Positions 1-64,000 of a stretch of 64,000 nt of DNA are shown piece after piece. The translations under genes and the position numbers were made by a program. The notes under the pieces were generated by a model. The model worked only from the letters and a program-made list of their open reading frames with translations. It had not been told where the DNA came from and made no database searches. The stretch covers positions 124,001-188,000 of the forward strand of contig JAUHXS010000003.1 of the NCBI GenBank assembly GCA_030426955.1. Direction: 5' to 3'. This stretch comes from Bacteroidia bacterium (GTDB lineage Bacteria; Bacteroidota; Bacteroidia; Chitinophagales; JAUHXS01). Each line of letters opens with the position of its first letter. Position 1 is the stretch's first letter.

Positions 1-2007
1 CCACATATCTTTAGTGCATCCAATTAAGAAAACGTGCTGAAACTCCAATCCTTTGGATGAATGTGCCGTTACAAATTCCACTCCTTCCTCTTGATAGACA
101 CTTTTATTGACATTTAAGCTGATATAGTTGCTTTCCATTTGTTCAATGGTTTGGAGCATATCCGATAGTTTAATATTGGGATTTTTAGCACTTTCTTCCT
201 GAACAAACGAGAAGAAAGTCTTAATGACATCCAGCTCAAAATGCTTATCCTTTCCGTTGAGAATATTGGATAGCAAACCGCTCTCATTCACAATTCTCTC
301 AATAAGTGACTGTAATGTTTCATTCAGAATAGCATGTGTCCATTCTGTCAATAGATTTGAAAACTGAACAACCTTGTCTATTTCTTCGACACCTATTTTC
401 TTCAGAACATCGCTACTTTGTATGGCAGATCTCCAGGTCGTTTTATTTCGCCAATTGCCACAATGAGCAGCAATTTTAGCAACATCTAACGGCTTAAAAC
501 CAATGAAGTTGAAATGCATGATCTCAAACAAGTAAGGCGCTCCTTTTTGAGGCAACTCATGTTCTGCTTGGATGTATTTTAAAATTTGCACAAACTGTTT
601 AATCGTAATCAGCTCCAGTATATTGATTCGCTTTTTTACCTTGTAGGGGACATTCCTCTTCTCTAGCAATTGAATAATATCTGCTGCTTGCTTATGGCGA
701 TAATAAATCACTGCAACTTCATTGAGATTGACTCCTTTTTTGTGTAAAGCATCTATCTGTAAAACAATATCTGCCTCTTCATGAGCGGTATTGGGATATT
801 CTATTATTTGAGGCTTAACGCTTGAGGCTTGAAGTTTTGGGTTAGAAGACAATAAAGTTTTTTCAACGGCTTCTATTTTAGATACCAATCTATCTTCATT
901 ATGATCTATCACTAGTTTAGAAGTATCGAGTATTTCTTGGGTAGAGCGATAGTTATTGGTTAAGGTAATGAGTTTTATGTGCGCTTCATATCGTTTATAA
1001 AAATCAACTATGTTTTTGACTCTAGCACCCTGAAATTCATATATAGATTGATCATCATCACCCACAACGAATACGTTGGGGCTCTCCCAATAGTCAATTA
1101 GTAGATGTAGTAATTCATTTTGAGAACCACTGGTATCTTGATATTCATCAACCAAAAAGTATAGGTATTGCTCTTGATAGGTTTTTATTAAATCTTCATT
1201 TTCCTTAAATGCTTTGATTACCCAAAGAATCATGTCTGCATAATCGTAACGATTTGCTTTTAAGAGCATAGATTCATAAACTGGGAAGAGTTCTGCCGCA
1301 ACTTGAAGCTCTTCCATTTTAGCGACTTGCTCATCTATTTTGTGTTGCTTTAAATCACCCTTTTCGTATCCAGCTTTTGAGTTGCCTCTTTTGTAAATAT
1401 ATTCTTCATTTAATGGTAGCTCTTTAATGAATTGCTCAGCGGATTGATTGATCCTATCCACTGTCCATCCTTCTCTCTTCATCATTTGAAAGAGTGTATC
1501 CAATCTAGAAGTCTCAAAATAAATGTCTCCCTTTAATCTTTTTAAAGGATGCTCTGTATCTAGATTATCAATAAGCTGATAGAGTATTTGAATATTTTCT
1601 AGGTCAGAGATAGGTTCTAATTCCCATTTCCCAAAAAGACTTAAATTACTTTGAATAACATCATTGCAAAAAGCATGGAAAGTGTAAATATGAACTTGAT
1701 AGGCTAAAGGGCCGATAAACTCAGTAAGTCGTTTCCGCATCGCAATCGTTCCAGCATCTGTGTAAGTAAGGCAAAGAATACTACTTGGAGAAGTGTCTGT
1801 TGATTGAATAATCTTACCGATTCGGGCAGCTATGATTTGTGTCTTTCCAGTTCCAGGCCCGGCAACTACTAAGACAGGACCCTCGGTATTATCTACTGCT
1901 TCTTTCTGCTTTTCATTGAGTCCTGATAACACTGACTCAAAAACCTCATCTTGTTTAGTATTAGAGGTCTCTTTTGCTTGAAAAATATCGAGTTGATTTT
2001 GAGGCAT
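1..2007 (-). CDS. UvrD/PcrA-type ATP-dependent DNA helicase, 3' end outside window
   Basis: Superfamily 1 helicase that unwinds DNA using ATP, likely in repair or recombination. I translated the minus strand from the ATG at 2007 and it stays open to base 1 (669 residues), so the C-terminus is missing. Visible motifs are Walker A (VVAGPGTGKTQ, about residue 48), motif II as DEYQDTSG, the QSIYEF element, and a late VTAHSSKGLEF motif just before the window edge. This order is that of UvrD/Rep proteins. The start is 18 bases downstream of the SdpI-like gene, so the two are probably co-transcribed. Some Bacteroidota homologues carry a C-terminal nuclease domain, which cannot be judged here. Confidence 0.9.
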   Translation of the reverse strand, partial: MPQNQLDIFQAKETSNTKQDEVFESVLSGLNEKQKEAVDNTEGPVLVVAGPGTGKTQIIAARIGKIIQSTDTSPSSILCLTYTDAGTIAMRKRLTEFIGPLAYQVHIYTFHAFCNDVIQSNLSLFGKWELEPISDLENIQILYQLIDNLDTEHPLKRLKGDIYFETSRLDTLFQMMKREGWTVDRINQSAEQFIKELPLNEEYIYKRGNSKAGYEKGDLKQHKIDEQVAKMEELQVAAELFPVYESMLLKANRYDYADMILWVIKAFKENEDLIKTYQEQYLYFLVDEYQDTSGSQNELLHLLIDYWESPNVFVVGDDDQSIYEFQGARVKNIVDFYKRYEAHIKLITLTNNYRSTQEILDTSKLVIDHNEDRLVSKIEAVEKTLLSSNPKLQASSVKPQIIEYPNTAHEEADIVLQIDALHKKGVNLNEVAVIYYRHKQAADIIQLLEKRNVPYKVKKRINILELITIKQFVQILKYIQAEHELPQKGAPYLFEIMHFNFIGFKPLDVAKIAAHCGNWRNKTTWRSAIQSSDVLKKIGVEEIDKVVQFSNLLTEWTHAILNETLQSLIERIVNESGLLSNILNGKDKHFELDVIKTFFSFVQEESAKNPNIKLSDMLQTIEQMESNYISLNVNKSVYQEEGVEFVTAHSSKGLEFQHVFLIGCTKDMW

Positions 2008-2025
2008 TATATGCTATAATAGAGA

Positions 2026-2382
2026 TTATTCAGGAAATTTCTGCTTTAACGTGTTCTCCGTTTTCCTAAAAAGTGCTACAGTACTCCATATCATAACACC
2101 TAAGGCGACAATAAGCTCTGCTATCTTATTGAAGTCAACAAACAAGCCCACTATGGACAAAATAATAAAACCAAAACCGAGCTTGATCATTTCTTTTGCG
2201 GAATATTGTTGCGCAAAATCCCAACTTTCCTGATTTTTCATAGAGCGCCTTGTACGATATCCATACAAATAGTTTATTTTTTTCGGGGGATACGTTTTCA
2301 TGAAAAGTCCTGCTAAAATAAAGATTGGTCCAACCATTGCTGGTATGAGAAAAAGTGGCTTTGCGAAAAAAGCAGTATCCAT
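2026..2382 (-). CDS. SdpI/YhfL-family small membrane protein
   Basis: 118-residue inner-membrane protein with three hydrophobic segments at about residues 8-27, 67-85 and 88-105. Between the first two lies the family signature INYLYGYRTRRSM followed by N and W residues, typical of the SdpI C-terminal region. In Bacillus, SdpI is an immunity protein and signal receptor for the SdpC toxin. Most members elsewhere have no assigned role, and no SdpC partner was seen here. The gene lies 18 bases upstream of the helicase and is divergent from hflX. Confidence 0.75.
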   Translation of the reverse strand: MDTAFFAKPLFLIPAMVGPIFILAGLFMKTYPPKKINYLYGYRTRRSMKNQESWDFAQQYSAKEMIKLGFGFIILSIVGLFVDFNKIAELIVALGVMIWSTVALFRKTENTLKQKFPE

Positions 2383-2469
2383 ATTTTGAGCTTTAATATA
2401 AAGGTATTAAAATCTATCCTCTCAAAGGTCAACATTTAATAATTGTTCTGTCTTTGTTTATATATAATT

Positions 2470-2477
2470 TATCTTTG
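2470..2477 (+). promoter_or_regulatory. Putative -7 box (TATCTTTG) for hflX
   Basis: TATCTTTG matches the Bacteroidota -7 consensus TAnnTTTG. Only a weak CTG sits 19 bases upstream at 2448-2450 in place of TTG. The box ends 19 bases before the hflX start, which suits a short leader. Confidence 0.45.
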
Positions 2478-2496
2478 TATCAATTAAATACATTCT

Positions 2497-3654
2497 TTGG
2501 AAACAGCAATACTAGTAGGACTAATAAATGATCAGCAACGAGAGGAACAGACTGAAGAATATCTCGATGAGTTAGAATTTTTAGCATCTACTGCAGGAGC
2601 AAAAACAGTAAAGCGATTTATACAAAAGTTACCGCACCCTGACCCCGCGACATTCATCAGAAAAGGAAAGCTAGAGGAAGTTGAAGAATATGCAGCATGG
2701 AAAGAGGTTGATATGGTTATTTTTGATGATGACCTTTCGCCTTCTCAGATAAATAATATCCAGAAAAAGTTCAAGTGTAAAGTGCTTGATCGAACCAATC
2801 TGATTCTTGATATTTTTGCTGCTAGAGCCAAAACTGCACAGGCAAGAACGCAAGTAGAGCTGGCACAAATGGAATATCTATTACCTAGATTAAGAGGTAT
2901 GTGGACACACTTAGAAAGACAAAAAGGAGGTATTGGTATGCGCGGTCCTGGAGAGACTGAGATAGAGACTGATAGACGTATTGTGCGTGATAAAATCAGT
3001 AAGCTGAAAGATAAGTTAGATAAAATTGACAAGCAAAATGCTACGCAACGAAAAACAAGAGGAGATCTAATCAGAGTGGCGCTAGTTGGATATACCAACG
3101 TTGGAAAATCCACCATTATGAGGTTATTAAGCAAGTCTGATGTGTTTGCGGAAAACAAACTCTTCGCAACATTAGACACTACAGTGCGGAAAGTGGTGTT
3201 TGACAGAATGCCTTTTTTATTATCCGATACGGTGGGTTTTATTAGAAAGTTGCCACACAACTTAGTAGAGAGTTTTAAGTCTACCTTAGATGAGGTTCGA
3301 GAGGCAGATATATTAATGCATATAGTGGATATTGCTCATCCGGCATATGAAGATCATATTAGAGTAGTTGATCAAACACTTAAGGAAATTGATGGCACAG
3401 AAAAGCCTACCATGATGGTTTTTAATAAGATGGACTTATACGAAAAGAGAAATTTTGATCCATATTTAGAAGAGGATGTGAAGCGCAATTTATTAGATGA
3501 GTTAACAAATAGCTGGCTAGCCAAGACCAATGAAAATGCAGTATTTATATCCGCGATTGAAAAACAAAACATTCAAGAGTTTCGATCAAAATCATATACC
3601 ATGATTAAAAGGATGTATCAAGAGCGGTATCCCTATAAGTCGGAGATGTTTTAA
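2497..3654 (+). CDS. hflX: GTPase HflX
   Basis: Ribosome-associated GTPase that can split stalled 70S ribosomes. The 385 residues hold the N-terminal HflX domain, a glycine-rich linker (GGIGMRGPGETEIETDRR, about 146-163) and a GTPase domain with G1 GYTNVGKST (about 198), G3 DTVGF (about 243) and G4 NKMD. The start is a TTG: an in-frame stop lies 12 bases upstream and no ATG is available. The gene is divergent from sdpI-helicase. The last 60 bases contain a 31-bp segment that recurs exactly beyond the vapBC module. Confidence 0.95.
   Translation: METAILVGLINDQQREEQTEEYLDELEFLASTAGAKTVKRFIQKLPHPDPATFIRKGKLEEVEEYAAWKEVDMVIFDDDLSPSQINNIQKKFKCKVLDRTNLILDIFAARAKTAQARTQVELAQMEYLLPRLRGMWTHLERQKGGIGMRGPGETEIETDRRIVRDKISKLKDKLDKIDKQNATQRKTRGDLIRVALVGYTNVGKSTIMRLLSKSDVFAENKLFATLDTTVRKVVFDRMPFLLSDTVGFIRKLPHNLVESFKSTLDEVREADILMHIVDIAHPAYEDHIRVVDQTLKEIDGTEKPTMMVFNKMDLYEKRNFDPYLEEDVKRNLLDELTNSWLAKTNENAVFISAIEKQNIQEFRSKSYTMIKRMYQERYPYKSEMF
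3593..3623. repeat. 31-bp direct repeat, left copy, inside the 3' end of hflX
   Basis: These 31 bases are identical to 4404-4434 in the same orientation. Here they encode part of the hflX C-terminus (SYTMIKRMYQE region). The bases on both sides differ between the copies. The two copies bracket vapBC, an arrangement like the att-type duplication at a gene's 3' end. Confidence 0.9.
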
Positions 3655-4031
3655 ATTAATTGATTTTTCTTTAACATCGGATAGTGCTTTTTGTTCAATG
3701 TCCAAAGCTTTAATTTCTGATCAGCAGCAATAGCTCCAATTAAGGCATCGGCAATCTCTAGATTATGACTTTTAGCAAATTGTTTTAAAAACTTTCCTGC
3801 AAGTTTTCCAATATTTTCATCAATAGATAATACAGGAAATGTTTTAAATACAGATTCTATTTTATCTTCCTCTCCTGACCTTGATCCCGCCCATATTTCA
3901 GCAACACTTATAGAAGTTGTATGGATTGCAGCGTTTTGAGATAACTTTTTTAATTTTTTGATTATCTCTTGCTTCCCACGAAGACACCAAATAACTACAT
4001 CCGAATCAAGCAAAACATCGCTATTCTTCAT
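3651..4031 (-). CDS. vapC: VapC-like PIN-domain ribonuclease toxin
   Basis: 126-residue PIN-domain protein, the usual toxin half of VapBC modules, which cleaves RNA in a Mg2+-dependent way. Visible acidic residues fit the PIN active site: D9 and D11 in LLDSDVVIW, E in SVAEIWAG, and D in IADALIGAIA. The C-terminal LWTLNKKHYP is the typical last strand. It overlaps the antitoxin gene by 11 bases and ends 4 bases inside the hflX terminus on the opposite strand, so the two genes converge tail to tail. Confidence 0.9.
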   Translation of the reverse strand: MKNSDVLLDSDVVIWCLRGKQEIIKKLKKLSQNAAIHTTSISVAEIWAGSRSGEEDKIESVFKTFPVLSIDENIGKLAGKFLKQFAKSHNLEIADALIGAIAADQKLKLWTLNKKHYPMLKKNQLI

Positions 4032-4269
4032 ATAGCCTTTTTAGTCGAGAGTTCGTTCTTAAAGTTCGTATGTGTTTATCTACATCATAATCTTGATCGG
4101 ACCAAATTCCAGCAAAGTTGTCAATAGCTGAAGCAGTATTGCCTTTCACAGATAACTTCTTTCGTAGCACCTTCCGAATAAGATCTGAGATGCTTATTCC
4201 TAAGGCTCGACTTTGAACACGAAGTGCGTAAAAGAGATCTTCATCTAAGTATATTTGCGTCCTTTTCAT
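4021..4269 (-). CDS. vapB: Ribbon-helix-helix antitoxin of the VapBC module
   Basis: 82-residue protein whose N-terminus, MKRTQIYLDEDLFYALR, is a typical ribbon-helix-helix beta strand followed by helix, then ISISDLIRKVLRKK. Such antitoxins neutralise the PIN toxin with their C-terminus and bind their own promoter as dimers. It is the first gene of the pair and overlaps vapC by 11 bases, indicating translational coupling. A near-perfect palindrome overlaps its start codon and is the obvious operator. Confidence 0.88.
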   Translation of the reverse strand: MKRTQIYLDEDLFYALRVQSRALGISISDLIRKVLRKKLSVKGNTASAIDNFAGIWSDQDYDVDKHIRTLRTNSRLKRLYEE

Positions 4270-4293
4270 ATGATGTATAAATATACATCATAT
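4268..4293. promoter_or_regulatory. Palindromic operator of vapBC
   Basis: Perfect 11-bp inverted arms (4268-4278 and 4283-4293) separated by AAAT, overlapping the vapB start codon. Position and symmetry fit binding by the ribbon-helix-helix antitoxin for autorepression. Confidence 0.7.
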
Positions 4294-4403
4294 TGATGAG
4301 AAATGCTAATATACTTTCATAATCGTTTATCGCTTCAGGATTAATGCAAATTAATACTGGTAATCATAATTTATCTCTAAAGGGTTAGAATATACCGAGA
4401 AGC

Positions 4404-4434
4404 CATATACCATGATTAAAAGGATGTATCAAGA
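4404..4434. repeat. 31-bp direct repeat, right copy
   Basis: Exact second copy of 3593-3623, non-coding here, 811 bases away and beyond vapBC. It ends two bases before the stop codon of the neighbouring lipoprotein gene. Together with the left copy it marks the probable edges of an inserted toxin-antitoxin segment. Confidence 0.9.
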
Positions 4435-4436
4435 TC

Positions 4437-5123
4437 TCATTCCGTATTTGAATTGGGAAATCTAAAGAACTTACCAATTGATATTTGAGTTCTTGCTGAA
4501 AAGTCATCCGTCGATGTAAGTTGCCAAGCAAACACCCAGTTTCTTTTGCTATTGAAATTGAACCCAAAACTATTTATGTGATGCTGAAAATACTTTTGGG
4601 GTTGACTGCTATAGTTTAGATAGCCAACAGACCCAATATGACGTGTAAAATTAAATGTAAAGCTCGAATTGTTTTTCAGCTTTATAGTAGCAAATACTGG
4701 TAATGAAGTCCAAAATTGCTGTTCAACAGCCTTAACATTTGAGGCAAAGGGTTGCAAGCCTACTTGAGGCCTTATAGCACAAGCGAATTTTGTAGTCTGA
4801 GTTCCTAAAATTTGCCATTTTAAAGCATATGAAAGACCTTTTTGGATCCCATAGCCTATACAGTGGTCAATAGAATGTTTTGAGCCCCAATTGTAATGAA
4901 CTGTTGGCGTAATGGGTATAGAATAGAGCAACCATTCTCCTGATTTGCCAGTCTTTACTCCAGATTTGAATTTATTAGCCAGATGATGGGAGTTCTGAGA
5001 GTCAAAAGCAAGTAATAACTGCCTTTCTTCTTTCTGTAATGCTACCGCTGAATAATATTGAGTGGTTTGACAGCTAGAAAATAAAAGGACTATAAACGTG
5101 ATAATTGGTATATTTCGCATCAA
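4437..5123 (-). CDS. Uncharacterised lipoprotein, possibly outer-membrane associated
   Basis: 228 residues. The N-terminus is a lipoprotein signal with hydrophobic stretch FIVLLFSSC, giving a lipidated cysteine near position 18. The rest alternates short aromatic and polar strands and ends in an aromatic-rich segment, which suggests a small beta-rich or barrel-like fold. No family was recognised. The stop codon lies two bases from the 31-bp repeat, so an insertion event may have trimmed or replaced the original 3' end. The gene is divergent from the LuxR-type regulator at 5261. Confidence 0.6.
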   Translation of the reverse strand: MMRNIPIITFIVLLFSSCQTTQYYSAVALQKEERQLLLAFDSQNSHHLANKFKSGVKTGKSGEWLLYSIPITPTVHYNWGSKHSIDHCIGYGIQKGLSYALKWQILGTQTTKFACAIRPQVGLQPFASNVKAVEQQFWTSLPVFATIKLKNNSSFTFNFTRHIGSVGYLNYSSQPQKYFQHHINSFGFNFNSKRNWVFAWQLTSTDDFSARTQISIGKFFRFPNSNTE

Positions 5124-5212
5124 TTAGTAAAGGTAGTATATTTTAATTCTTCATTTCTTAAACAAGCGGATAGGGTCTGTTTTATATTCAAAAATATTTA
5201 TAATGATATGAC

Positions 5213-5256
5213 TATTGTCTTGGCAATTGACAATATTGTATTTATTTATATTTTTG
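5213..5256 (+). promoter_or_regulatory. Promoter and possible operator of the 7TM-DISM/LuxR gene
   Basis: TTG at 5227-5229, 19 bases, then TATTTTTG at 5249-5256, a full match to the Bacteroidota promoter pattern. The start codon is at 5261, only 4 bases beyond the -7 box. An inverted repeat TATTGTC-N9-GACAATA (5213-5219, 5229-5235) straddles the upstream TTG and could be an operator. Confidence 0.6.
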
Positions 5257-5260
5257 ACAT

Positions 5261-6733
5261 ATGTTAAGAGTATTACGTGTTTTTTTATATATAACAATCT
5301 TACTTTATGTAGGCAAGACACAGGTATATTCCAAATCAAAAACTCTTTACAATGAAAACCAACAAGCTAACCTTAGCGGATACACGTTCTACTTTATAGA
5401 TACAACCAATGAGCTCTCATTTAAGGACATTGACGATCGAAAATTTTCATTAAGTCAGGAAACACGGTCATTAGACTTTGGCTTAACTTCTTCTACAGTT
5501 TGGTTAAAGTTTAGTGTTAACAATCATTCAGATATTCAAAAATGGATACTGGAGATTGACTACGCACTTATTGAACACTGTACGCTATATCAAGTGAAGC
5601 AAAGCTCCGTTCTTAAAAGTACAATAGGCTCTGGAGAGCCATTTTCTAACAGAGAAATTAAGACAAGAACGCTTGCTTTTCCCTTAATGGTAGACTCTTT
5701 GAGTACTTATTATATGCAATTAAAAAGTGGACACCCTATAAAAGTTCCATTAAAGGTTTATAATTCTATTGCATTTTATAAAAAAGTCAATAACGACAAT
5801 ATCGTATTTATGATATACTATGCCTTTATTATTGCCATGTTTGTAATGAATATTATTTTTTATATCACCATAAGAGATAATATTCATCTTATATACTCCT
5901 TTGCTCTTCTAGGGTTTGGCATTGGACTAGGTACAGATAGTGGATTAAGCTATATGTATCTGTGGCCTGATAGTCCAAGCTTTAATATTTATTCTAACCC
6001 AATCATTGGGTCAATCACTTTTGCATTGATGAATTGGTTTATGCGTAAGCTTTTATTGAGTAAAGTTTACGCGCCGATGACTGATAAAATAGTATTGCTA
6101 TTCCAATATTTTGGTTTTGGATGGGCCATTATATCTCCTTTGCTATTTAGTACTATGGCGGCACAAACAACACTCTTTTTAACTACGGTCTTGTCATTTC
6201 CGTTTATTATTACAATTGGGGCTAAAGCTTGGAGAGCTGGCTATACTCCAGCAAAGTACTATTTTCTTGGATGGCTAGGGCTTGCGATAGGAGTAACTAT
6301 TTTTGTTTTAGACTTTACAGGAGTATTCCCAAACACTATAGCTTCTTATGGTTTATATATCGGTTCAGTATTAGAAATCACCTTTTTTGCAGTTAGCCTT
6401 GGTATGAGATTTAGGATATTGGAAAAGCGGGAACAAAGTTATAAAGACCGTCTGGCCAACTACAAGGAACAAGTTCTTAATAAAACATCTGAGCAAACAA
6501 ATTTGCCCGAACATCTCGCAAAGTTGTCTACTAGAGAAGAAGAAGTTTTATCTAATATTGCGATTGGTTTAAGTGATAAAGAAATTGCTGAGCGGCTTTT
6601 TATCTCTGTTACAACTGTTAAGACACATGCCCGAAGCATTTTCAGTAAGCTTGATGTCAAAAACAGAACAGAAGCAGTAGTTGTCGCTAATAAATACCAG
6701 CTCGTAAATATCAACACTTCTGAGTCCATATAA
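5261..6733 (+). CDS. 7TM-DISM membrane receptor with C-terminal LuxR-type DNA-binding domain
   Basis: 490 residues. A signal sequence (1-24) precedes a periplasmic 7TMR-DISMED2-like domain (about 30-175, with SSTVWLKF), then seven membrane helices (about 185-395), a short coiled-coil, and a LuxR/GerE helix-turn-helix at about 423-475 (LSTREEEVLSNIA, LSDKEIAERLFIS, TVKTHARSIFSKL). It probably senses a periplasmic ligand, perhaps a carbohydrate, and regulates transcription directly from the membrane. The only usable start is ATG 5261. Its target is unknown. It stands alone, followed by terminator-like hairpins. Confidence 0.85.
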   Translation: MLRVLRVFLYITILLYVGKTQVYSKSKTLYNENQQANLSGYTFYFIDTTNELSFKDIDDRKFSLSQETRSLDFGLTSSTVWLKFSVNNHSDIQKWILEIDYALIEHCTLYQVKQSSVLKSTIGSGEPFSNREIKTRTLAFPLMVDSLSTYYMQLKSGHPIKVPLKVYNSIAFYKKVNNDNIVFMIYYAFIIAMFVMNIIFYITIRDNIHLIYSFALLGFGIGLGTDSGLSYMYLWPDSPSFNIYSNPIIGSITFALMNWFMRKLLLSKVYAPMTDKIVLLFQYFGFGWAIISPLLFSTMAAQTTLFLTTVLSFPFIITIGAKAWRAGYTPAKYYFLGWLGLAIGVTIFVLDFTGVFPNTIASYGLYIGSVLEITFFAVSLGMRFRILEKREQSYKDRLANYKEQVLNKTSEQTNLPEHLAKLSTREEEVLSNIAIGLSDKEIAERLFISVTTVKTHARSIFSKLDVKNRTEAVVVANKYQLVNINTSESI

Positions 6734-6755
6734 CTTTTAATTGTCTTTGCTATAA

Positions 6756-6800
6756 CATCCCTCGAAAGGATGATTTTTTAGTATTTCATCCTTTTGGATG
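6756..6800 (+). terminator. Terminator-like hairpins after the LuxR-type gene
   Basis: CATCC (6756-6760) pairs with GGATG (6768-6772) and is followed by a T run at 6774-6779. A second CATCC-TTTT-GGATG hairpin follows at 6787-6800. The stems are short, but position and T tract fit intrinsic termination. Confidence 0.5.
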
Positions 6801-6858
6801 AGGTATCTTTTTCTCTTTCTTATTAGTATCGTAGAATTCAAATCAAACAAATTAAAAA

Positions 6859-7866
6859 ATGAAAAAACTAATACTACTAATTACAGTCATATTGACTCTT
6901 GCAATAACACTTAAAGCACAAAAGGGAACTGCAAGAAAAAGCATAAGTGAATTGAATGTTGAACATAAAAAAATGGGATTACCCGAATTGCCAGAAAAGG
7001 AGTTTATGAACCTTAAAAAATTTAAGGTCTCCAAAGACATTAAAAAGATACATACCGCAACAGTTCCTCAAGCAACAGAGTGGTGTGATAAAGTAGATAA
7101 ACTAATAAAGGCGAAAGACCTAGATGGGCTAGAAAACTTAAAATGGGAGTACGTTTATTTTGATTATGGTTCTGGAAGAAGTAGTGATGTATCTATCGTA
7201 AAAGTTAACACTACGATATTGCCCAATTTTTCTCTTAGAGGGGGTAATGAAGATATATTCTATGAATATTGGAATAAAGTCGGCATTACTATGGCAATCA
7301 ATGGCAGACTAGGCTATATAGCAGAAGACCATATTAAAATTACCCCAACTAAAGATAATAGAGGTGCTAAGCTATACGAAACAGTCCATATTAAAAAGCA
7401 GCTTGAATTGTTAAAAGCAATTAGAAGTGAGTTTGAGAAAAAAGGCGGAGACTTTAATAAAGAAATTGTTAAACTACTTAATAATTCAAGTATTGATAAA
7501 AGTGAGCGTAATGGATATGCATACTATTATATGCGCAACTACTTTACGGAACTTGACATATACGATAAAGAGGTTATTGAAAGCTTAATGCCTTATTATC
7601 ATGCACATGAACAGTGGATATTTTATTTATCTAGTGCAAACTATAAACCTGCAATTCCTAAGTTTTATGAGGCATTAAAAAATGAAGATGTAGATACTAG
7701 AGCGGAAGCTGTTATCGCTCTTGGTAGAATGAAAGTAAAAGAAGCACTGCCTAAGTTAGAGCTAATTGCTAAAAGTGATACTTATTACTATGTAGATAAT
7801 GATCTCTATAAGGTTTACCCCGTAAGAGATAGGGCAAAAGAAGCTATTCAAAAAATAAAATTATAA
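6859..7866 (+). CDS. Secreted protein with C-terminal HEAT-like repeats, function unknown
   Basis: 335 residues with a cleavable signal peptide (MKKLILLITVILTLAITLKA). The middle part (about 75-165) is a mixed domain of no recognised family. The C-terminal third looks like HEAT-type helical repeats, for example VDTRAEAVIALGRMKVKEALPKLELIA, pointing to protein binding. It starts a run of four plus-strand genes with gaps of 18, 58 and 9 bases, likely one operon. Confidence 0.65.
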   Translation: MKKLILLITVILTLAITLKAQKGTARKSISELNVEHKKMGLPELPEKEFMNLKKFKVSKDIKKIHTATVPQATEWCDKVDKLIKAKDLDGLENLKWEYVYFDYGSGRSSDVSIVKVNTTILPNFSLRGGNEDIFYEYWNKVGITMAINGRLGYIAEDHIKITPTKDNRGAKLYETVHIKKQLELLKAIRSEFEKKGGDFNKEIVKLLNNSSIDKSERNGYAYYYMRNYFTELDIYDKEVIESLMPYYHAHEQWIFYLSSANYKPAIPKFYEALKNEDVDTRAEAVIALGRMKVKEALPKLELIAKSDTYYYVDNDLYKVYPVRDRAKEAIQKIKL

Positions 7867-7884
7867 ACCTAAGGCTATAGCATA

Positions 7885-8301
7885 ATGGAAAAATATCTAT
7901 TTGTAGAAAAAATACATGTTCACGAAGGAATTGCTTCAGGAACTATATTGCAGGCAGCCTTTTTATTCACAAAAACGCATATTTATAAAATGCCTTTGGA
8001 GTCAATCGGTAGTCACGGTCTGTCTATGACTAACACCAGCTACTTAAATACAGAAGCACTTCTAAATGACGTATTTGAAAAAATAGAGAAGGAGGGGCTG
8101 GAAAGTGTAGAGGCATTTCTAAAAGCCGAAATCCCCAAAGAATGGGTTTATCAGGTTTCGGATCTTGAAAAACTTGAAATTCAGGTAGGTTTTTGGGTTT
8201 TCGGAAAAGTGAAAATAAAAGGAAATGGAGAACCAACAATGGTTTTAAATCTTCAGCCAAAAGCAAAAAGAGAAACACTAAAAGAGTTATATAGCTTATA
8301 A
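7885..8301 (+). CDS. Uncharacterised cytoplasmic protein, paralogue of 8621-9052
   Basis: 138 residues without signal peptide or membrane segment. It resembles the 143-residue product of 8621-9052 over its full length: both share an N-terminal F-x-K/P-x-H strand, a middle helix with V-E-x-F/L and D-x-V/E, an IPxxW motif (IPKEWVYQV here) and a W-x-x-FG-x-x-K strand near the C-terminus. No known family was recognised. It lies 18 bases after the HEAT-like gene and 58 before a small membrane protein. Confidence 0.65.
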   Translation: MEKYLFVEKIHVHEGIASGTILQAAFLFTKTHIYKMPLESIGSHGLSMTNTSYLNTEALLNDVFEKIEKEGLESVEAFLKAEIPKEWVYQVSDLEKLEIQVGFWVFGKVKIKGNGEPTMVLNLQPKAKRETLKELYSL

Positions 8302-8359
8302 ATGATTTAAACAATACAACTAATTAATTATTAAAGCTTAATAAAATAAATTAACAACA

Positions 8360-8611
8360 ATGGAAACAGAAAAAAGGACTTTAAAAGAAATCTTCTATAA
8401 TACATTTTTAGTAGCGATTATAGGTTTTGTAGCAGGTGGGTTGAGTTATTACCAATTGACTAAGCTTGAGGAAAGTGGAGGGACAATGGAAGTAAATCAG
8501 TTATTCGCATTTTTATACGAAAACTTTGGTAAGGACGTAACAGTTGGCTTTTTCCTTTTAGTCGGAGTTGGATTTGCAATAAAGGGAATAATTGATATCA
8601 TAAGAAGATAA
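8360..8611 (+). CDS. Small two-helix membrane protein
   Basis: 83 residues with two hydrophobic segments at about 15-33 (FLVAIIGFVAGGLSYY) and 61-78 (VGFFLLVGVGFAIKGIIDII). The charged N-terminus suggests a cytoplasmic start. No family was recognised. It sits between two paralogous soluble proteins, 9 bases before the second one, which suggests a shared function. Confidence 0.65.
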   Translation: METEKRTLKEIFYNTFLVAIIGFVAGGLSYYQLTKLEESGGTMEVNQLFAFLYENFGKDVTVGFFLLVGVGFAIKGIIDIIRR

Positions 8612-8620
8612 GCTTAAGAT

Positions 8621-9052
8621 ATGATTGAGGAAAAGGATTTTATTTTTATTAAAAAGGCATATAAAAATGAACTCCTTTCCACTGGTTTTATTAGGAAGGC
8701 AAGTGTCTTTTTTACCCCTAACCATGTTTTTGTATTACCTTATGATGCTTCTTTTCATTGGGCACTAGAAAGTTTTTCGGTTACCTCTGAAGGGTTTGAC
8801 GTAGAAAGCTTTGTAGATGAGGTCATTGAAAGTTTGAGTGAGTATACACTAGAGGAGTTTGAGGTGCATATGCTTCGTCAGATACCAAGTGCCTGGCAAT
8901 TTGAGATCAAGAAGCTTAAGATTTTTTCTCAATCAAATTGGTTGAAAATTTTTGGAACGCTAAAGCTTAAAAGAGAAATAGGGGATCGAAAAATTCTGTA
9001 TACATCTAGTAGAAAAATAAATGCCATAAGAGGTTTTTATAGTTCTTTTTAA
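8621..9052 (+). CDS. Uncharacterised cytoplasmic protein, paralogue of 7885-8301
   Basis: 143 residues. The pattern matches its neighbour at 7885: FFTPNHVFVLP, FVDEVIESL, a helix with EEFEVHML, then IPSAWQFEI, WLKIFGTLKLK. The alignment by eye is weak but collinear, so an old duplication is likely. No signal peptide or known domain was seen. It is the last gene of the four-gene run and converges with 9071-9637. Confidence 0.65.
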   Translation: MIEEKDFIFIKKAYKNELLSTGFIRKASVFFTPNHVFVLPYDASFHWALESFSVTSEGFDVESFVDEVIESLSEYTLEEFEVHMLRQIPSAWQFEIKKLKIFSQSNWLKIFGTLKLKREIGDRKILYTSSRKINAIRGFYSSF

Positions 9053-9070
9053 GACACTAGAAGCACCCTA

Positions 9071-9637
9071 TTAAAGTAGCAGTTTTTTATTTGTGTTAAA
9101 TAGAAAAGCTTTTCTTTCTGAATATCCGAAAGTTGCTTTAGGTAGCTGAAGCTTTAGTAGCCTCATTAGTAAGTTAGCACGAGACAGCCTAGTTGTCATA
9201 GAAAAATGCTTCCCATTAGCTAGACAAAAATACAATGTGGTAATTCTAATAAACTGAATTCCAAAAGGCATATTAATTGTGACTAACGGGTAAACCCAGA
9301 CAATTTCTTTTGGCCTGTTTAAGATAATTTCTGTTAGATTATGCTTCTTTGAAAGGAAAGGAATGATAGCATGATATAATAAAACACTCGCTAGGAAAAT
9401 AATACCTATCCCGGAAATATTGATGAAAAGCTCCCAGTTTTCAAGATGCTCTGAGGAATTATACATCAACATGAAACAACCTACCAGAAAAAGCGGAATA
9501 CAAAATGACAATTCTAATAGTAAGTTCTTTCGTTCAATCTTCCTAATTAGACATATAATATCATATGCATTAGCTAGTTTGTTGAACTCTCGTTCAACTT
9601 GCCAACGTGTTTTTTGCTTTTGAGATCGAACTGTCAA
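9071..9637 (-). CDS. Two-helix membrane protein of the PspC operon
   Basis: 188 residues. A basic N-terminal half (RWQVEREFNKLANAYDIICLIRK region) precedes two membrane helices at about 41-59 and 71-92, then a cytoplasmic domain with an ITTLYFCLANGKHF strand. No family was recognised. The proposed TTG start at 9637 overlaps the TGA stop of the upstream mini-PspC gene; the first internal ATG would remove the first 56 residues. Gene overlap supports translational coupling with the two PspC-domain genes. Confidence 0.6.
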   Translation of the reverse strand: MTVRSQKQKTRWQVEREFNKLANAYDIICLIRKIERKNLLLELSFCIPLFLVGCFMLMYNSSEHLENWELFINISGIGIIFLASVLLYHAIIPFLSKKHNLTEIILNRPKEIVWVYPLVTINMPFGIQFIRITTLYFCLANGKHFSMTTRLSRANLLMRLLKLQLPKATFGYSERKAFLFNTNKKLLL

Positions 9638-9798
9638 TCGTTTGGCATCAAGAGATACAATAATAGGTATATCAAGACAGGAGAACCGAGACCTAAAATG
9701 GCGGCCGCTAAGAAAATGATTCTGATAATAGTAACATCTACTTCAAACTTCTGTGACAGCCAGGCACAGATACCTAGTATTTTCTTATTCGGTCTCAT
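9634..9798 (-). CDS. 54-residue PspC-domain protein
   Basis: Short gene found by translating the minus strand. It has the PspC pattern: a basic start (MRPNKKILGICAWLS), helix KFEVDVTIIRIIF, and a glycine-proline turn GLGSPVLIYLLLYLLMP. PspC proteins are inner-membrane partners of phage-shock envelope-stress responses. The start ATG overlaps the stop of the upstream pspC paralogue in an ATGA, and its stop overlaps the TTG start of the next gene. It parallels the 76-residue neighbour, so the pair is a tandem duplication. Confidence 0.8.
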   Translation of the reverse strand: MRPNKKILGICAWLSQKFEVDVTIIRIIFLAAAILGLGSPVLIYLLLYLLMPND

Positions 9799-10025
9799 AT
9801 ATCCCAAATGGTTTTATGCTGTCTTTTGAAAAAGTAATTCTTAAGTTTCAGTAAAAAAGCCAATGACAAATAAATAATTACAGGCGATGCTACAGTCAGA
9901 AACGTTGCATATATAAAGAAAAGACGAATCCATGAGGAAGCAATTCCTAGTTTATCACCAATGTAAGAACATACACCAAATAAATGTATCTCAAAGCAAC
10001 CTTTTATCTTGTTAATTATGTCCAT
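9795..10025 (-). CDS. PspC-domain protein
   Basis: 76 residues: an N-terminal amphipathic part, the PspC core (LFGVCSYIGDKLGIASSWIRLFF), one membrane helix with the SPVIIYLSLAFLL turn, and a basic tail. It is probably an inner-membrane protein in envelope-stress sensing. It is the first gene of a three-gene operon. An excellent promoter match ends only 4 bases before its ATG, implying a leaderless transcript. Confidence 0.8.
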   Translation of the reverse strand: MDIINKIKGCFEIHLFGVCSYIGDKLGIASSWIRLFFIYATFLTVASPVIIYLSLAFLLKLKNYFFKRQHKTIWDI

Positions 10026-10029
10026 GTTA

Positions 10030-10060
10030 CAAAGATAATAATATCGTCATATAAGTTCAA
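10030..10060 (-). promoter_or_regulatory. Promoter of the PspC operon
   Basis: Read on the minus strand: TTG (10060-10058), 20 bases, TATCTTTG (10037-10030). Both elements match the Bacteroidota consensus. The ATG is at 10025, so transcription should begin at or next to the start codon. Confidence 0.6.
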
Positions 10061-10163
10061 TAGCTTGTCTTTTCAGGATACATAATCCCTTTTTATAGTC
10101 ATCAATTTATATAAACTTTTTGTTTTACAGTGATACTGTTTTAGGGGAGCTACCCTTTCTTTA

Positions 10164-11258
10164 TTAAGAATTTGTCAAATCTATGGATACAAAAAGTTCT
10201 CTCCCTAAACTATATGGGATTAACCCCTTGTGTTGGAATCTGCCAATGATTATAGCTGGATGAGTTTTTATCTTCTTAGCAATTTTCGTAACAAGTTCTG
10301 CATTTAAAGTTGGATATTTTGAAACCTCTTCTTCTTCTTGTTTGCTAAAAACCCATTCAGCAGCAAATTCATCAGCTTCTTTTTCCTTTTTTTCGTCTTT
10401 ATCGTCATAATCCACTTTCTCTAGAAAGATATCTTTCTTGCCATGTAATATGATATGTCCTGCCTCATGAAAAAATGTGAACCAAAAAGCATCATTTCTC
10501 TTATATCTACCTGATAATTGTATAAGTGGCGTATCACCAAGCCATCTTGTAGAACCACTTATTGGTGCTTTGGGTAATGTAGGTGTTGGAACAACCTTTA
10601 CTCCTGCTTCTAGACAGATCTCCTGTAATTGTTTAAAGAAGTCTTTAGGCTGAGCAGCCATAATACTCTTAACTTTGGGAAGCGCTTTTTCAAATTTACT
10701 TTTTGAATAGGTTGCTGAATTTATTCTGGAAGCCAAGATGTCCCCTTGCCTTAGCCAAGCTGATATTGCTTGTGGAGCTTTTGTATGCGCCAATGAAATT
10801 CTAAATCTGGTTTTTAATTGAGATTCATAATAAAAATGATTCCATGATTTATGATCTGATATCGCAAAGAACCCCAACATTACTTCAACCCTTTCTTCTT
10901 TTTTCGTCACCTTAGGAATCCACCCCAACTTAACCATACTGGCATATGGAAAGGTATCTACCCATTCCTCTGCTTGTTTTAGTTTTTCTTTTCTTTTAAG
11001 CCTAGCCACCGCTTCTTCATAATTTAACTGTCTTTGCAACCAAAACTTTGCAGGAATTCCTAAGACTTTTTCGAACTGTACTGACATTTCTGGTGTAATC
11101 GATGATTCTCCTTTTAGTATTGCTGTTATAGTTTTCTCTGGTTTACTTGTTCTTATTGCAAATTCTTTGGGTCCCATTCCCAGTTCTTCAAGTTTTTCGG
11201 CTAGTGTGGTTCCTGGATGGCTGACTGAATCTGGCACATACTGGTTGATTGTTTTCAT
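10164..11258 (-). CDS. HigA-type antitoxin: HTH domain fused to an ImmA/IrrE-like metallopeptidase domain
   Basis: 364 residues. The N-terminus is an XRE/HigA helix-turn-helix (HPGTTLAEKLEELGMGPKEFA, TSKPEKTITAILKGESSI, about 15-60). The C-terminal half is ImmA/IrrE-like with the zinc motif HEAGH at about 264 and a downstream EADEFAAEW helix giving a further ligand. The partner toxin is directly upstream, 49 bases away, in the toxin-first order typical of HigBA. It probably binds the toxin and the operator. Whether the metallopeptidase domain is active is unknown. Confidence 0.85.
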   Translation of the reverse strand: MKTINQYVPDSVSHPGTTLAEKLEELGMGPKEFAIRTSKPEKTITAILKGESSITPEMSVQFEKVLGIPAKFWLQRQLNYEEAVARLKRKEKLKQAEEWVDTFPYASMVKLGWIPKVTKKEERVEVMLGFFAISDHKSWNHFYYESQLKTRFRISLAHTKAPQAISAWLRQGDILASRINSATYSKSKFEKALPKVKSIMAAQPKDFFKQLQEICLEAGVKVVPTPTLPKAPISGSTRWLGDTPLIQLSGRYKRNDAFWFTFFHEAGHIILHGKKDIFLEKVDYDDKDEKKEKEADEFAAEWVFSKQEEEEVSKYPTLNAELVTKIAKKIKTHPAIIIGRFQHKGLIPYSLGRELFVSIDLTNS

Positions 11259-11307
11259 GACTGTTATTGGTTTATTGGCTTAACTGTATTGATTTGTTGT
11301 CACTTAA

Positions 11308-11640
11308 TTAGTGATAATCTATTATTTCCATAATTCTTACATTTTTAATTTTTGACCACTCATATTGCCCATTTTCGTTTTCTGGAATTGGATTTTCCTC
11401 TGGCTGATATATCAATCGGTATGGATTGTCTAGATCACAAGCCCACTGCCCTTTTCTATTGCTGGTTAGTTCATGATGTCTGCCTGGCAAATCTCTAACA
11501 TCTTCTAACACTTCTATTGCCCTTAGGTCATCCAATCTTTGTTTTAATTTATTGGCTCTCTTTTTTCCTAGCTTGCCAATAGCAAGCTTTGTGTCATTAG
11601 CATACTTTTCTAGCTTTTTATTATTAAACGTAATTTGCAA
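11308..11640 (-). CDS. higB: HigB/RelE-family toxin
   Basis: 110 residues from the TTG at 11640 (QITFNNKKLEKYAND), which matches the usual beginning of HigB proteins. An upstream GTG at 11664 would add 8 residues but lies inside the palindromic operator, so I reject it. Conserved features are the helical pair with LGKKRANKLKQRL, LPGRHHEL and WACDLDNPYRLIYQP, typical of ribosome-dependent mRNA interferases of the RelE fold. It precedes the higA-like gene. Confidence 0.85.
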   Translation of the reverse strand: MQITFNNKKLEKYANDTKLAIGKLGKKRANKLKQRLDDLRAIEVLEDVRDLPGRHHELTSNRKGQWACDLDNPYRLIYQPEENPIPENENGQYEWSKIKNVRIMEIIDYH

Positions 11641-11656
11641 AATATTATTATAAATA

Positions 11657-11675
11657 ATTAACACTTTGTGTTAAT
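11657..11675. promoter_or_regulatory. Palindromic operator of higBA
   Basis: Perfect inverted repeat ATTAACAC-TTT-GTGTTAAT, 17 bases upstream of the preferred TTG start. A -7-like box (CAAAGTTA on the plus strand, 11687-11694) lies just upstream, so a bound repressor would cover the transcription start. Confidence 0.65.
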
Positions 11676-11775
11676 AGAAATATAAACAAAGTTAACAAAT
11701 TTTAATCAAATAATCCTGTATATAAAGACCAGTTCTTAAAAACCTATCAATATTTTTCTGGTAACAAACGACTTT

Positions 11776-13047
11776 TTACTTCAAAATACGCAACCCAATT
11801 CCACATTGTAAACATTTCTTTTGATCACAATACTGGTTTTTCAGTTGCAACAATCCCTGAGTCGTAACAGCATCTTTTGATTTCACCCCTAAGTCAGCCC
11901 ATTTGCTTATGATTGAATTCTTTTCGGGCTTAAGCTTTTCTAATAACGAAATCGCTTGATCTTTAAACTTTTCTTCCCCTTTTTCAGACCCATATAGAAA
12001 TAACAATGGGGCAATTATGTTAATAATAATGATGTCAATAGTTGACTCTCCAATAGATTTTTTCTTTTTAGTAGATATCTTTTCAAAAGTATAATGTGTT
12101 TCCCAGAAAGAAGAAACATCACAAGTAAGCAGTTTTTGTAACTGCTTAATATCGCTGGAAGCCTCTAAAACATGAGAAAACAAGTTTGATGATTTGTAAA
12201 TAAGTTGAGCAAACTGTGCTAATCTGATCGTGGGAAATGCGGCAGGGCGCAATCTAAGAAACTTCCAAACAGAAGAATTGAGCGGTTTGAGCTGATATTT
12301 CTTGCCCAAAAAAGCAAATTCTTTTTTTAAGTCATGGATGTACTTATCATCTGATTTCTCTGGAAGTAATCCTGATTGACCAAATAATAGTGCTTCAATT
12401 TGTAGAGCGTTGCTTTTGTGTTTTGCAAGTAAGTTTATCGGTAAAGACTTTGCTAGCAGTTCCATTGGCAAAGAATTAACCTTTAGCCCAAACCCTTTAG
12501 CTATTTGTTCATAAAACAAGGTATTCCAATCATGCTTGGTGCTATCTAATGATTCTTTCATCAGTGAAGACTTTTCTTCCAAGCGTTCGATGGTCAGTCG
12601 GCTGATCCATGATTTTGTAGTAAATGCGTCAACTGTTTGGATCGACGATTTACAAGGAATCCATGATTTACTTTTCAGCAGTCCTTCATAACTGTTGATC
12701 AAATCTTTATCAATAATGCCTTTCAATTCTAAACATGGAATTTCAAACCCTTCTGTATTTGTAACAGGTTGGTCATTTTCGAAAACCATATGTAAAATCA
12801 CATTATCATAAGCTTTATCTTTTTGGTGATTGTGTCGATACCAATCCGATGATTTGATGTGGATTTCAATATTGCCTACCCAAGTGGTCGAACCAATTTT
12901 AATTTTTGCATTGAAGAAATCAGGACCAGCATCCGAGTTTTGGGTTCCAGTTTTTAAAATAATTAGCTGCTGATGATTACTGGTTTGAATATTTGTTGAT
13001 TCAAACAACTGATATTTCCAAATGAAATGGAGCAGATCTTCTTTCAA
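11776..13047 (-). CDS. DUF2851 family protein
   Basis: 423 residues, the usual length for DUF2851, which is nearly confined to Bacteroidota. Typical blocks are HFIWKYQLF at the N-terminus, TGTQNSDAGPDFFNAKIKI, WVGNIEIHIKSSDWYRH and DNVILHMVFEND (residues 30-105), resembling a PD-(D/E)XK-like arrangement. The C-terminus has C-x4-C-x-x-C (CDQKKCLQC). The biochemical role is unknown. It is divergent from mscS, with 41 bases between start codons. Confidence 0.9.
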   Translation of the reverse strand: MKEDLLHFIWKYQLFESTNIQTSNHQQLIILKTGTQNSDAGPDFFNAKIKIGSTTWVGNIEIHIKSSDWYRHNHQKDKAYDNVILHMVFENDQPVTNTEGFEIPCLELKGIIDKDLINSYEGLLKSKSWIPCKSSIQTVDAFTTKSWISRLTIERLEEKSSLMKESLDSTKHDWNTLFYEQIAKGFGLKVNSLPMELLAKSLPINLLAKHKSNALQIEALLFGQSGLLPEKSDDKYIHDLKKEFAFLGKKYQLKPLNSSVWKFLRLRPAAFPTIRLAQFAQLIYKSSNLFSHVLEASSDIKQLQKLLTCDVSSFWETHYTFEKISTKKKKSIGESTIDIIIINIIAPLLFLYGSEKGEEKFKDQAISLLEKLKPEKNSIISKWADLGVKSKDAVTTQGLLQLKNQYCDQKKCLQCGIGLRILK

Positions 13048-13062
13048 TACTCAACAGATTAG

Positions 13063-13070
13063 TAACTTTG
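13063..13070 (+). promoter_or_regulatory. Putative -7 box (TAACTTTG) for the MscS gene
   Basis: Exact TAnnTTTG match ending 18 bases before the ATG at 13089, inside the 41-base gap between divergent genes. No clear TTG was found at the expected upstream distance. Confidence 0.45.
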
Positions 13071-13088
13071 TAAAAGCTTAAACAAGTA

Positions 13089-14675
13089 ATGATGAATACA
13101 AAAATATCAAACTTAGTTTTATTTCTATGCTCTATTTTGCTATCTGCTTCTTCGTTTTCTAACGAAGCAGAAGATTATAGCCTGTCTTCTCCAAGAAATA
13201 CGGTTCAAACACACCTAAAATTTTTACAAGAAGAAACTTACGAACCAGAAATAGCGGCTAAACCTTTTGAATTGGGTGGAGAGAATGCCGAATCTCTTGC
13301 TATAAAACTAAAGCAGGTACTTGATGGTAAAGGATATGAAATAGTTTTAGAGAATATTTCCAATAACAAAAACTACTTTGACTCTTCAAACAATAAGCAT
13401 CGATATATTGTGGATAGCCACCTGCCAAAAGTATATCTAGAAAAGGTAGGTAAAAAATGGCTTTATTCAGAAAAAACGCTCAAGGCAATTCCAGCGCTTC
13501 ACAAAGAAGTTTTTCCATTTGGGACAGATAAGTTAGTAAACCTTTTGCCACAGAATGCCCACAAGAAGTTCTTCGGTCTTGAGCTTTGGCAGCACTTGGG
13601 TATTTTGATTTTAGTCATTCTCAGTTTCATCGTACATAAGATATTGACTTGGGTTTTTGACAAGTTGTTATTACGATTGAGTATGCGTTTCATCAACAGA
13701 GATCTTACTGAAAAGTATATTCATCCTGTTGCTAGACCACTAAGCTTGTTCATTGTTACGCTTATTTTATTTACGCTATTCCCAATTCTTCAATTGCCAA
13801 TCAAAGTATCTAAATACATTATCATAGCGTTTAAGGTTATTACTCCTTTTTATGCCATATTGGTTTTCTATTATTTAGTAGATGTGGTGAGCTATTACTT
13901 TCAGAAGTTTGCCGACAGAACCGACTCAACTCTGGATGATCAATTAGTCCCACTTGTTAGAAGAGCATTAAAGGTATTTGTTGTAATTACTGGGGGTCTT
14001 TTTATTCTTCAAAACCTCGACTATAACATTACGGCATTATTAGCTGGTATATCAATAGGAGGTTTAGCATTTGCACTGGCTGCTCAAGATACTATTAAGA
14101 ATTTATTTGGCTCTATGATGATATTTGTCGACCGTCCTTTTGGAGTAGGAGATTGGATTGTTTCATCAGATGTTGATGGGACGGTTGAAGAGGTTGGCTT
14201 TCGCTCTACAAGAGTCAGGACATTTCACAACTCAGTAATTTCTATTCCCAATGGGAAATTGGCAGATCAAGCAATTGACAATATGGGTGCTAGAGCGTAT
14301 CGAAGATTTAAAACAAACTTGGCCTTGACTTATGATACACCTCCTGAGCTTATTGAGGCATTTGTAAAAGGATTGAAGAAAATAGTAGAAGAGCATCCCA
14401 ATACGAGAAAAGACTATTACGAAATTCATATGAATGATATGGCAGATTTTTCTTTAAATGTGCTTTTCTATATATTCTTCTCTGTTTCGAATTGGTCGGA
14501 TGAATTAAAAGCTAGACAGGAAGTGATATTGTCTATCATCCGATTAGCAGATAAGCTAGGCGTTCGATTTGCGTTTCCTACTCAAACGCTTCATGTGGAA
14601 AATTTTCCTGAGAAGAAATCGCTAACTCCGGAGTATAGTTTCAAACCAGGTGAGTTGGATGATAAGCTTAAATAG
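13089..14675 (+). CDS. MscS-family mechanosensitive ion channel
   Basis: 528 residues. A signal peptide (about 1-24) and a 130-residue periplasmic region precede membrane helices from about residue 165. The pore helix and conserved cytoplasmic start are ALAAQDTIKNLFGSMMIFVDRPFGVGDWI (about 333-361, split here by key residues A, G and D), followed by the beta domain with VGFRSTRVRTFHNSVISIPNG. MscS channels release solutes on hypo-osmotic shock. The stop is 1 base from the end of the convergent comF-like gene. Confidence 0.93.
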   Translation: MMNTKISNLVLFLCSILLSASSFSNEAEDYSLSSPRNTVQTHLKFLQEETYEPEIAAKPFELGGENAESLAIKLKQVLDGKGYEIVLENISNNKNYFDSSNNKHRYIVDSHLPKVYLEKVGKKWLYSEKTLKAIPALHKEVFPFGTDKLVNLLPQNAHKKFFGLELWQHLGILILVILSFIVHKILTWVFDKLLLRLSMRFINRDLTEKYIHPVARPLSLFIVTLILFTLFPILQLPIKVSKYIIIAFKVITPFYAILVFYYLVDVVSYYFQKFADRTDSTLDDQLVPLVRRALKVFVVITGGLFILQNLDYNITALLAGISIGGLAFALAAQDTIKNLFGSMMIFVDRPFGVGDWIVSSDVDGTVEEVGFRSTRVRTFHNSVISIPNGKLADQAIDNMGARAYRRFKTNLALTYDTPPELIEAFVKGLKKIVEEHPNTRKDYYEIHMNDMADFSLNVLFYIFFSVSNWSDELKARQEVILSIIRLADKLGVRFAFPTQTLHVENFPEKKSLTPEYSFKPGELDDKLK

Positions 14676-14676
14676 C

Positions 14677-15387
14677 TTAACGCTCAACGTAAGCCAGAGT
14701 TAATAAACTGACCTTATCTGCTACTGAATCTATGAGAAGCTGAGCGCAGGTCTCCAATGTTGCTCCTGTTGTTAAAACATCATCAACTAGAAGAACATGT
14801 TTTCCAATAATGGATTCTTGATTTGCCACAATAAAGGCATCTTCTATCGATTTCCACCTTTCTAGCCTTGACTTTACAGTTTGTGATGAAATGTTCTTTG
14901 CTTTTATCAAGGAACTTGTGATAATAGGAATATTAGCTTTTAATGCTAATCCTAGAGCGATACTTTCAGCTTGATTATAGCCTCTTTTTTTAAGCCTTTT
15001 TGGATGAATTGGAATAGGAATAATTAAATCTATTCCATGCATAAAATCAGACTTCTCTAATCTAATACCTATAGTCTTCCCTATATATAATCCTACTTTA
15101 GGGTTGCCACCATATTTTATATCATGGATAAGCTGTTGCACTTTAGAGTCTTTTGAGAAATAATATAAAGCAGTTGCTTTTTCGATATTGACTCTGCCGT
15201 CAAATAACTTTTCCATTGGGTTTCCTCGAAAAGAATGGAAGTCGGTTTCAGGCAAATCGTATTGACATTTTGTGCAAAGGATCTTCTCTTCCTCTAGCAA
15301 GACATTTTCGCATGCAGAGCATAATCTCGGGTAGAGCAAACTAATTAAGGGATCAAAGAGCTTGGATGTTTTTTGCAATAAGTTCAT
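14677..15387 (-). CDS. ComF family phosphoribosyltransferase-like protein
   Basis: 236 residues. The N-terminal zinc-binding part has paired CxxC (LCSACE and LCTKCQ, about 17-41). The C-terminal phosphoribosyltransferase domain has the PRPP motif VLLVDDVLTTGATL (about 198-211) and the KRGYNQAE element. ComF proteins are tied to DNA uptake and transformation in other bacteria. No other competence gene is adjacent. Confidence 0.92.
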   Translation of the reverse strand: MNLLQKTSKLFDPLISLLYPRLCSACENVLLEEEKILCTKCQYDLPETDFHSFRGNPMEKLFDGRVNIEKATALYYFSKDSKVQQLIHDIKYGGNPKVGLYIGKTIGIRLEKSDFMHGIDLIIPIPIHPKRLKKRGYNQAESIALGLALKANIPIITSSLIKAKNISSQTVKSRLERWKSIEDAFIVANQESIIGKHVLLVDDVLTTGATLETCAQLLIDSVADKVSLLTLAYVER

Positions 15388-15432
15388 ATCGAGAGATAGC
15401 TAATAATATAAATTGGCATAACATTGAATAAA

Positions 15433-15560
15433 CCAGTCATGCTGACCTGCCTACGTTGCACTTTGGCAAGGCAGGGGTACGAAGCATCTACCTTGATTAA
15501 TCTAAAAGATAGATACCTGCCTTGTCATCAGGCAGGTTTCACTACGTTCAATATGACAGG
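15433..15560. repeat. REP-like intergenic element with inverted repeats
   Basis: Non-coding stretch between comF and the surface locus. It begins with GTCATGCTGA and ends with ATATGACAGG, and holds CCTGCCT/AGGCAGG and ACCTGCC/GGCAGGT stems plus GAAGCATCTACC and AGATAGATACCT halves. This is the look of dispersed palindromic elements common between Bacteroidota genes. The rest of 15388-15818 holds only the small candidate ORF listed next. Confidence 0.5.
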
Positions 15561-15652
15561 TTGAACTGTGGCTATATCTGAAACCGTAAAAAATCAGTTT
15601 TTAAGAGCGAAAGATAATGTTAATTTTTATTCGAGTCAATCCGTATAAATAC

Positions 15653-15775
15653 CTAGGTAGTTTTCCCTATCTGCCATATACATAATTCATTATCAGAAAT
15701 ATAGATTTCATTAGATGAGCAACATTCTTTAGTGTTTTTCTTATTGCAACTAATAAGTAGAATAAGAATTATCAA
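15653..15775 (-). CDS. Candidate 40-residue lipoprotein, or remnant of one
   Basis: The minus-strand frame reads a hydrophobic stretch and lipobox (IILILLISC) followed by NKKNTKECC and an acidic segment to a TAG. The only start I see is TTG at 15775. The frame is open somewhat further upstream but without ATG or GTG. The lipobox argues for a real or recently lost lipoprotein. Length and start are weak. Confidence 0.3.
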   Translation of the reverse strand: MIILILLISCNKKNTKECCSSNEIYISDNELCIWQIGKTT

Positions 15776-15818
15776 AATTGGGTGGAATTGTATCTTGAGA
15801 TTTTGGACATTATGTCAT

Positions 15819-16415
15819 CTAAAGTTTGTAGCTTACTCCAAGCCCTATACCTAGTCTGTTATGAAAATAAATATCATTTGATTTCCCAATATTGTTATGT
15901 TCTAAAAAGGAATAAAAAATATTTGCATCAAGGTATAGCTTATTTTGCCCAATTTTCAAATTTCGCCTATAGCCGACCCTTAAGGACAGGTTTGCTATGG
16001 GTAAGTTATAGTTACTTACGGTTGGATCATATTGAAAGCCATTTATATTTGCTCTTACAGAATAAAGTAAACATATGGAATAAAAATTCATTTTTTTTTG
16101 ATCTGCTCTTTGGTAGGAAATTCTTAATATTCCTGCAGACGGAAGAGAAGCTAATATAAACTTTGGCGTATAACTTATACTAGTATTCAAAGAAATTCCA
16201 TCTTGTGTATTTAGATTAAACCTAGTTTCCCATCCTACCGAGTACAATACCAACGGCGCTCCCCCAATCTCAAGTGATAAATATTGCTCACATGTGTTAA
16301 AATTAGAAGTATCAATTAGAGGTTGAGAGTAACTGGAGTTTATTATAAGTATACAAACAACAGAATAGACAAATTTATAAAACCCTTTATGCATTGATTT
16401 AATTAACACTATCAT
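15819..16415 (-). CDS. Small outer-membrane beta-barrel-like protein
   Basis: 198 residues with a signal peptide ending near SSYSQ (about residue 31). Met8 is an alternative start that would give a cleaner signal. The mature part alternates strands such as LSLEIGGAPLVLYSV, LSLRVGYRRNLKIG and RLGIGLGVSYKL, as in 8-10 stranded barrels. Its ATG overlaps the TGA of the upstream sorting-domain protein (ATGA), so the two are translationally coupled, as seen for PorP/SprF-like barrels and their type IX cargo. Confidence 0.6.
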   Translation of the reverse strand: MIVLIKSMHKGFYKFVYSVVCILIINSSYSQPLIDTSNFNTCEQYLSLEIGGAPLVLYSVGWETRFNLNTQDGISLNTSISYTPKFILASLPSAGILRISYQRADQKKMNFYSICLLYSVRANINGFQYDPTVSNYNLPIANLSLRVGYRRNLKIGQNKLYLDANIFYSFLEHNNIGKSNDIYFHNRLGIGLGVSYKL

Positions 16416-18001
16416 TTATCTATAATAATGAATTTGTTTATATATTTTTCCTTACCATTGCTAAATTTATAAAAGTAAGTTCCTGATGTCAAATTTTCAG
16501 TATTAACTATGACTTTACCCGTTTCTATAAAAGTGGACTGAGGAATTATTATGACTTTCTCCCCATACACATTGACTATTTCTAAATCTCCTAGAACATA
16601 TTTAGGAGAATACTCAAACGTCAGCTTGTTTGTTGCAGGATTTGGATAGTGAAATATATTATTGCCAAGTGAAACATTTGAATTTGAATCTAACGGAATA
16701 TCAAGAATAGGAATAGTTGTTTCTCCAACTTTAGAACTGCCAGCTGCTATGAATACTACCCCTTGCTGAGTTGTAGTTGCACTTTCACAATTATAAAGAG
16801 TTACAGTATAGATATATGCTCCAATTTCCTGAATTACACCATTCCTTCTTCCATCCCAAATACATACTTGATCAGAGTTAATAAATCCACTAAAGAACAG
16901 AGGGTCAGACCAATTGCCATCAATTCTCGCATGATACCATTGTGCATTTGATGTATTGATACACCACTCATCGTTTACTCCATCTCCATTAGGAGTAAAT
17001 GTGTTAGGAATTCCTGTAAAGATGGGTAAAGAAAGTAAGTCTTCCTCACAGTTACGAATTTCAGCTATAAAGTTTGCTCCTTCTTCGGTTATGAATCCAG
17101 GACGAAGCTCGATCATTTCATCTGCCTTATACTCAACATTTATTCCAGCTGGCACAATTACGTTTCCTGATTCATTAGGTATTCCTGCATCAAATCCTGC
17201 AATGACGTTATCTGGAATAAGAAGGGCAGTGCTGAAATCAGTAAAGTATGTAGTATTTTCAATTCTTTCTGTACCTATACAGCATGAGATTCCCCTATTG
17301 ATAACAGAAACATCGTCTACGTAATAATATGCGTCATCTGTTGAGTTAGGTGGAAAGATAGTTGTATTATTGTCATTATAGAAATTCCCAATAGTTAGCC
17401 ATTGAAAAGGCTGAGATGGCACAAAAACACCGTGTATTCTTTGCCACCCATTTTCTTCCTTTATTGTAAAACCCTCTTCATACTCAATCTGGGGTTTCAT
17501 GTCGATTCCTTCACAACATGACGTATGCCTAGGTTTGCTCAGTGTAAATAAAGCCCCCATTCTATCTATAGCTATATTAGAAGTAATAGTAGCTGTATAA
17601 AACTCTACCTCATATAAATTTCCAGGAATTAAAGGTTGTGTTAGTTGAACAGACATATACTCCCTATAATTGGTAAGCTCTCCATTGCGTCTATCGAATA
17701 ACGCAATTCCTGCCATTCCATTTCCTGATCTTGGAGAAATCGCAACGTTATCCAAGGGGTGCTGATTATGATCACAATTATTAAAATAGTCAGGAGTTCC
17801 TGGATTGTCAGAGTTAATAAAACAAAAGCAAACTCCAAGATATTTTCCAGCACTCTGCCAATTGTTTACTAAATTAAAATCATGCTGACTATCAGGACAA
17901 CCTGAATTACTCTCGAAGCTGTGATTAGGAACTATATTAGTTTGGGCTAATAATAGTTCCAATGAAAGAACAAACGTTAAAAAAATACTAAGTCTTTTCA
18001 T
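16412..18001 (-). CDS. Type IX secreted surface protein with 3-coathanger stack and sorting domain
   Basis: 529 residues. Signal peptide (1-19, ending LLLAQ). Then a jelly-roll-like domain beginning NIVPNHSFESNSGCP and holding several Cys, typical of carbohydrate-binding-like regions in gliding-motility proteins. A 3-coathanger stack segment follows (about 255-312: VEYKADEMIELRPGF, GANFIAEIRNC), then a gliding-associated domain (FTPNGDGVNDEW, about 337) and the type A sorting domain (YPNPATNKLTFEY, about 452, to a KFIIIDK end). It is predicted to be exported across the outer membrane and anchored. The next gene overlaps by 4 bases. Confidence 0.88.
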   Translation of the reverse strand: MKRLSIFLTFVLSLELLLAQTNIVPNHSFESNSGCPDSQHDFNLVNNWQSAGKYLGVCFCFINSDNPGTPDYFNNCDHNQHPLDNVAISPRSGNGMAGIALFDRRNGELTNYREYMSVQLTQPLIPGNLYEVEFYTATITSNIAIDRMGALFTLSKPRHTSCCEGIDMKPQIEYEEGFTIKEENGWQRIHGVFVPSQPFQWLTIGNFYNDNNTTIFPPNSTDDAYYYVDDVSVINRGISCCIGTERIENTTYFTDFSTALLIPDNVIAGFDAGIPNESGNVIVPAGINVEYKADEMIELRPGFITEEGANFIAEIRNCEEDLLSLPIFTGIPNTFTPNGDGVNDEWCINTSNAQWYHARIDGNWSDPLFFSGFINSDQVCIWDGRRNGVIQEIGAYIYTVTLYNCESATTTQQGVVFIAAGSSKVGETTIPILDIPLDSNSNVSLGNNIFHYPNPATNKLTFEYSPKYVLGDLEIVNVYGEKVIIIPQSTFIETGKVIVNTENLTSGTYFYKFSNGKEKYINKFIIIDK

Positions 18002-18047
18002 TTTAATAAGTTAGGATATTTATAACATTAAACCAATGTAGTAACTG

Positions 18048-18263
18048 TTATCTATACTTTCTCAATTCAAGGCTCAACTCTTCTATTTGATCTTGTTGAC
18101 TTATTGTATGAAGTGTAAGCTCCTCAACCTTAATTAAAAGTTTTTCTACCATCTCACTTAAGTCATACATATTATCATTGCTTTCTATTTCCTTTGCAGA
18201 AGATATTCCAGGTAAGTGTTTATTATATCGTAACGGTTCTAAACTAATTCTAAAATTTAGCAC
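18048..18263 (-). pseudogene. Orphan C-terminal coiled-coil module, remnant of a tail-fibre-like protein
   Basis: The 71-residue frame matches the last 70 residues of the 830-residue protein at 21177: KHLPGISSAKEI against KHLPGMHSAKDI, then KVEELTLHT against KVEELTLYT and a coiled-coil end. It has no signal peptide or recognisable head. It is likely the 3' remnant of a duplicated gene, though a free-standing coiled-coil protein is possible. Confidence 0.6.
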
Positions 18264-18290
18264 AGTTCTTTAGGAAGGGGGCTGATGCAA

Positions 18291-20024
18291 CTAATCTATT
18301 ATTACCAAAGCACTTGAATAACGCTTGCTTCCGATAGAAAGGTTTGTTAGATATATGCCTGCTGGTAAACTTGAACCATCATATAGTATTTCATGAATTC
18401 CTATATCTTTATATTCATTATCAACTACTTTATTTACAATCTCTCCATGGGAATTAAGAATTGTTAAGGAAACTGGCAATGCCTCCTCATCAACATAAAA
18501 GCTCATGTTTACAACTCCATTGGAAGGGTTAGGATAATGTATTAGCCTATGTTGTATTTCATTGCTTTCCGCCAATTCTTCTGATTGTCCATTAGCGATA
18601 GGCTTAGAAGTAAATCCTGACTTCATAGATGTAACACAAGGTGAAATTTGAGCGATAAAGTCACTCCCATTTTCAGCAGTGAACCCAGGAAGGAGTGTGA
18701 TCATGTTATCTGCTTGGAATAAAACAGTATTTTGTTCCTCAATATTATTCTCTGCTGGCACAATGACATTTGGTCCTGCAGTTATTGTATTAGTCGCTAA
18801 ATACTCAATCTGACCTTGAAGATGATCTTCAATAATAGTCTCATTTTGTATAGTAATATCTCCATTAAGGTTACAACAAGGCTGTGGTGATCGCGATACA
18901 GAATTATAAGAAAAAATGCTTGGAGGATTCAATATTGTCAAAGTGCCATCACCATTAACTTTTTGTATCGTTCCTGCTACTTCTTTGGATGTACAACCAT
19001 TTTCGGCAATTATTGTATAAGGATAAAACGCCGCAGCAACTTCAAAGCCGTTTATGTCTTTACCATCCCAAGCTATTTGGTTGGCAGGATCATTTATTTC
19101 TATAATTCTATTGAATTGTTGCCCCAGACCCGTATTGATTGTAACCTTTACATTGGAAACATTATTTAGTCCTGTTATTAAAAAAGGGTCTGTACTAGAA
19201 TGAAGTTCATCCACTGCTAGGCTAATTTCTCCCCAATTCTTATCACAATTAGTAGGGGGACATTCTGAATTAAGTAACATAACATCATCATAATATAAAT
19301 AAGAGGGGTCATTATTCCAACATTGAGGAAGGTTGCATCCCTCACCACACGAATGAAAAAATTGTAAATCTGGGTAGTCTAGGTCGTCGATTAATATCCA
19401 ATCAGATTCGAAGTAATACCAATTGCATACAGTATGTGTAGCGATATTTCCATTGCTAGTGTCAGAGTCTATCATAAATGAAGCTAACTCAAAAAGGTCA
19501 TCATCAGTAAAATCATCTATTATTCCTTTTTGCTTCCTTAAGTATACTTTTATTGAAGTCTCCTGAAATCCTCTAGGGGAATACCAAAAACCAAGTTTGA
19601 CATAACTTTCTTTCTTAGGGGATTTAGACAATTTATTCCAAATAGTGGATGAATTACTTGCACCTGCAAAGTGCTTATTATTGCCTCCATTATGAGTGGC
19701 TACAGTTGCTCCTTGATTTGCTTCAAAATCAAAGTTTTCAAAATAAAAGTCACACCCTCTGTTAGGACACCTTGCTTGCCAATATCCATCTTCTGTAGAA
19801 AACCAGCTAGCTTTATGAATATCTGTAGAGAGAAATGATTCTCCGTAACTATCCCAATTTTTACATTTGTCAATTTGTGCTATAGCATCAGGTCTGCTAT
19901 TTAGTACTCCAAAATCTTTTTCTTCGAAACCACCATTAACTATTAGGTTTTCCTGAGCTAATGATATACCACAACTATTTCCCCAAAGAAATAGATTTAA
20001 TAACCCTAAATTCAGTATTTTCAT
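18291..20024 (-). CDS. Type IX secreted surface protein with 3-coathanger stack and sorting domain
   Basis: 577 residues. Signal peptide ending near GISLAQ (1-24), then NLIVNGGFEEKDFG, a jelly-roll-like start shared with the neighbour at 16412. The middle has Cys-rich and gliding-associated-like segments (INDPANQIAWDGKDINGFEV). A 3-coathanger stack element lies at about 420-468 (VLFQADNMITLLPGF, GSDFIAQISPC), then the sorting domain from YPNPSNGVVNMSF (about 503) to the end. It is 12 bases after the barrel gene 20037-20996. Confidence 0.86.
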   Translation of the reverse strand: MKILNLGLLNLFLWGNSCGISLAQENLIVNGGFEEKDFGVLNSRPDAIAQIDKCKNWDSYGESFLSTDIHKASWFSTEDGYWQARCPNRGCDFYFENFDFEANQGATVATHNGGNNKHFAGASNSSTIWNKLSKSPKKESYVKLGFWYSPRGFQETSIKVYLRKQKGIIDDFTDDDLFELASFMIDSDTSNGNIATHTVCNWYYFESDWILIDDLDYPDLQFFHSCGEGCNLPQCWNNDPSYLYYDDVMLLNSECPPTNCDKNWGEISLAVDELHSSTDPFLITGLNNVSNVKVTINTGLGQQFNRIIEINDPANQIAWDGKDINGFEVAAAFYPYTIIAENGCTSKEVAGTIQKVNGDGTLTILNPPSIFSYNSVSRSPQPCCNLNGDITIQNETIIEDHLQGQIEYLATNTITAGPNVIVPAENNIEEQNTVLFQADNMITLLPGFTAENGSDFIAQISPCVTSMKSGFTSKPIANGQSEELAESNEIQHRLIHYPNPSNGVVNMSFYVDEEALPVSLTILNSHGEIVNKVVDNEYKDIGIHEILYDGSSLPAGIYLTNLSIGSKRYSSALVIID

Positions 20025-20036
20025 CTATTGCAACGT

Positions 20037-20996
20037 TTACTTTTTTAATATAAAACCTATACTTGTAATATAAAGCGAACTACGATTTACTTTACCATAC
20101 CTAGGAAAATTCTCGATTTTCAATTTAGAATGTGAAAAGAAAAAATCAAAAGATTTTAATACTCTTACATTAGCCAGAACCCCATAACGATATATTTCTT
20201 TTTTGTAGGTTGGTATTGTATTATTTTGGCGTATCGCACCAAAAATGATTTCAGGGGAAATCGTAAAAATTGAAAAATTCACAGGCAAGCCAAAGACAAG
20301 AGATGGTGTAACGTTTAAGAAACGTAAATTTTCTTGATATATACTAATATATGGCTGTAGTTTAATTATACTTTTAATTTTGATTTCTTGTGAAATATTA
20401 ATGTTACCTGAGGAATGATTCTCTAAAGAGAAAAAATAGTTTTTTAAATTAGTGGTGTCATTGAAGTCGTACTGATAAAAAATTTCAGAATCTGGATAAT
20501 TTAATCTAATCCATAGTCTAGTGTCTTTATAACGTAATAAGAAGATGCCATTCCAGCCTAGTTGTTTTTTTTCTAAGTTGTTTCTAAATCCAATTTGTGG
20601 GGCTACTCCAACTTGAAATTCTATGTTCTCTCCGAAAAAATGACGTGCATTCAAAATAGTTGAAATATTATAGCCGTCTACAGCAAAATCTTCTTTATTA
20701 CTCTGGCCTGATAAATATGTTTTATTGAAGTAGTTCTCAATATTCAAGCCTACTTCGAACTTAGTGTTTTTAATGTTGGGATTCAAGTGATGTCTCAAAG
20801 AAAGAGATGAACTCATTCCATCAAATAATAAAAAGTTATTTAATCTTAAATTCCCTCCGATTGCAATGCTATTACTATCCTTTAAAATTGCCATTGGGTT
20901 TTCAAAAAAGCGCAAATGATTTTCAAATTTTTGCGATAGACCTATGAATGGGACAATCAATAATAGAATTAAGGATTGTACTTTTTTAGTATTCAC
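20037..20996 (-). CDS. Outer-membrane barrel protein, PorP/SprF-like
   Basis: 319 residues with signal peptide MNTKKVQSLILLLIVPFIGLSQ. The mature part starts with FFENPMAILKDSNSIAIGGNLR, comparable to the asparagine-proline start and early strands of PorP/SprF proteins, then about a dozen amphipathic strands to a short C-terminal strand (YITSIGFILKK). PorP/SprF proteins work with type IX secreted partners, and the next gene encodes one. The family call rests on pattern and context and is not certain. Confidence 0.6.
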   Translation of the reverse strand: MNTKKVQSLILLLIVPFIGLSQKFENHLRFFENPMAILKDSNSIAIGGNLRLNNFLLFDGMSSSLSLRHHLNPNIKNTKFEVGLNIENYFNKTYLSGQSNKEDFAVDGYNISTILNARHFFGENIEFQVGVAPQIGFRNNLEKKQLGWNGIFLLRYKDTRLWIRLNYPDSEIFYQYDFNDTTNLKNYFFSLENHSSGNINISQEIKIKSIIKLQPYISIYQENLRFLNVTPSLVFGLPVNFSIFTISPEIIFGAIRQNNTIPTYKKEIYRYGVLANVRVLKSFDFFFSHSKLKIENFPRYGKVNRSSLYITSIGFILKK

Positions 20997-21176
20997 TGTT
21001 TAATCCTTTTAAAATTTTTTATCCGCATTCAAAATAAATATACCTTGTAAGAATAAGAGAAGTATCATTATTAGTAGTATAAAACACTTTTATTTTATTA
21101 TTGTCTGACCACGCTAGCAATTTTAGAAGGTAACGGTGGTGTTGCATAACCAGTTTCTTCATCTGTATCAGGTTAC

Positions 21177-23669
21177 TTATTTTGATAACAACTTAATCTC
21201 TAATGTTTTTATTTTTTCCTCTTGCTCTAAAGTATATAACGTTAATTCCTCAACCTTTACCAATAGCCTATTGATCATATCTGATACTTCATAAGAATTA
21301 CCATTATCAACTATGTCTTTTGCACTGTGCATACCAGGTAAATGTTTTTCCTTTTTAAGATAGCCCTTTAGGTCTTTCAAAGACATTAAATCATAGTCAT
21401 CTTCAAAGACATAGTCTCCTATAGGGTCTGTAGTTACTTCAACCTTTCTACACTTTACTCTACCAAGATAATCAACAGAAAAGTTAACTAATCCGCTTCC
21501 AAATCCTCCTGGTATTTTCAAGCCATGTGCAAATATTGTACCATCACCTTTTACTTTAAATAACTCTATGTTTGAACTATTATTGCTTGTCATAAATATT
21601 GCATCATCATCTACATCGTTGGTTTGAATCTCTAACGTTGCACTAGGTGTGGTTGTATTGATGCCTATTCTTTCATTCTCGCATATTGTAAATATTGGGT
21701 TTGCTGGAGGGCCTATTCTTAAAGTTGCTCCCTGAGGTTGGTATGTATGCCTTGGCTCAAAATCCCATGAAGAGAAATGAGTTGCTCCTCCTACTAAAAT
21801 AAACTTATCTTCCATTCTTACAGATAATGCAGGGGGAGGACCTCCTCCTCCTGAAGAAGCATTAAAGTCTGTAACAGAAAGAACATGTAAGGTTTTTGCT
21901 GGATTATCTGTTCCTATTCCCACCCTGCCAGTTGTGTAATTAATTCCCTCTATTGTTCCTGGATTAGAGGCCCAGTGTAAAGTTCCAGCGCCTCCTGTTG
22001 GAATTGCCTGCTTACTCAATGTACCATCATTGCTTACTATAACCATTTGATTTCCACTTCCTCCTAACCCTCTAATCCTAGCCCCTCCATTCACATCTAA
22101 TGTAGTTGAAGGAAGATTTGTTCCTATACCAATTCGTCCGTTACTATGAATAGACATTTTATTGGAGTTTCCATTCATCTCTATAAAGTTTAAGGTATTT
22201 CTAAACTTTACTGCACTTTCATTTGACCCTGAAAATGGCATAATTTGTATTTCTGCACCACTAGGTCTTTTTGCATTTATTGTACCTTCAACATCTAGCT
22301 TGTAACTAGGATTACTTAAACCTATCCCAACATTACCTGCATTATCGTTATTAATAATTGTATTGTGATTAAGTCCTGTTTCTGATTGTATTAAAAGTTC
22401 TGTTGGTACACTAGTACTTGTATATAGTCTATTTGTGCCTCCTGTTGAAGATGTTGTTGCATCCAACACAATAGAGTTCCCAACTTTAAATTGTTCATTA
22501 ACCTGAATTTTGTCTGTAGTGAAATGATTTGTAATAATATTATCAGCCATAAGGTCATTGCTCACATTTAAATCTCCTTCTATAGTAACCATACTATCAT
22601 TAGGATCTGTTTGGAATATAGTATTTTTTAATTCTCCGTCAAACTTGATATTTCCAGCTACATGTAGTTTTTCTTGAGGTAAGTTAGTGCCAATCCCTAC
22701 ACTGCCAGTATTATTATTTACAATATTATTTCCATTTGTACTCCATGCTCCTAAACTAAATATACCATCGCCACGCAAGTAGTGATTGGTATTACCTGTC
22801 AATGGAAATCTTTCTAGTGTTCCATCATCTTGTACTTTTACTAATTCTGTTCCCGAACCACTTAAACTATTTACGGTTACATTGGTAGCAGTAAAGTTAG
22901 TACTGGTTAAATCATCAATCGTTCCAGAGTTACCATCTATAACATTTGTATTAACAACATTGATGTTGTTAATTGTAGTAGCATTTAGATTTGTTGTATT
23001 AACAGTTGGTGCATCAATGATATTACTTGTTATTGTACCACTATTATTTATTGTATTGGAACTTAAACTATCTGTGGAAGTAGTTTCTGAATTGTTGATT
23101 GTGGTGCTATTAATTGTAGTAATATTTCCCGTATTACCACTAAACACATCTGAAGTTATAACACCACTATTATTAACGGTTGTAGAATTAAATATGCTAG
23201 TAGTAATTGTGCCGGAATTGCTAATTGTGTTTGAGTTTAAGATGTCCGTGCCAATAGTTGTTGCGTTAGTAATAGTGTTAGTATTCAAGTCAGTTATGCT
23301 TCCCATTGCTGCAAATAGAGATGATGTATTAATGTAAATAGAGTTAACGGTATCCAAGTTTGCAGGACCACTTAAGTTTAAGGTTGCAGTTGGACCAAAA
23401 TCTATTGTGCCATCAGAATTGAAGGTGATCATTTCTTCTCCTCCAGAGATGATCGTCAATGGTACATCATTTGTTGGACCTATAAGTGCAGGAGCTGTTA
23501 CGTTGTCATTTCCGTGAATATGCCATGCAGCACCATTTCCGTTACCATTATTGCCATTGTTACCATTTCCATTGCCGTTATTCCCACTATTGCCTTGTGC
23601 AAAGGAAAGTCCAGTAATACCAATATATAATGCAGTAAGTAAGCACTTAAGTTGTAGTTTTTTGTTCAT
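21177..23669 (-). CDS. Secreted tail-fibre-like repeat protein with coiled-coil C-terminus
   Basis: 830 residues from Met at 23669, chosen because it gives a clean signal peptide (MNKKLQLKCLLTALYIGITG, cleavage near SFAQ). The longer frame from 23726 adds 19 uncharged-aromatic residues. A Gly-Asn tract (about 26-48) is followed by a low-complexity region (about 110-270) of short repeats such as TINNSGTITS, likely a beta-solenoid. Head-fibre-like repeats GSVGIGTNLPQEKLHV and GRVGIGTDNPAKTLHV follow. It ends with an LKKEKHLPGMHSA element and a coiled-coil. No peptidase_S74 dyad was verified and no phage genes are adjacent. Confidence 0.75.
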   Translation of the reverse strand: MNKKLQLKCLLTALYIGITGLSFAQGNSGNNGNGNGNNGNNGNGNGAAWHIHGNDNVTAPALIGPTNDVPLTIISGGEEMITFNSDGTIDFGPTATLNLSGPANLDTVNSIYINTSSLFAAMGSITDLNTNTITNATTIGTDILNSNTISNSGTITTSIFNSTTVNNSGVITSDVFSGNTGNITTINSTTINNSETTSTDSLSSNTINNSGTITSNIIDAPTVNTTNLNATTINNINVVNTNVIDGNSGTIDDLTSTNFTATNVTVNSLSGSGTELVKVQDDGTLERFPLTGNTNHYLRGDGIFSLGAWSTNGNNIVNNNTGSVGIGTNLPQEKLHVAGNIKFDGELKNTIFQTDPNDSMVTIEGDLNVSNDLMADNIITNHFTTDKIQVNEQFKVGNSIVLDATTSSTGGTNRLYTSTSVPTELLIQSETGLNHNTIINNDNAGNVGIGLSNPSYKLDVEGTINAKRPSGAEIQIMPFSGSNESAVKFRNTLNFIEMNGNSNKMSIHSNGRIGIGTNLPSTTLDVNGGARIRGLGGSGNQMVIVSNDGTLSKQAIPTGGAGTLHWASNPGTIEGINYTTGRVGIGTDNPAKTLHVLSVTDFNASSGGGGPPPALSVRMEDKFILVGGATHFSSWDFEPRHTYQPQGATLRIGPPANPIFTICENERIGINTTTPSATLEIQTNDVDDDAIFMTSNNSSNIELFKVKGDGTIFAHGLKIPGGFGSGLVNFSVDYLGRVKCRKVEVTTDPIGDYVFEDDYDLMSLKDLKGYLKKEKHLPGMHSAKDIVDNGNSYEVSDMINRLLVKVEELTLYTLEQEEKIKTLEIKLLSK

Positions 23670-23740
23670 TTCTTCTAGTTTGTAAGTCGAGAAATAGGTA
23701 AAATTGTTTAAACAATAATAGACCAAATGAATAAATAAAA

Positions 23741-23748
23741 CAAATTTA
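23741..23748 (-). promoter_or_regulatory. Putative -7 box for the tail-fibre-like gene
   Basis: CAAATTTA on the plus strand is TAAATTTG on the minus strand, an exact TAnnTTTG. Transcription would start near 23735, giving a leader of about 65 bases to the Met at 23669. No TTG lies at the standard distance. Confidence 0.4.
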
Positions 23749-23984
23749 TTTAAAGTATAATAAAAAGAAATACAATCACTTAAGAAAAATTCCTAGATAG
23801 ATTTAAAGAATCTAGGTGTTTATACTTAGGTGGGTTCAATAATGGAACTTTGACTAGTGCTAGATAAGAAGGCAATGCTGCTTCTATGTATACTTATTTC
23901 ATGTTTAGATAGTAGATGTTTTGTTCATTAATAGAGCGTGAAATGCTCGCTTTAGGAAATATAGTTAAATCAATATTAAACGTC

Positions 23985-24079
23985 ATATCAGAAATTTTTG
24001 CAAAAAATTATCTGATATCTTAAGTTGTGATGCTCATGAGATATCAGATAAATAAAGTGTTTTTAATTTAACACTTTAT
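23985..24079. repeat. Nested hairpins between radA and the tail-fibre-like gene
   Basis: ATATCAGA occurs at 23985-23992 and 24041-24048, with its complement TCTGATAT at 24011-24018. Two mutually exclusive stems are therefore possible; the stronger is 24009-24020 with 24039-24050 (12 bp). A separate 10-bp stem pairs 24052-24061 with 24070-24079. They may end radA transcription. Elsewhere in 23749-24203 I see only a weak CCTAGAT/ATCTAGG stem and no credible gene. Confidence 0.55.
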
Positions 24080-24203
24080 TTTCTGACATGACGTTGCTAA
24101 TGTAGTCATGGGATATGATAAAGCTTGCCGATGTCAAGATAGGAAGCTTCTACCTTTTTCAGGCTATACTGATCTAGCTATAATATGATCCATATACATC
24201 AAG

Positions 24204-25577
24204 CTAAAAAAGTCGCTGATATAACTCTTCCACTTTACTCAGTGCCACAATTTCAATTTCAAATTTCGATCTGTCTAGTCCTTTTAAATTGTATTTGGAT
24301 ATAAAAATCTTATCAAAACCCAATTTACTAGCTTCAGAAATTCTTTGTTCAATTCTATTAATTGCTCTAACTTCTCCAGATAAACCAACTTCAGCTGAAA
24401 AGCAGTATTGAGATGAAATGTTAGTGTCTTCATAAGAAGAAAGCAAAGCACAAACCACAGCTAGATCTATTGCTGGATCATCTACTTTTATACCACCGGC
24501 AATATTTAGGAAAACGTCTTTAACACCGAATTTAAAACCACCTCTTTTTTCTAAGACAGCCAATAACATATTCAACCTTCTAAGATCAAATCCAGTAGAA
24601 GACCTTTGAGGTGTTCCATAAACGGCAGGGGTAACCAGCGCTTGCGTCTCGATTAAGATTGGGCGAGCGCCCTCCAAGGTAGCTGCAACGGCAATACCGC
24701 TTAACTGTTCTTCTTTTTGCGAAAGCAGTATTTCTGACGGGTTGGATACTTGCCTCAATCCTTTGCTTTGCATTTCATAAATCCCAAGTTCTGAAGCGGA
24801 GCCAAACCTATTTTTGATGGTTCTCAGAATTCTATATGAATAATGTTGATCTCCTTCAAACTGTAAAACAGTATCTACAATATGTTCTAGGACCTTCGGT
24901 CCTGCAATATGACCGTCTTTATTGATGTGCCCAATAATGAAAACAGGCGTATTAGTCTCTTTTGCAAACTGTTGCAACTGACCAGTGCACTCCCTGATTT
25001 GAGAAATGCTTCCTGGTGTTGATTCTACATATTCCGATTGGAGCGTTTGGATAGAATCTACCACCAATACGTGAGGCTCCAAGTTTTTGATTTGCTGAAA
25101 GATCTTTTTAGTAGAAGTTTCAGAAAGGATGTAACAATGATAATTTTTCAACCCCAAACGATCTGCCCTCATTTTGATTTGCTGCTCACTTTCCTCACCT
25201 GAAACATATAGCACCTTAGCGTCTTGCAAAGACAATGCTACTTGCAAAAGCAAGGTTGATTTACCGATACCTGGTTCTCCACCAATTAAAACCAAAGAGC
25301 CAGCAACAATACCTCCTCCTAAGACTCTATTGAGCTCTTGATCAGATGTAATATATCGTTCTGTTTGGCTGGCTTGAACTTCAGACAAGCGAATTGGTTT
25401 AGAAGCTTTGTGCGTATTTGAACTATCTCTCCAGTCTGTTTTGTCAGACTTGGAGCTTTTTTCGACAACCTCTTCTACGTAAGTGTTCCACTCATTACAA
25501 GCAGGACATTTTCCGATCCATTTTGTTGCTTGTGCACCGCAATTTTGGCAAAAGTAGGTCGTTTTGGTCTTTGCCAT
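24204..25577 (-). CDS. radA: DNA repair protein RadA
   Basis: 457 residues, standard length. N-terminal zinc finger with two CxxC (FCQNC and CPACNEW, about 9-29). RecA-like ATPase with Walker A GGEPGIGKST (about 97), Walker B VLVVDSIQTL, and the RadA-specific KNRFG motif (about 252). The C-terminal part is Lon-protease-like (GIKVDDPAIDLAVVCALLSS, about 363) without need for catalysis. RadA drives branch migration in recombination. It follows the small secreted protein gene immediately. Confidence 0.97.
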   Translation of the reverse strand: MAKTKTTYFCQNCGAQATKWIGKCPACNEWNTYVEEVVEKSSKSDKTDWRDSSNTHKASKPIRLSEVQASQTERYITSDQELNRVLGGGIVAGSLVLIGGEPGIGKSTLLLQVALSLQDAKVLYVSGEESEQQIKMRADRLGLKNYHCYILSETSTKKIFQQIKNLEPHVLVVDSIQTLQSEYVESTPGSISQIRECTGQLQQFAKETNTPVFIIGHINKDGHIAGPKVLEHIVDTVLQFEGDQHYSYRILRTIKNRFGSASELGIYEMQSKGLRQVSNPSEILLSQKEEQLSGIAVAATLEGARPILIETQALVTPAVYGTPQRSSTGFDLRRLNMLLAVLEKRGGFKFGVKDVFLNIAGGIKVDDPAIDLAVVCALLSSYEDTNISSQYCFSAEVGLSGEVRAINRIEQRISEASKLGFDKIFISKYNLKGLDRSKFEIEIVALSKVEELYQRLF

Positions 25578-26273
25578 TTATTTGACCATTCTAGTCAATA
25601 GCGTGTAGCCTTGTAGTTTCCCTTTTCTGTAACTCTCAGATCGTACCATACCGACGCCTTCCGAATACCATTCTTTAGAAGATGCTTTTATTTTGATAGG
25701 CATCATCGCTCCCATCACAGATTCTACATCGTAGGAAATGATAGAACAATCAAAAGTCCCAGCAGGTGTTGTAATACTTTCCTTTCCTTCTACCATTCGA
25801 TTGGTTATATTTACCGTCATAGTCATTAGAGTTGCTCCACCATTGCCCATGGTAAGTTTTATGTAACCATCCTTTAATTTTTGACCTTTTTCTAAATTTC
25901 CCGGAATGTCTAAATATTCTGCGTCAACTTTCACATCCATACCTTCATAAGCACTCATTTGACTTTGATCCAAAAAAGACTGCATATCAACTGAAAAGAC
26001 ACCATTTTGACATTTAAATGTGAATTCTGCATTATTAATTGGCTTATCTTTTTTATCCATTACCTCAGATGAAATAGTAGCCTCCATTCCATTAGCAATT
26101 TCTTTGGAATCAATAATCTTGTTAACTGATTTTGATTGAAGCTTTCCCTTCGTATCATAAGATTCCATATCATACTCAACTCCTTTTTTTAGTGGGTAAT
26201 AGGGAGAGCAGCCGTCTTGTGCTATTATAGAATTGACGAAGAGTATAGTAACGAATAATAATAAATATTTCAT
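25578..26273 (-). CDS. Secreted DUF3108/TapB-like protein
   Basis: 231 residues with signal peptide ending at SIIAQ (about 19). The mature start CSPYYPLKKGVEYDMESYD and the late block TPAGTFDCSIISYDVES, then KEWYSEGVGMVRSESY, fit the beta-rich DUF3108-like fold, in which a lipocalin-like sheet reports on an added-thickness property. Precise function is unknown. It ends directly before radA and starts 2 bases after comB, so the three genes form an operon. Confidence 0.6.
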   Translation of the reverse strand: MKYLLLFVTILFVNSIIAQDGCSPYYPLKKGVEYDMESYDTKGKLQSKSVNKIIDSKEIANGMEATISSEVMDKKDKPINNAEFTFKCQNGVFSVDMQSFLDQSQMSAYEGMDVKVDAEYLDIPGNLEKGQKLKDGYIKLTMGNGGATLMTMTVNITNRMVEGKESITTPAGTFDCSIISYDVESVMGAMMPIKIKASSKEWYSEGVGMVRSESYRKGKLQGYTLLTRMVK

Positions 26274-26275
26274 AA

Positions 26276-26989
26276 TTAAAGTTTGATTAAGGTTTTGTCT
26301 TTTAAGATAGGAATGATTTCTAGCTCGTTAGTTTTTAAACAATATTTGATGTCTTTCTCAATACCCAACTTGGAAAGCCTTTGATAATGAGATGCTTCCT
26401 TTAAAGTACCAATTAAGTCTTTATGAGAACAGTTGTAAAGCTTTTTAGATGCTATGGCGGTATCAAATTGTGCATTAAACTGACCATCTAATTGGTTCAC
26501 GACAGCGCCTGCAAATAAAGTGTCTTCCATATTGAATTTATTCTTCCACCCAGCACATAAAAGCAACGTGTCTTGGTTTTCTTGCTTTAACCAATCACAT
26601 AATGCATCAAGGTTTAAAAATGATCCTGCAACAACGTGCGTGGCATCTTTTTTCGATAATTCTATGGCAACGGTGCCGTTAGTTGTTGTAAGTGCGATGG
26701 ACTTGTCTTTAGTCACACCGTTCATGTATTCAAATGGGGAGTTTCCTAAGTCAAATCCTTTTACCTTTTTTCCGTTGCGCTCTCCTCCAAGGATAAATCC
26801 TTTTTCCTTGTATGTCAGGCATTCTTCAACAGATGATACTGGTAATACTTCTTTTGCGCCGTAGTGCAAGGCAGTAGTAATGGTTGAGGTTGCTCTTAAA
26901 ACATCGATTACGACCACGATTTTGTTTTTAACCTCATATAAGGGCAACATATAAGGAGAAAAACAAACGTCTATTATCGGCTTACCCAT
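26276..26989 (-). CDS. 2-phosphosulfolactate phosphatase family protein (ComB)
   Basis: 237 residues. Family blocks are VVVIDVLRATSTI (about 26-38), GGERNGKKVKGFDLGNSP (about 69-86), TTTNGTVAIE (about 102) and VVAGSFLNLDA. In methanogens ComB hydrolyses 2-phosphosulfolactate in coenzyme M synthesis. Bacterial members are widespread, and their substrate in Bacteroidota, possibly linked to sulfonolipids, is not proven. It is the first gene of the comB-secreted protein-radA run. Confidence 0.88.
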   Translation of the reverse strand: MGKPIIDVCFSPYMLPLYEVKNKIVVVIDVLRATSTITTALHYGAKEVLPVSSVEECLTYKEKGFILGGERNGKKVKGFDLGNSPFEYMNGVTKDKSIALTTTNGTVAIELSKKDATHVVAGSFLNLDALCDWLKQENQDTLLLCAGWKNKFNMEDTLFAGAVVNQLDGQFNAQFDTAIASKKLYNCSHKDLIGTLKEASHYQRLSKLGIEKDIKYCLKTNELEIIPILKDKTLIKL

Positions 26990-27088
26990 TACTGTAAATT
27001 TACTAAAGCATTTTGATAGTTAGGAAGAATATGACTTGAAAGTTTTTGGGTTTGTACTTAAAAACTTCTAAGGCAGAAATACAACTCT

Positions 27089-27130
27089 CTTGTCATTTTG
27101 ATCCGCCTACTGACGGATCAAAATGACAAG
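27089..27130. terminator. Perfect 17-bp hairpin downstream of the polysaccharide locus
   Basis: Arms 27089-27105 and 27114-27130 are perfect complements with an 8-base loop. The TGTCATTTTGA ends resemble the REP-like element at 15433. It lies between comB and the last gene of the glycan locus and may act as a terminator. Confidence 0.55.
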
Positions 27131-27142
27131 TTTAAACTCGCT

Positions 27143-27170
27143 ATTGGTGAGTGAGCACTCACTCACCAAT
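27143..27170. terminator. 12-bp hairpin overlapping the glycosyltransferase stop codon
   Basis: ATTGGTGAGTGA and its complement flank GCAC. The right arm includes the stop codon of the gene at 27159-28229. With the 17-bp hairpin next to it, this makes a double stem at the end of the locus. Confidence 0.5.
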
Positions 27171-28229
27171 ATTTAAAAGGTATTTTAGATAGTTTTCCTT
27201 TTTTGAGTGCACTGAATAACGCTCCATTACAGTTTCCCTGCCTGCTTTGCCTATTTCTTTTCTTATTTCTGAAGACTCAATAAGTAAAGACACCTTTTCG
27301 GCCCATTCATTTTCTTTATCGGCTAAAAAACCATTTTTGCCATCTTCAATGATTTCTGAGTTTACGCCAACTGGGGACATTATGGTCGGGATTTCCAATG
27401 CCATGTACTGAAGGCCCTTTAGGCCACATTTGCCTTTTGTCCATTCATCGTCAGGAAGTGGCATAATGCCAATATCAAACTCATTGAGATCCTCCAATTC
27501 AGTATCTTTTTTCCAAGGAGATCCTGAAATACTAAGTTCCGCATCACTATAGTGATCTCCTATGACCTTGATATATATATTATCGCCATACTTTTGCTTG
27601 AGTTGTTTTAAGAATGGTAATGCTGTCTCAAAATGTTTGATGGTAGTTTTGCTTCCACTCCAACCAATACAGATTTTATCCTTAGGCTTTTTATTAGGAC
27701 GATATTCTTCTGTATCAATGGTAGTAGGGATAATAACAACATTTTGATTAAACTGCAAGGCAAATTCTTTTAAGTAATCATTCCCCGCAAAAACCAAATC
27801 TGAAATTGAAATTAGTTCTTTTGTCTTATTCGGGTTTTTAAGCCACTTCAGCCTCTCATTGCCTTTTGAAACGTCCATTTTCCATATAGAATCATCAAAA
27901 TCAAATATCAACTTGGTTCTTTTACCAATTTGCCGTTCAAAAAAAGTGGTGCCAAGCATAAATGCTTCTCGTTGAACGAAAGCAACATCATAATTAGAAG
28001 CAACTCGAATATCGTTGAAGCGCTTAAAAATGCTCTTCAAAACAATGAAAGCTTTTAGTAGAAAATTGCCTTTGGAATAAAAATATTTGTCGTCCCAAGC
28101 AGATAGTAAATAAGAGAACTTGTATTCAAATCCCTCGTTTTGTAGAAAGTCTAAATATTGCTCAAATCGAAATCGTTGAGATGGAGATCTGTTAGGTCGA
28201 TGGGCTACTAAAAATAGGATCTTAGGCAT
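27159..28229 (-). CDS. GT4-like glycosyltransferase
   Basis: 356 residues. The N-terminal Rossmann part (ILFLVAHRPNRSPSQRFRFE) is followed by a second domain with KICIGWSGSKTTIKH and the nucleotide-sugar site KGLQYMALEIPTIMSPVGVNSEIIEDGKNG condensed as E-x7-E-like (about 268-297). It probably transfers an activated sugar onto the growing glycan. It is the last gene of the minus-strand locus, 39 bases after the epimerase. The gap holds three tandem 7-base units TAGCTAT/A. Confidence 0.82.
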   Translation of the reverse strand: MPKILFLVAHRPNRSPSQRFRFEQYLDFLQNEGFEYKFSYLLSAWDDKYFYSKGNFLLKAFIVLKSIFKRFNDIRVASNYDVAFVQREAFMLGTTFFERQIGKRTKLIFDFDDSIWKMDVSKGNERLKWLKNPNKTKELISISDLVFAGNDYLKEFALQFNQNVVIIPTTIDTEEYRPNKKPKDKICIGWSGSKTTIKHFETALPFLKQLKQKYGDNIYIKVIGDHYSDAELSISGSPWKKDTELEDLNEFDIGIMPLPDDEWTKGKCGLKGLQYMALEIPTIMSPVGVNSEIIEDGKNGFLADKENEWAEKVSLLIESSEIRKEIGKAGRETVMERYSVHSKKENYLKYLLNIGE

Positions 28230-28268
28230 AATTTACTTAGCATATAGCCAATAGCTATTAGCTATTAG

Positions 28269-29258
28269 CTAAGTCCTCCAAGACGGAGGCAACTTTTCGA
28301 TTATCTCGATATTATCAAAGTTTTTACTTTTCTTAGACCCAGTTTTCTTCGCCCATTGTGCCATTTTGTAAATTCCGTCCTCCAACTTTGTATTAGAAGA
28401 AATATTAAAAATATTTCTAGCCTTAGAGTGATCAGCATAGGCATCTACTACCTCATTTCTCGGTGGCAAGTAAGTAATCTCAGCGCTTGATTCCATGGAG
28501 GACATGATCGTTTTTGCTAGCTCATTTACAGAAAACTCTTGGTCTGCCCCGATGTTAAATATTTGATTATATGCTTCTTTAATATTGACACTGTTGGCAA
28601 TGTAGGGCGCAACATCTCCTATGTAGCTAAAAGCCCTAGTTTGTTTACCATCTCCAAAAACAGTTAAGGATTTACCTTGCATGATTTGATTCATGAAAAT
28701 GCCCACTACATTCCTATATTTATCTCCAATATTTTGATATTCTCCATAAACGTTATGTGGTCTGAAAATGACATAGTCCAAGTCAAACATTTCTTTGGAC
28801 ACCTTCAAATCTTGCTCCACTGCCAACTTTGCTATTCCATAAGGATCTTCAGGAATGGGAACCATATCTTCTCTCATAGGCAATTGCCCTTCTCCATAAA
28901 CGGCAATCGATGAAGTGAAAACAAAGCATTTTATTTTGTGCTTAATGGATTCGTTGATCAGGTTAATGCTTCCTATTAAGTTATTATTATAATTAAACCG
29001 CTTAATAAAATGACTTAACCCTTCGGCAGCATAGGCTGCTAGGTGATATACGTAATCTATTTTGTTTTCTGAGAAGATCTTCTCAACCAACGCATGATCT
29101 GTAATAGATCCTTGGATGAAAGTAGCGTTTGGATTTACATTTTCTTCAAAACCTCCACTCAAGTCATCCAATACAATAACTTCATGTCCTAAGTTAATTA
29201 GTTCATTGCAAACATGTGCTCCAATGAATCCTGCACCTCCTGTTACTAATGATGTCAT
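28269..29258 (-). CDS. NAD-dependent epimerase/dehydratase (UDP-glucose 4-epimerase-like)
   Basis: 329-residue extended short-chain dehydrogenase. Visible are the NAD-binding TGGAGFIG (6-13), a Ser in FTSSIAVYG (about 115) and the catalytic YGIAK (140-144). It likely interconverts a UDP- or other nucleotide sugar for the glycan. The exact substrate is not readable. A good -7 box is upstream, so this and the last glycosyltransferase may form their own transcript, split from the rest by mazEF. Confidence 0.85.
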   Translation of the reverse strand: MTSLVTGGAGFIGAHVCNELINLGHEVIVLDDLSGGFEENVNPNATFIQGSITDHALVEKIFSENKIDYVYHLAAYAAEGLSHFIKRFNYNNNLIGSINLINESIKHKIKCFVFTSSIAVYGEGQLPMREDMVPIPEDPYGIAKLAVEQDLKVSKEMFDLDYVIFRPHNVYGEYQNIGDKYRNVVGIFMNQIMQGKSLTVFGDGKQTRAFSYIGDVAPYIANSVNIKEAYNQIFNIGADQEFSVNELAKTIMSSMESSAEITYLPPRNEVVDAYADHSKARNIFNISSNTKLEDGIYKMAQWAKKTGSKKSKNFDNIEIIEKLPPSWRT

Positions 29259-29281
29259 CTTACCTGCATTAACTCAAAGAG

Positions 29282-29289
29282 CAAAGATA
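29282..29289 (-). promoter_or_regulatory. Putative -7 box for the epimerase gene
   Basis: CAAAGATA on the plus strand reads TATCTTTG on the minus strand, an exact consensus 23 bases before the ATG at 29258. The upstream TTG is not obvious. Confidence 0.45.
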
Positions 29290-29342
29290 TAAACTATTCT
29301 AGCTATTACGAATTAAATAAAGTTTGCTTTTTAATAAAATTT

Positions 29343-29361
29343 GTTATTACTTTGTAATAAC
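29343..29361. promoter_or_regulatory. Palindromic operator of mazEF
   Basis: Perfect inverted repeat GTTATTAC-TTT-GTAATAAC, ending 9 bases before the mazE ATG at 29371. The layout, 8-bp arms around TTT, is the same as at higBA although the arm sequences differ. Confidence 0.7.
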
Positions 29362-29370
29362 ATTTTAGAT

Positions 29371-29616
29371 ATGGAAATATCGGTAATACAAATTGGAAAC
29401 TCAAAGGGGATAAGGTTTAGCAAAACCATCATGGAAAGGTATAATATTAAAGATAAGGTATTTCTTATACTCGAAAAAGGGCAAATAATTATAAAACCCT
29501 TATCTAAACCAAGAAAAGGCTGGGAAAGCGCTTTTAAAGAAATGAGTGAAAACGGAGACGATAGACTACTATTTAACGACGTTTTTGAAGATGAAAATTG
29601 GGAGGCGTGGGATTAG
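29371..29616 (+). CDS. mazE: MazE-like antitoxin (AbrB/SpoVT fold)
   Basis: 81 residues from ATG 29371. The N-terminal swapped-hairpin domain EISVIQIGNSKGIRFSKTIMER is characteristic of MazE/AbrB proteins. The acidic C-terminus (FNDVFEDENWEAWD) is the usual toxin-binding tail. A longer TTG frame from 29341 would run through the palindrome and is rejected. It overlaps mazF by 10 bases. The module sits on the opposite strand inside the glycan locus. Confidence 0.88.
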   Translation: MEISVIQIGNSKGIRFSKTIMERYNIKDKVFLILEKGQIIIKPLSKPRKGWESAFKEMSENGDDRLLFNDVFEDENWEAWD

Positions 29617-29930
29617 CTCAATATGCTATAGTCTTGGTTAATCTGGATCCGACTATCGGTAGTGAAATAAGGAAAACTAGACCATGCATCATTATTTCCC
29701 CCAATGAAATGAATAAATATTTGAGCACAATAGTGGTTGCTCCTATGACAACCTCATCTAAAAACTATCCAACAAGAGTTAAAGTTAAACATCATTCTAA
29801 AATCGGATTTGCTGTAGTAGATCAAGTTAGGACAATTGATAAGAGACGAATTGTTAAAGAGCTTGGTGCACTTTCGAAGGCAGAAATCAAAGAATTAAAG
29901 TCTGTCATAAAAGAAACCTACGTGGATTGA
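29607..29930 (+). CDS. mazF: MazF-like mRNA interferase toxin
   Basis: 107 residues from GTG 29607; a TTG at 29598 would add 3 residues. Family blocks YAIVLVNLDPTIGSEIRKTRPCIIIS, VVAPMTTSSKNYPTRV and VVDQVRTIDKRRIVKELGAL are all present, including the conserved Arg after the GSEI turn and the Asp-Gln in VDQVRT. It cleaves single-stranded RNA at short sites when freed from MazE. It is followed by hairpins shared with the convergent glycosyltransferase. Confidence 0.92.
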   Translation: MGLAQYAIVLVNLDPTIGSEIRKTRPCIIISPNEMNKYLSTIVVAPMTTSSKNYPTRVKVKHHSKIGFAVVDQVRTIDKRRIVKELGALSKAEIKELKSVIKETYVD

Positions 29931-29962
29931 TTAATTTCCATAGAGAAGCCCCACCCCTTTAT

Positions 29963-30003
29963 CCCCTCCCGTTGGAGGGGAGTCTCTGAGCAAAAATTTG
30001 CTC
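29963..30003. terminator. Two hairpins between convergent mazF and glycosyltransferase
   Basis: CCCCTCC (29963-29969) pairs with GGAGGGG (29974-29980), and GAGCAAA (29988-29994) pairs with TTTGCTC (29997-30003). The GC-rich first stem within CCACCCC...GGAGGGGAG is a common Bacteroidota intergenic element. Bidirectional termination is likely. Confidence 0.55.
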
Positions 30004-30010
30004 ACTATAA

Positions 30011-31237
30011 TCATTTACGGGTATTCAAATAAATTTTGTCGTAAACTTTATCGGCAATTCCAAAGCTTCTATGTTTTTTGGCAATTTCTACGATTTGATT
30101 TGTTAAAGTTCCGTCTTGGTTAGTTTTTAGTAGTTGATCTATCTGAACAATAGCTTTTAGATAACTCTGTTTATCAAATCCTTTTAAAACAGCACCAATG
30201 TTGTTTTGTGCAATAATTTCCGAATCGTCGGAGATATTGGGTGTTATTACCACCGGAAGTCCGATTGCCCAATACTCTCCATCCTTGATAGAGGTACAAT
30301 AGCGTTTAGACGGAACTGGTTTAACAGGGTTTAGCGCAAAATCACCCAATCCAATGTAATCTGCGATATCTTTATGCGCTACAAATTGCTTTGTAATGAT
30401 ATTGGGATTAAGCATTGCGTTTTTTGAGTATTGATTGATAGCCTCATCAGAAGCATTGCTCAACATTAAAACATGAAACTGATCTCCCCAATATTCACTT
30501 GCAGTTTTAAAGAAATCAAATATTTCCTGTTCTAGATAAATTCCACCGATCTTTCCGGCATAAACACAAACAATTTTGTTTTCAAGACCGAGTTCATTTA
30601 GCAGTTTTTTGTTTTTCTTTTTGACGATGTTAAATTGCTCTAAGTCGACACAAGAAGGCTTTACAAATACTGATTTAGGAATTAGCTTATATTTGGTCTT
30701 AATATAACTCTCCATACCACTTGCTGCACAGATCAAATGTTGCGCTCTTTTGGATTGCCATTTTTCAAAAGCCCAAAGAGCTTGATATGCCATACTATTT
30801 TTTCCCCAAGTACCATTTTCCACCATTGATTCGGCATGAGGTTCCATGCTATCAATTATCAAGGGCAGCCTTGTAATTAATGATAACAGGTATCCAACAC
30901 TGCCAGCAGGCGTGCAAAAGGCATGAATTTTCTTGATATCATCTCTACCGCATATCCACCAAAGCTTAATTAGTAAAAAGAACCAACTAATAGCACCCAT
31001 TATTCCTGGTTTCTGGTAATTTACCGGAATCCAGATGATGTTTTGATCTTTTAAAACCTGACTTAGTTTATTTTTTTCTTGGTTTGAGAGTTTAAGGTGG
31101 TTTTGTTCTAGTGTTACGAGATATATTTTGCTGTTGGGAGGAAGCTTATCTTTTATAATTCTTACATAGGGTAAGGTATAGGTTTGAATCAATGCTTCAT
31201 TATAACTCCAGTATGTAAGAACTAAAATGTTGTTCAA
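30011..31237 (-). CDS. GT4-like glycosyltransferase
   Basis: 408 residues. The N-terminus (ILVLTYWSYNEALIQTYTLPYVR) is a Rossmann start. The donor-binding domain has VCVYAGKIGGIY (about 220), HKDIADYIGLGDFALNPVKPVP and YWAIGLPVVITPNISDDSEII. It is a GT-B enzyme of the glycan locus, substrate unknown. It follows the methyltransferase 31242-32156 by 4 bases. Confidence 0.75.
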   Translation of the reverse strand: MNNILVLTYWSYNEALIQTYTLPYVRIIKDKLPPNSKIYLVTLEQNHLKLSNQEKNKLSQVLKDQNIIWIPVNYQKPGIMGAISWFFLLIKLWWICGRDDIKKIHAFCTPAGSVGYLLSLITRLPLIIDSMEPHAESMVENGTWGKNSMAYQALWAFEKWQSKRAQHLICAASGMESYIKTKYKLIPKSVFVKPSCVDLEQFNIVKKKNKKLLNELGLENKIVCVYAGKIGGIYLEQEIFDFFKTASEYWGDQFHVLMLSNASDEAINQYSKNAMLNPNIITKQFVAHKDIADYIGLGDFALNPVKPVPSKRYCTSIKDGEYWAIGLPVVITPNISDDSEIIAQNNIGAVLKGFDKQSYLKAIVQIDQLLKTNQDGTLTNQIVEIAKKHRSFGIADKVYDKIYLNTRK

Positions 31238-31241
31238 GAGA

Positions 31242-32156
31242 CTAGCTATTTTTTCGTAACCAAATGCTTAATTGCATACCCGTATTAGTCCATTTCATTA
31301 AGGGCTTTAGCAATAAATCTAATGTCTTTGGCATATATGTTTGACAAACAAAGTAGTTATGGGCTGCAATAACGTAATCATTTGCTTTAGCGTGCTTTTT
31401 AAAAGATGCTAAGCTAAATTCATATAGATGAAACGGTGTGTGCATTGGACTTAAATTGGCAACGTAATCCAACCCTCTGATGTGATATGACCAATTAATT
31501 ATTTTGTGGATCAACCAATCAGAACTAGGTACTTCAATATGAATAATACCTCCTGGCTTGAGCCATGATAATGCTTTTTTAATGCTTTCAGAGGGATCAT
31601 ACAGGTGTTCTAAAACAGCACCAAAAGTTATAAAATCGAAAGTTTCGTTTGAGTAGGCGGCCTCCTCGATAGAAGATAGTTTTAACTTTTGAGATTCAAT
31701 ATTCATTTTCTCTATTGCAGCCTGATGAAAAAAGGAGGATGGCTCAAATCCATAAACATCATAACCAGCATTGTCCATTGCGATCATAGCTTTTCCAATA
31801 CCTGCACCAATATCCAAGGCTTTCTGCCCTTTCAAAAAGGGCAGTAATTCTTGTAAATGCTTGATTTCAGTTGTAAAGTAGTTTGGATTTATTTTGAAAT
31901 ATTCTTCCTTCCAGTAATCTTTAGGGTCGACACCATAATGATCTTCAATGCTATTGGGAATTGGCAGCGGATTTGAGAATATTAGCCCACAATTCTTACA
32001 TTTTTGGATTGAGGTTGTTATCCCGACTTTTTTTTGAGGCTTCTTACCTTGTGATTGATTCAGCCGTTTGCCAAGTATTTTGAAGTCATTACTCTGTGCG
32101 TTACAGAGGTTGCAATTTTCTATGGGAATAAAAGTATATTTCAGCTCTCTTGACAC
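31242..32156 (-). CDS. SAM-dependent methyltransferase with N-terminal zinc ribbon
   Basis: 304 residues. Two CxxC pairs (CNLC at about 15 and CKNC at about 53) form a metal site of the kind seen in sugar C- or O-methyltransferases. The SAM-binding motif is ALDIGAGIGKAM (about 114), with FDFITFGAVLEHL and LKPGGIIHIEVPS after it. Likely methylates a sugar of the glycan. Its start base is also the last base of the upstream GT2 gene. Confidence 0.82.
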   Translation of the reverse strand: MSRELKYTFIPIENCNLCNAQSNDFKILGKRLNQSQGKKPQKKVGITTSIQKCKNCGLIFSNPLPIPNSIEDHYGVDPKDYWKEEYFKINPNYFTTEIKHLQELLPFLKGQKALDIGAGIGKAMIAMDNAGYDVYGFEPSSFFHQAAIEKMNIESQKLKLSSIEEAAYSNETFDFITFGAVLEHLYDPSESIKKALSWLKPGGIIHIEVPSSDWLIHKIINWSYHIRGLDYVANLSPMHTPFHLYEFSLASFKKHAKANDYVIAAHNYFVCQTYMPKTLDLLLKPLMKWTNTGMQLSIWLRKNS

Positions 32157-32986
32157 TACTTAATATATCTTTTAAGAATCATTTTAAATAAATATTTAAC
32201 ACAACTAATGTATTGACCTAAATGATAATGTCCACCGGCGATAATCCTGTAAATCTTATGTAAAAAGATACGTTCTATTTCATTATTATAAAAATATCCT
32301 TTGCTTTTAAGAATACTATAAAGCCGCAAATAATCCTCAATCATTAAGGTTAGGTTATTGTGCATACTATCTGGATATTCTCGATAGTGAAGCAAGACTT
32401 TATCGATATGTTTAATCTTGCCAATGTTTGCCATATCTAAAAAGAACATCTTATCTGCTACATTAGATAAGCTCAAATTGAAACCGCCTATTTTTTCAAA
32501 CGCGTCTTTCCTGCACAATGTATTTGAGGGAAAGGTGCCATGGTCTGATTTAAAAGTTAAAATGCTATCAATAGCATTCTCACTATGACCACTGTAATAA
32601 ACATCTTTGAGAACGCCCTCTTTATCAATTTGCTGTGCGTTACCATTTGCGAGAACATTGTTAGGTGAATCTTCTAGTAGTGTTGTCATTTCTTTTAAGA
32701 AGTCTTCATGCCAAATATCGTCTGCATCTAAAAATGCCAAAAAGTTTCCTTGAGCTATCTTGGCTCCATTATTTCTAGCAGCTGATACTCCTTGATTCGC
32801 TTGAAAGTAATACTGTATATTGTTATTTGATAGAAATGGCTGGATAACATACTTGGAATTATCCGTTGATCCATCATCAATTATAATTAATTCCCAGTCT
32901 GTAAATGATTGGTCTAATATAGATTGGATAGTTTGCGGGATGTATTTTTCAGCATTATAGCATGGGATAATGATAGAAACTTTCAT
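32156..32986 (-). CDS. GT2 family glycosyltransferase
   Basis: 276 residues, GT-A fold. N-terminal VSIIIPCYNAEKYIPQTIQS, the DDGSTDNS nucleotide site (about 37-44) and the metal-binding LDADDIWHEDF (about 86) are all present. It overlaps the upstream GT4 gene by 4 bases and the methyltransferase by 1 base. Acceptor unknown. Confidence 0.9.
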   Translation of the reverse strand: MKVSIIIPCYNAEKYIPQTIQSILDQSFTDWELIIIDDGSTDNSKYVIQPFLSNNNIQYYFQANQGVSAARNNGAKIAQGNFLAFLDADDIWHEDFLKEMTTLLEDSPNNVLANGNAQQIDKEGVLKDVYYSGHSENAIDSILTFKSDHGTFPSNTLCRKDAFEKIGGFNLSLSNVADKMFFLDMANIGKIKHIDKVLLHYREYPDSMHNNLTLMIEDYLRLYSILKSKGYFYNNEIERIFLHKIYRIIAGGHYHLGQYISCVKYLFKMILKRYIK

Positions 32987-34110
32987 GCAAAAGCTTTTTT
33001 ATAGCTATTGATCTGCTCTTTCCACATTCTTTCAAAAATCAAATATTCCTTTGCGTGTTCAGCTCCTGCTAAGGCTATAGAATGTTTGATATTAGCATCT
33101 TGTCTATAAAAATCCACTGCATTTATAATATCTCTAACATTATTCATTTCTAAAACATAACCACTCTTCTCGTGCTCAATAAGATCTACTGATCCCGTTT
33201 GGGTAGCAGCTATTGGAATACCGTTCATTAACGCTTCCGAAATAGCAAACCCAAAAGGTTCGTTGATAGCGGGGTGCAAGTACATATCCATTGTTTTGTA
33301 CAAAGAGGGCATTCGCTGACGTTCAATCCAATCTGCAATAGTGATATGCTTTTGGAGGTTCGCCTCATGAATTTGTTTTAATAACAGTGCTTTATATTCA
33401 GGCGATCCCGTTCCTGCCCATATAAATTTGATATCACTATACTTTTTTACTAATTCCTTAGCAGCTTCAATGATGAGTTGATGTCCTTTCCATTCAATTA
33501 GCCTTGCTACTGTACCAACAACAAATTTTCCTTTCAGTTCATATTTTTCTTTTAGAGTATTTATATCTTGCTCGTTAGATTTTGTCATGATATCAAAAGG
33601 GAACCCATTTCTAATAAGGTATATTTTGTCTTCTGGAGCTTTTTCTACGTTAATTAAGAATTTTTTATTTTCTGTTGAAACTGCATGAATATGTGTTGCA
33701 TTTGAATTATTAAAACGGTCAAACTTAACATAGCTAGGAGCATACAAATGATGAAACCATGCATCTTGTTTTGTAATCCAACGTTGTTTTATGCCTAGAA
33801 TTTTAGCAGCCAATAGTCCTGGTAGGGAATCATCAAACAAATGTGTATGGACAATATCTGGTTTTATCTTTTTGAAAAGTCTTAGTAACTTAAAAAAAGC
33901 AAATGCCATGCCTCGTTTTCTTTTTGCATCATCATATTTTATCCAATAGCAGTCGCACGATCGCTGAGACATATCATCTAGCATTTGTGGTCGTTCTTTG
34001 TATAATGCAATGAAGCTGAATTTAATGTCTTTTTCAGATTGTGCTCTCTCTGCAAACCATTTAAAATATGGTACAGAAGAGTTATTAGCCATTAAGTAAA
34101 CGACGTGCAT
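32983..34110 (-). CDS. GT4 family glycosyltransferase
   Basis: 375 residues. N-terminal YLMANNSSVPYFKWFAERAQ, acceptor-side PDIVHTHLFDD, then donor domain with VVGTVARLIEWKGH (about 197) and the E-x7-E motif in EPFGFAISEALMNGIPIAAT (about 286-305). A retaining GT-B enzyme. It overlaps the GT2 gene downstream by 4 bases and is 10 bases after the CmcI-like gene. Confidence 0.93.
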   Translation of the reverse strand: MHVVYLMANNSSVPYFKWFAERAQSEKDIKFSFIALYKERPQMLDDMSQRSCDCYWIKYDDAKRKRGMAFAFFKLLRLFKKIKPDIVHTHLFDDSLPGLLAAKILGIKQRWITKQDAWFHHLYAPSYVKFDRFNNSNATHIHAVSTENKKFLINVEKAPEDKIYLIRNGFPFDIMTKSNEQDINTLKEKYELKGKFVVGTVARLIEWKGHQLIIEAAKELVKKYSDIKFIWAGTGSPEYKALLLKQIHEANLQKHITIADWIERQRMPSLYKTMDMYLHPAINEPFGFAISEALMNGIPIAATQTGSVDLIEHEKSGYVLEMNNVRDIINAVDFYRQDANIKHSIALAGAEHAKEYLIFERMWKEQINSYKKAFA

Positions 34111-34120
34111 GGGGCAGATG

Positions 34121-34804
34121 CTACTTTATTCTTTTTAGAAAACCGTTTGGATGCAGCGTCAAAAAAAACTTTTCCATAGACTTATCAATAATGAAATCAT
34201 CTCGTTTTTTAATAAACTCATGGACAGCATCCATTGGTCCATCTCCCCATGATGGCAAGACTGGATTCCCTCCTAGGCAGGTATCTTCAACCACCATGTA
34301 CCAATCTTTTGGCACTAGGTCTGCATAAGCATCCATTTCATCTAAAACGTGCTGTTTCCTATGGGTCGAATCGAGAATGACTAAGCACTTTCCATCTTTC
34401 ACAAGATCTTTTACTCGCTGTATAATTTCAGGATGTGCAGAACCCTTCTTGTCTACGATTTTTGTAATTCTTTTATGTTCCACATCACAAGGATTAATAT
34501 CGACCGTTATAACCTCTCCTTTTCCAATTAAATCAAAGATAGAGGCGAAATAAAATGCCGAGCCTCCTTGAAATGTACCACACTCAATGATATAGTCTGG
34601 TTGAAACTTATAGATCATTTCTTGATATACCCAAAGGTCCGTGGGTGCTTTGAGTAATTGAGTTCCTAGCCAAGTAGTATTTTGCCAAGACTTACGTCCT
34701 TGATAATAATATGTTTTAGTAAAATTTTTGATATAAAAATCCTTAAATAAACCTGTTATTCTAGTATCCCAGGCATCTTTGTTAAATAGGTTTTTAAGAT
34801 TCAT
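34121..34804 (-). CDS. CmcI-family methyltransferase/hydroxylase-like protein
   Basis: 227 residues. Family blocks: YYYQGRKSWQNTTWLGTQLLK (about 32-52, key W and G), YIIECGTFQGGSAFYFASI (SAM site, about 71), VITVDINP and VILDSTHRKQHVLDEMDAY. In glycan loci these act as sugar O-methyltransferases, such as rhamnosyl O-methyltransferase. It overlaps the upstream gene by 11 bases. Confidence 0.85.
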   Translation of the reverse strand: MNLKNLFNKDAWDTRITGLFKDFYIKNFTKTYYYQGRKSWQNTTWLGTQLLKAPTDLWVYQEMIYKFQPDYIIECGTFQGGSAFYFASIFDLIGKGEVITVDINPCDVEHKRITKIVDKKGSAHPEIIQRVKDLVKDGKCLVILDSTHRKQHVLDEMDAYADLVPKDWYMVVEDTCLGGNPVLPSWGDGPMDAVHEFIKKRDDFIIDKSMEKFFLTLHPNGFLKRIK

Positions 34805-35864
34805 TAATATATTGTTCTATTAGTTTAAGGTTCTTTTCGTAAGAAAACTGTTTTGCAAAATTGATACGTTCTTTAACAATAAGGTCTAATTCCTTTTTAT
34901 TCAGTGCTTCATTGACAAAGTTGATAAATTCTTCTTGAGATTGAGCCATATAGACCAATTTTTTCCGATCTATAGTGTCGTGGCTTGACAGATATGTAGT
35001 TATAACAGGCTTTCCTTGAATTAGATATTGTAATATTTTTAATGAGTCTAATTGATTGCCTCTTTGATTTTGCTTGTACAGGCACAGACAAATCTTAGAT
35101 TTTGTAATATATTTTTCTAGTTCTGTATAGGATTTATTGCCAGTAAATTCCACGTTTGGGAGTTGCTTTAATTGATGTATAAGTTTTAAGTTTTTCGCTG
35201 AAATAGCCTTTATTGGACCAACCAGTTTGAAAAGCTCATCTACATGGCTTTTTGCCAATTTATAAACAGTATTAAAATCTACACGATCACTTAATGTCCC
35301 CGCAAGTAGAATAAATTCACTTGTATTTTTAAGATTTTTAAATGGCGTAGAAACACCATGCGAAACGACAAAAGATTTGTTGCGAAGATCGAGCTCTTGT
35401 TTTAATGCTTCAGAGACTGTTAAAACAAGATCAACATTTTGAATAAGTATATTTTCTCTCTTATTTTTATAGTCATCCATCTTATGATATAATGACAGTC
35501 TAGGTTCGAAAAGCCGCGGATTGAAAAATCTATATGGGTCAAAGCTCCATATTATATCTAGCTTTATTTTTAAGAATCTTTTTATTCTCGAAGCTATTAT
35601 TCGTTCATTGATTTTAAATAGTAAATCACTTTTACCAGTTAGTGGAAGGCAATTGGTATAATCTACTGAAGATAGGCTACTATTAATTTTTTTTAATGTG
35701 AACTTTTCCGCGAATAAAGATCTTAAGCTCCAACGGGGAGCAGGATTTAAAAAATAAACTGTATTGCTCTTTGACAGTGTGAGTGCATAATGATGTTTTG
35801 AGTACCAGATACCATCCCAAGGCTCATTAGAAATGATCAAAATATGTTGATCTACTAGTTTCAT
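34794..35864 (-). CDS. Glycosyltransferase, GT-B type
   Basis: 356 residues. N-terminal HILIISNEPWDGIWYSKHHY and YFLNPAPRW resemble the TuaH-like GT-B group. The middle has IIWSFDPYRFF, and the donor half has FILLAGTLSDRVDFN, SKICLCLYKQNQRGN and LQYLIQGKPVITTYLSS (about 287-303). It shares a 4-base overlap with the gene before it and an 11-base overlap with the CmcI-like gene after it. Confidence 0.78.
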   Translation of the reverse strand: MKLVDQHILIISNEPWDGIWYSKHHYALTLSKSNTVYFLNPAPRWSLRSLFAEKFTLKKINSSLSSVDYTNCLPLTGKSDLLFKINERIIASRIKRFLKIKLDIIWSFDPYRFFNPRLFEPRLSLYHKMDDYKNKRENILIQNVDLVLTVSEALKQELDLRNKSFVVSHGVSTPFKNLKNTSEFILLAGTLSDRVDFNTVYKLAKSHVDELFKLVGPIKAISAKNLKLIHQLKQLPNVEFTGNKSYTELEKYITKSKICLCLYKQNQRGNQLDSLKILQYLIQGKPVITTYLSSHDTIDRKKLVYMAQSQEEFINFVNEALNKKELDLIVKERINFAKQFSYEKNLKLIEQYINES

Positions 35865-36979
35865 AAACAGTTTTTATATAGGCTCTCAACTTTTTTCAGA
35901 GAAACATTAAGATCTGCATTTTCTAGGGCAGCTTTAAAAGCTTTGTCTATTTTTGAAGAGGACTTGCTCTGCTCAATAGCTTGTCTCATCATGTTAGCTA
36001 TACTTGATTTAGTCTCTCCCTCTATTTGCCAAATGGTGTCTTTATTGAACAAGTCTGAGTCATAATTTCCCTTATTCATTACAATAGGTTTTTTTAGAAT
36101 CATTGCTTCAACAAGAGAAACTGGCGTGCCGTCAGATTTTGGAATGCTTACAACAATAGTCGTGTCCTTATAGACTTGAATCATTTCATTTTGGGAAAGC
36201 TTAGGTAAGATTTTTACTTGGGTAGTTAATGTTAGTTTTTCGATCTTTTCCTTAACAAGTGCTAAGTAATTATTATCACAGGGGTATGAAGCCAAGAAAA
36301 GATTTAGATTCTGATTGAAATCTTTAACAATAATGTTGAATGCTTCTATTATTTCTAGTGTTCTGTAATTGGGAGCAATGCCTCTTAGTGAAAAGATGAC
36401 ATTTTCTTTTACTTTATTAGAGGAGTTCTCATATTTATGAAGAAAATATTCCGAGTCTACACCTGTTCTTATTAACCTTAACTTTTGAGGTTTTTTGATG
36501 AAATCTGTTATTACTTTTTGCTGTCTTTCTGAGGTTGATGTTATAAATTTTGCATTATTGAGGGCAGACTCTATTTTTCTTTTATAAATAGTATATGGAA
36601 TGAAATACCTTAAGCTAGGCTGTCGAAAGTTTTGGTAATCAATAAGTATATCCGATCCTCGAGTAGTGACAATATGGTTCTTGAATTTTATTTCACTCGC
36701 CCAAAGTGCATTAGGGTAAGCATACATGCTATGAATAATGCTGATATTGTATTCTTCAATTATAGCTTTAATCTTTTTGATTAACTTCTTTTTTTTAAAT
36801 GGATTTCTATATGGAAACACTCCAGGTAAAAATGGGAATACAGGAATCTTTGCCTCTAAACTCGATTCTAAATCTTTTTGAAGGCTAGACAAAACAATGA
36901 CGTTATTTGCTTTTGCAAAATGATTGATCCATTTGGCGTCATGTACAGAGTTGGGATTGGCTATGTAGGCGATATTCAT
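35861..36979 (-). CDS. GT4 family glycosyltransferase
   Basis: 372 residues. N-terminal NIAYIANPNSVHDAKWINHF, then HSMYAYPNALWASEIKF, RTGVDSEYFLHKY, and donor site SIPKSDGTPVSLVEAMILKKPIVMN (about 277-301, with the E of SLVEAM). Acts in glycan assembly. It overlaps genes on both sides by 4 bases. Confidence 0.85.
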   Translation of the reverse strand: MNIAYIANPNSVHDAKWINHFAKANNVIVLSSLQKDLESSLEAKIPVFPFLPGVFPYRNPFKKKKLIKKIKAIIEEYNISIIHSMYAYPNALWASEIKFKNHIVTTRGSDILIDYQNFRQPSLRYFIPYTIYKRKIESALNNAKFITSTSERQQKVITDFIKKPQKLRLIRTGVDSEYFLHKYENSSNKVKENVIFSLRGIAPNYRTLEIIEAFNIIVKDFNQNLNLFLASYPCDNNYLALVKEKIEKLTLTTQVKILPKLSQNEMIQVYKDTTIVVSIPKSDGTPVSLVEAMILKKPIVMNKGNYDSDLFNKDTIWQIEGETKSSIANMMRQAIEQSKSSSKIDKAFKAALENADLNVSLKKVESLYKNCL

Positions 36980-38838
36980 AAACGAATGTTAACTTTGTCT
37001 AGCCAAATTTCCAAACAAATGAGTGTCCAAATTCTATTGGTATGGTCTGCTCTCTCATTAATATGATCATCAAACAATTGATCGATATATTTACGATTAA
37101 AAACTCCTGAGTTAGAAAGACTACCACTAAGTATAATTTCTTTAGCCCAGTCTTTTAGCTCACTTCTTAGCCAATGGGTAATTGGTATTCCAAACCCTTG
37201 CTTTTTTCTTTTTGAAAAATCTGAGCTTATATATTTATTTCCAAGGTTTTTGAGCAAATATTTTGGAGTGCCATTTTTATTGATTAAACTGTTATCTAGT
37301 TGACTAACATATTCAACTAAAGATTTATCCAAAAAAGGAGAGCGTACCTCTAAAGAATTAATCATAGAGGATCTGTCTACCTTAACTAAATAGTCATTGA
37401 GTAGCCGAGTTTGGAATGAGCTTCTAAAAAGAGTATCAGAATAATTATCTGACCATTCTGTATCCCATATTTTTTGAAGATGCTCAAAAGCAAAATGGGG
37501 GACTCTCTGTTCAAATGCTTTTGAATAAAGCTTGTTCTTATGATCCTCAGAAAATCCCATTTGTCTGTATAATTTCTTGGCACCACTCCATTGTAGATAA
37601 CTAAATAAATGGCTATATTTTCTACTCTTTATTCCTAATTTGCTTGCCAGATTGACAAGCTCTCTAGAACTTTTTGAGGGATAGTCATTTGTAAACTGAT
37701 CTAGCTCATAAGTCCACCCATATTCGTAATAGCCCCCAAATACTTCATCCCCACCATCACCTGAAAGTGCCACTTTGAATTCATTGGACATTTGCTTGGT
37801 AATATAATATGAGGGGATCAAACTGGAATCTGCAAAGGGTTCTCCCAAATAGTTAATTAGCTCAGGTAAAGTTTTTACGATGTCTGGTTTAATTTGAATG
37901 TTCTTATGGTTTGTATTGTATTTAGCAGCGAGGTCTGTAGCTAGCTTAGTTTCATCTGTATCATCACCAAAGCCCACTGTATAGGTTGTAATTGGAGAGG
38001 TTGTACTAGTTGAGGCTAAGGCTGCTATAAGACCAGAATCTGCACCAGAACTGAGAAAGTAGCCAATAGGGACATCTCCTACTTGTCTCTTATTTATTGC
38101 CTGCTTTAATAGATCCTCTATGTTGGACAGGGCTTCCTCCTCATTAATTTTGTTCGTTTTACCTTTTGGAATATTCCAATACTTACCTGAGGAAAAATTT
38201 CCAGTGCTAATATCAAATTCAATAAATGAGGAGCCTTCGACTTGATTGATTTTTTCCCATATCGTTTTAGGCTGGGGAGAGGTTAGCTCTGTGAGATAGT
38301 AATCTAGTGACTCATAATCAATTTCAGTGGTTTTGGAAATAGATTGAACCGCTCTTATATCAGAGGAAAATACAATATGACTTTTATCTTTATAGTAATA
38401 AAGAGGTTTTTTGCCAAAGATATCTCTAGCTAGAATCAATTTATTTTCTAGTTTATCATAAATTGCCATAGCTATCATCCCCTCAGCTTTCTGCAATAAT
38501 TTTTTGATTCCCCATTTTTCATATCCATATAGCAACACTTCAGTATCTGAATGTGTTTTGAATTTAAATTCATCTTGTAGGAGTTCCTTTTTTAAATCTT
38601 TAAAATTGTATATCTCTCCATTAAAGCAAATTACAGCTCTGTTTGATTCCATAGGCTGATTGGCACTATCTGATAAGTCAATAATAGATAATCTGGAATG
38701 GGCTAATCCAACATTTTTATTTATATAAAAGCCTTTATGATCAGGTCCCCTCTCTCCCAGAAAGTTAGTCATTCGGACTAAAGACTCCTTAGTAACTATT
38801 TGATCTTTAAGGTAAATAATGCCAGCTATCCCACACAT
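36976..38838 (-). CDS. asnB: Asparagine synthase-like glutamine amidotransferase
   Basis: 620 residues, full length for AsnB. The N-terminal Ntn hydrolase starts MCGIAGII with catalytic Cys2 and has SRLSIIDLS and AVICFNGEIYNFK. The C-terminal synthetase has the PP-loop YFLSSGADSGLIAA (about 258) and LSGDGGDEVFGGY (about 353). In sugar loci such enzymes often amidate uronic acids rather than make free Asn. This role is inferred from context. Confidence 0.92.
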   Translation of the reverse strand: MCGIAGIIYLKDQIVTKESLVRMTNFLGERGPDHKGFYINKNVGLAHSRLSIIDLSDSANQPMESNRAVICFNGEIYNFKDLKKELLQDEFKFKTHSDTEVLLYGYEKWGIKKLLQKAEGMIAMAIYDKLENKLILARDIFGKKPLYYYKDKSHIVFSSDIRAVQSISKTTEIDYESLDYYLTELTSPQPKTIWEKINQVEGSSFIEFDISTGNFSSGKYWNIPKGKTNKINEEEALSNIEDLLKQAINKRQVGDVPIGYFLSSGADSGLIAALASTSTTSPITTYTVGFGDDTDETKLATDLAAKYNTNHKNIQIKPDIVKTLPELINYLGEPFADSSLIPSYYITKQMSNEFKVALSGDGGDEVFGGYYEYGWTYELDQFTNDYPSKSSRELVNLASKLGIKSRKYSHLFSYLQWSGAKKLYRQMGFSEDHKNKLYSKAFEQRVPHFAFEHLQKIWDTEWSDNYSDTLFRSSFQTRLLNDYLVKVDRSSMINSLEVRSPFLDKSLVEYVSQLDNSLINKNGTPKYLLKNLGNKYISSDFSKRKKQGFGIPITHWLRSELKDWAKEIILSGSLSNSGVFNRKYIDQLFDDHINERADHTNRIWTLICLEIWLDKVNIRL

Positions 38839-38853
38839 AATATGGATTATACT

Positions 38854-39837
38854 TTATTTGAAGAGAATGCTTAGAAGGTACTTATAATTAATAAAATTAA
38901 AAGGGTTTTTTACAATGGCTTGAAACGCAGCGTAGCTTGCTAACTTTTTAAGTCCAAAATAATTAAAGTAGCTAGCCTGATCTCTAAAGCTAGCTGAAGC
39001 GTCTTTTAAATAGTTCTGATAAAAATTTAAAAGGAACTTCTCTAATAGTGAGATATCAATTGGGGTGTTTATTGCCAGAGGGCTAAGTAGTTCTTTATTA
39101 TCGACTGTTTGACTTAATTTTTGTTGAAAATCAGATTTTATAGAAAGTTGATGCATTAACTCAACGTGAAGCGCTCTTCTTTCTTTCTCAAACTTAGAAA
39201 GTTGACTCACCGTTTTGCTGTTTATGTGCATCTCTGCATTTACAAGTACCTTATCTGAGGTTGTTATGTACTTTATTCCAAATAAAGTTAAAAATCGTAT
39301 GTACCACTCAAAGTCCATACAATAGTGCAACTTTTCATTTAATCTACCCATTTGTTCTATGGCTTTCATTGATATAAATGTAGCAGGTTGAAAAAAGGGT
39401 GGACGAACAATATATTGCTCTAAGTTAGGAGTATTATGTTCTGGGATTAATCGTTCGGTATATCGAGAAAATTTTCTGGCTTTACCACTTAACATTAAGG
39501 TTTGGGAGTTTCTTTGAAAGGTATTTCCCACTTCAGTTAGAATATCTTTTTCAAAATAGTCGTCAGAGTTTAGCCAATTAAATATATCTCCAGAACATTT
39601 ATGCAGACCTTTATTTATCGCATGACTTTGTCCATTGTCTTTTTCACTAACCCAATAAGTTAGATGTTTTTCATGCTTTTTAATTATCTCTATAGAGTTA
39701 TCTGTACTACCTCCGTCGATAATAATATATTCCAAATTGGGATATTCTTGACTAAGAACAGAGTCTATGGTTCTCTCTATATATGCTCCTTGATTATAAG
39801 AGGGTGTAACGATGGATATTTTGGGAGATCTGCTCAT
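38854..39837 (-). CDS. GT2 family glycosyltransferase
   Basis: 327 residues. N-terminal ISIVTPSYNQGAYIERTIDS, IDGGSTDNSIEII (about 39-51) and WLNSDDYFEKDIL (metal site, about 88). The C-terminal 100 residues are helical and of unclear use. It is 6 bases after the GT4 gene and 15 bases before asnB. Confidence 0.9.
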   Translation of the reverse strand: MSRSPKISIVTPSYNQGAYIERTIDSVLSQEYPNLEYIIIDGGSTDNSIEIIKKHEKHLTYWVSEKDNGQSHAINKGLHKCSGDIFNWLNSDDYFEKDILTEVGNTFQRNSQTLMLSGKARKFSRYTERLIPEHNTPNLEQYIVRPPFFQPATFISMKAIEQMGRLNEKLHYCMDFEWYIRFLTLFGIKYITTSDKVLVNAEMHINSKTVSQLSKFEKERRALHVELMHQLSIKSDFQQKLSQTVDNKELLSPLAINTPIDISLLEKFLLNFYQNYLKDASASFRDQASYFNYFGLKKLASYAAFQAIVKNPFNFINYKYLLSILFK

Positions 39838-39843
39838 ATTCGT

Positions 39844-41043
39844 CTAATACATTTCTTTCTCAATCTTGCTAAACGCATTCTCCAGTGCCTCTGTAGCCTT
39901 TTTATGATTAAACTTGCTAGAGAGCTTAACCTTTTTTGCATTTTTTATTAAAGAAACCTGTAAATTTTTATTAGCTATCAATTGAAACATCTTTTCTGCA
40001 ATGTCTAAATGATTACTAGGGTCAAAATACAAAGCTGCATCTTGAGCCATCTCTCTATGACCACTTAGGTCTGAGCAAATAATTGGGCATTCAGCCTCTA
40101 GTGCCTCTAAGATAGGTAAGTTTGTGGGGCCCAGGTAAGTTGGCATAACCAATGCAAGTGCATTTTGATACAATCCTATTATATCCTCTCTATTAATAAA
40201 ATCAGTTAAAATGATTTCATCTTGTAATTTCAACGTGGCTATTTTATCTTTTATTTTTTGCACATTTCCTTTATCAGAACCAGATAAAACCAGTTTTATA
40301 CCACTTAGTTTATTCTGTCCATAAAGTAAGTTATATGCATCAATCAAATTTTCATGGTTCTTGTGTGGCCAAAATTGAGCAGGATAAAACAAATATTTAT
40401 GCTCAACAATTGTGTAGTTGTTAATACCTCTTCTTAAAAGCCACTCATCAGGATCAATAAAAAATGGTATAACAAATATTTTATCTTCAGGATAGCTGAG
40501 ATATTTAATCATCTCATCCTTCCCAGCATCTGACTCAACAAAAACTGCTGAAGAACTGAATATGGTTTTTGAATACCAATGAACTCTTTTTTCTTGAACA
40601 GCTTCTACTTTGATCTCGGGAAAATTCTTTATTGTGATGTGCCCCAAATCCCAGTTTGTTGAAATAAAAGGCATCGAAGGTTCTAAGCATTCCATTTGAC
40701 CAGTGTAATAGACTAAATCTATTTTATTCTTTTTAATAAGAGATATAAAAACATCTCGATTTTTTTTGACGACTATGGGCTGTGTCCATCTTCTTAAAAT
40801 AGGAATGTAAATGCAATTTTTGAGTAGTTTAAGGAATAAAGGCTCATATTCTGATATACATAAGCTTTGGGCAGTAGGGAAAGTTTCTTTTAAGGAACCT
40901 TCTTCTTTTCTGTTTTCAGAAATTAGAAAAAAATCATGAGGAATGTTACTTTTTAGAAGTTGTGTTAGGATGGTCTTTTTATAGTAGTAAGCTCCCCCGA
41001 TTCTAGGATCTTTCGGTATCGAAAATGGAATAGCAATCCTCAT
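39844..41043 (-). CDS. GT4 family glycosyltransferase
   Basis: 399 residues. Donor domain with KYLFYPAQFWPHKNHENLI (about 229, key YPAQFWPHKN), GSDKGN, and the E-x7-E segment TNLPILEALEAECPIICSDL (about 314-333) followed by GHREMAQDAALYFDP. Similar to mannosyltransferases of O-antigen loci. It overlaps the SAM methyltransferase gene upstream by 4 bases. Confidence 0.92.
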   Translation of the reverse strand: MRIAIPFSIPKDPRIGGAYYYKKTILTQLLKSNIPHDFFLISENRKEEGSLKETFPTAQSLCISEYEPLFLKLLKNCIYIPILRRWTQPIVVKKNRDVFISLIKKNKIDLVYYTGQMECLEPSMPFISTNWDLGHITIKNFPEIKVEAVQEKRVHWYSKTIFSSSAVFVESDAGKDEMIKYLSYPEDKIFVIPFFIDPDEWLLRRGINNYTIVEHKYLFYPAQFWPHKNHENLIDAYNLLYGQNKLSGIKLVLSGSDKGNVQKIKDKIATLKLQDEIILTDFINREDIIGLYQNALALVMPTYLGPTNLPILEALEAECPIICSDLSGHREMAQDAALYFDPSNHLDIAEKMFQLIANKNLQVSLIKNAKKVKLSSKFNHKKATEALENAFSKIEKEMY

Positions 41044-41795
41044 TTACACGCTAAAATACAAATATACCAGTTATCGTCAGATGGGCTTCCATCTAGTTGC
41101 ATCCAAGGAAGAGCCTTTAATATTTTCAAACCATTCATCTGGAGCATTTTTTCTAATTCTGGCATGAAAAAATACCTCATGGTATGTGTTTCCTCAAATG
41201 TCTCAACTACTTGTTCCTTCTGGTTAATCTCAAATTCAAACTTTACTTTAACTATGTTCTCTTCAGATATATGCTTTGGGTAAGAAGTTCTTTTAATATA
41301 CCCATTAGTTAGCGGCACAGTTTTACTTCTTGAATAAGGCTCATCCTTTAACACTGCAGGACCGTACCAAAAGTCAAAAACAAATATTCCATCGTCATTT
41401 AAATGGTTTTGCACTTGATCAAAACAAGCGCAAATTTGTTCGTCAGTAGTTTGGTAACTCATGACGTGAAATAGAGAAACGATTGAATCAAACTTGTTTT
41501 TTGTTTTTATATTAGAAACATCCCCAATTTCCCAAGTTAGGCTAGGATTATTGGAGTAAGAATTTTTTGCAATTTCAATCATTGTCTTTGAGGAGTCGAT
41601 GCCATGAACATTTATTCCCAACTTAGAAAATTCATGGGCATGTTTTCCTGTTCCACAGCCCAAGTCCAATATCCCTTTTGGGACTAAATTGCTATATTTT
41701 TCAATGATCTCCTTTACATATAATGCCTCTTTATCATAACTTTTATCGTTATAAAATAAGTCATAATACTCAGGATATTTATCAAAAATAGCCAT
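41040..41795 (-). CDS. Class I SAM-dependent methyltransferase
   Basis: 251 residues. SAM motif GILDLGCGTGKHAHEFSKLG (about 40-59), the acidic ribose-binding GIDSSKTMI (about 64), then FDSIVSLFHVMSY. Typical of small-molecule or sugar methyltransferases near DegT genes, such as N-methyltransferases acting on amino sugars. It starts 1 base after the aminotransferase stop. Confidence 0.85.
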   Translation of the reverse strand: MAIFDKYPEYYDLFYNDKSYDKEALYVKEIIEKYSNLVPKGILDLGCGTGKHAHEFSKLGINVHGIDSSKTMIEIAKNSYSNNPSLTWEIGDVSNIKTKNKFDSIVSLFHVMSYQTTDEQICACFDQVQNHLNDDGIFVFDFWYGPAVLKDEPYSRSKTVPLTNGYIKRTSYPKHISEENIVKVKFEFEINQKEQVVETFEETHTMRYFFMPELEKMLQMNGLKILKALPWMQLDGSPSDDNWYICILACK

Positions 41796-41796
41796 G

Positions 41797-42930
41797 CTAA
41801 TTCAAAGACTCTATTAGAGCGTTTGTGATATATTTTATTTGTTCTTCTGAAAGACCAATGCCACTAGGCAAATAAAAGCCTCGCCTAGAAGCTTTGTCAG
41901 TATTAGGGAAATTATCAGAAGGCAATTTTTTTGTTGCTTTCAGTATGGCAGGTTGATTGTGCAGCCCAATAAAAAAAGGTCTTGTTCCAACACCTTTTTG
42001 GTGTAGTTTTTCACAAACTTCAGCTACTTTGTTTGAGTCATCCCTTAATTCAACACAATACATCCAATAAACAGATTCTGAATAGTTTTTGATAGGATGA
42101 AATTTTATCTTATCATGATTTTCTAGAAAAGTTCTATAAATTTCAGCTAGTGCTTTCTTCTTTAGAACAGTGTCATCAAGCTTTTCAAACTGAGCTAAGC
42201 CAATTGCCGCAGATATATTAGGCATCCTAAAATTATGCCCTAATTCTTCATGATAAAACCTTTTATTAGGCAAAAAACAAAGATTGCGGTACTCTTTAGC
42301 CCTATTTGAAAAAGTTTCATTTTCAGTAAATACCATTCCTCCTTCCCCTGAAGTTATCAACTTATTTGCGTAAAAAGATGTTACAGAAATGTCTCCTAGA
42401 CAACCACACTCTATCTTTTTATTTCTATCCTTAGAAAGGTATTGTGCTCCTTGCGATTCTGCAAAGTCTTCAACGACAATCAGGTTATATTTTTTTGCAA
42501 TTTTAAGTAATGGGTCATAATCAACAGGGCTACCATATATATCAACAGCCAAAATGGCTTTTGTTTTAGGAGATATTTTTTGCTCTACCTGACTTACATC
42601 CATATTCCAGTCCTCGGGATCTATATCCACAAAAACTGGGATTCCTCCAAGTCGTAATACGGCAATACCACATGAAATTATTGTAAAGCTCGGCATTATC
42701 ACTTCATCACCATTTGAGAGACCTATTGCATAGAATGCTGTTTCTAGTGCGGCAGTTCCTGTGTTAACGGCAATAGCATGTTTTATGCCAAGTCGCTTTG
42801 CAAAGGCATTTTCAAAACGATCTACAAACGGTCCATTCCCTGATATAAACGACGTATCTAAACACTCATTTACATATGACCTTTCGTTTCCGTAAAAAAA
42901 AGGCTCGCATACAGGAATAAATTCTGCCAT
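41797..42930 (-). CDS. DegT/DnrJ/EryC1 family sugar aminotransferase
   Basis: 377 residues, standard for the family. Conserved blocks are NTGTAALETAFYAIGLSNGDEV (PLP site, about 55-76, G and A key), VEDFAESQGAQY (about 152), and the PLP lysine in SFYANKLITSGEGGM (about 183-197). It transfers an amino group onto a keto nucleotide sugar. It shares a base with the cupin gene upstream, which may act on the same sugar. Confidence 0.93.
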   Translation of the reverse strand: MAEFIPVCEPFFYGNERSYVNECLDTSFISGNGPFVDRFENAFAKRLGIKHAIAVNTGTAALETAFYAIGLSNGDEVIMPSFTIISCGIAVLRLGGIPVFVDIDPEDWNMDVSQVEQKISPKTKAILAVDIYGSPVDYDPLLKIAKKYNLIVVEDFAESQGAQYLSKDRNKKIECGCLGDISVTSFYANKLITSGEGGMVFTENETFSNRAKEYRNLCFLPNKRFYHEELGHNFRMPNISAAIGLAQFEKLDDTVLKKKALAEIYRTFLENHDKIKFHPIKNYSESVYWMYCVELRDDSNKVAEVCEKLHQKGVGTRPFFIGLHNQPAILKATKKLPSDNFPNTDKASRRGFYLPSGIGLSEEQIKYITNALIESLN

Positions 42931-43325
42931 TAAAACCTTGTTTTGTCCTCATCTCCACAATAAGGCCCTTGTTTAACTTCTATAATTTCACTTTGCTCTA
43001 ACATTTCAAAACCATGTCCACCTTCAGCCAAAAGGATAGTGTCGCCCTCTTCTAATACTATTTGTTTGAAAAGTTCTTGTTCATTTGTGTAGAAATTAGC
43101 CTTTACCTTACCTGATTTAATAAATAAAACTTCTTGTGTTAGCGATACTTCTCTCTTCACTTTTTTGTGCTTATGGGCTGGAACAACATACCCCTTTGGT
43201 CGGTTCATATAGCCTAGCTGTTGCGAGAAATGGCTTGGCGTAAAAAATTCTATTCCATCTTTTTGATAAGAAGCTCTTATAACAACTGCATATAATTTTT
43301 CTTCTCTTGTAATTCTTTCAATCAT
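42930..43325 (-). CDS. Cupin-fold protein of the sugar pathway
   Basis: 131 residues. The cupin metal-type site is visible as PAHKHKKVKREV (about 49-60) with a later GGHGFEML (about 101). Such short cupins act as sugar isomerases, epimerases or accessory proteins beside DegT enzymes. Assignment to a specific reaction is not possible. It overlaps the FkbM-like gene by 8 bases. Confidence 0.75.
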   Translation of the reverse strand: MIERITREEKLYAVVIRASYQKDGIEFFTPSHFSQQLGYMNRPKGYVVPAHKHKKVKREVSLTQEVLFIKSGKVKANFYTNEQELFKQIVLEEGDTILLAEGGHGFEMLEQSEIIEVKQGPYCGDEDKTRF

Positions 43326-44193
43326 AATTAAAAAAAGCTTTTTCTTTGCTTATGATGTCTTCATATAGAAGGGTATCATTTTCATGAAAGACACAAATAT
43401 CATAATATAATTTCTCTTGTCCCCTCATATAATTGTCTAAATCCCGAATTAATTCTGTTTTGTTTAGAGCAAAACTGGTTAAAAGCTTTCCATAATTATC
43501 ATAGTAAATGACGTTATCATAGCCTATGCTATTTAATTTCTCAAGAAAAGCAACGCCATTAGTTTTATTTTGTCTCAAGTACTCTGAGTGATATTCAAAA
43601 AATAGAACAGGTTTTTGAGAGCAAATAAAGTTCCAACCACCTAGCATGACTAATACATCAAATCCATCTGTATCTACTTTCAATAATTTTGAAAGTTCAA
43701 AAGATTTATGCATTTTAATAATCCTATCTAGAGTGGTAATTTCTATTCTATTTTTTTCTCCTGTATATATTTTAGCAGTTCCCGAGTTATCCTCAACACT
43801 AGCATGAATTGCTTCATCATGCTGTCCAAGAAGTGCCCTGCATATTTCTACATTAGAAAACAAGTCTTTGTTTTTATTTAAAACCTCGTAAAAATTTTCA
43901 TCACCTTCTATTGCTAGTATTGGAAAATTACTCAAGCTCCGGACAAGTGCAATTGTATCTCCAACATTTGCGCCAACATCAATCATCGAAAATCCGTCAA
44001 TATGCTCCTTTAATATTGCCGCAATCCGGGGTAAGTTTCTTGAATAATATTTGTGTTGTGCTAAATATATTGGCAAACTGTGATTTTCTGGCATAAGAAT
44101 TTCAAACTTGCCTATCATAGTATTTACTAAACTGGGCGCTTTATCTTTTTGTTTTTCCGCACCTTTAAAAGAAGCGATGATCTTACTTATCAT
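43318..44193 (-). CDS. FkbM family methyltransferase
   Basis: 291 residues. SAM motif MIDVGANVGDTIALVRS (about 75-91), AIEGDENFYEVLNKN, and LLKVDTDGFDVLVMLGG (about 166), all typical of FkbM domains that methylate hydroxyls of sugars. It overlaps genes at both ends (11 and 8 bases), showing tight coupling. Confidence 0.88.
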   Translation of the reverse strand: MISKIIASFKGAEKQKDKAPSLVNTMIGKFEILMPENHSLPIYLAQHKYYSRNLPRIAAILKEHIDGFSMIDVGANVGDTIALVRSLSNFPILAIEGDENFYEVLNKNKDLFSNVEICRALLGQHDEAIHASVEDNSGTAKIYTGEKNRIEITTLDRIIKMHKSFELSKLLKVDTDGFDVLVMLGGWNFICSQKPVLFFEYHSEYLRQNKTNGVAFLEKLNSIGYDNVIYYDNYGKLLTSFALNKTELIRDLDNYMRGQEKLYYDICVFHENDTLLYEDIISKEKAFFNYD

Positions 44194-45331
44194 TACTCTT
44201 AAATTTATCTATCATGCCTAACAATCTATTTGCAACTGCTTTGGGTGAATAGTTTTGCAAAGTCCAATTTCGTGATTCTTCGGAAATATTTTTAATCTCA
44301 CTAAAAGATAAGTTCAATAAATCTTGCCCCGAATTATAAAAATCGAGCCCTCTAATACCTAAGTAGTGTTTTTTATCAATAGGGTTAATAGGAAACCGAA
44401 ATCCCCAATCATCAAAATTCATATGTAATGAAACAGTTCCTGCCAATAAAGATTCCCAAAATCTAAAATTATCATATTGATAGATATAATAACAGCTTGC
44501 ATCTGATAGATTGAAATACCTCAATGTTCTCGAAAGTAATAAGAAAAGTTTACCTAAGTATTGTTTGTGATTTTCATTTACAGGTTTTAATTCTATTATG
44601 CCCCCAAAACAGTAGCTGAATAGGCTATTAGATATTAACTTAAAATATTCAGAATCATGTCTATGATATGATTGAGCCCAGTAAGAAAAATTATTATCAT
44701 TAAAATCTTTTTTATCATTTAGGCTGCTAGAAACTATGTCGCATATTTCGTACTTCTGAGAGAGTAATGGATTTAGCTCAGAAAGTGCCTTTTTTCTTAA
44801 GTTATGTGGATGTCTAAAATTTGAGCAAATTTGATTTTTCTTATTAGTAATATCTTCATAATTAATGGTATTAATTAGTCTGTTTGTAACTCCAAATGAC
44901 CATGGATAGAAATTACTAGGGTACTTAATTTTATCTGTATAGTGACATTTTAGGACAATATCAAATTTTTTAAAGAAGGGATCGTTCCACATTTTAAATA
45001 ATTGGTTATGCTTTTTCCCTAATAGCCTGTAAGCAGAACTCAATGATTCATATATTAATATGTTAAACTTTGAGTCATCTTTATTAAAATGTTCAAAGAT
45101 CTTTTTGTTATGATAAAAGTAATCAGGCGTGTAAATACTGATAGTTTCTTTAAAACTATCTTTTGCCTTTTGTATCAGGAACCTTTCTTCTTCGTTGATG
45201 TACCAATAATTATCATTACCATAAAACTCAATGCCTAGTTCTACGAGTCCTTCCGCCAATGCAACAGAACAGTGTTGATAGGTGTCTTCATTTAGAAAAT
45301 TATATGGATTGGTATAAAACTTTACTGTCAT
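44183..45331 (-). CDS. Putative glycosyltransferase, exostosin-like C-terminal region
   Basis: 382 residues, rich in aromatic residues and Asn, and lower in GC than its neighbours by eye. The N-terminus (VKFYTNPYNFLNEDTYQHCSV) has no clear motif. The C-terminal part YQYDNFRFWESLLAGTVSLHM and PKAVANRLLGMIDKF resembles the donor half of exostosin-type or capsule glycosyltransferases (RxxE-like E with AG-T). Family assignment is tentative. It overlaps the FkbM-like gene by 11 bases. Confidence 0.5.
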   Translation of the reverse strand: MTVKFYTNPYNFLNEDTYQHCSVALAEGLVELGIEFYGNDNYWYINEEERFLIQKAKDSFKETISIYTPDYFYHNKKIFEHFNKDDSKFNILIYESLSSAYRLLGKKHNQLFKMWNDPFFKKFDIVLKCHYTDKIKYPSNFYPWSFGVTNRLINTINYEDITNKKNQICSNFRHPHNLRKKALSELNPLLSQKYEICDIVSSSLNDKKDFNDNNFSYWAQSYHRHDSEYFKLISNSLFSYCFGGIIELKPVNENHKQYLGKLFLLLSRTLRYFNLSDASCYYIYQYDNFRFWESLLAGTVSLHMNFDDWGFRFPINPIDKKHYLGIRGLDFYNSGQDLLNLSFSEIKNISEESRNWTLQNYSPKAVANRLLGMIDKFKSNDK

Positions 45332-45334
45332 TAT

Positions 45335-46012
45335 TTACAGATCAAAGCAATTTAAATTTCTGTAAAAAATAGTGGTACACGTCTTTGTTATTACATTAGG
45401 AGCCATTCCCCAGAATGATAAATTTTTAAATCCTTCTTCGAGCATTAATTTGAATATTGACTGATACTCTTCTCTTTCAGAATCATCTAATATGATTACT
45501 CCAGCAGGAGATAATTTATTGATCGCCTGTTCTGCACATTGCATTCTATAAAGACCGTCTATCAATACCAGATCGTATTTTATGCCAGTATTAATAGATG
45601 CTATATAGCCTTGCTCATCATAATTACTGTTATATATGAGCATTACATTAGATGGGCAGTTTTGTATTAAAGAGTCATACCATTGCTTATCATATTCAAC
45701 AGATACTACTTTAAGTACTCTGGCGCTAAAAAAGAGGGTGGAATTACCTGCGCCATACTCAAAAACCTGCATATCTGCTCTTAACCGTTCTTCGATAAAG
45801 CTTATACAAGGATATGTTAACCAAGGAATAGGTTCAAATTGAACATTTACGGGCTTTTTTTTAACTAAAGAATTAGTCCATCCAGTTTCATGCAAGTATC
45901 CATAGTTTTTTACTTTTTGAACTTCCTTTCCAGTATCATTAGACAAGTGATAAATAAAGTTATCTGGATCAAAAAAAATAGATATTATTTTTCTAATGTG
46001 TTTTCGTATCAA
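45335..46012 (-). CDS. Class I SAM methyltransferase-like protein
   Basis: 225 residues. Central region VFEYGAGNSTLFFSARV (about 81-97), VVSVEYDKQWYDSL and YDLVLIDGLYRMQCAEQAI fit the SAM fold, then GVIILDDSEREEY. Similar proteins occur in glycan loci next to FkbM genes. The substrate is unknown. Starts 3 bases after the Wzt-like gene. Confidence 0.7.
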   Translation of the reverse strand: MIRKHIRKIISIFFDPDNFIYHLSNDTGKEVQKVKNYGYLHETGWTNSLVKKKPVNVQFEPIPWLTYPCISFIEERLRADMQVFEYGAGNSTLFFSARVLKVVSVEYDKQWYDSLIQNCPSNVMLIYNSNYDEQGYIASINTGIKYDLVLIDGLYRMQCAEQAINKLSPAGVIILDDSEREEYQSIFKLMLEEGFKNLSFWGMAPNVITKTCTTIFYRNLNCFDL

Positions 46013-46015
46013 GAT

Positions 46016-47263
46016 TTAAATGTCTTTTGTGAATTCATGCTGCAAAAGAAAGCTACCTTGTCCCTCAGCTAGCAATTTCCCAGTATTAAAGAAATCTCCA
46101 GCATCGACTTTGAGTTCAAAAGCATCTTCAATATGATCTGCTACAACCCCGTTAACTGTACAAAAAAAAGTTAATTTGTACTTTCCTGGCATTAGGGGAA
46201 AGTTTTTAATTTTAAGATAAACCTTTTGTTCATCGTTGGTAATTTGATAAAAAGATTTCTCAACAATATCTGTACTACACCAACTTATCCTCTGATCAAG
46301 CTGATTATTAATTCCGATATCTATTCTTATAGCCTCTTTCTTGGAAAGATTATTTTGTAGCTTAATCTCTAAAAGGACATCATCCCCACATTTAATACTA
46401 TTGATTTTTAAATGTGTCAGATTATCTCTTAGTATAATACTTTCAAATAGGATCTTTTTATTACCTCTTCTATCATCTCTTTTAGATAAGAGTTCATTAA
46501 ATCCTTCAGTCTTTTCACTAATGTACTCATGAACAGCATCTTGAATCTTTCCATCGAAGCTACAAACCCCTTTGTTTAGTAATATCCCTCTTTGACAAAG
46601 ACTTAATAAGCTTGATGTATTATGACTCACAAAAAGTACCGTTCTGCCTTGCTTTGCTACATCATTCATTTTTCCTAAACACTTTTTTTGAAACTCTGCA
46701 TCACCAACAGCAAGCACCTCATCTATGATAAGAATTTCAGGATCTAAATGTGCTGCAACAGCAAATGCTAAGCGTACATACATACCACTAGAGTAGTGTT
46801 TAACAGAAGTGTCTAGAAATTTCTCAACACCTGAAAAATCAACTATCTCGTCAAATTTTTGGCGAATTTCTGATCTAGTCATCCCAAGCAAAGCTCCATT
46901 TAAGAATATATTTTCTCTTCCAGAAAGCTCAGGGTGGAAACCTGTACCTACTTCAAGCAAAGAAGCTACTCTTCCATCAATCTCAATCCTACCTTTTGTG
47001 GGAAGAGTGATTCTTGACAGTATTTTCAGTAAAGTGCTTTTTCCAGCTCCGTTCTTTCCTATAATTCCTAAAACCTCCCCTTCTTTCACTTCAAAGGAGA
47101 TGCTTTGCAAAGCCCAAAAATCGTTTTTGGAATAGTTAGTATTACTTCCAGCAAATATATTTTTAAACTTAGACTTAACAGCTCCTGTAAAAGTATCGTC
47201 CTGAGCTACGCCAATCTTATACCTCTTGCATATATTTTCTGCTTTAATAACGACTTTACTCAT
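46016..47263 (-). CDS. wzt: ABC transporter ATP-binding protein, polysaccharide export (Wzt-like)
   Basis: 415 residues from the ATG at 47263, which overlaps the permease stop in ATGA. The 15 extra upstream residues of the longer frame are rejected. Walker A GIIGKNGAGKSTLLK (about 64), signature HYSSGMYVRLAFAVAAHLDP, Walker B EILIIDEVLAVGD. The C-terminal 150 residues (from about 265) form a Wzt-type carbohydrate-binding beta domain that may read the glycan end. Powers export across the inner membrane. Confidence 0.93.
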   Translation of the reverse strand: MSKVVIKAENICKRYKIGVAQDDTFTGAVKSKFKNIFAGSNTNYSKNDFWALQSISFEVKEGEVLGIIGKNGAGKSTLLKILSRITLPTKGRIEIDGRVASLLEVGTGFHPELSGRENIFLNGALLGMTRSEIRQKFDEIVDFSGVEKFLDTSVKHYSSGMYVRLAFAVAAHLDPEILIIDEVLAVGDAEFQKKCLGKMNDVAKQGRTVLFVSHNTSSLLSLCQRGILLNKGVCSFDGKIQDAVHEYISEKTEGFNELLSKRDDRRGNKKILFESIILRDNLTHLKINSIKCGDDVLLEIKLQNNLSKKEAIRIDIGINNQLDQRISWCSTDIVEKSFYQITNDEQKVYLKIKNFPLMPGKYKLTFFCTVNGVVADHIEDAFELKVDAGDFFNTGKLLAEGQGSFLLQHEFTKDI

Positions 47264-48075
47264 ACAATATCTGCCATTAACTTTTCTGCTCTGTTGAAAT
47301 AAAGCCAACCACTAAAAAATACAATTATGCATATACCTAACGAAACATATTGATATACTCCAATGGCTCCAGTACTTAATAACGACCATCGGAATCCATC
47401 TATAATACCTGCCATCGGATTTAGGTAATAGACAAGCTTATATTTTTCAGGAATTATATTTGCTGGGTAAGCAACAGGGCTAATGTACAAACCTACCTGC
47501 ACAACAAAGGGTAGTATATGTTGAAAATCTCTGTAACGAACTGTTAAAGCACTTAACCAGATTCCTACTCCTAATGAGCAAATCATCAAAAAGATTAAAA
47601 ATATTGGTAGATATAATATATTAAGCGTTAGGGGTTGTTTATACCATAACATCATTGCCATTAAGAATAATACGGCTACTGCTAAGTCTACAAGTCCAAC
47701 CATGGCCTTAGACAATGGAATGATAAGCCTTGGGAAGTATATTTTTTTAATGATGTGTTGAGCCCCGATGATGGAATTTCCTGATTGACTCATTACAAAT
47801 GCAAAATAAGTCCAAGCACTAATTCCTGAAATCGCAAAAAGTGGATAAGGAATGTTATTAGTATTTATTTTCATTGCCTTTCCAAAAACCACTGTAAGTA
47901 TGATCAAAGTGATAAGAGGTTGAATAAATGCCCATAGTAATCCTAGAAAAGTTTGGGCATAACGTACCTTAACATCCCTATAAAACAACGTTATAAAAAG
48001 ATCTTTATATTGAAAAAGCTCTTTTAAGTTAAGTTTTAAGATGCTATTGCCTTCTTGTATGACAATTTTTGACAA
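47260..48075 (-). CDS. wzm: ABC transporter permease, polysaccharide export (Wzm-like)
   Basis: 271 residues with six membrane helices. Family marks: LFYRDVKVRYAQTFLGLLWAF (about 30-50, key R and G), SGISAWTYFAF, IYFPRLIIPLS, and SPVAYPANIIPEKYKLVYYLNPM near the end. Forms the pore with the Wzt-like ATPase. Its start is 9 bases after the fcl stop. Confidence 0.93.
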   Translation of the reverse strand: MSKIVIQEGNSILKLNLKELFQYKDLFITLFYRDVKVRYAQTFLGLLWAFIQPLITLIILTVVFGKAMKINTNNIPYPLFAISGISAWTYFAFVMSQSGNSIIGAQHIIKKIYFPRLIIPLSKAMVGLVDLAVAVLFLMAMMLWYKQPLTLNILYLPIFLIFLMICSLGVGIWLSALTVRYRDFQHILPFVVQVGLYISPVAYPANIIPEKYKLVYYLNPMAGIIDGFRWSLLSTGAIGVYQYVSLGICIIVFFSGWLYFNRAEKLMADIV

Positions 48076-48084
48076 GATGCAGTT

Positions 48085-49038
48085 TTAAGACGTTACAGAT
48101 TCTTTAAATATAGGGTGTTGCTCTATGTTGCTTTCATATACTTCTGCAATACCATCTCTAAGAGGTATTGTATGCTTCCATCCTAAAGTATTAATCTTGC
48201 TCACATCCATCAACTTTCTAGGAGTACCATCAGGTTTAGAAGTGTTAAAAGTTAAATTGCCTTTATATCCTACCACTTCTTTAACCATCAATGCTAAATC
48301 TTTAATAGAAATATCTTCACCAGTACCAATATTTACAAATGGTTTTTCATTGTATTCTTGCATTAAAAAATAGCAGGCTTCAGCCAGATCATCTACATGT
48401 AAAAATTCACGCTTAGGGGAGCCCGTTCCCCAGATTTCTACCTCTGGTTCATTTCCTAGCTTTGCTTCATGAAACTTTCTGATGAGTGCTGGTAATACAT
48501 GGGAGTTCTCTAAATCGTAATTATCATTAGGACCGTAAAGATTAGTTGGCATAGCAGATATAAAATTGCATCCAGCCTGATCTCGGTATGCCTCACACAT
48601 TTTGATTCCAGCTATTTTTGCAATGGCATACGGTTCGTTAGTGGGCTCTAAAGCTCCGGTTAATAAATATTCCTCTTTTAAAGGCTGTGGCGCCATTTTA
48701 GGATAAATACAAGAAGATCCAAGGAAAAGTAGTTTCGTTACTTTATTGATGTAAGCCGCATGAATTACATTGGTTTGAATCATTATATTGTCTCTAATAA
48801 ACTCACCTCGATAAGTATTATTTGCATGTATCCCACCTACTTTTGCAGCAGCTAAAAAAACATATTCAGGCTTTTCTGTTTCAAAAAACGCATTAACTTC
48901 AGCTTGATCTCTTAAGTCTAGTTCTTTAGAAGTCCTTAAGATAAGATTTTTGTACCCCTTCGATTCCAAATTCCTAACGATGGCAGATCCTACCATACCT
49001 CGGTGTCCTGCTACATATATTTTAGCACTCATATCCAT
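48085..49038 (-). CDS. fcl: GDP-L-fucose synthase
   Basis: 317 residues. Converts GDP-4-keto-6-deoxymannose to GDP-L-fucose with NADPH. Nucleotide site [13 protein letters not shown] (about 9-21), [18 protein letters not shown] (about 109) and catalytic YAIAK (about 138) are the GFS-type signature. Met3 is an equally good start. No gmd gene for the preceding step was seen in the window. It heads the glycan locus, 30 bases after pabA/trpG. Confidence 0.95.
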
Positions 49039-49067
49039 TGATGTAAAAATAGCCTAAAATCTTATAA

Positions 49068-49637
49068 TTATGAATTATCAAGCATTTTTACCCAATTACC
49101 CAAAATATTGATGCCCTCTTGAGTTAAGATAGACTCAGGGTGGAACTGGATGCCATGGATAGGGAGCGATTCATGTTTTAGAGACATGATTTCATTATCA
49201 TGCGTTTTGGAAGTGCTTTTTAATGGTGGATAAAGCCCTGATAATATTAGTGAGTGATACCTCATCACCTCTAGAGGATTCGAAATTCCATCAAAAAGGT
49301 CAGCTACCTCATGCTCAATTATAGAAACCTTACCATGTTTAGGCTCTTTCGCTTTAATGAGTTTAGCTCCAAAATATTCTCCTATGGCTTGATGCCCTAA
49401 GCATATTCCTAAGATTGGAATCATCTGATGAAAAGCGTTTATTACTTCCATGGTAATGCCAGCATCTTTTGGAATGCTGGGCCCGGGAGAAATAACAATG
49501 CCTTTTGGTTCTAAAGTTCTAATCTCCTCTATTGAAACTTCATCATTTCTGTAAACCTGACAATCACAACCTAGTTGTAAAAAATAATCGTAAAGGTTAT
49601 AGGTAAATGAGTCGTAGTTGTCAATTAAGAGAATCAT
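49068..49637 (-). CDS. Glutamine amidotransferase subunit of anthranilate/aminodeoxychorismate synthase
   Basis: 189 residues. Class I amidotransferase triad visible: Cys in GICLGHQAIGEYFGAK (about 79), His and Glu in IQFHPESILTQEG (about 168). N-terminal LIDNYDSFTYNLYDYF and SPGPSIPKDAG are typical. It supplies ammonia to TrpE or PabB; neither partner is in the window, so trpG or pabA cannot be chosen. The last base of the cvpA gene is the first of this gene. Confidence 0.92.
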   Translation of the reverse strand: MILLIDNYDSFTYNLYDYFLQLGCDCQVYRNDEVSIEEIRTLEPKGIVISPGPSIPKDAGITMEVINAFHQMIPILGICLGHQAIGEYFGAKLIKAKEPKHGKVSIIEHEVADLFDGISNPLEVMRYHSLILSGLYPPLKSTSKTHDNEIMSLKHESLPIHGIQFHPESILTQEGINILGNWVKMLDNS

Positions 49638-50185
49638 TATACATCTAGAGGGGATGACTTGGTAGCCAATTTTTCAAATAATGCTTCCATACTGTGGAAA
49701 GTATCTTGAAAGAATGGAATCAATGTAGTGACTTTTTCTACCACTACGGATGAAATAGGCTCGATATAATAATAAACTACTGACTCAGCTTTGAGATCAG
49801 GACTAATTAAGTTGACTTGATGAAAAATCCACAATAATGTGCTAAACATAAAAATGTAAATGGAGCAAACTAAAACAGCACCTGCCAGTTTATTGAATAT
49901 GTTAATTTGTGCGATTTTGAGCAGTTTTGTGAGTAAGATGCCAATAAATCGTACTAAGATAACTAGAGCAATAAAAAGAAGAATAAAAGTAAGAAATGGC
50001 AAGTATTTAGAGTGAATATCAAAGCTTTGCTCAATATATATTGTAGCTGTGTAAGTGAATTTTAGCGCGCCTAAAATGCCAATGAAGTAACCCAAGAGGG
50101 AGCAAACTGCAAGGATCAGACCTTTAGTGAAGCCTCTGTAAAAGCCCCAACAAAGTAATAATAGTAGCAGAATGTCTATGATCAT
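49637..50185 (-). CDS. CvpA family membrane protein
   Basis: 182 residues with four membrane helices at about 1-18, 24-45, 63-88 and 103-125. Start IDILLLLLLCWGFYRGFTKGL and the GYFIGILGAL helix are characteristic of CvpA. It was first linked to colicin V production in E. coli; its general role is in envelope homeostasis. It overlaps the amidotransferase gene by 1 base. Confidence 0.8.
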   Translation of the reverse strand: MIIDILLLLLLCWGFYRGFTKGLILAVCSLLGYFIGILGALKFTYTATIYIEQSFDIHSKYLPFLTFILLFIALVILVRFIGILLTKLLKIAQINIFNKLAGAVLVCSIYIFMFSTLLWIFHQVNLISPDLKAESVVYYYIEPISSVVVEKVTTLIPFFQDTFHSMEALFEKLATKSSPLDV

Positions 50186-50308
50186 ACTTATTAACTATAA
50201 AGTTACAAGTTTAAAGTTGGAAGCTTGGTCAGTATATTAAATTATTAGCAAGAGCCACAGTCACTAGTTCTGTTAAAGTCCTCTTGCCTTCTGGCTAGTG
50301 ACTACTGC

Positions 50309-50758
50309 CTAACTCAATAACCTCTTCACTGTATCCGCAATTCTTTTGCCATCAGCCTTTCCTGCCAATTTTTGATTAGCCATACCCATCACTTTTCCCA
50401 TGTCCTGCATAGAGGATGCCCCCATAGTTTGAATGATTTCTTGTACTACTTTCTCTAGTTCAGATTCGTCCAATTGCTTAGGAAGGTATTGCTCAATTAC
50501 GTCAATCTCTTTAGATTCTTGACTCGCCAAGTCATCTCTACCCTGTTCCTGATAGATAGATAGCGATTCTTTTCTCTGCTTTACCAGCCTTTGTAAAATC
50601 TTGATTTCAGTATCCTCTGAAACTTGTCCTCCTGATCCTTTTTCTGTTTGAGCTAATAAAAGTGCTGATTTAATAGCGCGAAGTCCTTGAAGCAAATCAG
50701 AATTTTTAGCTTTCATTGCATCTTTAATATCGGAGTTAATTGTATCTACTAGTGACAT
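50309..50758 (-). CDS. GatB/YqeY domain protein
   Basis: 149 residues, the standard YqeY length. MSLVDTINSDIKDAMKAKN, LRAIKSALLLAQTEKG and QYLPKQLDESELEKVVQEII are family blocks. It resembles the tail of the GatB amidotransferase and may help tRNA-related amidation; the true role is unclear. A weak AGTCACTAG/CTAGTGACT stem (50259-50303) lies downstream. Confidence 0.92.
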   Translation of the reverse strand: MSLVDTINSDIKDAMKAKNSDLLQGLRAIKSALLLAQTEKGSGGQVSEDTEIKILQRLVKQRKESLSIYQEQGRDDLASQESKEIDVIEQYLPKQLDESELEKVVQEIIQTMGASSMQDMGKVMGMANQKLAGKADGKRIADTVKRLLS

Positions 50759-50815
50759 CGTTTTAGGTTTAGAAAACTAAGCTAACTAAATATTTTAAGA
50801 AGAGAAAGAATCAGT

Positions 50816-51505
50816 TTATGCTAGTGCTAATACAAATAAAAGTAATACCAATAAGGCAAGAAGTAAGATGATCACGTAGGTTAATCCTAACACGAATCCT
50901 GCAATAGCCAATCCCCTTAGCTTCTTTTTTAATCCAAGTGCTCCCAGCACAACAGCTGCGATAGCAAATGCGATGCCTATGGGAGCTAGACCTACAGCAG
51001 TTAACAAATAAGCTAACACCCCAAAAACAAATGCCAAAATGCTTATCCCTTTCCCATCTTTTTCGTCTTCACCTCGCTGGGGGTAGTATGGAAAACTATC
51101 ATTAGTTTCCCTAAGTATTTTATGATGATTACTAGTTTTAGAAAAGACTTCTGAATCATTGTTAGAAGAGGAACTAGTAGGCGTTGGCGCTTGAATAGAT
51201 GCAGTTAAGGCCTCATCGATTTTAAAGATGGCGCCTATTTTTTCTCCATAAATAAGACTATTAAAGGAAAAATCTTTATCCATTTTTTTGTCTTGACGCA
51301 GATCTCTTGACATTAATTGATCTTTGCTTGTTTTATTTGCTTTCTTAGGTTTTACCTTAATATCTCTTTTCCAAGAATTATTGAACTGAACACACGACGT
51401 AAGTGATGTGATTGTTTTGGTAGACTGGCAGCTATTCATTCCCAAAGCAAAAATCACTCCCAATAACAATATGCAAGCTCTTTTATAAAGTAAGTTTGTT
51501 CTCAT
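50816..51505 (-). CDS. Lipoprotein with C-terminal DUF4190-like hydrophobic region
   Basis: 229 residues. Lipobox GMNSC gives a lipidated Cys at about 26. A charged middle with basic runs (KVKPKKANKTSKDQ) precedes a hydrophobic C-terminus (about 155-229) with GIAFAIAAVVLGALGLKKK and GFVLGLTYVIILLLALL, similar to DUF4190. Function unknown. The 200-base gap upstream holds an 8-bp stem (51641-51662). Confidence 0.65.
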   Translation of the reverse strand: MRTNLLYKRACILLLGVIFALGMNSCQSTKTITSLTSCVQFNNSWKRDIKVKPKKANKTSKDQLMSRDLRQDKKMDKDFSFNSLIYGEKIGAIFKIDEALTASIQAPTPTSSSSNNDSEVFSKTSNHHKILRETNDSFPYYPQRGEDEKDGKGISILAFVFGVLAYLLTAVGLAPIGIAFAIAAVVLGALGLKKKLRGLAIAGFVLGLTYVIILLLALLVLLLFVLALA

Positions 51506-51705
51506 TTTTTATTTATTAGTTAATGGGGTTAAACTATTCAAACTATGTGCCAAACTTTCAAAAAGTTCTATTGCCCAAAAATAAAAGCTTTGCGCACTTT
51601 AAAGAGTATTTCAGTGTCTATTTCGTTTAACAAAAATGTATTTATTATAGTACAATAATAAAGAGGTATAGCAAGTATAAATTATGTTTTCGCAGATTTA
51701 GAAGA

Positions 51706-52941
51706 CTACCAAGGTGAAGTGTCATCTTCTCCAAGTTTTAATTCTTTCTCATTGCTTTGCTCCTTTTTTTTCTCTTTTTTCTCAATTCCATAAAACGACC
51801 TGACCGCTTCCTCACTATAATCATCTCCTTTCCAAGATTTGATTAATTTTCCATCTTTAAAAGCAAGAATTCTAGGGTAGGGGTCACCTTCCAACATTCT
51901 TTTAAAAGCTGCAAAATCATCTGTTCGCACATAAGTGTTTTTTCTGCCGCCTGCTTGGTTAAAAAAGTAGTTAAGGGTAAACTCTGCACCATACAAGTAC
52001 AGATACATTTTAGGCAAATCACCGTCTTCTGATATGTCACATAAGTCTTTATAGGCTTGCTGACAATGTGTGCAGGTAAGATTAAATATACAAATAATCT
52101 GTTCCCCTTCGTTTAAGTTTAGCTTAGAATTATCCTCGAAAATGGCATAATCCATCAATATAGACTTGGTCCTTTCTCCAGGGGTTATTGATCTTTCTTC
52201 AGGAAGTTCTTGCTTTGGCTGCTCATCAACGACTACCTCCTTTTTTTTGTTACCTCCCTTAATATCATTTGGCTTGCTTTTTTCAATTTTCTTTTGCTCT
52301 GTCTCCTTTGATATTATGAGTTCCTGTATTGTATCGTTTTTTTCTACTTTCGGTATTTCTTCTTTAACTACTGTTTCTAAATTTTCTGATGTTTTCACTT
52401 CTTCAACGGAATCATATTCTTTGATGGTTAACCAGAGTGTCGCAAAACATACGGCTCCGATTCCAACTGGAATGACCCAAGAGCGAAAACGCATTTCTTC
52501 TTCTTTGTAAAAGCGCCAAACAATTGCTCCAAGAATCATCGCCACTACATTCTTTATAATAGATTCTAGATTATTCATAGGAATAATCTCCCCAAAACAA
52601 CCGCAATTTCCTTCAATAAAACCATTGGCTTGCTGTAAGCTATCATAAAATAAATGTACCGTAAACATTAAGAGTAGCAGTTGAATCGTAGGAATAACCA
52701 CATTCTTCAAATGCTTTTCCTGAAGCACTGCTGTGCCTAATAACATTTCAGCACTGATGATAACCCTAGTTAAAAGTTGTACCCACCATAGTGCTGTAGG
52801 CTGACTGTAATAATCAGGTCCTATTAACAGTTCTGCGACTAAATCATCAAAAAATGGTAGAGAAATGAGTTTACTAATGCCCGAAAAGATAAAAAGCACA
52901 GAAAGTAAAACTCTTGAAATCTGTACCAACTTAGCGTTCAT
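51706..52941 (-). CDS. DoxX-like membrane protein fused to a thioredoxin-like domain
   Basis: 411 residues. The N-terminal part (about 1-160) has four or five helices with RVLLSVLFIFSGISKLI, the DoxX/MauE mark, and EGNCGCFGEII with paired Cys. A linker rich in Lys and Glu (about 190-255) leads to a thioredoxin-like domain with FNLTCTHCQQAYKDL (CxxC about 290) and PYPRILAFKDGKLI. The layout matches BT_3928-type proteins of Bacteroidota, expected in periplasmic redox or methylamine-like electron transfer. Confidence 0.78.
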   Translation of the reverse strand: MNAKLVQISRVLLSVLFIFSGISKLISLPFFDDLVAELLIGPDYYSQPTALWWVQLLTRVIISAEMLLGTAVLQEKHLKNVVIPTIQLLLLMFTVHLFYDSLQQANGFIEGNCGCFGEIIPMNNLESIIKNVVAMILGAIVWRFYKEEEMRFRSWVIPVGIGAVCFATLWLTIKEYDSVEEVKTSENLETVVKEEIPKVEKNDTIQELIISKETEQKKIEKSKPNDIKGGNKKKEVVVDEQPKQELPEERSITPGERTKSILMDYAIFEDNSKLNLNEGEQIICIFNLTCTHCQQAYKDLCDISEDGDLPKMYLYLYGAEFTLNYFFNQAGGRKNTYVRTDDFAAFKRMLEGDPYPRILAFKDGKLIKSWKGDDYSEEAVRSFYGIEKKEKKKEQSNEKELKLGEDDTSPW

Positions 52942-53013
52942 TTTAGAATTTTTAGAATTTAATAATGTAACGAAGATTTTATACTTAAATTATGGCAACC
53001 TAGATAAAAGGAG

Positions 53014-53095
53014 TGTCACAGGGGGGACTCGAACCCCCACACCCGAAGGCACTACCCCCTCAAGGTAGCGTGTCTACCAATTCCACCACTGTGAC
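53014..53095 (-). tRNA. tRNA-Leu (anticodon GAG)
   Basis: Read on the minus strand, the acceptor stem GTCACAG (53095-53089) pairs with CTGTGAC at the 3' end, with discriminator A at 53014. The D arm has GGTAGAC, the anticodon stem CTACC/GGTAG encloses loop TTGAGGG with anticodon GAG, a long variable arm follows (class II), and the T arm reads GGTTCGAGTCC. CCA is not encoded. 82 bases. Confidence 0.95.
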
Positions 53096-53115
53096 AGTAA
53101 ATCATTAAGTAACAT

Positions 53116-53123
53116 CAAAATTA
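53116..53123 (-). promoter_or_regulatory. Putative -7 box for tRNA-Leu
   Basis: CAAAATTA on the plus strand is TAATTTTG on the minus strand, a TAnnTTTG match 20 bases before the tRNA 5' end and just after the purD stop. It would let the tRNA be transcribed apart from purD. Confidence 0.4.
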
Positions 53124-53128
53124 GAAAT

Positions 53129-54400
53129 TTATACTAAGTCTAGCCCTATATCTTTGCGATAATACTTTCCCTCGAAAGAGATTTGGTCAGCGCAGTTGTT
53201 AGAAAGCTCTAAAGCTTCTTCAATATTATTTCCCAAAGCGGTTACTGTTAAAACGCGTCCTCCAGAAGTTTCTATATGACCATTGTTTCTCTTAGTTCCT
53301 GCATGAAATATAGTACACCCTTTATTGACATCTAATCCATCTATTTTCTTGCCTTTTTCATAACTTTCTGGATATCCTCCTGATGCTAAGACAACTGTAG
53401 TAGCTGTTTCAGAGACTTCCTCCAAAACGACTTTCTCTAAATTCCTTCTAGCAATACCATCAAATAACTCCAATAAATCTGTTTTTATTCTAGGGATAAC
53501 AACCTCTGTTTCAGGATCTCCCATCCTTACATTATATTCAATCACATACGGATTCCCATCTACATTCATCAAGCCAATGTAAAGGAACCCCCTATAATCA
53601 ATATTTTCTGATTTAAGACCTTCTATAGTCGGATCAATAATACGCTCCTGCACTTTGCTAAGCAATTCGTCATCAACAAAAGGAACAGGAGAAACAGCAC
53701 CCATGCCACCAGTATTAAGTCCTGTATCACCTTCCCCAACTCTTTTATAGTCTTTTGCACTAGGCAGCACCTTGTAGCTAATACCATCTGTAAGAATGAA
53801 AATTGAAAACTCAATACCAGTTAAAAATTCCTCTACTACAACTTTTGCACTAGCATCACCAAACTTACCATCAAGCATTTTTTTAAACTCACTTTGAGCT
53901 TCCTCAACACTTTGACAAATTAGAACACCCTTACCAGCAGCAAGGCCATCTGCTTTCAAAACGATTGGCGCTTCTTGTTGACCAATATAATCTAGCCCAT
54001 CTTGAATTGCAGATTGATCAAAGGTTTTATACAATGCCGTAGGGATTTGATATTTTTCCATGAAGTTTTTAGAAAAGTCCTTGCTGCCTTCAAGCTGAGC
54101 TCCTGCTTTGGATGGTCCAATAATAGGAATGTACTTTAGCTCAATATCATCTTTAAAGTAGTCCACTATGCCGTTGACAAGAGGATCTTCAGGACCTACA
54201 ACAACTAGGTGAATACGATTGTCGAGGCAAAAGTTTTTAAGCGCTCTAAAGTCATTTAGATCAATTTCGACGTTGACACCGCACTGCATAGTGCCAGCAT
54301 TCCCGGGAGCAATGTATAAACTATCACACTTGGAGCTTTGAGCAATCTTCCATGCTAGAGCATGCTCTCTTCCTCCGGATCCTAATACTAGTACATTCAT
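53129..54400 (-). CDS. purD: Phosphoribosylamine-glycine ligase
   Basis: 423 residues, standard length. Second step of purine synthesis, joining glycine to phosphoribosylamine with ATP. Seen: VLGSGGREHALAWKI (about 3-17), GPSKAGAQLEGSKDFSKNFM, ATP-grasp LKADGLAAGKGVLIC (about 147), and RMGDPETEVVIPR (about 290), the GARS signature. It ends 34 bases upstream of tRNA-Leu and starts 6 bases after xth. Confidence 0.97.
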   Translation of the reverse strand: MNVLVLGSGGREHALAWKIAQSSKCDSLYIAPGNAGTMQCGVNVEIDLNDFRALKNFCLDNRIHLVVVGPEDPLVNGIVDYFKDDIELKYIPIIGPSKAGAQLEGSKDFSKNFMEKYQIPTALYKTFDQSAIQDGLDYIGQQEAPIVLKADGLAAGKGVLICQSVEEAQSEFKKMLDGKFGDASAKVVVEEFLTGIEFSIFILTDGISYKVLPSAKDYKRVGEGDTGLNTGGMGAVSPVPFVDDELLSKVQERIIDPTIEGLKSENIDYRGFLYIGLMNVDGNPYVIEYNVRMGDPETEVVIPRIKTDLLELFDGIARRNLEKVVLEEVSETATTVVLASGGYPESYEKGKKIDGLDVNKGCTIFHAGTKRNNGHIETSGGRVLTVTALGNNIEEALELSNNCADQISFEGKYYRKDIGLDLV

Positions 54401-54406
54401 ATTATC

Positions 54407-55174
54407 TTAATTAAGTACGATTCCTACAGGACAGTGATCTGACCCCATGATTTGATCTAAAATAAAAGCTTCTTTCACATTATTTATCATGGAACTGGGA
54501 ACCATAAAGTAATCAATTCTCCAGCCAACATTCCTATCTCTTGCTCTAAAACGCTGATTCCAAAAAGAATATTGTACTTTTTCGGGGTGTAAATGACGGT
54601 AACTATCCACAAAGTCGTTTTCCTGTATCATATGCTCTAGTCCATCAATCTCGGCTTGTGTATAGCCTGCAGTGACGTCATAATTAGAATCTGGTCGTGC
54701 CAAATCAATGGGTTTTCTGGCGACATTTAAATCTCCGGTCATAATTACCGGTTTTGCCTTCCCCAGTTGATTTAAATAAGCAGAAAAAGCCTTATCCCAC
54801 TCTTGTCTATAATCTAGCCTTTTTAATCCTGAGCCGGAGTTGGGTACATAAACATCGACCAAAAAATAATCTTTGTATTCAGCTGTGGTAACTCTTCCTT
54901 CTTGATCGTGTTCTTCAATGCCTATATCAAAGGTGACATTTACAGGCTCTTCTCTTGATAAAATGGCAGTACCTGAATATCCCTTCCTTGCTTTAGAATC
55001 GTTTGCAAAAATCTTGTAATCCTGAATGGGTGCTAATGCTTCCATAGTTTGATCGACAGATGCCTTGGTTTCTTGAAGGCATAAAACGTCAGGAGCCATA
55101 GTTTTCAAGGTATCTTCAAAACCCTTTTTCATAGTTGCCCTAATACCGTTAACGTTCCAAGAGATTAGCCTCAT
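54407..55174 (-). CDS. xth: Exodeoxyribonuclease III
   Basis: 255 residues from Met at 55174 (MRLISWNVNGIRA), the standard start; the ORF continues 9 residues upstream. AP-endonuclease and 3'-exonuclease in base-excision repair. Metal and catalytic motifs: WNVNG, LCLQETKA (E about 35), TGDLNVARKPIDL (about 144), and SDHCPVGIVL at the end. Confidence 0.95.
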   Translation of the reverse strand: MRLISWNVNGIRATMKKGFEDTLKTMAPDVLCLQETKASVDQTMEALAPIQDYKIFANDSKARKGYSGTAILSREEPVNVTFDIGIEEHDQEGRVTTAEYKDYFLVDVYVPNSGSGLKRLDYRQEWDKAFSAYLNQLGKAKPVIMTGDLNVARKPIDLARPDSNYDVTAGYTQAEIDGLEHMIQENDFVDSYRHLHPEKVQYSFWNQRFRARDRNVGWRIDYFMVPSSMINNVKEAFILDQIMGSDHCPVGIVLN

Positions 55175-55198
55175 TTGAGATGCTTGTTTGATATAATA

Positions 55199-55206
55199 CA
55201 AATGTA
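55199..55206 (-). promoter_or_regulatory. Putative -7 box for xth
   Basis: CAAATGTA on the plus strand is TACATTTG on the minus strand. It lies 24 bases before the Met at 55174 and supports that start over the longer frame beginning at 55201. Confidence 0.45.
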
Positions 55207-55300
55207 CAAAGGATTTTAATTTAATCCCACATATGTAATAATGTGTAGTTGAATTTTTTAAATAGGTGCATTATCATTACAACAACAAAGCAGGAGAGTT

Positions 55301-55912
55301 ATGGAAAGGTTAGCAGTAGTTTTATTTAGTTTGTTATTAGGAGTAAGTACTTTCGCACAGGAAGCAAAGCAAAGGACACTTAATATAGGTGTTGGAATAA
55401 GCGTAAATACAATTAGTGGTCCTGAGGGTATAAATGTAACTACACCTGCAATTAAGACTGTATTCCCTATTACTAAGCGACTGGACTTAGTTACAGACTA
55501 TACCATCTTTCTAAATGCGTTTAATACTTCTAAGACTTTAAGAGGTTTTTCAACTAAGCTGAATGCACAGTTTATTTTAATTGATTTAGAGATGTTACAA
55601 CTTTATGCAACGGGAGGGTACAGTTTTGTCGATTTTCGTCAGCATGGGGAGCTAGGAAATGCAGTTGCTCAAGGTGTCAACTTTGGCATAGGCTTTAAAA
55701 GCAAAATGAAAAAGTTGCACATTTTCTATGAAGGCCGTAAAACGTATAATAGAGCTTCTAGATACGATGCATTTGCTTCAAATGACGTTTCAATGGGCGC
55801 ATATAAAGAAATTGAGGTCAAATTACCTGAAAAGAACAAAAGAAGTAAAGTTAAAAAGGTGAAACACCATCCATTTAAAATAAAAATGGAGGCTTGCCCA
55901 GAGGTACATTAG
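55301..55912 (+). CDS. Outer-membrane beta-barrel-like protein
   Basis: 203 residues with signal peptide MERLAVVLFSLLLGVSTFAQ. Mature strands such as TLNIGVGISVNTISG, LYATGGYSFVDFRQ and QGVNFGIGFKSKMKKLHIFYEG alternate as in barrels of the OmpW/outer-membrane superfamily. The C-terminal 35 residues are very basic (KKNKRSKVKKVKHH). No family was recognised. It lies alone between divergent xth and convergent lgt. Confidence 0.55.
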   Translation: MERLAVVLFSLLLGVSTFAQEAKQRTLNIGVGISVNTISGPEGINVTTPAIKTVFPITKRLDLVTDYTIFLNAFNTSKTLRGFSTKLNAQFILIDLEMLQLYATGGYSFVDFRQHGELGNAVAQGVNFGIGFKSKMKKLHIFYEGRKTYNRASRYDAFASNDVSMGAYKEIEVKLPEKNKRSKVKKVKHHPFKIKMEACPEVH

Positions 55913-55962
55913 TTTGTGGTTTATAGTTGTGGTTAAAATGGCCTGCGACGTTCTGTTGCGGG

Positions 55963-57102
55963 CTATTTTTTCTTTAGGTAAATGATACCTCCGATTCCGG
56001 CAAGCACTAGAATAGTAGAAATAATTTCGGCTTGAGTAATGGCACTTCCAAAGATTTCATACGTAGCATTTACCCGTATTTTCTCGATAAAAAATCGCTC
56101 AATACCATTCACAATTAGATATACACAAAAAAGAACGCCTGGAGTCGTCAGCTTTTTTCTAATAGACATTAAAAAGGCAAACAATGCGATTGCCATAACA
56201 CTTTCATAAAATGGCGTTGGGTATACGGCTTCCGCTAATTCGTAACAAAACTTGCCTTCACAGCCTGGAATGGGTATGCCTTCGCTGATGACATTATGAG
56301 GAAACTTAAATTTCCACATCCAGTCCGGTAAGAAGCTCATCCAATCTGGCTTAGGATTTGGGTTTGCAATTCCCCAATCACCGTCACCTGAAAGTTGACA
56401 GCCCACTCGTCCGACACCGTAGGCAAGCATCAAGCCTGGTGCAGCAGCATCAATAAGGTGTAATGTAGATAAGTTATGTTTTCTAGTAAACCAAATTACG
56501 GCAATAGCGCCACCTAATAGTCCACCATAGAATGTTAGTCCACTAAATGATGTCAAAGCGCCGATAGGGTCTGATATAAACTCCTCTGGATACTCCAAGT
56601 TGTGAAATATCTTTGCACCCAAAATACCGCCTACAAAAGCATAAGTTGTGATATCGCCGATTAATTGATAAGGGTGTAGTTTGATTTCCTGCCATTTGGG
56701 CTTCTCAAGCTGTTCTTTTTTCTTTTCATTGTATTTGAGATATGCACCAATAGCCCCAATCAAAATACCTCCAATCCAATTACCTCTTAGTGAGAGCAAA
56801 AACCCCTGCGGGTCATCTACAAACTCTTGATAATTCAGTGCAAATGCAACGAGTTTAAACCCTAAAACGAACCATATTAAACCATTGATAACAAGATCCT
56901 GAATACTGGCAGGAGCGCCAACTAATACTTTTTTCTGAATAATGTTAAAATGGCCTTCTTTTTCTTTTCTCCGAAATTCTTTGGCTAAGACATAAGCACC
57001 AGCTAAAAAGGCCAGAGCAACCATTAGCCCAAATGTATGAATTGGTAGTGGTATGTTAATACCTAATAAATCTTCTAAAAGCTTCGATAAAGTAGGGTAC
57101 AA
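55963..57102 (-). CDS. lgt: Prolipoprotein diacylglyceryl transferase
   Basis: 379 residues, long for Lgt, with about eight membrane helices. Moves a diacylglyceryl group onto the Cys of lipoprotein precursors. The conserved segment YGVGRVGCQLSGDGDWG (about 228-244) matches the Lgt GRxG site, preceded by GLTFYGGLLGGAIAVIW. An inserted cytoplasmic loop rich in Lys is at about 125-140. It starts 7 bases after mtaB. The several lipoproteins nearby would use this enzyme. Confidence 0.9.
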   Translation of the reverse strand: MYPTLSKLLEDLLGINIPLPIHTFGLMVALAFLAGAYVLAKEFRRKEKEGHFNIIQKKVLVGAPASIQDLVINGLIWFVLGFKLVAFALNYQEFVDDPQGFLLSLRGNWIGGILIGAIGAYLKYNEKKKEQLEKPKWQEIKLHPYQLIGDITTYAFVGGILGAKIFHNLEYPEEFISDPIGALTSFSGLTFYGGLLGGAIAVIWFTRKHNLSTLHLIDAAAPGLMLAYGVGRVGCQLSGDGDWGIANPNPKPDWMSFLPDWMWKFKFPHNVISEGIPIPGCEGKFCYELAEAVYPTPFYESVMAIALFAFLMSIRKKLTTPGVLFCVYLIVNGIERFFIEKIRVNATYEIFGSAITQAEIISTILVLAGIGGIIYLKKK

Positions 57103-57109
57103 GGTTTAA

Positions 57110-58438
57110 TTATTTGGTTAAAGTTGCCTTTGATATTGAAATAGAATTGTCTATTTGCATAATTCCATCAGCATCTAAGCTTTTCAAAGTTAGCTCTTTC
57201 AGTTGATTTATGTATTTTTCTTGAAAAGAGGTTTTTGCCTTTATATAATTATCCGTAAAACCACTGATGAAACCCTCTTTTTCTTCTGACTCAAATAAAA
57301 CGGTCTTTTTCTGACCAATGAACTTTTCATAAAACGCTCTTCTCTTTTTTTCAGATAAGATTCGTAACATTTTGCTTCTTTCTTTTCGAACGTTGATAGG
57401 TACAACCTTGCCTAAAGTTAAAGCATGCGTATTATCTCTTTCGGAGTATGTAAATACATGTAAATAAGAAACATCAAGTTGATTTAAAAAGTCATAGGTT
57501 TCTTTAAAATGTTCCTCTGTTTCTCCCGGAAATCCAACTATAACATCCACGCCAATGCAGCAGTCTGGCATAATGGATTTTATTTTATTGACCCGATCAA
57601 CGTATAGCTCTCTTTTATATCTTCTTCGCATGAGTTTTAGTATCTCATTAGAGCCAGATTGCAAGGGGATATGAAAGTGGGGAACAAATCTTTTAGAACT
57701 AGCAACGAATTCGATGATTTCATCTTTTAATAAATTAGGCTCGATAGATGATATCCTAAATCGTTCAATTCCTTCTATCTCATCCAATGCTTGGATCAGG
57801 TCTAAAAAAGTTTCCTTTTGGGGATTATTGGAATGCCCAAAGTCTCCAATGTTCACTCCTGTAAGAACAACTTCTTTAACCTCTGTCTCAGCTATTTCCT
57901 TGGCGGAGGTTATAATGTTTTCGATTGAGTCACTTCTGCTTTTTCCTCTTGCCAAAGGGATAGTGCAAAACGAACAATTGTAATCACAACCATCCTGTAC
58001 CTTGAGAAATGCTCTGGTTCTATCTCCGAAGGAGTAGGCATTGGTAAAAAAATCCACGTCCTCTATCTCACAAGAAGAAACCAATACTTCTTGTTTATCT
58101 AGCCTCTTTAAGTTTTCAATTAGGTTGAACTTCTCAGAGGCACCTAATACCGCATCTACCCCTGGTATGGATGCAATTTCTTTGGGCTTAAGTTGCGCGT
58201 AACAACCAATAATGACCACTCTGGATTCAGGCGCCTGTTTTTTTAATTTACGAACTAGGTAGCGACACTCTTTGTCGGCGTTTTCTGTCACAGAGCAAGT
58301 GTTGATGATATAAAAGTCAGACTGATCTTTGAAGTCAACTTTGACGAAGCCAGCTTCCTCGGCCTTTCTTGCAATAGTCGAAGTTTCTGAAAAGTTCAGC
58401 TTGCATCCTAAAGTATGAAATGCTATTCTTTTGCTCAT
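57110..58438 (-). CDS. mtaB: tRNA methylthiotransferase MtaB (radical SAM)
   Basis: 442 residues. Adds a methylthio group to t6A37 of tRNAs. N-terminal domain AFHTLGCKLNFSET (about 6-19) with cluster cysteines at about 12, 48 and 80 (GCKLN, NTCSV, GCYAQ). Radical SAM site in QDGCDYNCSFCTIP (CxxxCxxC, about 148-161). TRAM domain at the C-terminus. A promoter box lies 7 bases before the ATG. It leads the mtaB-lgt pair. Confidence 0.93.
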   Translation of the reverse strand: MSKRIAFHTLGCKLNFSETSTIARKAEEAGFVKVDFKDQSDFYIINTCSVTENADKECRYLVRKLKKQAPESRVVIIGCYAQLKPKEIASIPGVDAVLGASEKFNLIENLKRLDKQEVLVSSCEIEDVDFFTNAYSFGDRTRAFLKVQDGCDYNCSFCTIPLARGKSRSDSIENIITSAKEIAETEVKEVVLTGVNIGDFGHSNNPQKETFLDLIQALDEIEGIERFRISSIEPNLLKDEIIEFVASSKRFVPHFHIPLQSGSNEILKLMRRRYKRELYVDRVNKIKSIMPDCCIGVDVIVGFPGETEEHFKETYDFLNQLDVSYLHVFTYSERDNTHALTLGKVVPINVRKERSKMLRILSEKKRRAFYEKFIGQKKTVLFESEEKEGFISGFTDNYIKAKTSFQEKYINQLKELTLKSLDADGIMQIDNSISISKATLTK

Positions 58439-58445
58439 ACCTTTG

Positions 58446-58474
58446 CAAAGGTAAGAAAATCAGTTAGACATCAA
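58446..58474 (-). promoter_or_regulatory. Promoter of mtaB with near-zero leader
   Basis: Minus strand: TTG (58474-58472), 18 bases, TACCTTTG (58453-58446). The ATG at 58438 is 7 bases past the box. The upstream TTG falls 3 bases after the hemB stop. Confidence 0.5.
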
Positions 58475-58477
58475 TAG

Positions 58478-59449
58478 CTATCTCTGTTTTGCAAATTCCT
58501 TAGCAAAATAAGTCAAAATGATGTCAGCACCTGCTCTTTTAATACTGGTTAAAGATTCGATCATTGTAGCCCTACCATCAAGCCAACCCCTTTCATCAGC
58601 TGCTTTGACCATAGCATATTCTCCGCTAACATTATATGCAGCAATTGGCAAATCAAAAGATTCTTTTAGAGATTTAATAACATCTAAATAAGCTAAAGCA
58701 GGTTTCACCATGAGAAAGTCAGCGCCTTCTTCAACATCCAGCTGAGCCTCTACTAAAGCTTCTTTAGCATTTCTAAAATCCATCTGATAAGTTTTTTTAT
58801 CTCCAGACTTGGGAGCGGAGTCTAATGCATCTCTAAAAGGCCCATAGAAACTACTGGCGTATTTTGCTGTATAAGACATGATAGAGGCTTCCGTAAAACC
58901 TTCATCATCTAGGAGGCTTCTTATATAGCCTACTCTGCCGTCCATCATATCGGATGGTCCGATAATATCAGCTCCTGCTTTTGCCTGAGCTAAAGACATT
59001 TTGCCTAATACTTCCAGCGTTTCGTCATTCAATATCTTTCCGTTTTCTACAATGCCATCGTGACCATCTGAGCTATATGGATCCATAGCAACGTCCGTCA
59101 TAACACATATTTCTGGAAACTTTTGCTTAACAGTATTAATTGCTTTCAGGTAAAAGCATTTTTCATTGTAGCTATAAGTTGCCATTTTATCTTTTAGCTT
59201 TTCCTCAACTACCGGAAATAGAGCAAATGAGTTAATCCCTAAAGCAACACATTCTTTGACTTCTGTTAAAAGTTTATCGATTGTAAACCTATTTATACCT
59301 GGCATAGACTCAACAGGAATAGAGGTGTCTTTGCCATCAATTACAAAGAGTGGGTAGATTAATTGATTAACAGATAATTCTGTCTCTTTAATCAGATCTC
59401 TAATGGCTTGACTTTTTCTGTTTCTTCGAGGTCGGGTAATAGTTAACAT
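58478..59449 (-). CDS. hemB: Porphobilinogen synthase (ALA dehydratase)
   Basis: 323 residues. Condenses two 5-aminolevulinate molecules in heme synthesis. Blocks: RPRRNRKSQAIRDLI at the start, TDVAMDPYSSDGHDGIV (about 118-134), SDMMDGRVGYIRSLLD, and FLMVKPALAYLDVIK with the Schiff-base Lys (about 246). The 118-134 loop has Asp where zinc enzymes have Cys, so this is the Mg/K-type active site. Confidence 0.96.
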   Translation of the reverse strand: MLTITRPRRNRKSQAIRDLIKETELSVNQLIYPLFVIDGKDTSIPVESMPGINRFTIDKLLTEVKECVALGINSFALFPVVEEKLKDKMATYSYNEKCFYLKAINTVKQKFPEICVMTDVAMDPYSSDGHDGIVENGKILNDETLEVLGKMSLAQAKAGADIIGPSDMMDGRVGYIRSLLDDEGFTEASIMSYTAKYASSFYGPFRDALDSAPKSGDKKTYQMDFRNAKEALVEAQLDVEEGADFLMVKPALAYLDVIKSLKESFDLPIAAYNVSGEYAMVKAADERGWLDGRATMIESLTSIKRAGADIILTYFAKEFAKQR

Positions 59450-59522
59450 ATTGTAGGGATCGAATATTTTTCCTTTAAATTAGTTATTATGATTCAATTT
59501 ATTCAGACTGAAATTAGTTCTT

Positions 59523-59567
59523 AGTTTATAATTTCTAGTTGATTCTTTTAATTAGAAATTATAAACT
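59523..59567. terminator. 15-bp hairpin between crcB and hemB
   Basis: Arms 59523-59537 and 59553-59567 are perfect complements with a 15-base loop. Placed after the crcB stop and before hemB in the same strand, it may end the antiporter-crcB transcript. It is AT-rich and followed by no long T run. Confidence 0.5.
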
Positions 59568-59644
59568 GTCAATTATGAACTGCCATTTATTTCTTAGAGA
59601 TATTGCGGTCAATTAATAATTCTGAGAATTCGGTATCGTAAAAC

Positions 59645-59995
59645 TCATTTCACTAAAAGCAATCCAAGCCAAATGGCAATTAAACATATCACAACATTAG
59701 CAATAATATTGGATAATGCAGAAAATAATTGTCCCGTAGATAGCAAGTTAAAAGTATCAGCACTAAAAGTCGAGAAGGTGCTGAAGCCACCACAAAAACC
59801 AATAGCAACAAGATATTTTAGCAGTGAATTCTCTTCCTTTAAAGTCAAGCCAAGCATAACGCCTAAAATAAAAGAACTTAATAAATTAGCAACCAAGGTA
59901 GCAAAAGGAAATGATTGATCCGTGAGCATTCTAGAAACGCCAAAGCGAGCTAAGCTACCTATTCCTCCTCCTAAGAATACGGCTAGATAGTTCAT
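59645..59995 (-). CDS. crcB: Fluoride channel CrcB/Fluc
   Basis: 116 residues, four helices. Family residues: GGGIGSLARFGVS (about 9-21), FPFATLVANLLSSFILG with key Asn (about 29-45), and GFCGGFSTFSTFSAD (about 72-86), which lines the fluoride path. Exports fluoride as a dual-topology dimer. It is 3 bases after the antiporter gene, so translation is coupled. No fluoride riboswitch was seen. Confidence 0.94.
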   Translation of the reverse strand: MNYLAVFLGGGIGSLARFGVSRMLTDQSFPFATLVANLLSSFILGVMLGLTLKEENSLLKYLVAIGFCGGFSTFSTFSADTFNLLSTGQLFSALSNIIANVVICLIAIWLGLLLVK

Positions 59996-59998
59996 TCT

Positions 59999-61450
59999 TT
60001 AAAAGAAGAATACTAACCATGTCAAGAATAACACCGGTAGCAATATTGGCAAAGAGTATCTTACAATATAACTTACGAAAGAAGGCATTGAAATACCGAC
60101 TTGCTCTGCAATTGCTTTTACCATAAAGTTTGGCGCATTGCCGATATAGGTCATAGCACCAAAGAATACAGAGGAAACAGAAATAGCCATTAATTCCCTT
60201 CCATACTGATTTGCAAAATCTAATACTTGTAGCTTCAGGTTAATATCTAAGTTGAACTTACCCATTCCGGCAGCAAGGAAATTCAAGTAAGTTGGAGCAT
60301 TATCAAGTACACCAGATAATGATCCTGTAGCCCAGTATAAAGAGCTAATCGAGATTAACTTTTGGCCTTCTGCTGATTTCGCAAACTCACTAATCAATTG
60401 TAATGCAGGCATCATCGTTGCGAAAATACCAATGAACAAGAATGCTACCTCTTTAATCGGCTCGAAGTCAAACTCATTGCCTTTCAAGCATTCAGGATCC
60501 GAAGTTTTAAAGGCAACAAAAGCTGTTGCTAACATGATTACTTCTCTTAAGAAAGAAAACTTATCTCCGTGAAAAGTAATTGCTGGAACCCAATCCATTA
60601 CATTAGGATCTAAGAATACAGCTGCTATAGTTATTGCTAGCCAAAGCACATTTTTTAATCCTTTTACCTGAATTTTTCCAGAGTATTCTTCGGTTGAAGG
60701 TTCTGCATTTCTATAGTTTTTACTGTCTACAAAAAAGAAAATGGAGGCTAACATACCTATTCCAAACATCCATTCAAGCACAACGTTTTCGAGCGTCCAG
60801 AAGAAAGGCACACCCTTTAGAAAGCCTAAAAACAAGGGTGGATCTCCAATTGGAGTCAATGCACCTCCAACATTACTGACCATAAAAATGAAAAAGACGA
60901 TATGATATGGCTTGACACGTTCTTTGTTTAGTCTAATAAAAGGTCGAATGAGCAACATAGAAGCTCCCGTCGTTCCAATGATGTTAGCTATAATAGAGCC
61001 AAATATCAGCAAGATGACATTTGCCATTGGTGTACCTGCTTTATCTACTTTAATTAGAATTCCTCCGGAGGCAACAAAGAGCGCTGTTAATAAAGCAATG
61101 AACGAAAAATACTCTGCCAATGAATGTACCGGATGATGCACATCATGCAAGAAAAATAAATAATAAACGGCTACAATCGTTCCGAGAATGGCAGAAATAA
61201 GGGGATAGTTTTTATGCCAAAAATGGGCAAAAAACAGTGGTCCTGTCGCAATCATTAGCAATAAAAGCGCAAACGGAATAACAGACCAAGTTGCGGGTTG
61301 ACCTGCATGATGTCCACCTGCATCTTGTGCTGCGTTATCAGAAGGAGCCTGGCTTACCTCAACATTGTCTAATTCACTTGATGCAAAAGTATTTACAGTC
61401 GAAAAGTTAAGACCAACAGTTATTGCTAGTAAAAATAAAAATTGCTTCAT
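59999..61450 (-). CDS. nhaD: NhaD-like sodium:proton antiporter
   Basis: 483 residues from Met at 61450, which gives a signal-like start (MKQFLFLLAITVGLNFSTVN) and fits the -7 box at 61474; the longer frame from 61507 is rejected. About twelve helices. Typical segments: IANIIGTTGASMLLIRPFIR (about 164), SNVGGALTPIGDPPLFLGFL (about 202), SGVLDNAPTYLNFLAAG (about 375), IGNAPNFMVKAIAEQ (about 433). Ion-transporter superfamily (ArsB/NhaD). Confidence 0.9.
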   Translation of the reverse strand: MKQFLFLLAITVGLNFSTVNTFASSELDNVEVSQAPSDNAAQDAGGHHAGQPATWSVIPFALLLLMIATGPLFFAHFWHKNYPLISAILGTIVAVYYLFFLHDVHHPVHSLAEYFSFIALLTALFVASGGILIKVDKAGTPMANVILLIFGSIIANIIGTTGASMLLIRPFIRLNKERVKPYHIVFFIFMVSNVGGALTPIGDPPLFLGFLKGVPFFWTLENVVLEWMFGIGMLASIFFFVDSKNYRNAEPSTEEYSGKIQVKGLKNVLWLAITIAAVFLDPNVMDWVPAITFHGDKFSFLREVIMLATAFVAFKTSDPECLKGNEFDFEPIKEVAFLFIGIFATMMPALQLISEFAKSAEGQKLISISSLYWATGSLSGVLDNAPTYLNFLAAGMGKFNLDINLKLQVLDFANQYGRELMAISVSSVFFGAMTYIGNAPNFMVKAIAEQVGISMPSFVSYIVRYSLPILLPVLFLTWLVFFF

Positions 61451-61473
61451 TTCTAAGTTCTTTTGATAGTCCA

Positions 61474-61481
61474 CAAAAATA
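61474..61481 (-). promoter_or_regulatory. Putative -7 box for nhaD-crcB
   Basis: CAAAAATA on the plus strand is TATTTTTG on the minus strand, an exact consensus 23 bases before the chosen start. A CAA (TTG on minus) occurs 23 bases further out, longer than the usual spacing. Confidence 0.4.
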
Positions 61482-61711
61482 GTAAAAAAGTTAACTTCCA
61501 TAACCAATACCGACTTTCAAAAACAATATAGCTAAACATCCCCGCCAAATGGCGGAGAATTACTCTATTTGTTTTTAGAATCGGCATTTACCAATTCTCA
61601 ACTCTATCAAGTCTTTTGGACTATGAATCGTTGGAATTGGTATAAGGTGTTAATAAAGTCTAGATGCCCTGAAATAATAACTTGCTATATTTAAGTTTTA
61701 ATTTTTCAGTT

Positions 61712-62872
61712 TTGAGAGAACACCTTACACCAATCAATATTAGAGAGATCATAGACGTTGATCTCCTCTCCTCCAATCAGCTAGGAAACACCGTCACTTT
61801 TTATGAAAGGCAGTTCCCTGACCTTACCAACTTTGACATTGCTCTAGTTGGAGTACAAGAAGATAGGGGTGCTATGAAAAATGTAGGGTGTAGAATGGCT
61901 CCCAATAAAATCAGAAAGTTCTTTTATCGACTTTTTGATTGGCAAGAAGGTTCTAAAATCATAGATCTAGGAAACATTAATAACAGTCTTTCTAAAGAAG
62001 AGACCTACGAAAAGTTGGCATCTGTCGTCAAGGGATTAAAAGAAACAAATACTGTTGCCGTAATACTGGGAGGAAGTAATGATCTGCTATATGCCATGTG
62101 TCAGGCATATGAGAATCAACATATCAATTTAGTTTCTGTTGATGAACAGTTTGACTTTCAGTTATCTGATACGGTCAATCATTCGGATTCGACCGTTCTT
62201 TCTTCTAATTTATTACAACACATCATTGCAGATAAGTCAATACATTTAAATAATTATAGTTTGATAGGATATCAGACCCACTTATCCAACCCTGCAGTTG
62301 TTAATACAATAGAACGGAATTACTTTGAGGCTTATCGCCTAGGAAATGTAAGAGAAAACCTGGAAGAGGTAGAACCTATATTCAGAGATGCTGATGTTAT
62401 TGGCGTTGATGTCTCTGCTGTAAAACAGTCTGATGCTCCGGGTAACAAAAACGCATCTCCTAATGGATTTTATGCAGAAGAAATCTGTAGAATGATGCGC
62501 TATGCTGGTATTAGTAACAAGGTTTCTTCTTTAGGGTTATTCGAGTTCAATCCTGACTTTGATAAAAACAACCAGACCGCTCAGCTATTTGCTCAGATGG
62601 TATGGTATTTTGCAAGTGGATATTATGCTAGAAAAACAGGAGATCCTTTATCGACGCCCAATAAATTCGTTAAGTACTTAGTTACAGCCAAAGAAACGGA
62701 GTTGAAATTTTGGAAGCATGAAGCCAATGAAAAGTGGTGGCTCGAAATGCCACATAAAGAGGGAGGAGAAACGAAGTTTATTGCTTGCTCCTATACGGAT
62801 TATCAAATTGCCCTAAATGGAGAGCTGCCTGATAGATGGTTGATGGCGCTGCATAAATTAAGTTATGCTTAA
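61712..62872 (+). CDS. Arginase/formimidoylglutamase-fold protein with altered metal ligands
   Basis: 386 residues from TTG 61712 (REHLTPINIREI); a longer TTG frame starts at 61682. The ureohydrolase fold is visible: AVILGGSNDLLYAMCQAY (about 113), VSVDEQFDFQLSDTVNH (about 138), GVDVSAVKQSDAPGNK (about 230). In active enzymes these are GGDH, DAHxD and SxDxDxxDP. Here the His ligands are replaced by Asn and Gln, so it may not be a Mn ureohydrolase. Homologues in Bacteroidota are often labelled formimidoylglutamase. Precedes DUF4290 and murA. Confidence 0.75.
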   Translation: MREHLTPINIREIIDVDLLSSNQLGNTVTFYERQFPDLTNFDIALVGVQEDRGAMKNVGCRMAPNKIRKFFYRLFDWQEGSKIIDLGNINNSLSKEETYEKLASVVKGLKETNTVAVILGGSNDLLYAMCQAYENQHINLVSVDEQFDFQLSDTVNHSDSTVLSSNLLQHIIADKSIHLNNYSLIGYQTHLSNPAVVNTIERNYFEAYRLGNVRENLEEVEPIFRDADVIGVDVSAVKQSDAPGNKNASPNGFYAEEICRMMRYAGISNKVSSLGLFEFNPDFDKNNQTAQLFAQMVWYFASGYYARKTGDPLSTPNKFVKYLVTAKETELKFWKHEANEKWWLEMPHKEGGETKFIACSYTDYQIALNGELPDRWLMALHKLSYA

Positions 62873-62912
62873 TTTTATAATAGCCCATTGGGATTAATTC
62901 TACTTTATTTAC

Positions 62913-62920
62913 TACATTTG
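62913..62920 (+). promoter_or_regulatory. Putative -7 box for the DUF4290-murA pair
   Basis: TACATTTG, exact TAnnTTTG. A TTG at 62888-62890 sits 22 bases upstream, slightly long. The leader to ATG 62990 would be about 65 bases. Confidence 0.4.
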
Positions 62921-62989
62921 TTAATATCGTTTTACAGAGTACGATAATATACAATACACTTCTTATTATTTTAATTTTTTACAATACAA

Positions 62990-63622
62990 ATGGAATACAA
63001 CACTTCTAGAGATAAGCTAATCATTGCCGAATATGGCAGAAATGTTCAAAGATTAGTAAATTACGCGGCAGATATAAAAGACAAGGAGGAGAGAAACAAA
63101 GTTGCAAAAGCAATTGTAACTATCATGGGACAAATCAATCAAAGTTCAAAAAACGGACAAGAATTTGATCAAAAGTTGTGGGATCACATGCAGATCATAT
63201 CTGACTTTAAGTTAGATATAGAGTCTCCGTATCCAAAGCCTTCAGCTGAGACCATTGAGGCTAAGCCTGCACCACTTGGATATCCTAAAAAGCAGATAAA
63301 AATGCGTCATTATGGAAAAAATCTAGAAGTTTTAATTGACAAAGCGGTTGGTGAGAAAGATGAAGAGAAAAAGAAATTTTTGACTGGAATAATAGCCAAC
63401 TACATGAAAACTGCCTATCGTAACTGGAATAAGGAAAGCATCAGCAATGAAGTGATCAAAATGGATATTGAGAAGTTTTCAGATGGCAAGCTAACAATAG
63501 ATGATGATTTCAACTTTTCGTCCGCACCAAGTTCATATAGAAGGCGTCCGTCACAAAGTCGTCAAGGGAGAAGCAACAATGGCAATAGAAGAAGACACTC
63601 CAATAACAAAAAAAGATATTAG
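62990..63622 (+). CDS. DUF4290 domain protein
   Basis: 210 residues. Start MEYNTSRDKLIIAEYGRNVQ and RHYGKNLEVLIDKAV (about 104) are the DUF4290 repeats, found in Bacteroidota. The C-terminus is a basic, Ser/Arg/Asn-rich tail (about 180-210, RRPSQSRQGRSNNGNRRR) that could bind nucleic acid. The conserved neighbour is murA, 3 bases downstream, so a link to cell-wall synthesis is possible but unproven. Confidence 0.85.
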   Translation: MEYNTSRDKLIIAEYGRNVQRLVNYAADIKDKEERNKVAKAIVTIMGQINQSSKNGQEFDQKLWDHMQIISDFKLDIESPYPKPSAETIEAKPAPLGYPKKQIKMRHYGKNLEVLIDKAVGEKDEEKKKFLTGIIANYMKTAYRNWNKESISNEVIKMDIEKFSDGKLTIDDDFNFSSAPSSYRRRPSQSRQGRSNNGNRRRHSNNKKRY

Positions 63623-63625
63623 AAA

Positions 63626-64000
63626 ATGAGTGTTTTTGAGGTTGTTGGAGGGAATAAGCTAAAAGGGGATGTTACGCCTCAAGGGGCTAAAAACGAAGCA
63701 CTTCAAGTTATTTCTGCGACCTTACTGACTGGAGATAAAGTAACCATCTCTAATATTCCAGATATATTGGATGTAAATTTATTGATTGATTTACTAAGAG
63801 ATCTTGGCGTTTCCGTAGAACAGATAAATACAGATACTTATTCATTTGAGGCAAAAGATGTCAATTTAGACTTTCTGAATTCTAAGGCTTTTGTAAAAAA
63901 AGCATCAAAATTGAGGGGATCTGTTATGATCATAGGTCCGCTGCTTTCGAGATTTAAAAAAGCATATCTTCCAAAGCCGGGGGGAGACAAGATTGGTAGA
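63626..64000 (+). CDS. murA: UDP-N-acetylglucosamine 1-carboxyvinyltransferase, 5' part
   Basis: 125 residues visible, running off the window end. First committed step of peptidoglycan synthesis. FEVVGGNKLKGDVTPQGAKNEA (key N and K at about 22-23 for substrate binding), ISATLLTGDKVTISNIPDI, then LRGSVMIIGPLLSRF and KPGGDKIGR match MurA. ATG 63626 follows the DUF4290 stop by 3 bases. Confidence 0.95.
   Translation, partial: MSVFEVVGGNKLKGDVTPQGAKNEALQVISATLLTGDKVTISNIPDILDVNLLIDLLRDLGVSVEQINTDTYSFEAKDVNLDFLNSKAFVKKASKLRGSVMIIGPLLSRFKKAYLPKPGGDKIGR

Follow-up and report, generated by a model that had tools for sequence, protein, structure and literature searches.

The four genes described here are not to be treated as a single conserved system: the one member whose surroundings could be compared across genomes, a small membrane protein, has different neighbours from genome to genome, and this argues against a machine of four fixed parts. 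A tentative reading is that they form an accessory operon peculiar to this lineage, whose small envelope or immunity-like genes act separately, as opposed to one conserved machine, and this reading stands level with one in which the genes share no function. Any function would be assigned by association, through one gene of the four, and three of the four products appear to belong to no known family. Little is added beyond annotation; if the accessory reading is true, the list of lineage-specific accessory genes grows by a sparsely distributed family of two-helix membrane proteins and a pair of orphan paralogues.

The cluster lies in a stretch of 64,000 nucleotides (the window, contig C18 from base 124001) of a 3.41 Mb draft genome in 23 contigs that is 97% complete. 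Four genes in one direction with short gaps had been predicted, and this arrangement is confirmed by the coordinates (Table 1), by gaps of 18, 58 and 9 nt and by a normal coding signal. A codon log-odds test, with 25 genes of the window as the training set (mean of the trained genes 0.26, lowest 0.17), gives all four genes 0.21-0.34 in their own frame, within the range of the trained genes, and at most 0.08 in every other frame. At each of the three codon positions their GC content resembles that of the training set, and a simple scan of the first two gaps found no promoter-like -33/-7 pair. All four are real bacterial genes and are probably co-transcribed.

Table 1. Features of the four-gene cluster and its leader (positions in the window)
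Feature	Position	Strand	Basis
Two hairpins, each followed by a T run	6756..6806	+	leader upstream of the cluster, after the LuxR-type regulator
Predicted secreted HEAT_2 protein, 335 aa	6859..7866	+	Pfam match and signal peptide read from sequence
Paralogue A, soluble protein, 138 aa	7885..8301	+	no family; paralogy by BLASTP
Protein with two predicted transmembrane helices, 83 aa	8360..8611	+	hydrophobic stretches
Paralogue B, soluble protein, 143 aa	8621..9052	+	no family; paralogy by BLASTP

The cluster is flanked on one side by a 7TMR-DISM/LuxR-type regulator gene (5261-6733) and on the other by a convergent gene (9071-9637). The regulator, a membrane-bound protein with a 7TMR-DISM sensor and a LuxR-type DNA-binding end, is encoded immediately upstream in the same direction and could control the cluster. 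In the leader between them, the hairpin segments GGATGA / TCATCC / GGATGA permit alternative pairings; the folding z is -1.89, 7 of 200 shuffles fold equally well, and the region scanned contains two terminator-like sites where 1.3 are expected. Weak as this signal is, the hairpins are probably the terminator of the LuxR-type regulator.

The only cluster gene for which relatives were found, and hence the only one to which a test of gene order is applicable, is that of the 83-residue product. Its prediction as a small two-helix membrane protein is upheld by two hydrophobic stretches, the best 19-residue windows of which start at residues 11 and 60. As a query it matches 5 of 247 genomes at E <= 0.01, its own and four others, and one of these (G249) was accepted, with an intact relative at a per-genome E of 4.2e-5 (BLASTP 2e-8, gapless over 62 residues). 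A two-sequence profile of this pair then matches 4 of the 129 relatives of G249, namely G249 itself, G812, G834 and G826. The G812 relative is intact (E 1.5e-9 in its genome, alignment A2; tblastn 7.5e-5), and that in G834 is decayed, with an early stop and a short frame (E 2.3e-8). The decayed copy occupies positions 6704-6880 of locus L147, beside a DUF1266 gene. A three-sequence profile finds six matches among the 124 relatives of G812: G812 itself, G834 and four weak matches, which were dropped. The weak matches set aside in all these searches lie in G259, G345, G365, G826, G831, G855, G893 and G788; those examined in detail (G259, G365, G826, G893 and G788) lie in longer membrane proteins, contain stops or are other small proteins. 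The result is two intact relatives and one decayed relative, spread over three genomes that belong to the same class, and none in plasmids or viral contigs.

Alignment of the three sequences leaves 12 columns invariant, and five of these (E37, N46, Y53, G57 and K58) fall in the inter-helix loop of about 25 residues, which is therefore probably the working part of the protein. The protein would sit in the inner membrane; by the distribution of charge, its two ends would face the cytosol and the E..N..Y..GK loop would lie outside. To judge from these matches, the two-helix family to which it belongs is thinly spread and has different neighbours in each genome.

In G249, the two-helix gene is preceded by a 269-aa gene of no named family and followed directly by a DUF1266 gene, beyond which lie DUF7738/DUF6892 and then DKNYY. 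In G812, an unnamed 229-aa gene stands before it and a gene on the other strand, presumably aroQ-like, after it, with no recognised immunity-type neighbour. In G834, the decayed gene comes directly after the DUF1266 gene, presumably lipoprotein-like, and MORN and another, presumably LemA-like, gene follow; a SUKH-1 gene occurs about 4.4 kb further on in the same array and DUF6985 upstream. Thus DUF1266 is directly beside the two-helix gene in two of the three genomes (G249 and G834), and a SUKH-type gene is near it in one. The upstream neighbour in G249 (P0006) was considered for a resemblance to the 138-residue paralogue and rejected as not significant: none of 300 shuffles reached its score at first, on repeat 126 and 153 of 20000 did so, BLASTP gives E 0.11, and the pair was one of several tried.

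None of the other three cluster proteins was found near the two-helix relatives of G249, G812 and G834 (tblastn at E <= 1 over 13.5-15 kb), nor in the corresponding stretch of G826, in a run that re-found the two-helix relative in G812 alone and so misses relatives as distant as those of G249 and G834. The expectation that the same gene order would recur in other genomes is thus not borne out, and neither is that of a conserved four-part system, as the neighbours of the two-helix relatives differ and none is one of the other three genes. Among the relatives listed, the source genome is alone in its family (f1).

The two soluble products on either side of the membrane protein had been proposed to be related, and they are true paralogues. 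BLASTP aligns them at 49.3 bits (E 4e-13; 28 of 111 residues identical, 25%), and their Smith-Waterman score of 130 is reached by none of 2000 shuffles (mean 30, maximum 58). On sequence grounds they are old, diverged paralogues, and both would be cytosolic. The collinear pattern originally described for the pair survives in part. FTxxH and IPxxW are aligned and common to both; VE..V is partial, its common positions being the E and, six residues further, the V; and W-x-x-FG is wrong, since the aligned stretches are GFWVFG and WLKIFG, in which FG alone is common and the two W residues are unaligned. The residues common to both are E-x4-G-x-I-x2-A-x3-FT-x2-H-x4-P, IP-x2-W and FG-x2-K-x-K.

The claim that neither paralogue has a known family also holds, as hmmscan against Pfam, NCBIfam, PADLOC and PHROGs gave no credible match, the best being an NCBIfam PACE transporter model at 20.5 bits against a cut-off of 180; a profile of the pair reaches a best E of 0.39 against PDB sequences. 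As single queries, each matches 1 of 149 genomes, its own, in both copies. The profile search with both paralogues that the original prediction had suggested yielded no accepted relative outside the source genome: it matches 2 of 395 genomes of the phylum and 2 of 396 of the order (overlapping sets, the counts of which are not additive), in each case the source genome and one match judged to be chance. These two, L006 (E 0.003; 35 residues of an 85-aa frame adjoining a TonB-type receptor gene) and L010 (E 0.005; two internal stops), were dropped because such values are about the level expected by chance over some 400 genomes each. No relative was found in plasmids or phages and none was confirmed in viral contigs. 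A back-translated pattern (E-G-hydrophobic-A-FT-H-P) recovers both window genes and is found in none of 100 shuffles. The corrected residue pattern occurs in one stretch of the viral contigs, which is no relative by profile. In the genome contigs, pattern matches number 309 stretches, none confirmed as a relative. A relaxed pattern occurs there in at least 120 stretches, with no relative by profile among the matches listed, and relatives may yet be present in these contigs. The searches for relatives are bounded by first-look filters and peptide patterns, and 'orphan' accordingly means not found in these searches.

Monomer models of the paralogues, built from a two-row alignment, have mean pLDDT values of 42.7 and 40.2, too low for a fold to be assigned. 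At a pLDDT of about 40, both begin with a pair of strands, followed by two helices, a further three or four strands and a final helix, and Foldseek returns nothing at E <= 0.001 for either. A PH/GRAM-like fold was considered from the strand order and set aside, with no profile match.

The first gene had been described as encoding a HEAT-like secreted protein, which stands as a prediction. Its first 20 or so residues form a likely Sec signal peptide without a lipobox Cys, read from the sequence (MKKLILLITVILTLAITLKAQ) without a dedicated program, and the protein would be exported to the periplasm. At about residues 256-312 it matches PF13646 (HEAT_2) with 29.4 bits and an E of 9.7e-7, above the curated cut-off of 27.7 that marks membership; in the search of its own genome the score is 31.5 bits. 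Unlike HEAT_2 proteins, it has just a short repeat stretch, together with a larger unmatched N-terminal part and the likely signal peptide. In the PDB, residues 233-310 find mainly alphaRep chains, which are artificial and HEAT-like, and residues 21-230 match nothing. Among 395 genomes, two match the protein, its own and one at a chance-like E of 0.007 (L009), dropped as the match falls in an endonuclease-like gene; plasmids and viral contigs contain no relative.

In the accessory-operon reading, the cluster would be a few lineage-specific genes of accessory function, probably transcribed together and comparable to heterogeneous arrays in which small genes of unrelated kinds stand side by side. 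Each product would have its own protective, immunity-like or envelope-stress role, and the two diverged copies would widen the range recognised rather than form a heteromer. The coding signal, the paralogy and the differing neighbours of the two-helix relatives argue for this reading. In the part of PMC3482391 drawn on here, SUKH, two-helix Imm17 and HEAT-repeat proteins are all given as immunity proteins, and the first two occur in arrays of unrelated small genes termed 'polyimmunity loci'; DUF1266 and DKNYY go without mention in that part of its text. Like such loci (PMC3482391), the cluster is a run of small unrelated genes, with diverged paralogues in tandem, a protein of two helices and one with HEAT repeats. 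The company kept by relatives of its two-helix gene, DUF1266 in two genomes and SUKH in one, recalls these loci too. In contrast to these loci, as characterised in that part of the source by tandem genes of recognised immunity families, the cluster contains no such family (none of its four products matches one) and no toxin was seen. The source genome, at 97% completeness, has no SUKH or RHS-repeat match, so that a toxin source for the accessory reading stays hypothetical. The 83-residue protein resembles Imm17, as tabulated in PMC3482391, in being small and in having two transmembrane helices. Imm17 differs in its WxW and R between the helices, as given there, since the 83-residue protein contains no W and hence no inter-helix WxW; it has no match to Imm17 in Pfam at E up to 1.

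Just as probable as the accessory operon is the absence of any shared function, whereby unrelated orphan genes in a stretch of gene gain and loss share a message and either have separate minor roles or evolve almost neutrally. Three of the four products are without relatives found, and toxin-antitoxin-like pairs lie on both sides of the cluster (3651-4269 and 10164-11664), as this alternative would expect. Nevertheless, all four genes carry a normal codon signal, the GC content of the cluster is not clearly different from its surroundings, and the two paralogues remain intact at about 25% identity, which suggests selection.

The membrane-tethered heteromer of the original prediction is rather unlikely. 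Here the two-helix protein would anchor the paralogues to the inner membrane, and the HEAT protein would be their periplasmic partner. The gene order, the short gaps and the position of the membrane gene between the two paralogue genes speak for it, as does the place of highest conservation in the membrane protein, the presumed periplasmic loop, on the side of the putative HEAT partner. Against it, tblastn found none of the other three genes near the relatives of the two-helix gene, and the paralogue models have a pLDDT of 43 and 40. A more elaborate proposal, in which the paralogues would be a new family forming a heterodimer docked where both ends of the two-helix protein reach the cytosol, and the loop of that protein would read the state of the periplasm through the HEAT protein in a lineage-specific envelope-sensing complex, is improbable. 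Eag chaperones cover the helices of type VI effectors, and PsbP and EagT6 are related in fold. That the paralogues are likewise Eag-like adaptor chaperones covering the hydrophobic helices of the 83-residue protein is very improbable, for the EagT6 chains (6xrf, ranks 13 and 16) and PsbP chain (2xb3, rank 30) in the Foldseek lists have E values of 0.6-1.3 and TM-scores below 0.3 on models of pLDDT about 40, which makes them meaningless by the Foldseek rule, and there is no sequence match to a chaperone family.

Two further loci in the window merit description. The 3' end of a gene at 2497-3654, presumably hflX-like, forms a direct repeat of 44 nt, about 31 nt of it exact, with copies at 3593-3636 and 4404-4447. 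The two copies flank a PIN/ribbon-helix-helix toxin-antitoxin pair on the minus strand (3651-4269), and the second continues as an alternative C-terminus of the hflX-like gene; the pair looks like a module inserted at the end of that gene. On the other side of the cluster, the locus at 10164-11664 encodes an HTH and M78-peptidase protein (PADLOC PD-Lambda-2_B, E 9.9e-36) beside a HigB-like toxin, which at 26 bits is slightly below the Pfam cut-off of 27, and is a candidate toxin-antitoxin or PD-Lambda-2-like defence pair.
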